Assembly: GCA_003550305.1 (NCBI GenBank)
Contig: QKYT01000136.1
Coordinates: forward strand, 33,803-69,755
DNA length: 35,953 bases
Direction: 5' to 3'
Origin: Glomus cerebriforme
Lineage: Eukaryota; Glomeromycota; Glomeromycetes; Glomerales; Glomeraceae
Shown here: positions 1 through 35,953 of the stretch, piece after piece
Numbering within the stretch: position 1 is the first letter of the stretch
Layout: every line of letters begins with the position of its first letter
The notes under the pieces: generated by a model
The model's database searches: none
What the model was told of the DNA's origin: nothing
The model's input: only the letters and a program-made list of their open reading frames with translations
Translations under genes and position numbers: made by a program

Positions 1-471
1 TATGTATGCCAATCTAATTGGAAAAAAATTTTTTCCGTGATAGCCTTATTATTTACCGAAATAGATGAGAGTCAAATTTCTGGTAAAATTGCGGGCAAAT
101 TTGCCCGCAATTGTTTACGGTTTAAGGGATAATAAATATTTTATTATTATAAAATTTTATTTTTTTAGTTTTTTCTTTAAGAAATATTCTAATATGCAAA
201 ATATTAATTGCTTCAAAAAACTACCTATATTTGAATATTATTTTGTTAGTATGATACTAGCGTGAACCAGGAAGAGATATGATATGCAAAAATTAAATTC
301 AAATTGAGTCAAAAAAAATCATGTGAATATATATGCAATTCACATATCGCACAGTTCCTATTCTTTCAGTATTGATTTTACTAAATATCTTTTACGCATT
401 TCAGGTGATTGGTGACATCGGTCTTATATAATAGAGTTTTTATGCTACAATCATGAATTTGAATTTATTGT

Positions 472-936
472 TTAAAGTAAAGCAAGTATAACAATATTCC
501 ATTTCATTTTATACCATGAGCCATGTAATCCATAATTCCCATGTTTACCATTACAAATAGGACATGGTAAGATTCATGGCTGAGGTAATACAAAATTATA
601 ATTATCAATTTCTCTAAAACTATTTCAGAATTTCAAGTATATGAAATGCTCTAACATAGATTTAATAATTAATTCTGAATCAGATTTGGCTTCAAATATG
701 ATAGGCCTTTTTTCTTTACATTACTCAGAAAAAAATAAATCAAATATTTTATTTTCTGGCTTCAAATTTATAAAAAGATGACCTTCTAATAATTGTCATA
801 GTTCAAGTTTCATTTCTCTTTTATATTTTTTGTATAAATTAGAACAGATCTTATTCATCAAAACTCTTGGTAAACCAGTTAATTTGGCATGCCAATCCAG
901 ATATTTAGAGATTAATATTTTATCAGACTTACTCAT
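472..936 (-). pseudogene. Decayed ORF, CPxC-type lineage family fragment
   Basis: Reading the minus strand from an ATG at 936, one frame gives a basic helical N-terminal part (MSKSDKILISKYLDWHAK...) and then a motif LPCPICNGKHGNYGLHG, a C-x2-C-x3-H pattern like a partial zinc-binding site, ending with a TAA at 472. At least four stop codons interrupt the frame but the frame itself is kept. The fragment at 1063-1264 has a comparable C-x2-C-x4-H motif, so both appear to come from the same kind of protein. I associate it from memory with an uncharacterised, highly expanded protein family of Rhizophagus-type genomes; that link is unverified. No function can be assigned. Bases 1-471 hold no gene I can support. 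Confidence 0.45.
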
Positions 937-1062
937 ATTGCCTTTTTATATAATTGCAGATTAATTTAAATTACAGTAGATATAGTTAACATAAATTAGC
1001 CCTATAAAAAAATATCACAATGAAACATAAGCAAATATAGAGCAATCTCAGAGAGACCTAGA

Positions 1063-1264
1063 TTATGCAACTATCTCAATTTCATACTGTCTACATTTAA
1101 TAAAATAAGATTTGGCTTCATATCTACTATCTATATCTTTCTTATTATCATGATCTAACTTGCATAATAGGCATAATGACTTGTCATTAATTCCATAATA
1201 ATCAAAATCTTCACTACTAAATTCTCTATATAAATTAGGATATTGGTCCAATGTCTTGTTTCTA
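1063..1264 (-). pseudogene. C-terminal fragment of CxxC lineage family
   Basis: The minus-strand frame reads TLDQYPNLYREFSSEDFDYY, then CLLCKLDHD and a C-terminal FIKCRQYEIEIVA before a stop. The C-x2-C-x4-H ... C arrangement resembles a small zinc-binding C-terminal domain and matches in style the fragment at 472-936. There is no ATG at the start of this frame, so this is a piece of a longer protein. The relic at 1793-1987 lies upstream on the same strand and may have belonged to the same gene; the hAT MITE at 1315-1709 sits between them. The family identity is recollection, the fragment and its motif are visible directly. Confidence 0.45.
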
Positions 1265-1306
1265 AAATAGGATCATACATAAGTTGAATTAGATTGACTG
1301 GAGAAA

Positions 1307-1314
1307 GATGCAAG
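1307..1314. repeat. Left 8-bp target site duplication of hAT MITE
   Basis: GATGCAAG directly abuts the left terminal repeat. The identical octamer at 1710-1717 abuts the right terminus. Confidence 0.85.
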
Positions 1315-1709
1315 TAGTGTTCCGCACGAATCGTTCAAATTTGATTCGATATTCAAACGAATCAAATTAAATCAATTCGGATTCGATTCGAATTCGGTTC
1401 GAATTCGATGCCTATGTCACGTGATTCATAATTCCAGCCGGAATTAAATGATCTGCAAGAAAATTGCCTTTTTGGAAATCTTGTATAACCCAAAATTCCA
1501 ATTTTTGAGAGAAANAAAATTGCCTTTTTTGGTTCGTGTAACATTATATAAGGTCCAAATAAGGCAATTTTGGCCAGCTTTATAAAATTTGGGCAAAATT
1601 AAACAATCGGTCGAATCGATTCGGATTCGATTCAAAATTCGAAAATTCTGAATCGAATCGAATCGAATCCGAATTAAATTCGATTCGGCGAATCGTCTGC
1701 GGAACACTA
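1315..1709. mobile_element. hAT-type MITE with 8-bp target duplication
   Basis: A 395-bp non-coding element is bounded by a perfect 12-bp terminal inverted repeat, TAGTGTTCCGCA at 1315-1326 and its complement at 1698-1709. It is flanked by identical 8-bp direct repeats GATGCAAG at 1307-1314 and 1710-1717. An 8-bp duplication and this type of terminus fit the hAT superfamily. The interior is built of degenerate GAATC/GATTC tracts in opposite orientations near each end and a central segment (about 1424-1605) that recurs, partly inverted, at 35159-35366. It has no transposase, so it would need a helper. It sits between two gene relics on the minus strand. Confidence 0.85.
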
Positions 1710-1792
1710 GATGCAAGTAATATATTTGCTGATATATTTACAGTTTTAATCTAATTATTTTTTGAGAAAATGGTTTTCAAAGTCATATGATT

Positions 1793-1987
1793 CTAATCAT
1801 GAAGAATCTTCACAGTTTCATTATGTAAACTTATTACTAAATTCACATAATCTATAATATTTTGGATTTGTGAGTAATTGAGACTCAAAATGGCATCTGC
1901 ATTATAAAAGATCTGTTTAATTTTCTTTAGTCCCAATGTATTGAATAATTTATATAATTTTCTAGATCTAAGGATTTTTTGATACAT
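1793..1987 (-). pseudogene. Fragment with LF..IG..KIK / QIQNIIDY motif
   Basis: The minus-strand frame contains RKLYKLFNTLGLKKIKQ followed by SLNYSQIQNIIDYV. The fragment at 3171-3480 has the parallel motifs KNIYILFKEIEIDKIG and LTDVQIQNIINLY, so the two are diverged copies of one domain inside this window. I recall the same arrangement in uncharacterised expanded proteins of Rhizophagus. The fragment is too short to be an intact protein and no function is known. Bases 1988-2289 hold no gene I can support. Confidence 0.45.
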
Positions 1988-2289
1988 TCACACCTGTTAT
2001 TTTAGATAAAAGCTGTTTGATTTCTTAATATATTATAGATGTTGCAGTTTTTTTTTTAATTCCACCAGCAATAACTTACTGATAGTAGAATAGTCAATGA
2101 AAGAGAAAATAGAAAGCGCAAATTATTAGAGAGGAAACTAGTAAAAAGGGTGGTAATACAATGATTTTCTGAATATTTATTTACTTAATATTGCTGATAT
2201 ACTGATGTCATTAATACTGCATGCACTATATATAAAGTCATTTAAATAGATTTCTTTCTGATCTAGCTCTTATTATCTCATCTTTTAAA

Positions 2290-2571
2290 ATGTTTTATTT
2301 CTTATTTAGAGATTTTAGCTGTTGCTACTTAGTTGTATTCTTAGTGATAGCAAATATATTCTTAATACTAATAAATGTTATCGAAGTATTCCTTTTCTTA
2401 GATTATACTTTTAAGCTAAAAACAGATCAAGTGCAACTAGAAATCAATGTTACGAAAGAAAACCAAAATATCCAAATGGAAATTGCTAGAATAAATAACA
2501 AGCATCAAAGAGAAGTATCGAAGTTAATTGTAAACAATAAGGTAATTATAAAAAAAATAATAATTTTATAA
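2290..2571 (+). CDS. Hypothetical membrane-anchored small protein
   Basis: A 93-codon ORF starts at ATG 2290. Residues about 1-42 are strongly hydrophobic (FLVIANIFLILINVIEVFLF) and could form one or two membrane segments. Residues about 43-85 are charged and could form a short coiled coil (KLKTDQVQLEINVTKENQ). I do not recognise it. A GT at VNNK|GTAATT near 2540 could be a splice donor, so the real C-terminus may differ. It lies in AT-rich repeat territory with no conserved neighbour, so it could be fortuitous. Confidence 0.2.
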   Translation: MFYFLFRDFSCCYLVVFLVIANIFLILINVIEVFLFLDYTFKLKTDQVQLEINVTKENQNIQMEIARINNKHQREVSKLIVNNKVIIKKIIIL

Positions 2572-3170
2572 TCAAAAAGTCAAGAAATAAAGGAAAAATT
2601 AAAGAAATTTTTTTTTTACAGATGGCAGAGATAGTGCTCCAATTTTATACTTCTAATTCTCAATTAAACTATCTGTATCCTGGAAAATCAACAGATTAAT
2701 GTATATTTTTTATTTCATAATCCTTTTATTATGTAAATAATTAAATTGTCTTTATTAAATAAACTTTTTACAAATTACAGATACCAACAAGAACCTGCAA
2801 AGTACATTTGATTTGCTGCAACATCTTCTAGAAAAGTTAAAATTTTTTTCATAGCAATGATATAATGATTAAAAAATTACTGTATTTTGCATGATATCAT
2901 TTATTAGTAAACTTCCTGAAAAATTATTTCAAATCATGCTTTTTTTTCTCTTCTTCTTCTTAACTGTAGAAAAAAAGATAATTGTAGAATTATTTTATCA
3001 AGTGAAATGCTTACTTTTATTATTTAGTGCAATTGAAAATAAATAATATTTTTCTTTTTGCTTAATTAACTTTTTTCTACAAAGTGTTTAATGTTTGAAA
3101 CTATCTCTTTTTTTTCATATTCATTTGAAAAAAAAGATTAAAATTCCCAATTATTCATGCCGATTACTTT
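2572..3170. other. AT-rich non-coding stretch
   Basis: About 600 bases of T- and A-tracts. I see no ORF with recognisable protein character, no RNA gene and no clear repeat boundary. Confidence 0.5.
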
Positions 3171-4375
3171 TTAACATTTGATTAATTCTGCAATGTAAAG
3201 ATTTATTATATTCTGGATTTGTACATCAGTTAGCCTAGAGATCATATCAGTAATTACTCCAATTTTATCTATTTCTATTTCTTTAAACAAGATATAGATG
3301 TTTTTAGCTTTTTGTATCATCTTACGCAAATATTCTTTCTTTTTACTGGAGAGATACAGCTCCATTTTATTATAAATCTGCATTCTTGCTATTTGATTGC
3401 TAATATTATTTTCAAATTTAAGGGTGACAACCTTTTTTTTATATTCTTTACTATAGTAATACTATCGTAATTTTTCTTTCTGACCAGTTTTTTCAGTCTT
3501 ATCAAGTAAATGAACTAAATGAAGTACAGAACCTGAAGTTAGATTGACATCAATTGGAACATCTGGAATATGTTTGCTAGATATAGAATTCGATAAGGTT
3601 GTAGAATCATGACATCTAATCAATTCAAGTAATTCATATATTAAATCTTGTTCTACTTTCTGATTATAAAGAATTTTTGCCTCCTTGATTTCTCCTTGAT
3701 CTCTGATAAATTAACTTGTTTCTCTTCTATCTTCTGGAGTTTCATATGAACTAAGAAGAATTTCTTTGGAGCCAATTCTTTAACTATCTGTTTTGGAAGA
3801 TCATATTTAGTGTCAGTCATAGAGAGATCTGCTTCACGGTGTAATGATTCAAAAGTAGTTGAGGATGAGTTCTGTAAAAGCACGTGTGATTGGCTAAGTT
3901 TTTTTTTTTGATTTCTCTGCCTAATCTTATTACTAACCTTTTTCTTATACATCTCATTGTTTTCAGGTAGTAAAGTATCCATCAATAGTTTCTTATGATG
4001 TGTTATCATGAACATCTAATCTGCAACCAAATTGAAGTTAGATGAACTGTTATTAAAAAAATTATCATTTAGTTGATCCCTAAAGAATCACGTCTACCTC
4101 TGTTTCACTTTTATGAGTCTATCTTTAAACTCAATATTTTTTGATTTCAACTCCTTGATTCTGGTTTTGAGTTTGGCATTCTTGGCATCATGTCTCATTC
4201 TCTCTTTCTCAGTCATTCTTAGAGCCTTAGCAATCCTATATTTAAGTTCAGCTCTTTCAGCATCAAACTCTGAGATCTTTCTTCTAAAATCAGGTATTTC
4301 AGCATTCTTAACCTTAAGCTCTCTAATGCACTATCTTAATAATTCAAGCTTAGGATTAGCTTCATTAACTGACAT
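3171..4375 (-). pseudogene. Decayed coiled-coil lineage-family gene
   Basis: Reading from ATG 4375 on the minus strand, one frame gives a charged coiled-coil start (NEANPKLELLR, then KNAEIPDFRRKISEFDAERA and ALRMTEKERMRHDAKNAKLK) and runs to 3653. It is interrupted by TAG after LELLR, by TAG/TGA around 4097 and by TAG just before 4015. A shift of frame near 3655 then continues into LIYELLELIRCHDSTTLS, YYSKEYKKKVV and finally KNIYILFKEIEIDKIG plus VQIQNIINLY, ending at 3171. The order (N-terminal coiled coil, polar middle, YSKE segment, LF..I..DKI segment) is what I remember of an expanded, uncharacterised Rhizophagus-type family. The first TAG stands where a CAG glutamine is expected. It is broken and probably not expressed as protein. 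Confidence 0.6.
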
Positions 4376-4483
4376 GCATGATCAATAATAATTTTATATA
4401 TAAAAGGAATTGTTTAATATTCTGAAAAAATTTCTGGAACTGTGCAGTCTTGGAAAAATGCTAAGAAAATTTTTTTATTAATA

Positions 4484-4669
4484 TAGTCGTTTCCCTTTAT
4501 AAGCATTTCCTATTTAGTCACACCTCTCTTATAAGCACATTTATGCTTGGTTCAAGTTACTAATAATATTATTAAAAAAACCTTCTCTATAGTTACATCA
4601 TATAGGTTTTTTATAATCATACCTTTTTTTTTTAGTTCCGAGGGATGTGATTATATAGGAGGATGACTG
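4484..4669. mobile_element. TA-flanked MITE, Tc1/mariner-like ends
   Basis: A 186-bp AT-rich element flanked by TA dinucleotides (4482-4483 and 4670-4671). The left end reads TAGTCGTTTCCCTTTATAAG and the right end, read inward, CAGTCATCCTCCTATATAAT. These are degenerate inverted repeats of the same type as the elements at 33042-35063 (CAGT followed by a pyrimidine run and TATAATCA). TA duplication and CAGT termini fit the Tc1/mariner/pogo group. There is no coding capacity. Confidence 0.6.
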
Positions 4670-4773
4670 TACATGTGAAAAATAAATACAAAATGTTTTG
4701 AAACTTTGCCTGTGATACACTGTCTTCATGATTACAGACTATAATCTCACTCCTATTTTTTTGAATGATATTT

Positions 4774-5010
4774 TTATATCTTTGCTCTCTTTTTATCTGA
4801 TTTATTCTTCACACATGCCTTATCTTCTAATAAGCCAATGATTATACCTAAAACCTTCTTGATACCCTTACATAATGTTTTATATTCTTTAGAATTCTTA
4901 ACTAGAGCTTTTTCAACAAATTTGATACTAAAGGAGGCCTTACTCACCTGTAAAATTTCACTTGGAGAATAGAGGAAATGAACTTTCAAGTTGCTTGATA
5001 TTCTGAACGA
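4774..5010 (-). pseudogene. Hypothetical fragment, basic C-terminus
   Basis: A minus-strand frame encodes EILQVSKASFSIKFVEKALV, then KEYKTLCKGIKKVLGIIIGL and ends KNKSDKKRAKI. It is soluble, basic and helical in character. I do not recognise a domain. It lies among other minus-strand relics and is probably a remnant of one of them rather than an independent gene. Confidence 0.25.
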
Positions 5011-5332
5011 AGCCTTCTGTTAATTTTTGCTGGACCTTATCCTCTGTAATGCATTTCAGATTCCTATGAGTTTATATTTTACTAAGTAAATCCCATGTCA
5101 TACTGGAGGAGTGGTAAAAAAAAACAAGACTCACCTTAATTATAATTGATCCACTCACAACTTTCATCTCCAATTATTTCGTACTCAGATCTCATGCTAA
5201 ATTTCTTTTTCATAATATCTTCTGCGATATGAAGGGTGATATGTAGTATAGTTAAAATGTACTTATTACGCATAGACTCCAAGTTTATCATCACCAACAT
5301 TCTATAACTCTGAAGTCATAATTTGATATTAG

Positions 5333-5590
5333 CTATACATAATTCAAAGTGTTTATTGTCATCTCGAACTTCATGGATTTGTGGTGTAAAAAGAAGGGTA
5401 TAATCTTTGTATCCTCAGAAGTAAGATTATATTTTGCCAGAACTTCTTTCAAATTGCAGTATGTTGAAAAGGCCCTTAACTTCTTATTCTTACACTCCTT
5501 GGTGAACTTCATGAGTATCATAGCTAATCCTAATTTTATTCCATGACATTCAAGTTCTTCCTAGATCAAGTCAAAAAGTTCTGACCTATA
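5333..5590 (-). pseudogene. Hypothetical relic with one internal TAG
   Basis: A minus-strand frame reads RSELFDLI, a TAG, then EELECHGIKLGLAMILMKFT and CNLKEVLAKYNLTSEDTKII, stopping at 5333. The protein-like composition continues across the TAG without a shift, the same type of decay as seen in other relics here. I cannot name the family. Confidence 0.3.
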
Positions 5591-5599
5591 ATCTTTTTC

Positions 5600-6072
5600 T
5601 TATAAATAATATTTTTGTCATTCAAGTCCAACCTTAAGACCCATTTCTACAAAATGAAATAAAAGCTCTAGTATCATATTTTTTTATTTCATCTGCTAAT
5701 GTAAGTATCTCATTTTCAGGGGGTTTTATTTCTGGTGAGAACATAAATATTAATATAGAGTTTTATATCACACAGGTATTGCATCATTATATGTGTCATT
5801 TATCACAAAGAATTGTATTTTTATTGATAATGAAATAAAACTAGGGAAACAGAAACCGTTTAAATCTATCGTAATATCAAGATCAAAAATAACAGATTAT
5901 TTGCGTTATGCCATTACGCGATCTTCTTTTTTAGTATATTTCAGGGGTATTTTTTAGAAAAGTGTTACATAACAGATAATCATGATGTATTTTCAAAAAA
6001 AGGAAATAAAATTGATGTTTGTGATGGGAACAAAAATAGGGATAAAACATTTTTTGTTAAGTCATTACAGTA
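5600..6072. other. Non-coding AT-rich stretch
   Basis: About 470 bases without a supportable gene on either strand. It precedes the small inverted-repeat element at 6073-6159. Confidence 0.4.
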
Positions 6073-6159
6073 AATAGTCCTTCGCTAACGCTTCGGACAA
6101 ATATTGCCAGAAGTTAGCTACATAAAAATTGCAAATATACTTTGTAGTTAAGGACTATT
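6073..6159. repeat. Small inverted-repeat (MITE-like) element
   Basis: AATAGTCCTT at 6073-6082 is perfectly repeated as its complement at 6150-6159, with further imperfect pairing inward (CGCTAAC against GTAGTTA). The 87-bp size and AT-rich surroundings suggest a very small MITE or a transcribed hairpin. No target duplication is certain. Confidence 0.5.
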
Positions 6160-6308
6160 ACTACATGATATGAATAAAAATATTATTTATCTTTACTTAG
6201 CGCCTTTGGTATCATTTTAGTATATATGATAATATTAATTTCCTGTTCATAGTGCTCACTGAAAAATTTAAGTTAAAGTTGTTTAGAAAAATGACTATAA
6301 ATTTTGTC

Positions 6309-6584
6309 TTACAGTACTATTCTTGTTGTATCTTCTATTTTAAGTGCACTACTGTTACTTGAGTTGTGAATTATGATGCTATTAGATAACATCCCAGCCT
6401 TATATAAATCCAAACTGGTCAAATTTATATCTTGAAATTGATCTGGACGATAAGTTTTAATTGTCTCCATGAGAGAAAAGACTCTATTGTTATTAGCGTT
6501 AGATATTGTTACATCAAAAATATCGTTCACTCTCTCACCAGAAATGAGACAATTATTATCAGATGTTTTGAACTTATCAGACAT
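6309..6584 (-). CDS. Crinkler-like N-terminal header domain, truncated
   Basis: ORF of 91 codons from ATG 6584. Residues about 11-68 (NNCLISGERVNDIFDVTISN ... DQFQDINLTSLDLYKAGM) follow the pattern of the ubiquitin-like header domain that opens fungal and oomycete Crinkler (CRN) proteins: a short beta strand, a G/E turn, a second strand, a helix, then a 'sxxLxLwKv' strand, here with Tyr in place of the usual Trp. CRN proteins are modular, with the header followed by P-loop or nuclease-like effector domains. Here the frame stops about 20 residues after the header, so no C-terminal domain is present. It is either a remnant or a header-only protein. The assignment is from memory of the family. 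Confidence 0.45.
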   Translation of the reverse strand: MSDKFKTSDNNCLISGERVNDIFDVTISNANNNRVFSLMETIKTYRPDQFQDINLTSLDLYKAGMLSNSIIIHNSSNSSALKIEDTTRIVL

Positions 6585-6599
6585 CTTGCTTTTCTAAAT

Positions 6600-7840
6600 A
6601 CAAGGCCTATAGTGAGAAAAAACTTGTTCACATATATACAGCTTCTGGCCATATATATTACATATCTTATTTTGTATTATTTTTTACAAGAATATTTTGC
6701 GGGAAAGTTGGCTGAACTTTCACATATCTCTATATGCTTTATATTTTGCTGAAAAGAAAATAAGGAGATATGAGATATAATTAGTATTGTTGTATGATGT
6801 CAAGAGCTTCATGAAAGCACATGTAAATAAAATTCTCATACTTTTTCACATGTAGATCTACTCTGCAAGACATATAGTTAGCTTTATGCCTAATAATCTT
6901 GAAATTACAAAGTTCTCAGCCTTTCATAACATATGGTTTTGTTAACACTATTTTTTATCCCAAGAAGTAAAGGATCCTGTACTGCAACTAAATATTTTTT
7001 CTTCCTCTGGTTACATTAGGACTTCGCATAATATGTATACAGGTAACAGGATCATTTGCTTAGCCATATGCACTTTTAGCTATAGTTAGAAAAAGAGTTT
7101 GCTTAGAATTAATAAAAATTTTTAATATACTTACATTTTTAGTTTCTTATTTTTGGTATCTTTTTAGGGATGTCATATTTTCGATTGCTTATTTTTTAGA
7201 TCACATGATCTGTACTATTTATTATACATAATTATTATCAGTTATCTAATCTTTTTTTTAAAATAAATTTTATAACATGTTTTCATGAAAATATAGTAAA
7301 GAAAGGCTTTTGAATCATAAATATTGTGTTCACATTAATTATACTAAAAAAGTTGTTTGTATTTGTGGTGAAGTAATTGAACTTAATAGGTGTTAGGAAG
7401 AAGATTATTTGAATTGCCATCAACAGAAAAATACTAATATAAATATATAGGTCATAGGATTAATTTGCTTATTTTCTGGCAAATTTCTAGGTTATATGTT
7501 GAGTTTGCTTATTCATCTTAATAAAACTCCTGCATAGAGTTATTATGAAATTTTCAAAATTTCTTATGATCTATATATATATTGCGTGGGATTCTGTTAT
7601 ATTTGTTTGGGAAAAAAATAAGAATAGGAAGTTAATATAATTTCTTTTCACTTGATATGTGAGAAATTCTCCTGTCATACAAACTTGTATTGTGATCTAC
7701 TTATTTTATCGCACAATCTGTGATTCAGCAAAAAATCTTCTGAGTTAAAGATCACTGCTTTGGGATGATGATCAGTATTCTGGACTCAAAATTTTTCATA
7801 TTAAATATATTACTTTATTATAGCAATCATGGTAAATAAT
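6600..7840. other. Long gene-free AT-rich stretch
   Basis: About 1.2 kb with only short fortuitous ORFs on both strands, no splice-linked protein pattern, no tRNA-like fold and no clear repeat ends. Confidence 0.4.
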
Positions 7841-7916
7841 AATTTCAAAACACTTGTTCAATTATATGAAGTGTTTTTATATAAGAAGAAGGATATAATA
7901 ACTATTCAGAAAAAAT

Positions 7917-8265
7917 TCAGTATTATGATAATACAAATCAATCGGCAGTACATTTAGAGCCCATGTTTGAAAGGAAAATACTTGCCGATTCTTATAAGCT
8001 GTTATTAGAATTAATAAGGGATTTAATACCAATACAGAAAAATCTTAACATTAATGATAATCCCATTTTAGAAGAGGTACTCTGAAGCAATAAAGCTTCT
8101 ACAGATATTTCATTTGGAGAAATATTTAATTTGCTTATGTATTTGAAAGAAGATATAATAACAATTTAGGAAGAGTTTAAAATTGTTAGTTATACTAATC
8201 AAGAAATGGCAGAACATCAGAAAATTTTGAAGATATTAATATACATTAAAAAATACGTTAAATAA
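7917..8265 (+). pseudogene. Plus-strand relic with two nonsense codons
   Basis: From about 7917 one plus-strand frame gives QSAVHLEPMFERKILADSYK, then LLLELIRDLIPIQKNLNI and LEEVL, a TGA, SNKASTDISFGEIFNLLMYL, KEDIITI, a TAG, EEFKIVSYTNQEMAEHQKIL and a final TAA near 8265. The phrase IITI is followed by a TAG at 8170, while a related upstream copy near 7890-7918 reads IITIQKKF with CAG. That suggests CAG to TAG change. I do not recognise the family. It is a decayed helical protein-coding sequence. Confidence 0.4.
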
Positions 8266-8269
8266 CACT

Positions 8270-8712
8270 ATCAGTTGTTTAACATGTTGTAAAATACCTG
8301 TATATTGGAGTTTATCAATACATGCAGTAAACATATATGTTTTTCTATACTAACAGTTGTTAAACACATTATATACTGTTACGTAACACCCATATATTAA
8401 CATTACTTAATATTTTTTTAATATAATAAATAGTTATAATAAATAGTTATTATATAATTATAATTTTATTTATTTTAAATTTACTTATCTAATAAATATA
8501 TTAAAAAATAATTTTTTTATAAATTAAAATTAAAATTTTATTAAAATTTATTAAAAATCTTTAAAATCGNGTCCAGATTATTATATTGGCCAATATTAAA
8601 CATAATTTTAGCCAAATTCAAAAATAATTTGGGCCAAACCCATCTGATTAGTTTTGGAAATTTTTTTTTTAAAATATCTTACTACTGATACATCTTCTTT
8701 TTGTCACTATAA
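8270..8712. other. AT-rich spacer, possible promoter of array transcript
   Basis: No gene is visible. The segment 8570-8645 has GGCCAA and GGGCCAA words and low-copy-looking sequence. CTATAAAT occurs directly before the ATG at 8713 and could act as a TATA-like element for a transcript reading into the array. One ambiguous base lies at 8570. Confidence 0.25.
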
Positions 8713-8745
8713 ATGGGCGGAGGAAGCAGCAATGGCTCCTTTTCT
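8713..8745 (+). other. Possible leader exon of the intron-like array
   Basis: ATG at 8713 opens MGGGSSNGSFS (11 codons), immediately followed by a consensus donor GTAAGTACTA at 8746. It lies just upstream of the tandem intron-like array. It could be the first exon of a multi-exon transcript reading through that array. Joined to the first mini-exon as drawn it meets a stop after four codons, so protein coding across the array is not supported. Confidence 0.25.
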
Positions 8746-9218
8746 GTAAGTACTAATGACCTTTACCCATTCATGGAGAAGGAGTTTTTCACAAGATTGA
8801 TTAAAAAAAATCAAATTGAAAAAGAAAAAAAAATGAAAAAAGGCTCATTATATACTTTTTTGTATCATGTGTATCACATAATACGAGCTGCAGTTTATTT
8901 TTAAAAAAAAATAACTGCGCACTGCACTTATCAATTAAGTTGCAGCCACAGTTTATTTTAGTTATTAAATCATTTATTTAAACCTTAAATTGGTAACTTT
9001 TAATCATCATTTGAACTTTGAATTTTGTTCTAGAAATTGAGAAACAGTTAGTTTCTTTACAAAACTTACCATTTTTTTTTAATTTTTTTTAAAGAAACAT
9101 TTCCAACGTTTCTTCTTTGCCATTTTTTTTAATTTTTTTTTAAAGAAATATTTTTAATGTTTCTTCTTTTTTTTTGTAAGTATCTTGGTTTTTGATCTGA
9201 TACTGAAAAGTGAAAACT

Positions 9219-9243
9219 GGTAAGTTTCTTTGTGAAACTTACC
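9219..9243 (+). promoter_or_regulatory. Perfect hairpin over a 5' splice-like site
   Basis: GGTAAGTTTC, a 5-nt loop, then GAAACTTACC form a 10-bp perfect stem that would bury the whole 5' splice sequence. Similar arms recur at the start of most units in the array, several with a U-G pair replacing C-G. Confidence 0.7.
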
Positions 9244-10198
9244 ATTTTTTTGTTTTTTTTAAAAACGCTTATTAACGTTTCTTTTTTTTTCTTGTAAATT
9301 CTCTGAATTCTTCAGTCTAGACTGGGAAAGGAAAATGGTAAGTTTCTTTGCAAAACTTATCATTTTTTCATTTTTTTTTTAAAGAAACGTTTCTAACATT
9401 TTTTTTTCTTTTCTTGTAGGTTCTCTGAGCTCTTCGGTCTGGAATGAAAAGGAAAACGGTAAGTTTTTTTGTGAAACTTACCATTTTTTTTGTTTTTTTT
9501 TTAAAAAATGCTTATTAACATTTCTTTTTTTNTTCTTGTAGGTTCTTCGAGCTCTTCAGTCCAGAATAGGAAAGGAAAATGGTAAATTTCTTCATGAAAC
9601 TTATTATTTTTTTCATTTTTTTTTAAAGAAACGTTTCTAATGTTTCTTCTTTTTTTTCTTATAGGTTCTCTGTGCTTTCAGTTCAATACTNGAATCAAAA
9701 ATGGTAAGTTTCTCAAGTTTCTTTAAGAAACTTACCGTGTTTTTTTTGGGTTTCTTTTATTAGAAATATTTCTAACATTTTTTTTCTTTTTCTTTTGTAG
9801 GTTCTTTTTGCTTTTAGATTAGTACGTGAAATTGGGAATGGTAAGTTTCTTCATGAAACTTGCTATTTTTTTCTTTTTTTAGAACTATTTTTAATGATTC
9901 TTTTTCTTTTCTTGTAGACTCTCCTTCGGTTTAGATACTTGGAATTAGAAAATGGTAAGTTTTATAATGAAACTTACCATTCTTTTTTTTTGTTTTTTTA
10001 AATAGAAACGTTTTTAATGTTTCTTCTTTTTTCTTCTTATAGGTTCTTGGATTTCATTTTGGGTATAGAAATTTCTTTATAAAATTACCATCTGATACAT
10101 TTACTTAAAGAATCGTTAGTAAAAACAGTACTAATATTTCTTTTTTTTTATTTTTTTATAGGATCGGGCTTTTTTTGATTTTAGCTTAGAAATCTGGT

Positions 10199-10226
10199 AA
10201 GTTTTGAAGTTATAACTTCAAAACTT
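10199..10226. repeat. 28-bp perfect palindrome at a donor-like site
   Basis: AAGTTTTGAAGTTA is followed directly by its own complement. It overlaps the GTAAGT of the unit starting at 10197 and so is an extreme version of the donor hairpin seen in its neighbours. Confidence 0.7.
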
Positions 10227-10777
10227 TCTTTTCAGAATGTAAGTTTCATAATAAAACTTTATTTCAGTTTCTTAAGTCCAGAAGCAAACTTACAAAAAAG
10301 AAACATTCAATTAGACATTTCTTAAAATAAAAAAACAAAAAAAATGTAAGTTTTATAACGTTAATTTTGTTATGAAACTTCATTTTTTTTTGGTTTTTTC
10401 TTTAAGAAATGTTTTAACTAAATGTTTTTTCTTTTTTTTTTGTAGATTCAGCTCTGAAAACAGAAACGAAAATGTAAGTTTCGTAATGTTCATTTCGCTA
10501 CAAGCTTCATTTTCATTTTTTTTCTTTGTATAGAAATATTCTAACTGAATGTTTCTTTTCTTTTGTAGATTCAACTTTGAAAATAGAAACGTAAGTTTCG
10601 TAATATTTATTTTGTTACAAGCTTTATTTTTTATTTTTTTTTCTTTATATAGAAACATTTTAACTGTACGTTTCTTCTTTTTTTTGTAGATTCAGCTTTA
10701 AAAATGGAAACAGAAATATAAGTTTCATAATGTTCATTTCGTTACAAACTTCGTTTTTCATTTTTTTTCTTTGTATA

Positions 10778-10800
10778 GAAACGTTCTAACCGAACGTTTC
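10778..10800 (+). promoter_or_regulatory. Hairpin presenting CTAAC branch-point-like loop
   Basis: GAAACGTTC, loop TAACC, GAACGTTTC: a perfect 9-bp stem. The loop carries the CTAAC core expected of a fungal branch point, about 30 nt before the acceptor-like end. Sister units have weaker or wobble-paired versions of the same stem. Confidence 0.6.
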
Positions 10801-11040
10801 TTCTTTTTTTGTAAGTTCGCTCCTGGACTTGGGATACCGAAATGTAAGTTTTATAATGAATGTTTCGTTATGAAACTTTATTTTTTCATTTTTTTTTGTT
10901 AAAAATGTTCTAATCGAATATTTTTCTTTTTTGTAGATTTGGTTTGTTCCTTGAAATTTGGATTTTTGGGAATCAGAAACATAAGTTTTGCAACTTAGCT
11001 GCGAAACTTAGTTACTTTTTTGTAGATTCTGGATTTGAAT

Positions 11041-11518
11041 ATTAGAATTGAATAGTTAGTTAGTATAGTATAATTAGTATATGATCTAGGAAGAATTTGT
11101 AATTTAATACATTTTTAATAAATGAAAATAGTTTAAACATAATAAAATCAATTAATAATGCTTCTATTTATTAATTGTAGTTAATATATGCTAAAATTTG
11201 TAATTTTTCAACTAATAATATGCATTTTTCAACTAACCTAGTGTTGTTATACGCATTTTTAAACTGCTGTTATTTTACTATATGTTGTTATACATCTAAA
11301 AAAGTTTTGCACAATGCATTTTTAATCATGTTGATTGACAAAGGATTCATTGCACAACACTTTTTTGGTGTTGAGCAACACATGGTATATGTTTATACTT
11401 TATATATCTGTTCAAAACTTCCTGATGAAGTTAGCTAATCTATATTTTTTTCACATAGGGAATATATATGTGTATAATCTAACAAAAAAACAAAATTAGC
11501 TATAGTGTGAAGTGATCA
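11041..11518. other. Non-coding stretch after the array
   Basis: AT-rich sequence. A 72-codon plus-strand ORF at 11220-11438 (MHFSTNLVLLYAFLNCCYFT...) is hydrophobic and Cys-rich but has no recognisable domain, and I do not support it as a gene. Confidence 0.3.
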
Positions 11519-12475
11519 CTACTCTGGACTAAGCCTTTTCACTATCTTATCTAATGCAAGTACTTCTAGTCCATCCAAAAGAACTTTAAATGCATTCTTA
11601 GGTAATAATTCTCTGAGAAATAGATTTTTAAGAAGCCATTCTGGATAGTTTTTGCTTAAATTATACTCTTTCAGTTTCAAATAATATTCCTTTACTATAT
11701 AATTGCTTTGAACAATCCTATCTTCCTTTATATTTTTGATAGTGATAAAGCCAATTGTCCTATCATATATATGTTCATATTTGGCTGAATTGCATAGTAG
11801 CATATACTGCTGCAGTTTTGCATCAATTATTTTTAGATTTTTTAGCCATATATGATAATTTATCTGATTCAATTACTCTTTAGCCAATGCATTTATATAA
11901 ATAAAGACTACCATATTTATATCTTTAAAGATTTAGATTGCACATATTGTCTTTTCAAAACCACTGCTTCCATTGAGATATAAAACTCAGGATCTTGTAA
12001 TAGGATCACAAATTAATGGAATAGTACTTTCGATAATATTTTTAATTGATTTCTAATACCTATTTTTTGGCCAGTATATAACATTTGGATTTGGGCCATG
12101 AATTTTCTCTCCTTTATCATACCATTGGCCAGGCTGAATTTCTCAAATCTTTTTCTCACTTAATAGTTCAGATTCTTTGGTAACAACTCTACTAGGTTTG
12201 GTATTCTTCCAAGAACCTAAGTGAAAATACTATTTTCCAAAGCAAATAGCACATATGAATGGCTTATGCTTGTTATATGACAAATAGGTTTGATTTTCTT
12301 CTTTTCGCATTAAAGGCATTACTTCTTTGGTAAATTTTTTGACTGCTTCTTTTGAATAATAGCCTCCTGCTTCACACATTGCACAAGAAGGAATTTTATG
12401 CAGACATTGAAATTTACTGATATCTGCTAAATTTCTAGATTGACTGCCCTGCAAAATGCCTAAATGGCTGGTCAT
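11519..12475 (-). pseudogene. Helicase/ATPase-like relic, six internal stops
   Basis: One minus-strand frame runs 319 codons from ATG 12475 to 11519 without a frameshift but with six internal stops. In order it shows a Cys-rich region (CLHKIPSCAMCEAGGYY, then CAICFGK, suggesting zinc binding), a segment GQWYDKGEKIHGPNPNVIYW, then STIPLICDPITRS and a nucleotide-binding-like stretch VLYLNGSSGFEKTICAI followed by NMVVFIYINALAKE. The latter looks like a worn Walker A loop (G-x-G-K-T with Gly to Glu change) and the following helicase strand. The end (LNQINYHIWLKNLK ... VKRLSPE) is unrecognised. I recall intact relatives with YLNGSGG.GKT as an expanded, possibly mobile-element helicase family in Rhizophagus. 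Most stops can be explained by one C-to-T change. Confidence 0.55.
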
Positions 12476-12964
12476 TTGCTTAGCTTGCTTAAAGAAGGCA
12501 GATACATTTTTGATCTTATATAAGGCCTCTCTTCATATATACAGTATATAAAATCTGTTTGGTGATTCTTACCACTTCATTAATTTATTTCCTAAAAATT
12601 AGAATATTTAATCACTATTTTGAATCAAATTTAAATTTTTCATATATTAAATTTGTCTAGTACTGACAGGATAAACATATATACCCAAGTCTAATTTAAT
12701 ATTTTAAATCAGGTAAATTGATTCAGACCCAGGGTATTTTAGGTAATGCTATACAGTAATCCTTTCATAATATAATCCAGATAATTAGTAATGAGTATTA
12801 TTTTGCTTGATTTCAGACTAGACAATTCCTCAATCTTCTAAAATTATAAATCCCAGGTTTTCTTTCAAATTACTTTCAGGATTTGCTAAGTATGCTAGTG
12901 ATGAGTCAACGGCATTATCTCGTGAGTCATTGATTGACTGTTTTCCTAAATTTAGATTCACATT
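12476..12964. other. Intergenic stretch without supportable gene
   Basis: About 490 AT-rich bases between the helicase-like relic and the small spliced gene. No ORF of protein-like composition or repeat termini were seen. Confidence 0.4.
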
Positions 12965-13300
12965 CTACATCTTATTTGTTGGTAAGAATTTTTTACTTAT
13001 TTTGTCTAATAAGTTTGAACCAAAGATATTGATCATGTTGAAATAACTCTGATATACAGTATTAAATTTATGAGGAATATCTCTTATAACAGTAATTTCA
13101 TCGTCGTCATTATCAAAAACTGAATCAGTTGCCAGCGAAGGTAGTCTTTCCATTTTGGATGAAGATGGCGAGTATGAAGACCCATAACTTATCCTAGACT
13201 AAATTAAAAAAGCAATATTTAGGTCAGTTTTTTTAACGTGAACTAGTGCATCGCTAAGCAACTTTAAAGTTGTTACCTTTTTTGTGGATGGTGATGTCAT
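12965..13300 (-). CDS. Small two-exon hypothetical protein
   Basis: Proposed exons on the minus strand: 13300-13277 (MTSPSTKK, donor GTAACA) and 13198-12965 (acceptor TTTAG, then SRISYGSSYSPSSSKMERLP ... ATDSVFDNDDDEITVIRDIP, ending FLPTNKM). The frame stays open across the 78-nt intron, giving 85 residues. It has a Ser-rich start, an acidic patch (DNDDDE) and a more hydrophobic C-terminal half. No known domain is recognised. Unlike the relics to the left it has no internal stops and the sequence upstream is richer in CpG, which argues for a real gene or a real terminal exon. The ATG and the first small exon are the least certain part; the gene could extend upstream. Confidence 0.35.
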
Positions 13301-13700
13301 GTGTTCTCTTCATTTTCTGACATAATTGATCGTCGAAGATGCGTCACTCATTTTGCACGTTTTCTTCCAATTTTTTGATCTTCGCCTTTATAACGAAAGA
13401 TTAGAGTTCCCAATACATTTTTACAATTTATCATCTAACAAATTTCTCATCCTATCAGGTCAACGAAAAGTCTTGAACACAGGCGAACGAGAAGATCCCC
13501 TGTGCCCCGGCGTTGGTTTTGTAGCTCAACGAAAAGTTTTGAATGGCAAGAAGCAAGAAGAATTCCAGCCATGCTACTTTATTTCCTATTCATATTTTAA
13601 TGAAGCGTATACGCGTCAAGGAGTGTGCGCGCTCTTGATTTCCTTTTTCCTTCAGGTTCATAGTCAATAATGTTTCGAAGAGATTTAAGATATGAATCAA
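13301..13700. other. CpG-containing segment upstream of small gene
   Basis: About 400 bases with many CG dinucleotides (for example GCCCCGGCGTTGG, GCGTATACGCGTCAAGG), in sharp contrast to the CpG-poor repeats. A plus-strand open frame (13326-13670) has no ATG at its start and no recognisable domain. I read the region as regulatory or untranslated, not coding. Confidence 0.3.
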
Positions 13701-14474
13701 TAATCTTTGCGAACGTTTCCTCTTACATTCCTTTAAAAATTCGGTAATATTTTCGACTAAAAAATTCATGTACGAACATGGTATACTGAGAAAATTTTAC
13801 TCGACAAAATTATTATAATCCGAATGTAGGGGTAGATCACATGTCTGATTCGGTTACATATGATTTTATGATGCTAATAGCTGATAATATTTAAGTAAAC
13901 ACGTAGAAAAATAAATTAATGAAGAGATCATTCTATTGTTTTTTTTATTGATTCTTTTATGTACAAACTCCATTTAAAAATTTTAAAAATATAAATGAGT
14001 ATGTATATAATATAATCTTTCTTTTCTATATTATTGATGTTTTTTTGTTTTCTACTTTTGTTTCTCACGCTCTTTTTAAATATTATTATTATGTTAGTAA
14101 TGATAAATATAGATAATAAATATGAATACTGTATGTGGACACTGATATTACTGGGATTATTAGAATATAATAAAATGGTTCAAAAAAAAAAAATTAGATT
14201 GATTCCAGAAATACAATTGTAAGATAAATATAAATATGATAAGAATAAAAAAATATATAATTTTTTAATGTAAATAAAAAAAAAAGAAATCTTTAAACCC
14301 TAAGAATTAAGAAAAAATGAATTGGAAATGCATATATATAATATTTACACTATACACAGAAAAAATGTCTTAAATAAAAAAAAAAGATGATAAGTACTTT
14401 TAATCATGCCGAAAACTAACAAAAAAAACAACTCAAAGCAGATAAAAAAATGTAAATACTAACTAAGTATATAT
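13701..14474. other. AT-rich intergenic stretch
   Basis: No supportable gene. A 62-codon hydrophobic plus-strand ORF (14034-14222, FFCFLLLFLTLFLNIIIML) is of the type that arises by chance in T-rich DNA. Confidence 0.35.
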
Positions 14475-14747
14475 TTAATAAATCTGGTAAGTTTTGTAAA
14501 AATCAAGTAAAAAACCAAATTTTGTTGTACTTTCCGTCAAATTAAATATATAATCCATCGCAATAAATAAAAGAGTAATTAACAAGATTTTAGACAAAAA
14601 CAAAACCCAAGATACTTTGGTTAAAGATTGATGATTTTTAGATGATTCTCCCATCGCGTTGTTGTTGTTATTGATCGTCGCCTTTAATATTAACATATAT
14701 AGAGAGAGTAGAGTGGGAAGAAAAGATAGATTATGTAATTTTATCAT
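14475..14747 (-). CDS. Hypothetical small membrane protein
   Basis: ORF of 90 codons from ATG 14747. Residues 1-24 (MIKLHNLSFLPTLLSLYMLI) could be a signal peptide or first membrane helix. A polar Asn run (NNNNNAMGESS) follows, and residues about 47-66 (VLFLSKILLITLLFIAMDYI) form a second clear membrane helix. No domain is recognised. The low-complexity Asn run is like that in the neighbouring coiled-coil gene and suggests genuine coding sequence. It lies on the same strand, 94 bp downstream of that gene's stop codon, so it might alternatively be 3' UTR of it. Confidence 0.3.
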   Translation of the reverse strand: MIKLHNLSFLPTLLSLYMLILKATINNNNNAMGESSKNHQSLTKVSWVLFLSKILLITLLFIAMDYIFNLTESTTKFGFLLDFYKTYQIY

Positions 14748-14841
14748 GATTATTCGATGATGGTTGGTGGAATATAACAGAAAGTCATCAAAAATTTGAT
14801 CAATTTAATCGCCTTTCTCCAAAATAATCAAAAATATATCA

Positions 14842-17294
14842 TTATGCTATTACCATGCTGTGCCTTACTTTCATGCTTCTTCTTTTGACAGTAATCCATC
14901 CGTCATTTCCATCATCTTTCTTTGGCCTTGGTATGGGTTGATTATTACTATTATTATTTTCACTAGATTCAATGTTTGCTTGAGGGGTAGCTGCTACTCC
15001 ATTTGATTGAGAAGGTTCAACAACACTTTTACGTTTTGATTTAGTAGAAGTTGATGATGGTGAATCAACATCATTTGATGCATTACCATTGGTCTTTGAT
15101 AATGATTTAGAAGACGATTTAGAAGAACGAGGAGATACAGGCGTTGTAGGAGGCGTTGCAGGCGTTATAGGCGTAGTATACGTGGATAAAGCTGCCAATT
15201 CTTTACTCTTTGCATCCGCTAATTCACGTGCTTTTTTCGATGATTCTAGTAATTCAGAATTTTCGGCTCTTAATTTTTCATTTTCTTTCATCAATTTTTC
15301 TACAGTACGAACTATGGGGGGGGGGAGAAAAAAGAGAAGAAAAAGAACAGTCAATAAAACATACATATTTTAAAATGGGATATTAATGTGCTAAATACCT
15401 TGAATCCTCATTTCTTCAATTTGTTGTTGTAATCTTGCATTTTGGTTATCGAGTTGATTATATCGTTCTAAACAGAGAGAAAAGAAGGTTAATTAATTAT
15501 TTTTTTTTTCAAATCCATAGAGGATAATAGATTATATAATTTGTACAAACCTTTGTCGTGAGTTAAGTTATCAACTTTAGTTCTTAATTCAGAAATGGAA
15601 CGTTCATTACGTTTCTTTTCCCATTCTTTTGCTTCCTTAGTAGCTTTTAATTCAGCTTTAATACCAGATAATTCAAGTCTCAAATTTTCCACAGAAGAAT
15701 TATCCAATGATTCCAGTTTAGATTTTGAAGATTGTAATTCACTTTTAGCATTCTCTAGTTCAGTTTTAGTTTGCATAAAATTTTTATGTAAAGAATCATA
15801 CTGATCTTTTGGAATCATGTTACGAATTATAGTCTGTTGTTGTTGAATCATAACTTCTTTAACATCAAGTTGTGAACTTAATTCTTTCAAAGAATTACTT
15901 TGATTTTCTAAATCTTTTTGAATATTATGCACAGAACTATGTACACTTTCTAATTCAGATTTAGTATTATCAAGTTCATGTAAAGCTTTATTACGTTGAT
16001 CGGTAATATTTTGTAATTCCAAAGTAGTTGATTTCAAAGTAGAATCACGTTGGGATAGATCATTTTTAAGTTTTTCAACTTTGGATTTAATTTCTTCATT
16101 TTCTTGTTGAAATTTTTCTAATTTTTCTTGAATGGGTTTATCAATGGAACTTTCTTTTTGAGAATTTTTTGCAATTTCAACTTCTTTCTTAGTTAAATCC
16201 AAATCAGAATTCAATTTATTAATTTGTTCTTCATAAACAACTTTTAATTTAGAAGCTTCTTCTTTAGTAACATTAAGTTGTTGAACAAGTTTTTCATATT
16301 CATTTTTCTGATTTTGTTGATCAGCGGTTTGTTTTTCAACAAGATTTTGAAAATCAGATTTAAGTTGATTAATTAAATTATCTTTTTCCGCCCTTTCAGC
16401 AACAAGTTTTTCAGATTCTTCTTTAGAAGATTTTAAATTTAAAGTAATTTTTTCCAATTCATCATGAACAGATTGAACAGATTTAATATGTTTTTCAGAT
16501 TCTTTCTTACTAGCAGCCAAATCAGAATTTAATTGTTGTATAGTAGAATCACGTTGTTCTAATTGAGATTTAAGTTGAATAATTTCATGTTTATTAATCT
16601 CCAACGTTACACGAGATTCCGATTCAGATTTAACAGAATCTTGAGCTTCTTTTTTATTAATAGAAAGTTCTTTAGTCAAATTTTCAACAGTAGATTTTTG
16701 TTCTTGAAGTTGATTTTTAATTTTTTCCAATTCAGATTTTTCATTATTAATTTCTTGTTTAGCATTTAATAAATCAGATTCAAGTTGTTGAATAGTAGAA
16801 TCTTTTTGTTTTAATTCAGATTTTAATTGATCAACCTCATTATTATTATCAACCAAAGTAATATCACGTGAATGTTGATCGGAGGTCACGGAATGATCAT
16901 CGCTACTATTTCTTGCGGATAATTTTTCAACTTGAGATAATAAATCATGATTACGTTTTTCAAAATCCAATTTTTGTTGACGTTCAACTTCATGTTCATA
17001 CTTTACTCTATCCAATTCTAATTTTAAACTTTGTATCAATTTTTCATGATCACCATCTCCTTTTGTTTCAGGTTGTGGTTCATTTGATACAAGAACGCTC
17101 TTTCGATTTTTAATAATACTATTTCTATTACTTTTATTACCATTACTATTATTGTTGTTGTTATCATCGATAACAACACTACTTCTATCCTTTTTTCGAA
17201 AGCTTTTTACTTTTGTTAAGAAACCACTACTTTTACTTTCACCATTTTCGGTATTGGAACTGTTATTACTGGAGTTTTTACCTAGGGGTTTCAT
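14842..17294 (-). CDS. Three-exon long coiled-coil protein, 760 residues
   Basis: Exons on the minus strand: 17294-15551, 15467-15399 and 15311-14842. Donors are GTTTGT and GTATTT; acceptors are TTTAG and CATAG. The frame is open throughout, 760 residues. Residues about 1-85 are Ser/Asn-rich with basic patches (TKVKSFRKKDRSSVV, a poly-Asn run). From about 86 to 640 it is an almost unbroken heptad-type coiled coil with repeated phrases such as IQQLESDL, IQQLNSDL and LNSDLDLTKKE, indicating internal duplication. Residues about 650-740 are low complexity (TTPITPATPPTTPVSPRSS). The C-terminus GNDGWITVKRRSMKVRHSMV is a short ordered, basic tail. I cannot name a family; a cytoskeletal, tethering or scaffold role is only suggested by the architecture. 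The ATG at 17294 was chosen as the first in frame. Confidence 0.85.
15316..15325 (+). repeat. 10-G homopolymer in intron 2 of coiled-coil gene
   Basis: A pure run of ten G on the plus strand, which is a C-rich tract directly before the 3' splice site on the coding strand. It may be prone to slippage or sequencing error. Confidence 0.8.
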
Positions 17295-17483
17295 GATGTT
17301 TTTTTCCAAAAAAGGTATTTTTTTTTAAAGAAACAATAAAGGATTCCGAATAAATATTAAGAATAGGATTAAAAATAAATATGGTAAAAAAAATGGGTAC
17401 AAAAGTTATAAAAGAGAAAAAAAAACGCAAAAAAAAGTTTTTTTTGAATAAATATAAAAAAAAATATCAAATTTTTTTTTTTT
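17295..17483. other. Upstream region of coiled-coil gene, poly-A/T
   Basis: It contains the likely promoter and 5' leader of the minus-strand coiled-coil gene, made of homopolymer A and T tracts. It ends at the assembly gap. Confidence 0.4.
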
Positions 17484-17678
17484 NNNNNNNNNNNNNNNNN
17501 NNNNNNNNNNNNNNNNNNNNNNNNNNNNNNNNNNNNNNNNNNNNNNNNNNNNNNNNNNNNNNNNNNNNNNNNNNNNNNNNNNNNNNNNNNNNNNNNNNNN
17601 NNNNNNNNNNNNNNNNNNNNNNNNNNNNNNNNNNNNNNNNNNNNNNNNNNNNNNNNNNNNNNNNNNNNNNNNNNNNNN
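17484..17678. other. Assembly gap of 195 N
   Basis: A continuous run of N flanked by poly-T on the left and poly-A on the right, typical of a scaffold gap in homopolymer sequence. Reading frames across it have no meaning. Confidence 0.99.
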
Positions 17679-20600
17679 AAAAAAGTTCGTTTGAGTTAAA
17701 GAAAAAACAAAAAAAAAAGAAGAATGAAGCTTATTTAAATAATAAAAAGATTCCACATAAACAACAACTTATGCGACTTATGCGGGGAGGAGAGAGGGAA
17801 ATCTATGAAAAATAGTGTAAAATCGCGGAACCATATACTTTTAGAGTAAATAAAAGCATAAAAGCATTAAAGTAAAAAATATATATTTATTTACCCTATT
17901 ATATACAATTATTGTAGTATAAAATAGATTAAATACATATAATATATATAATATAGTATATTATATATAAATAAACTATACTATAATAATATATATTATC
18001 ATCTCGTTGGTTAAGTTTGAAAATGTTGCATGAACATCTTTCGAACACAAAAACATACAAATAAATTTCAAAAGAACCTTGGCTCCCTTTATTCTAAATG
18101 AAGTTAGTTAGTATCATGTACACATGCTTGTTTTACAATAAAAGTTTTATAATAAATAAATAAATCCAAACGCGAGTTTTCAATATGTAATATTTTAATA
18201 TTGTTTGGAAAGATTAATGATGATATTTTACATCTTTAATCTAAAAAAAAAAAAATTTTTTTTTTTTTCTCTTAACGATCAAATTTTTCGGAATAATTTC
18301 AACAATCAAATCGAAATGCAAATGATCAAATTTATTCTAATAGTATGTATTAATTATTCAAAGAAAGAAAAAAAAAATTTTTCTGAAACATTGAAAATAA
18401 TAATCAATGCTTATATGTTTGATTCTTTGGATAAAAAAGTGATAAAATTTTGATTTTTTTTTTTAAAAAAAAAAAAAGATAAAAAATAAAATTTCTCTTC
18501 ATTTACACAAAAATGTAATCACTTATTTCTATATAAAGGAAAAAATAATAAATTACTGTGATTATACAAGAAAGTAGATTTACGATACATTAAAACAAAT
18601 ATTCTTTCAAGTACTGTATGTATTTCTCATTTGCATTATATGAAATTTAAATTCTTTCTCTTATGCGTTTCAAAAATCAAGAATATAATCAGGTACAAAA
18701 GCTTGATGATAAACTAGTTTAATTCAGTCTAGAGTCTAATTCAGTCTAATGCATACTTCTGATACACTTTATTTGTTACCCCTCCTCAAATTTTCATTAT
18801 ACATCTTCATATACCGCTCAAACATTTTTTCTTTTTTTTTTTAAACTTAAAATATTCGTGTTACGAAAAAAAATCCACGTTTCTTGAATGAAAAGAGAAG
18901 GTTTTGGAATTTTCATAAAAATTCTAAAAATAATTTTTTTTACCCAAATCGTCCAATTTATTTTTTTTAAAAAAAAATTAAAGTTTTATTATACTCCCCA
19001 CATAAAAGATAAAAAAAAAAAAAAAGGTACAATTAATGCCAAGAATGGAGAATTAAATGAAATTGTCTAAAAAAATATAAAATAGAAGAAAAGGTTACAC
19101 TACATGACTATAAAACTTATCCATCTATAATAATTTGGAAGAATATATAGAATAGATAATATCTATCTTAGATATTATCTATTTCATATGATTATAATAA
19201 TAAAATAAATTAAAATGCGAGATACGTGGTAAGATTTTGTTTGCTCTCGGACCCTGCCACAATGAAATCTGAGCGAGAATCAATTACATCATTGGTTAAG
19301 TTTTTTTAGGTTAAAGTTAACCTTTTCGCACATCTCATAAGGAATTAATTCACTTTATTAATAATAATTTTCTTTCCATGCATTAGTTCTTAATATTTGT
19401 CAGAGATTAACGCGTTAAATAACAAAGAAAAATATTTACAATATTTACGCTTCGGATATTCGGTAATTACATTGTCATTAAAAGTAAAAGATCGTTACGA
19501 CTCGCAGATTACTTTATGGTTTTCCCGTGTAATACTTGTATTACACGTCAATTTTTTATAATAATGAACAATAATTATGGTAAAAACCCCCAATTATGGA
19601 GATAATGTGCTTTGTATTTTGCTGCGGGTTGTAGGTTTATGCATCTATATAGAATCCTTTCGTTTTATTCAAAAGAATGCAATTTAATGTATAGATTATG
19701 TACGATAAACAACAATAAATTCCCTTTCTCTTGGGACAATCTAACTAGGTAAATCCTTCGTATAAGATTAATTTTGGTAAATTTTTTTTTCGGAATTATC
19801 TTCCGTTATAATTTAATTAAAGAGGAAAGGAAAAAAAAAAAAAAAAAGGTACGCCAAGATTAGAAGAAAGGAAAGTTACTTTTTGACATACATTCGAGAT
19901 GCGTTTATAATTGTAATTGCATTACATGAACATTTACCGAAACTCCGCAAAAGTATAAGCCACTTTATTAAGTATTATTGTGTAATATTACATTAGTATT
20001 ATGAAAAAAATTTTTAATTAAAAAAAAATTTAACAATTGATATTTTGAAACATACACTAAAATGTAGATACTATATATGAAATCATTCGTATTTTGAAAC
20101 CTTTTATTAGGGAATAAAATAAATTCATTATAGTCATTAAATTATATAGTATCAGCCACGAAAGTAAGCCACAAAAAAAAAAATAACAAAGATGAAAAGG
20201 TTTCACTATATTAAATAGTTAATACAGTTTAATATAAAGGAAAATCTAAACTTTTTCTAGCTCACAATAGCCTTCTATAGTTTCAAAAACCAGTATAATC
20301 AAGTTTGTTTTGTTTTTCAATTGTTACTATAAAGAAAGTTTTCATTATCGAAAAAATAAATCTAAACTTTTATTAAGGAAAAACTTTATGCAAGCCACAT
20401 TATTTGCCATTTAGAATATGAGAAAGTTCGACCTTTTTATTTTTATATTGTGGTCTGTTCTCTTTATCTCATTTTTCATCAAAAATGGTGTCTTTGTGTT
20501 GTTTCCATGTGTTTCTGTCAAAAAAAAAAAAAAAAATTGGTATTGACAATAATAATTACATAATTATTACGTATATTACATTCTTAATGAGCATGGATCA

Positions 20601-21397
20601 ACAAGAAAAAAAAAATTCCAGGGTGTGATAAAATGTGAAAACTCGAAAAAAAATATATATATACACAAGATTGCGCTTATGCTTCGTTAATTTTAACTTA
20701 ATATGTTAATTATTATAAAGAAAGTTTAGCCACATGAATAGTCAAAGATATCTCCCAATCCCTTACCCGGATCTTTTTCTCTTCTTACCATTTTCACTTG
20801 ATAATTACTTTAAGGTTACGAAAAATAATATAAACACATTAAGAAATTTCCGAAATTTCCGAGACTCCGAATCCTTAATTTTAAATTTTTTTTTTTTTTC
20901 TCCTACAAATCCAACTTTACCCGAGAATAAACTTTTTTCGAGATGAACCGTGTCACATAAGTGAAATTTATTTGTTACATCCGTTCATTAAATAATGATA
21001 CTCTATAATAATATAAACGTTTGTTACATTTAATTTATTTCGTACATTTGTTTGTTTATATTTTCTATTTTCGTCTAAATTTTTTTTCAAATGTTTTTTC
21101 GGTTTATTATATTTCCAGCAATTTTATTTGAAATACGAACGAAAAAAAAAAAACCACATGTTTTATGTAATGAAAAATACCTATTAGGAGTCGATCCTCC
21201 TTTGTGATTGTATCTAGATTATAACGGTCACATGTTCTAATTATAATCCCAAGTGAATGATTTCCATTATTCATCCATTTTGGATAATAATATATTTTAT
21301 AAATCTGTTTATAGACTAATAATACATTTTATTTTTCTTATATTGAATACGTTTAGGTATAGTAAACAAATCCGTATTTAATTTCATTTCATTTTAT
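17679..21397. other. 3.7-kb gene-poor stretch
   Basis: AT-rich sequence with many A or T homopolymers (for example 18241-18270, 19018-19025, 19829-19847, 20520-20536). No ORF has protein-like composition or a credible exon chain. Local structures are a 22-bp palindrome at 19526-19547 and a TATAATAT-type inverted tract around 17939-17995. It could contain regulatory sequence or non-coding transcripts that cannot be recognised by eye. Confidence 0.45.
19526..19547. repeat. 22-bp palindrome CGTGTAATAC-TT-GTATTACACG
   Basis: Two perfect 10-bp arms around a 2-base centre, in non-coding sequence. It may be a dimeric factor site or a small hairpin. No flanking duplication was noticed. Confidence 0.55.
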
Positions 21398-23960
21398 TTA
21401 ATTTTTTTTAGTTTTTAATTCCCCTTGGACATCCCATAAATTCATTTCAACCATTTTAGTAATAGGATGTTGAAACCCATGAGTAATTTCTAAAATCTTT
21501 AAAGCTTCTCTTAATAATTCTTCAATTTTTTCAAGATCTTTGACGTTAATTTCATTATGATCAAATGATAAATAAATCCTTGCTGTAGAATAAAGTTGTA
21601 TACTTAAAAGTGGATAAGATTTACTATATAAAATTCTATAAGATTTTGTTAATTTTAATGAATGATTTAACGCATTTTTCCAATCTCTTAAATTGCAATA
21701 TATTTCAATTAGTGATTTACGCGTTCTTATCATATTATAATTTGCTTCATGTAAAAGTTCTTGTTGAATTTTATATGTTTGTTCAAAAAGTGCAAGTGCT
21801 TGAAGATCATCTATTAAGAAGAAAAAAAGTTAATGATGGCGTTAAGGGGAAGTGAATAAATGATTAAAATGGATTTTGAAATTTAAACCTTTATCACGTA
21901 ATTTTGTTCCTTCATCATATAATTCTAAGGCCATTGATAACTTTTTCTCTACATCCGCTACATCATAATGTAACTCTTTTGAGCAAACTGAACAAGTTGA
22001 TGTAAATTCTTCAATTCCTGATTCCAATGATTCTATAAATAATTGTTAAGAAATTATTACTATTATTATTAGAATTAATAAATAATTTTTTTTTTCTAAA
22101 AAAAAAAATGATAAAATTACCTGGAGGTTCAATTGCATTTGAACAAGTTGGATTTTGACATCTTAACGCGTTTCTTGGATCAACATGACCTTTTAACTAT
22201 ATATATAAATAAAATAGGTTAAAGATAATTTTATTTGAATAAACTATTTATTGTTATTTAAAAAAATATAATATACATACTTTATAATATTCACATAACT
22301 CACATTGACAGAGAAAGAAATAACGATCCCGTAATTCTTTACGTCGTTCTTCACCTGGTTGACTTAAATCGGTATAATTGATTGTAATCTATAAAAAAAA
22401 TGTAATTTTTTTTGTGTTGGACAAAGGTCAAACAGTTAACCTGAAAAACAAAGATACCTCTTGATCCTTCATAATAGATTCAATACATCGAATCATCATT
22501 TTTGACTTTTCAAAAGTAACAATACAATTAGGCCGACAAGAATGATTGATTAATGATACATTAGGGTAAACCGCTACACCATTTGGTATCATTTCTCCGT
22601 CCAAAATTGAAAAACTATTTTCTGTGAACTAACAATATGAAATTTTAAGTGACCAAAAATTTTCTACGCGTAAAAAGAGAATATTAAAAGAAAATATTAA
22701 AAGAAAATGATAAATACACGGCAAAATAATTCAATCATATCTGATGGAGGTAACAAAGCATCTTTAGGTATGCATTCACGAATCACATAAGACAATTGAG
22801 CAAATGTTTCTATTTGTGATTGTTTGAATAAATTTCGGTCTGTATTACGTAAAAATTGTCAAGGAAAATATAAGTTATAATTAAAAATTAATACACAAAA
22901 ATAATAATCAGGATACTGCTTTGTAAATTTTCGATTTCTTTAAACTGATGACAAATATAAAAAAGAATTTTATGAATTTTATTGATATTTATTATTAAAA
23001 TTTCACATTATAAATTTGTTTATTATTCTGACTTTTATTAAAAAAATACATACTGATGTCGGATCACTCATGCGACGCATTAGGATCCGGCATAGTAAAC
23101 GAACTGAAGTCGGTGGCTTTCTTTGCACTTTAACAAAAATTTTACATTCGTGCTGATGATTTGACCAATCATTACGTTGACAATCCTATATAATTTACAA
23201 GACGAGAACAATCAGCACTAAGATAGATTGAATTGTTTAAATAAATTATTATGAATGTTCCTAACCTTAGAACAATAATAAACGAATTTACAAGCAGAAC
23301 AACATAATAATTTTCCACTCTTCATAAAACAATTGCTACAAATTGTAGAAAGGTTTAAATCATCTACCACAGCCGCGTAGGGTATATCTTCCATAACAAG
23401 GGCACCTATGAATCATGTGGATCATGATAGCATTTTATCATATTGAAATGATTATTTACACAAATTAAATTGAACTATAAACGCTATCTCGAGCAAAGAA
23501 TCGCGTGGTGTAAAAATACCGGGAGATATATTTTGTAAAGCAAATATTCCTCTTCCTGATTGATCGCTTACTCTAATCTCTAGCTTTTTATTTGTTTTCA
23601 TTTTAGAAATTTGATCATTAAAGGATATTCTTTGTTCCACATTCGTTTCTGCCCCAATGTTCTGTATTCCTTGAATATTGCTACTTTGAGCGACTAAACT
23701 ATCCTTTGAAATAAACATCAGCGGCTTATACTCTGATATATCAGACTATAAGCCATTATTTAAATATTATTTCTCTTTAACCTTGAGGCAGAAGATAATC
23801 TTACTTTAAAAGTACGTACTTCGTCATTCATTTCATCATAAAAGCTTAGTTTAGTTGAAGCAGACTGTTGTATCTCCTTACTTTTCTGAACCTGCTGTTC
23901 TTCCTCTTCGTCACTACTACTAACCTTCCTTCTCCGTAAGTTTTTCTTTTTATGACTCAT
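21398..23960 (-). CDS. SMYD-type SET/MYND protein lysine methyltransferase
   Basis: Eleven exons on the minus strand: 23960-23805, 23745-23520, 23405-23266, 23185-23054, 22944-22917, 22839-22718, 22628-22458, 22388-22281, 22196-22121, 22032-21889 and 21810-21398. The frame is open throughout, 571 residues. SMYD proteins transfer methyl groups from S-adenosylmethionine to lysines of histones and other proteins. Visible in order: split SET start LEIRVSDQSGRGIFALQNIS, PGALVMEDIPYAAVV; MYND zinc finger CSNCFMKSGKLLCCSACK, YYCSKDCQRNDWSNHQHEC; catalytic SLINHSCRPNCIV; SET end ITINYTD; post-SET YFFLCQCELCEYYK with CQNPTC; and a helical TPR-like C-terminus (ALFEQTYKIQQELLHEAN). All key motifs are intact. 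The first exon is less certain: a start at 23718 (510 residues) is possible. The upstream exon resembles an NTR2/GCFC N-terminus. It is divergent from the PCMT gene. Confidence 0.93.
23724..23755. repeat. 32-bp near-perfect palindrome at an acceptor site
   Basis: GGCTTATA, one base, TCTGATATATCAGA, one base, TATAAGCC. The only break in symmetry is one base pair. It overlaps the proposed 3' splice site of the first SMYD intron, so folding of the RNA could affect use of that site. Confidence 0.75.
23805..23960 (-). other. NTR2/GCFC-like first exon joined to SMYD gene
   Basis: The exon reads MSHKKKNLRRRKVSSSDEEE and TKLSFYDEMNDEVRTFK, and unspliced continues VRLSSASRLKRNNI to a stop. A basic start, an acidic Ser-rich stretch and an LSF.DE....FKV..SS.S.RL motif are characteristic of the N-terminus of GCFC/PAXBP1 and fungal NTR2 spliceosome-disassembly proteins. 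A 59-nt intron (donor GTAAGA after TTTAAA, acceptor ATAG at 23746) would join it in frame to SDISEYKPL and the SMYD body. Alternatively this is an independent short transcript or an exon-shuffled remnant and SMYD starts at 23718. Confidence 0.5.
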
Positions 23961-24136
23961 TTTTATCCCTTTTGGTTTGTTTTTTAAATTCAACTAACAA
24001 TGATTAAAAGTTTGTCGTACACATCATGCAATGATCGTCTAATCTCATGATCGAATGATTTTATAATTACGTAAACAAAAACTTTCGACTATTTATTTTT
24101 TTCACACGGCCGTTACTATCTCCAGCATATATACCA
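23961..24136. promoter_or_regulatory. Shared divergent promoter of SMYD and PCMT genes
   Basis: Only about 176 bp separates the two start codons, which face away from each other. The segment has CG-containing words (GTTTGTCGTACACATC, CACACGGCCGTTAC) unlike the surrounding A/T repeats. It must hold the core promoters of both genes, and co-regulation is possible. Confidence 0.6.
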
Positions 24137-25438
24137 ATGCTGCTTCACGGTATAAATTATCGATTTTTAATTAATCAATTTTCTATTACCGCGACTCTTT
24201 TATCTTCACCTTTATTGTATTCTTATATTTCTGTTGTACCTGGACTTTCAAATTCTGTTTTTAGTTGTTCGAACTTTCCGTTTAATAAAGTAAAAGAAAC
24301 CACTAGTTTACGACCATATTCTTTAAAAATGGCTTGGTATTGTTCTGCTAATAATAACGACGGCCTTGTAAATAACTTGAAATCGGCCCGAATCATTAAA
24401 TCAGAGAAAGTTGAGAAAGCTATGAAAGCTGTCGATAGAAAAAATTATGTGTCCCAAAGCCCATATAAAGATTCTCCTCAACAAATAGGTTTCGGTGCCA
24501 CTATTTCTGCACCGTAAGCACATCGATATATTGATTTTTTTTTATTAATAATAATATAAGTTAAATAATCCAGAATGCATTTTTTTATGAAGCCATATGC
24601 ATGCTCACGCTCTCCAAAATTTGGAACCTTTTTTGCAGCCCGGTATGAAAGGTAAAGTGAAAAGGAAAAAATAATCATTCATTTCATTTTATATTTAACA
24701 CATGATATATATGTAGTTTTGGACGTCGGATGCGGATCTGGATATTTAACGACTTGCTTTGCAGAAATGGTACATTAAAAGTTGGTTTATCAAGTTCTTT
24801 GTCTTTATTTTTATTTATTTTATGTATATTATAAAGGTTGGACCGGAAGGAAAAGTTATTGGCATGGAACATATTAAGGGACTTGTAGACCTATCAAGAA
24901 AGAATATCCAAAAAGATCGACCGGACCTTTTGGAATCTCAAAGAGTCATTTTGGTTTATGGAGATGGAAGAAAAGGTTACCCGGAAGAGGCACTTTATGA
25001 TTGCATGTACATTATTCGTTCATAATATCATTTTTTTTTATTTGTTACAATTTACCAACATTTAACTTTGGATCCGTACAGTCACGTTGGTGCTGCTGCA
25101 GAAAAAACGCCACAAGCATTGATCGATCAATTGAATGCACCTGGACGGTATGTATACGGGACAACTAAATTTATAGGATATATGAATTTAATTAAATTCA
25201 ATGTCACATTTAAAATAGATTGTTCATTCCGGTTGGAAGCTATTCTCAGTCCATTTATCAAATTGACAAAGATGAAAATGGAAACGTTACACAGAAGGAA
25301 ATTATGGGAGTTATGGTACTGTATTGATACAAGCTGATAATAATTCGATTTTATTTATTTATTTTTTATTTAATCGAATTCGTGTCTTTTTTATAGTATG
25401 TCCCCCTTACAGATGCTGATAAACAATGGTCACCATAA
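24137..25438 (+). CDS. PCMT1: Protein-L-isoaspartate O-methyltransferase
   Basis: Seven exons: 24137-24513, 24593-24651, 24717-24769, 24837-25006, 25082-25147, 25219-25315 and 25397-25438, all with GT..AG introns and one open frame. The enzyme methylates L-isoaspartyl residues in ageing proteins with S-adenosylmethionine, starting their repair. Family motifs are intact: [20 protein letters not shown] (substrate site), [12 protein letters not shown] (AdoMet motif I), GKVIGMEHI (motif post-I), YDCIHVGAAA (motif II), [16 protein letters not shown] (motif III) and [15 protein letters not shown] at the end. The family start (MAW...) is at 24329, giving 223 residues as is usual. The same frame is open upstream to ATG 24137, adding 64 residues with almost no acidic residues ([18 protein letters not shown]), like a mitochondrial presequence. 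Two forms may be made. It is convergent with the HAD gene. Confidence 0.96.
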
Positions 25439-25507
25439 GATCTATCTTTTGCACAGTGAATGCTTTATAGTTATAGCATTAAGGAGATAGTAAATTATTT
25501 TAGTATA

Positions 25508-26669
25508 TTATCCTATATATTTGAGTAACTCATTTAAATTGTGAATAATATTATAAAGTTTCTCCTGTTGATTCTGTTCAGTATTTTGTATTGTAGTTTT
25601 TGTTGCATATCCTGATTTTTTATCTTCAATTCTTTTTATAAGTAATGTGTTTATACCAACATTTTTTGCTCCTTGATAATCTCTATGAACAAATTACGTT
25701 AATAATCAATTGTACATAATATCAAAAGAGTATATACTATAACTCACCTAACTTCATCATCACCAACATGTAAAATTTGTTTACTTCTCTCTTCTTTGCT
25801 AATAGTATTCATTCCACCTAATTCTAAGGCTTTTTCAAAAATTTTAACATCCGGTTTTTCAACACCAAATTTACTGCTTAATAAGATGAAATTAAAATAT
25901 TGATGAATGTTTAATGAAGAAAAGATACTCTCTTCAAATAAATTTTAATTAGCATATTTGATATAAGCAAGAGAATACTACTATAATTTTGTAAATATAT
26001 ATAACTTACCTACTCTTTCATCCAAATTACTTATTATACCTAATTTGATTTTTTTAGTATTATGTAATTCACTTAACACATATTCGGTTTCGTCATATAA
26101 TTCATATGTTTCTGAAGTTGTGAATTTATTATATAAATTCGTGGAAAGTCTTGGTAATATTTGCGATAAATCTTATATAAAAAGGATAAAAAAGTATTAT
26201 TTTTTTTAAAAAAAAAATTTAAATTTAGATAAAAGATAAAATTACTTTGTTTATTAATTCCAGCTTCAATAAATGTTTTTTCTATTACCTACAATAAATG
26301 ATATTAAAAATTAAAAAAATTAAATAATAAATACGTAAGAATTAAAATTTTCTTTTTACCTTAGACCACCATTCTTTTGAACTTAATCCACTATTATATC
26401 CATAATTTGGATATAACTTGTAAACACTTTTAAAGGATTCTCTAAATTTTTTATCTATTAATGACTCATCTAATTTTATTCCGAACTTGGCAATTTCTTT
26501 TGACTAATTTTAAAGAATTATTATTTTACTTAATAAAAATAGATATATATGAATTATTGAATTAAGTCAAATAAAAGGTTGTTACATATAAATGTCCTAT
26601 TATTCCATTTCTCGGATGAAATAATGTTCCGAATGCGTCGAATGTGATTAATTTGATTTTTGTTATCAT
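25508..26669 (-). CDS. HDHD3-like HAD-superfamily hydrolase
   Basis: Six exons on the minus strand: 26669-26586, 26503-26360, 26288-26246, 26171-26010, 25931-25748 and 25682-25508, with an open frame of 263 residues. Motif I is ITFDAFGTLFHPR (nucleophile Asp; the second Asp of the usual DxD is Phe, as in haloacid dehalogenase-type DxY/F enzymes). The cap region has KLYPNYGYNSGLSSKEWWSK, which closely follows the FPNYG.S.GLTS..WW signature of HDHD3/REG-2 proteins. Motif II is LGIISNLDERV, motif III FGVEKPDVKIF and motif IV HVGDDEVRDYQGAKNVGINT. All catalytic residues except the D+2 acid are present. The substrate is unknown for this subfamily. The start codon fits the family length (about 250). 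Its stop codon is 69 bp from that of the PCMT gene, so the transcripts' 3' ends may overlap. Confidence 0.92.
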
Positions 26670-27729
26670 GAAATAAAGTAGTCTTTGTTAATTTAATAGA
26701 AATGTACAAAAAATTGACCTCGTGTAAATACAAAAAATGACTGGAAGATAGAGATTTTCGGTTATTATAATTATGCTGCTAATCATTAATTATCTTAAAA
26801 TTATTTTACTTTTATAGTAACAGAAACTATTCTCTGTTTTCTGTTTCGATGTTGCATCTTAGGTAATGAGACTAAATCTATTTTTAAAGTAAAAAAAAGA
26901 GTTCATACACCACCAGCCCTTATCAATTATAATGAAAATAATTAAGATGAATTCTAGATATTGTTTCGTTATCATCAACACGAAAATTTTTTAAATCACT
27001 TAAAAAAAAATGCAAATGCTTGGAACCGGATGTACCATTCGGTTTTAAATCCGGTTTCCAACAGGTTTTCTGATCCAAACCGGTTTAATATTAATTTAAA
27101 TACCAATCATTTTTATACAATAGCAAATATACAAATATGTATCGAGGTATTCAGACGTGATATAAGCAAAAAGCATATAAAAAGAAAGAAAAAAAACAAC
27201 AGCAAAGGATGGATCTAAATATCTAGATCTAAAGGAAGCATTCTAAGTTTCAAAAGATAAAACAAAGTTTACTGCACGGAAGAAGAATTCTGAGAAAGGC
27301 AAAACAGATAGCAATAAAATGCACCCTAAGAAATTACGGATTATTACTTTTTTTAGGGGTCCACCACGGTTTACAAATATGATTGTATTTACTATGAGTG
27401 ATAGACTTGACTGTATCATCAACATCGAAAATATCATCGAAATCGTTGTGATGTTTCTACACTTTCTATTGTTTTGCATGTTTTGACATACATTTCCTGC
27501 GCAATATATTATAATAGATTAGTGATGCAAGATTCAAAATATTATTATAGATTATGTTAATGATCGGGTTCATGTAACTTTGAAAACCGTTACCATTGGT
27601 AACGATCAAAGTCATGTGACTGAAATTTCCGAGACATTATGTCCCGGAAAAAAATTTTTTGATGACAAATAGAATTCATAAGCTCAATTTAATTACACCA
27701 ATACATGTCTTTAATACTCTTAAGTTTCG
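26670..27729. other. Intergenic stretch with inverted CCGGTT motifs
   Basis: There is no intact gene. An inverted repeat lies at 27021-27064 (TTGGAACCGGAT and, after about 19 bases, ATCCGGTTTCCAA), followed by another AACCGGTTTAAT near 27076, suggesting a worn palindromic element. On the minus strand around 27360-27480 a short frame reads NDFDDIFDVDDTVKSITHSK and ICKPWWTPKKSNNP, possibly a remnant of a repeated gene, but I cannot place it. Confidence 0.35.
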
Positions 27730-29123
27730 TCAGTAACTCAAATTTAGGTCCAGGTAAAACGACATAAAACCTTCCATCAGGTCTTCAATCAATAATTGTC
27801 CGTATGTTCCAGCAAATTGTAGGAAAGGAACTTGGATATCCTTGACCTGATTGTCATTGAGATTGTATTCTAATAAACCATTCAATATAGATTGGTTTAT
27901 TCTGGCCAAACGACATTGATCACCAATCGTTTTTGTTGCTGTAGCCTTGGCGGAAAACTCCCATTCTCCCACATCGACTCCTAATATTGTCATGAAACAA
28001 ACATCACATTTGCGCCCATTAATATGATCTGCACTCCTACTTAAGGGGAAAAATGATTCGCCCTTTGAATGCATGAATTATAAATTATGACTTGTGAAAT
28101 GGCTATATTATTTTGAATATAAAGCAAACAATATTATACCAACCATCTTGGATAAGTTGTGAGGCTCTTGTTAAGCCCCTCAACAATGTACGCACAAGCT
28201 TTTAGGATTAAGTACGTCTACTTCTGTGTGTGCACCTTTTGTAGTAAAATCTAAAATATCTTCTTGGTCTTTGCTCTTGTAAATGCTGTATATGTTAAAT
28301 AGTAAGAATAAGAATTACGAAAAAATAAATATCTTAGATAGCAATCAAATAACTCACAAATCTCCATATATTTTACTTATTTTATATAAGTAACTATCTT
28401 TGATTGAACTTAAATAGATTTCCGTACAGTATTTATATGCCTGGCTTACGTGTCCATCTACATAGAGTAATGAATTCATAAGTATATGCATCCATATAGA
28501 CAAATAAGATAATTTGTCCAAAGAATAGCTGAGGACATCTTCGGTTAGACTCATTACGATGCAATGTCCATCTGTCCACATGCGTGATCGACCAATAATA
28601 TGCATTGTTGTGATTTCATATGTTTACAATAAATTTGTATTACATTTTGAAGTTGAGTTTTGTGATACATCTTAATTTAATGCTTCGGACAATCCAATGG
28701 TTCCCGTTACCTAGTTTAAGAAAAACAAAACTCATACATCCTCGACTTTTAGAACAAATGAACTCTCCTCACCTGTCATTTCGGGAACTCGCAACATAGA
28801 TTCATAATCTTTCTTAATGAATTTTTTGTCATTTTTGCAAAACTACTTTTTCATGTGAACGGATAAATCAATTATCCTCGAGGCAATATAGCCTTTTTGA
28901 TTGCTGTAAGTCTTTTCTTATTTTTTACTGTGCATACGTTTTCAGATATTTTTTCAGAATAGATGTTACTGACATTCTTTCCCAAAGGTAAAGTCCAAAC
29001 TTTTGAGTTTGAAAGGGCAAAAGAAAGAGAGTCTTCTGGAGGCAAAGCCTCTTCATCATTGTCGCTATAATCATTAGCTTCATTTGAAGGAATCCCATCC
29101 CCAGTTTTGTCACCTTCATCCAT
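27730..29123 (-). pseudogene. Decayed multi-exon lineage-specific gene
   Basis: Minus-strand exon-like pieces follow in order. 29123-28872 has an acidic start (MDEGDKTGDGIPSNEANDYS), then SLSFALSNSKVWTLPLGKNV. 28605-28354 reads MWTDGHCIVMSLTEDVLSYS ... YLYKISKIYGD, with donor GTGAGT. 28280-28145 reads FIYKSKDQEDILDFTTKGAH, TEVDVLNPKSL, then after a one-base shift near 28195-28200 VRTLLRGLTRASQLIQDG. 28074-27730 reads SFFPLSRSADHINGRKCDVC, EWEFSAKATATKTIGDQCR, VKDIQVPFLQFAGTYGQLLI. I associate this order from memory with a large uncharacterised family in Rhizophagus. The frameshift in the third piece and lack of clean joins between the first two argue that it is broken. Confidence 0.5.
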
Positions 29124-29230
29124 TTATGCATAATTTATAGGTGATAGCTTCGTAATCTTCATACCGTTAGGTAATGTATCACCCTATAAAGAAAATAACT
29201 TGATTTACCCTTTTGTGAAAGATGTTTTTT

Positions 29231-29522
29231 TTAACCAAAAATCAAGTTATATGCTAACTCTTTTGCCTGATTTAGATTTCTTTTTTGATGAAGGCTTCTC
29301 TTCATGAAAGCAAACTCGCTTTGTTTGCTTTTATTCATCATGACCCAATTCAAAGATAATATTCTGACCTTCACTTGATTTATTTCAATCGTAACAAGTT
29401 GGAATCTCACTTCTAGCAGACTTGTGCTTTCCAATTCCTGCTTTAACATCTACAACAACATATGATCTAGTATCATCTAGTACTTCATAGGTAGATTCTT
29501 TGAGATGATCAAGATATTTTTC
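29231..29522 (-). pseudogene. Relic possibly upstream part of same gene
   Basis: A minus-strand frame reads KYLDHLKESTYEVLDDTRSY, VVVDVKAGIGKHKSARSEIP, TCYD, a TGA, then NKSSEGQNIIFELGHDE, another stop, then KQTKRVCFHEEKPSSKKKSK. Protein-like composition continues through both stops in the same frame. It lies directly upstream of the relic at 27730-29123 on the same strand and may be its N-terminal part. Confidence 0.35.
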
Positions 29523-29762
29523 CTAGAAAGAGGATAAATATATTACTAATATTTTTCCTCATTGTATGAAACAGCAGAAATAAAGCTTGTCAGCATACCT
29601 ACCTTTGAATTGTTGATCTTATTTCACCTATTTAACTTCTCTATATCTTGTCAGAAATTATTAACCGCTTGGGTATTTAGTATTTCCTATTCATGAAAAT
29701 AATATTGTTAATCATCAAAGCTCGCTTAATATTAACATGACTATCAGCAAGTATATTTAGAC

Positions 29763-29922
29763 ATATCGAACACGATAGTTTATCAGCGACTCAGCCTAGA
29801 AAAGTCATATTATTGAGTATTGTGATGTGATAAAGGAAAGGTGGCCAGCATCGAACACAATAGTTCATCAATGACTTAGTATGGAATATGATCAGATTGT
29901 CAAATCATTGTGATGTGGTATA
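29763..29922. repeat. Degenerate direct repeat, about 75 bp, two copies
   Basis: Copy 1 at about 29763-29832 (ATCGAACACGATAGTTTATC ... TATTGTGATGTGATAA) and copy 2 at about 29848-29922 (ATCGAACACAATAGTTCATC ... CATTGTGATGTGGTAT) share the same order of words with scattered changes. Confidence 0.6.
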
Positions 29923-30447
29923 ACATAATAGTTAACTTGGATGCCTGCAAGCTTTCAAGCCCATCTTACCTTACAGAAATAAAGCTTTTCACTTAACTGG
30001 AAAATTTTTAAAGCAGAAACTACCATAGATCAGTATTCGCTTGATTTACTGCCTGCAATCTTACCTAAAGTTTTAGTATATATGCTATGTTTTTTCTGCT
30101 TATCTGCTAACCAATTATCTTCTATCTGACGAAATTTCAAAAAGTTTATAAAATTCCAGTCCGAGCATCTGAAATAGTGTTTTTATTTTTTCTAAACACA
30201 TCTATGATGAAAAAAATATGGTTTAAATTTGTGTTGGTTTATAGCTTTCTAACCATATACTTCTATATTAAGTATTACACAACTTTATATTACACAAAAA
30301 ATCAGCGTTAACCAGGTCATGCACGATAGTGACCGGTAGAATGATTTGCCATATTGATCATAATAAATTATTACGTGATTTTTTATATCTTTAATAAATC
30401 ATCTAATTATCCGAAGGATTATATATTTTTATGCAACATTATGATCA

Positions 30448-30477
30448 CGTGGCGATTTCTGTTTGTCTGATCACGTG
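30448..30477. promoter_or_regulatory. Pair of GATCACGTG sites
   Basis: ATGATCACGTGG and CTGATCACGTGC lie about 26 bp apart in the same orientation. CACGTG is the core bound by bHLH factors. There is no obvious gene to control nearby, so function is uncertain. Confidence 0.3.
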
Positions 30478-31104
30478 CCTTAAATTTAATTGATTGATAA
30501 TAAATAAATATTGACTACTAAAAAAAATAAAAATAAAAATATGCACTTTGGACTTAAAATGGTTTCCATTTCCTAGTATATATGTAACTACGTAATGATC
30601 AATAATTAGACAAAATTAATTGTATTTTTTTTATTTTTTTTATAAATTATTTGTAAAAATTCTTTATTTTAAAATACTTTTAATATAATTATTTAGTTAA
30701 CCTAGTGATTTGAAAATCTTTAAATTAGATCTAATAACCTATTTAGCTTTGGTATTAGATTCTCAATATAAAACACAGATTCTTCCCAATACTGCAACTG
30801 CAAATACACTAAAATAAAAAAACACAAAAGTTATCAAAATACAGAATATGCTTTTTCTATTGATGATAAAATAAAATTGATAATAAAGGTAATGTAAGAG
30901 ATAAGAGAAAATCATCAGGAATTTTAAACTGTATGATTCAAAAAAAAGAAAAATCTAATAATTTATAAACTCATAATGAAATAACAGAATATTTAATAAT
31001 TCCTGTAGAATCTTTAAATAAGTAATAACCATATGGAATATCCAATATCATACAGTATATTTCAGGTGATGGTCTACATGATTAGGTTATATCATTTCCT
31101 AAGC

Positions 31105-31300
31105 ATATACCAGAGAAATGATCGGACTCGTCATTGATGAGACATTTCTTACATATTTTCTATCATAATAATAATACCCTTTATTTTCGTAATAATATCC
31201 TTCATTATCATATATGTCATCTCTATAATAATCCCTCATCATGCTATACTTCCCTCTCTTCGATTTGGGAATTATGGAGAATTGGAGACATGAGTTGAGA
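31105..31300 (-). other. Tyr-rich open segment, possible exon
   Basis: A minus-strand frame reads FSIIPKSKRGKYSMMRDYYR, DDIYDNEGYYYENKGYYYYD, RKYVRNVSSMTSPIISLVYA and a stop. The Tyr-rich DYY/GYYY repeats are unusual for chance translation, but there is no good start codon and no linked exon. It could also be an effect of ATA/TAT-rich DNA. Confidence 0.2.
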
Positions 31301-33039
31301 TGTTTACCTCATTTTTTGGTGAAGTATTTTTAGAGCCTAGATGTAACTTTTCTGAAGATATTCTATAATCTCAATAACCTCTTTGTATATAGACCAGTAT
31401 TTGTGAAAAAGTTCAAGAAATAAAATTGATTAAACTGGATCAAATAATAACTAACTACTTACTACACATACAATCCTACTTGAATAATCACGTAAGTATG
31501 TTCGTATAATGAAAATCTGGTTAATCATGTTCCTATAAAAATAGTAAAATTGCATAGTTGAAATTAACTCCGTACTTTAGTTAGATTTTTCACAATGATT
31601 AGTAATAACAATTTTCAACTAAAAAGCAGAATGATCAATAGATCAACTATCCTACCACATGTGAAAAAGTGATACTATAAAAAAAAAATAATGTAAATGA
31701 AATTAAAAATCTTTATTGCAATGTAATTCTACTGCTAAAAGAAAGAATAAAAATACTATTACTATTGCTATTATTTCTGGGACATGATTCTATTAGTATA
31801 ATGAATGCTAAGAAAATTGGAATAAGAAACATGATCTGTAAAGAACGCTAACGTTCTGAACCATATATCACATAAACATTAATTGCAGGATTTAATTTTG
31901 TCACTTTTGCTTTATATTTTCTAACTTTTCCTATCACAATACTCAAGTTATTAAGCATTTTTTCTGTGTTTCATGATTGAACTGAAAATTTAATGAGATC
32001 TAACAACTTTACTATGATATTGACGGTAGTAACGTCTGGTGATTATGGCTTCTTTAGTGGAAGTTTTAGAATAGCATTTCTTCCCGGTCATATAATTTCT
32101 TTTTCTAGATCTTGTGTAAAAAGTCCCTTCATGAATCTGTTTTCTCCATTCGTTAATGTCAGTTTGTTCAGTTCCTTAAAAAATTAATAAGTTTGGCTTT
32201 ACTGATCAAACATATACAGTACATAAAGTAAAATATAAATCAGTAGGTTTACCATTTTGATCCCAAACTAGTAAGTTCATCTTTATTTAAAAACATTAAA
32301 ATTTCTTCATGCTTTTTGTACAGTTATCCTTCTGCATCCCACTTGGTTACTTGAGTCCAATTATAGTTTTTGTGACTTTTATAACTTTACGTTACAAAGT
32401 GAACAACTTTTACTAATATCTAATGTACCTTTATAATCATGAAGGATAGGTAGGATTTCAATAAAATTTTCTTTAAAAAATACCCATTATTATACATCTT
32501 CTATGACGCATCATTAACTGTTATCTTAAAATGATATATTTTATTTTTTTGTATTTTTTTTTTGTAAAAATAAAGTTTTTTACTTCTGTTTATCTATTTT
32601 TTCATATAAATCATTACATAATTGTGTTGAAATATTAACAGTAAAATCTAAGTCTTAAAATTGTAGTTTAATTGGTCAATAAGTTTAATTATAATTTTGA
32701 ATTAGTTATGATATTGCAAATTAGTTGGACTTCAAAATCTGTAATTTTTGCAATATCATAATTGATCATATAATTATGACAATAAAAAATAAATCTTTTT
32801 ATTTATTTTAATTCATATTTATTTAATATTATATCTTATATATTTAAATATAAATACTTAATTTTATTAGTAAATTTCTTATTTAATGATAAAAAAAAAA
32901 AGAAAAAGTAAATATAAAATAATTTAAAATTGACTATATATTCTAAAATGTATTATTAAAAAAATAGTTTAGATAAAATTATATTTTATTTATAAATAAA
33001 GAATAAAATTTATATAATAAGTATCAAAATCAAAATTTA
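31301..33039. other. Gene-free AT-rich stretch
   Basis: No supportable gene. A 64-codon plus-strand ORF (31993-32187) has no recognisable features. There is one clear inverted repeat, TTATGATATTGCAAA at 32706-32720 with its perfect complement at 32747-32761. Confidence 0.4.
32706..32761. repeat. Inverted repeat, 15-bp perfect arms
   Basis: TTATGATATTGCAAA (32706-32720) and TTTGCAATATCATAA (32747-32761) around a 26-base spacer, with weaker outer pairing. It is probably a small MITE or hairpin. Confidence 0.65.
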
Positions 33040-33328
33040 TACAGTTATCTTCTCATATAATTATCTCCTTTATAGTTATAATTCCCTTTAATCATATTAT
33101 TTGTCAGTCCTGATTTTATTATATATAAAAATCCTTATTTATAGTCACAAATGTCCTATAATCACTATTATACCAAATTGCTATCCTAATTAAATAATAA
33201 TTATATAAAAAATTCCTTCTTTATAATCATTAGCCAATTACTGTAAAATCGTGAAAATAAGCACCTCTTAAAAATAAGCACCTCTCCCTATTTTGCATGA
33301 TCTCATATAGCAATAAAACATAAGGATA

Positions 33329-34280
33329 CAGTCAACCTCTCTTATAATCATACCTTTTGGGACCAGTAAATGCTGTGATTATAAAGAAATATGCTTATAG
33401 CAAGGTTTTTGTTTTATAATCATATGTATATGAAATTTAATATTAATGTGATTATAATTTTTTTTTTGTAAAAAAACTTTCCAATACAAAATATAAAAAA
33501 TATTACTAATATTAATAATGGTAATTATTTAAAATTATAAAATGAAAAATAATAAAAAAATAGAAAATTTATATTATAGGAAATTTATTATATATTAGAA
33601 TAATTTTTTGTATTATATGAATAAATAGTTATGCATTAGTATTACTTTATTTAAAGGATTTTTATAATGTATTACTTATAGAGCTTCAAACAGTCCAGTT
33701 CAGTTCCAATTTTCAATTCTTTTTTAATTAATCAGAATTGAAAAATATTAATAATTTATCATCCTGTGATTATAAAAGGACGAATTATAACTTGTTAGAA
33801 TTATCTTATTGAGACACATTTAATGGTAGTAAAACCACATCTCTAGCACTGATAGATGAAAATCTAATTTTTCAAAAAAATGAAAACCTAAAATCTTATC
33901 TATCAGTACTAAAGATGCGGTTTTACTACCATTAGATATGTCTTGATGAGACAATTCCAATAAACTATAATTATTAATATTTTATGATTCTGATCAATCA
34001 GAAAAGAACTGAAATTGGAATCATTCAGAGCTCTAATTACTTGATTTAAGGTATTTTTTATAAGTTTATATTACACTAATATAATTGGTTGGTGATTATA
34101 AAGAAAGAATTTTTTATATGATTACTATTTAATTGGGATAACAATTTGGTATGATAGTGATTATAGGGCATTTGTAACTATAAAGGAGAATTTTTATATA
34201 TAATAAGATCAGAACTGACAAATGATGTGATTAAAGGGAATTGTGACTATAAAGAAGGTGATTATATGGGAAGACGACTG
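33329..34280. mobile_element. Inner inverted X copy nested in MITE Y
   Basis: A 952-bp element begins CAGTCAACCTCTCTTATAAT at 33329 and ends at 34280 (inward CAGTCGTCTTCCCATATAAT), flanked by TA at 33327-33328 and 34281-34282. Its sequence is the reverse complement of the outer X: its left arm (GGGACCAGTAAATGCTGTGA) matches the outer right arm, and its right arm matches the outer left arm. It is a second transposition of the same family into DNA already inside the first copy. Confidence 0.8.
33681..34033. repeat. Palindromic core element C, copy 1
   Basis: Long imperfect palindrome bounded by GAGCTTCAAA and GAGCTC with flanking TA. The inner arms AATGGTAGTAAAACCACATC and its counterpart at about 33910-33932 pair almost perfectly around an A/T loop. 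It probably began as a separate MITE inserted in the X ancestor. Confidence 0.65.
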
Positions 34281-34424
34281 TATATATAAAAAAATATCAC
34301 AAAAATAAGTACCTTCCTAAGCTTTTTATCCAGATCCCTTGTAAAAAGAGATGTTTATTTTTACAATTTTACAGTATATTAGTATAATACAAACTTATAA
34401 AAAATACCTTAAATCAAGTAATTA

Positions 34425-34816
34425 GAACTTTGAATAATTCCAATTTTCAGTTCTTTCCTGATTAGTCAGAATTAAAAAATATTAATAATTCATCATTCTG
34501 TGATTGTAGGAGAATAAAATATAGCTTGTTGGAATCATCTCATTAAAATGTACCTAATGGTAGTAAAATTGCATCTCTAGTACTGATAAATAAAATTTTA
34601 GTTTTTCATTTTTTTGAAAAATTAGATTTTCTTATTGGTGCTAAAGATGGATTTTACTACCATTAGATGTATTTTGATAAGATGATTTCAATAAGTTATA
34701 TTTCATTCTTTTATGATTATAAGATGATGAATTATTAATATTTTTTTGATTCTAATCAATTAGAAAAAAACTAAAAATTGGAACTGAACTGGACTATTTG
34801 AAGCTTTACAAATAAT
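34425..34816. repeat. Palindromic core element C, copy 2
   Basis: A counterpart of 33681-34033 in opposite orientation, with the same order of words (TTCCAATTTTCAGTTCTTT, then CTAATGGTAGTAAAATTGCA). It ends TTTGAAGCTT followed by TA. It lies inside the outer X copy. Confidence 0.65.
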
Positions 34817-35537
34817 ACAAATTATAAAAATCCTTTAAATAAAGTAATATTAATGTGTAATTATTTATTCATATAATATAAAAAATAAACTATTATTAAT
34901 ATTAGTAATATTCTTTATATTTTATATTAAAAAGTTTTTTTACAAAAAAATTTTAGATAAATTATATATAAAATATAAAACAAAAACTTTGCTATAAGCA
35001 CATTCCTTTATAATTACAGCATTTACTGGTCCTAAGAGATGTGATTATAAGGAAGATTAACTGTATATTTTTAATACAAATTTTACTTATTATATTGTAT
35101 ATTATATAAATTTAATATTTAGTATTTTCTAAAATAAGTATTTTTATATGGATTTTGTAATTTATCTTTCGAAAATTAAAATTTTGGGTTATGCAAAATT
35201 TTTAAAAAGATAATTTTATTGCAGATTATTTAATTCTAGCTGGAATTATGAATTACGTAACACTAGTAATACATCGTCATGGTGACTTTTTGGATTATAT
35301 AACGTTACTTAAGATCCAAATAAGAAAATTTTGGCTAGCATTATAAAATTTGGGCAAAATTAAACGTGATGAATAACATATAATAAATAGTATTTATCAT
35401 ATCGAAAAAATTCTAAGTTTCTAGAATAAATAGTAAAAATGGAAAACTATGATGTGATGTAAAGGTGACAAATTATTATATAGTATAAATCATGTAATAT
35501 ATACTTGTTATTTCATAGATTTTTGAGAATAACTAGG

Positions 35538-35590
35538 TTATTCACTGATGCCTTGGAGCCCCCCGAAGAGAGAGGAGCATCAGTGAATAA
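35538..35590. repeat. Hairpin with GC-rich loop
   Basis: TTATTCACTGATGC (35538-35551) and its perfect complement (35577-35590) enclose a loop with CTTGGAGCCCCCCGAAGAG, very GC-rich for this genome. Outer sequences (CTTGTTATTTCATAGA and its counterpart TCTATTGAAATAACAGG) extend the symmetry to about 130 bp. Confidence 0.75.
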
Positions 35591-35642
35591 AGTTATTCAT
35601 AAGATTTCTATTGAAATAACAGGTTTATCTCATTGCGTATGA

Positions 35643-35736
35643 TGTATACACTGATGGATTTTATATTTAATATACTTTTCTCAAGCTTCTTATAAACTAG
35701 TGGAATAAGTGACAAAAAAATCCATCAGTGTATACA
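35643..35736. repeat. Inverted repeat with 16-bp perfect arms
   Basis: TGTATACACTGATGGA at 35643-35658 and its complement at 35721-35736. The word CACTGATG is shared with the neighbouring hairpin at 35538-35590, so the two may be related elements. Confidence 0.7.
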
Positions 35737-35953
35737 TAATACCGATGGGATAAAATAGATCATATGACAGAAATAGTGATGTATATCTTCTCTAGTAACA
35801 CCAAAGATCCAGAAAAATTCTAATATCAAATCACAAATTTTTATACTAATTATAGTAAAAATATTTGATAATTCTAGCCTGCTGGTGCCTTAATGTGGGC
35901 TATAAATCTAGGTTGCATGATTGCACTAGTAATATGTGATGCCATTTGGCAAT

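Follow-up and report, generated by a model that had tools for sequence, protein, structure and literature searches.

The array of intron-shaped units described here forms the interior of a dispersed 3.2-kb element with 14-bp terminal inverted repeats (TIR), located at 8215-11427 of the window, by which we mean the whole stretch of 35,953 nucleotides that was analysed. The element probably belongs to a family of non-autonomous, TIR DNA-transposon-like elements in the arbuscular mycorrhizal fungus Glomus (Rhizophagus) cerebriforme that carries a tandemly amplified cassette of intron plus mini-exon spliceable by the host. The copy found in the window consists of the following parts:

8213-8214, no strand: left copy of the 2-bp target site duplication (TSD), AA, identical to 11428-11429
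8215-8228, + strand: left TIR, CATCAGAAAATTTT in the window copy and CATCAGGAAGTTTT in its commonest form, at the homology boundary among copies
8215-9045, + strand: left arm, about 80-92 % identical between copies
8713-8745, + strand: putative first exon (ATG at 8713, reading MGGGSSNG...), followed by the donor GTAAGT at 8746-8751
9045-10161, + strand: subfamily-1 intron units, with introns of about 77-94 nt and mini-exons mostly of 37-40 nt
10162-10345, + strand: subfamily junction, a 35-nt exon followed by rearranged sequence; part of a unit lies in inverted orientation at about 10263-10379
10346-10980, + strand: subfamily-2 intron units, with introns of about 93-100 nt, mini-exons mostly of 28-30 nt and a last exon of about 44 nt
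10981-11025, + strand: last intron-like segment of 45 nt, with the donor ATAAGT in the window copy
11026-11427, + strand: right arm, with AATAAA at 11117-11122 and a subterminal inverted repeat seen by eye
11414-11427, - strand: right TIR, AAAACTTCCTGATG, placed by the homology boundary and by end matches genome-wide
11428-11429, no strand: right copy of the TSD (AA), equal to the left copy

A profile built from 101 units finds 15 tandem matches on the + strand of the window copy (9045-10962), and the 45-nt terminal segment, which was read directly from the sequence, closes the array. The first-pass annotation had proposed a tandem array of about 15 intron-shaped units with two sequence subfamilies in its two halves, and both claims are borne out by these matches and by comparison of the units. 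Its description of the units as starting with GTAAGT holds for 9 of the 14 donors extracted from the window and fails for the other five. GTAAAT and GTTAGT, found once each, bring the donors starting with GT to 11 of 14, and the remaining three are TCAAGT (with a GTAAGT 10 nt upstream), GAAATT and ATAAGT. The unit at about 9117-9216 is missing its 5' part.

Applied to 9046-11040, a strict grammar that requires a donor, a branch point, a pyrimidine tract and an AG hits 10 donors, all of them on the + strand. For comparison, the 32.7 kb of window sequence flanking the element yield a single hit, again on the + strand, and 500 order-1 Markov versions of the array average 0.22 hits, with a maximum of 3. 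The pattern of the array is genuine, stranded and not explained by composition.

We extracted 320 introns from the copies, of which 271 passed our filter (157 of subfamily 1 and 114 of subfamily 2). TAAC or TAAT precedes the pyrimidine tract in 153/157 subfamily-1 and 106/114 subfamily-2 introns, at a median distance from the acceptor of 25 nt and 27 nt respectively. Both the GT and the AG are retained in 101/157 and 59/114 introns. As delimited by our script, most introns measure 77-90 nt in subfamily 1 and 92-101 nt in subfamily 2. The window also contains, at 24137-25440, a gene with a protein-L-isoaspartate O-methyltransferase (PCMT) domain (PF01135) and several short introns. By eye, the splice signals of these introns are weaker than those of the array and the array introns should therefore be recognisable to the same spliceosome.

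The introns also tend to form two hairpins. A 5' stem of at least 7 pairs holding the donor is found in 147/157 subfamily-1 introns compared to 18/157 after shuffling; in subfamily 2 the excess is modest (102/114 compared to 71/114). A second stem spans the branch point in 148/157 subfamily-1 introns (48 when shuffled) and 109/114 subfamily-2 introns (51 when shuffled). Folding of single introns gives z scores below -2 relative to mononucleotide shuffles for 17 of 25 introns in subfamily 1 and 14 of 25 in subfamily 2, and RNAalifold run on 60 introns of each subfamily against column shuffles returned no consensus structure. In position-wise majority sequences both stems are present in 9 of 10 positions, the exception being P6, for which the cut was made at another donor. 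Ahead of exon P9, the intron keeps its 5' stem through a G-C pair where the other positions have T-A, and the GT is thereby lost; a nearby GTATGG could act as donor. This single case favours a role for the stem itself.

One explanation for the palindromes that does not involve splicing is that the array is a satellite-like internal repeat of the transposon whose palindromes bind a transposase or a host factor, the likeness to introns being a by-product. Non-autonomous transposons commonly contain internal tandem repeats, every unit has two palindromes, and the stem before P9 is maintained at the cost of the GT, all of which would fit such binding sites. DNA binding, however, does not need a branch point, a pyrimidine tract and a TAG at fixed spacing on one strand, and many of the units agree with splice models in the database; we consider this explanation unlikely. 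The idea of intron-shaped units amplified in tandem is strengthened by the hairpins, the branch point, the strand bias and the database gene models that share many of the sites.

For the spliceable cassette that we favour, the following course of events is suggested. The element would carry one Pol II-type transcription unit. A cassette made of one U2-type intron of about 80-100 nt and one exon of about 28-40 nt would have been duplicated in tandem inside the element, and the element with its two-subfamily array would then have dispersed, presumably by a cut-and-paste mechanism. Transcription, if it occurs, would start in the left arm and the host spliceosome would remove the array introns one by one. 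The two hairpins, one with the donor and the other at the branch point some 25 nt before the acceptor, may keep each donor with its own acceptor among near-identical introns and so limit exon skipping.

The boundaries of the element are sharp. Homology between copies begins abruptly at window position 8215 in 12 of 12 aligned copies and ends abruptly at 11427 in 15 of 16 copies, with one locus (L016) stopping early; the flanks beyond the boundaries are unique. We surveyed 21 loci (20 fetched plus the window) for target site duplications and located both ends in 12 elements. The flanking 2-bp sequences match in 8 of these (TA four times, and AT, TT, TG and AA) and mismatch in 4. One of the eight matching elements, in L009, is a composite in which both the left and the right end occur twice, and its TSD matches with the outer left end only. 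The inverted repeats CATCAGGAAGTTTT and AAAACTTCCTGATG at shared boundaries and the target site duplication are features of a TIR DNA transposon. Like non-autonomous members of that class, the family has a 14-bp TIR, a 2-bp TSD, dispersed copies, a variable number of internal repeats and no transposase seen; unlike them, its internal repeat is a cassette of intron and mini-exon with full splice signals.

To describe the dispersal of the family, the genome (112.5 Mb, 1117 contigs) was searched with different parts of the element. Two parts of the array have at least 202 and at least 193 matches, the left arm at least 42 and the right arm at least 46. A degenerate 17-mer of the element end, able to match either end of an element, has 98 matches in the 112.5 Mb compared to 4 (2+2) for the reversed control. 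We fetched 30 end loci with this 17-mer, some of them overlapping and two of them belonging to the window copy; array matches are present in 20 and absent from 10. Most of these 10 have in common with the family just the final 80-225 bp of the right arm, L056, which is largely N, shares nothing, and some are truncated by contig ends or by runs of N. The copies examined contain 11 to 30 units, the longest of them being composite or interrupted. The first-pass annotation had envisaged, as the case against its reading, a unit present elsewhere merely as an ordinary satellite; the unit is found instead inside a dispersed transposon-like element, plus a few short fragments.

Some loci depart from the typical copy. 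Six of them (L030, L036, L047, L049, L052 and L057) have right ends of the family, corresponding to the last 180-415 bp, with zero or two array matches nearby; these may represent a sister family or deletion products. L059 (C99:81500-82600) contains at about 342-720 a short, little-decayed relative with a left TIR recognised by eye, a brief left arm and three unit matches with intact CpG sites.

We looked for a transposase that may mobilise the family. The genome has 34 Plavaka and 27 Transposase_21 matches, and a comparison by eye indicates that their positions do not track the element ends; the same is true, by eye, of 40 scored places of one such transposase. The closest Plavaka matches lie on C490, about 2.3 kb away from an array, and on C900, about 5.5 kb away from an end; the closest Transposase_21 matches lie on C838, about 7 kb away from an end, and on C837, where the match adjoins a left arm (L073). 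Because the genomic matches do not follow the end positions, neither a CACTA-type (PF02992) nor a Plavaka (PF18759) transposase was accepted as the element's own, and no transposase bearing these TIRs was found among the Plavaka and Transposase_21 matches in the genome. At L073 (C837:42400-47800), open frames on the - strand at 1795-4549 with a Transposase_21 match adjoin a left arm and two array units. The transposase call at this locus is based on the PF02992 match, four L073 frames having no Pfam match above the cut-off, and the other scored places of this transposase sequence are not located at CATCAGG ends. It is probably a nested or neighbouring CACTA-like element. A search of the whole window at the Rfam gathering cut-off gave 0 matches; relaxing the threshold to E up to 1 on 8215-11430 gave a single match to a miRNA family, which was rejected at 24 bits for a cut-off of 101.

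We then compared introns and exons between positions of the array, using nine classes (P9 and the last exons left out) and majority sequences that lean to C and G. Introns of different positions have a mean identity of 83 % in subfamily 1 (79 % without T runs) and 88 % in subfamily 2 (91 % without T runs), compared to 58 % and 66 % respectively for the exons. Introns without T runs score above exons in 17 of 18 position pairs. The better conservation of intron parts relative to exon parts is the opposite of an ordinary gene. The relationship between exons of different positions can still be recognised, with up to 0.77 identity, and the intron-exon cassettes were therefore duplicated whole. After duplication the introns seem to have been held more constant, either because splicing or structure was under selection or through homogenisation.

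An intron that is more alike between positions than its exons could also be expected if the intron unit itself were mobile, in the manner of an introner, and single introns entered host genes from the element, which would serve as their nursery. To look for such single units, we searched the genome with two palindrome patterns, which gave 161 and 71 matches, the first pattern being self-complementary but for one base so that many places are counted twice. Twelve places were picked by eye, among the matches listed, as absent from earlier lists, and were sampled in stretches of 1.1 kb or shorter: seven have at least 4 units, one has 3, one has 2 and three have 1. These three single-unit places come with or without a partial neighbour and would be in line with a mobile intron, but two of them are one duplicated locus and no single unit was demonstrated inside a host gene among the 12 places. 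The related exons argue that units were duplicated whole, and the TIR and TSD sit at the ends of the element rather than at those of the introns. We regard a mobile intron unit as very unlikely. The suggestion of introner-like elements made in the first-pass annotation is not upheld: it is the 3.2-kb element, and not the introns, that is delimited by the TIR and TSD, and the element is for that reason not an introner as defined.

Another question is whether the array encodes a protein. In this explanation the element contains a protein-coding repeat gene, in which in-frame mini-exons yield peptide repeats of 13 and 10 residues and the protein varies in repeat number. Exons of 39 and 30 nt do preserve the frame, but the lengths 40, 37, 28 and 29 break it. 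In the exons as cut by our script from 21 loci including the window, the remainders 0/1/2 modulo three number 56/73/16 among 145 subfamily-1 exons and 27/44/35 among 106 subfamily-2 exons, in agreement with the earlier remark that mini-exon lengths vary modulo three. Altogether 83/251 exons are divisible by three and 168/251 are not, and the script-cut lengths show extra peaks at 24 and 48 nt. The longest spliced open stretches tend to the forward strand, yet the forward strand is longer in just 16 of 31 spliced runs, the reverse complement in 14, with one equal; the length of the spliced open frame gives no separation and was discarded as a strand discriminator.

A single stop-poor reading path nevertheless recurs in several copies and in predicted proteins (FSELFGPEWEGKT, VLCAFSSILESET, VLFAFRLVREIGN, SPSVRALGIRK and FLDFISG), as expected of a coding gene. 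We counted changes among copies in seven exon classes, using copies of modal length only and a path picked afterwards. Nonsense changes in the path frame are fewer than expected (6 observed, 10.9 expected, ratio 0.55), which would support coding; against it, synonymous changes (156 observed, 140.8 expected, ratio 1.11) and nonsynonymous changes (258 observed, 264.5 expected, ratio 0.98) are both near neutrality. In every frame the substitutions among copies appear close to neutral, and a living protein is therefore not supported. The array may have encoded an ancestral short protein. Together with the absence of any homologue outside G. cerebriforme in the word-limited protein searches by mini-exon query and profile, these results make a protein-coding repeat gene rather improbable.

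Those searches did reveal how the arrays have been annotated. A query of spliced mini-exons matches 12 predicted proteins, all named 'hypothetical protein C1645_...' of Glomus cerebriforme, and a profile of seven of them, scored on the 7993 candidates with the most shared words, finds 42, again all from G. cerebriforme. Pooling both gives 47 distinct predicted proteins of this species, a few of which have weak E-values near 1e-3. P0002 (MGGGSSNG) and P0009 (MGEGSNNG) start like the first exon of the left arm, the donor position of which is GTAGGT in the consensus of 18 aligned left arms compared to GTAAGT in the window. From three proteins tried, P0005 and P0007 could be mapped exactly to the arrays L011 and L018, and the mapping of P0011 to L009 gave no result. 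The splice path obtained for P0005 and P0007 is one workable path from our script, perhaps not that of the annotators; 17 of its 24 donors are unit donors (GTAAGTTT or GTAAATTT) and 7 are other GT dinucleotides. The database gene models over the arrays may be ab initio.

P0005 joins mini-exons of the array at L011 to two exons (294 and 209 nt) that lie about 1 kb downstream, which may reflect a chimeric gene model or a genuine read-through from the element. Elsewhere in the window, a 606-residue open frame at 15489-17309 (- strand) resembles a long coiled coil and has no Pfam match. Micro-exon genes consist of rows of many very short exons. The element resembles them in its run of very short exons and differs in that its exons are asymmetric, its substitutions near-neutral and its location within a transposon. 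The first-pass annotation had considered a micro-exon gene at this position; annotators have indeed predicted genes there, but the near-neutral substitutions among copies in every frame speak against one.

Copies of the element differ mostly by C-to-T and G-to-A changes, most strongly at CpG. The frequency of C-to-T is 0.17 outside CpG and 0.42 within CpG, compared to 0.01 for T-to-C, a direction that is partly built in as the reference leaned to C/G. Decay through methylation or a RIP-like process may have produced such a pattern. The present copies are decaying.

Known systems share some of these features. According to PMC9860276, introners insert into many genes and some introner families carry TIRs and TSDs like DNA transposons. 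The array introns resemble introners in that they carry spliceosomal signals and exist in many near-identical copies; they differ in being arranged in tandem within one larger element that is itself bounded by the TIR and TSD. The main text of PMC9860276 has no match to Glom or Rhizophagus, and we found no introner report for Glomeromycotina in the open-licence literature searched. SP7-like effectors, which are repeat proteins of related, arbuscular mycorrhizal fungi, have one conserved intron preceding the first repeat according to the gene structures given in PMC11333574, unlike the element, with its intron for each repeat. A link to these effectors was rejected because the gene structure described there differs from that of the array. 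No described counterpart of a tandem mini-intron transposon was found among the open-licence papers searched, including the relevant passages of PMC9860276, PMC8786786, PMC11075540 and PMC11333574; one may exist elsewhere.

More speculatively, it is conceivable, though in our judgement doubtful, that the transposon carries splicing as its cargo. The tandem, self-structured introns would then be spliced out of a transcript, leaving a short mosaic RNA, and pieces lost from the element could seed introns in host genes, making it an intron factory distinct from introners. If the array is spliced, it would provide a natural series of near-identical introns for studying the pairing of donors and acceptors; it would also act as a mobile supply of intron cassettes in a lineage without introner reports in our searches. 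Spliced or not, up to 47 hypothetical proteins of G. cerebriforme in the database appear to be derived from a decaying transposon. Such transposon-derived protein models would inflate the species-specific gene count of G. cerebriforme.
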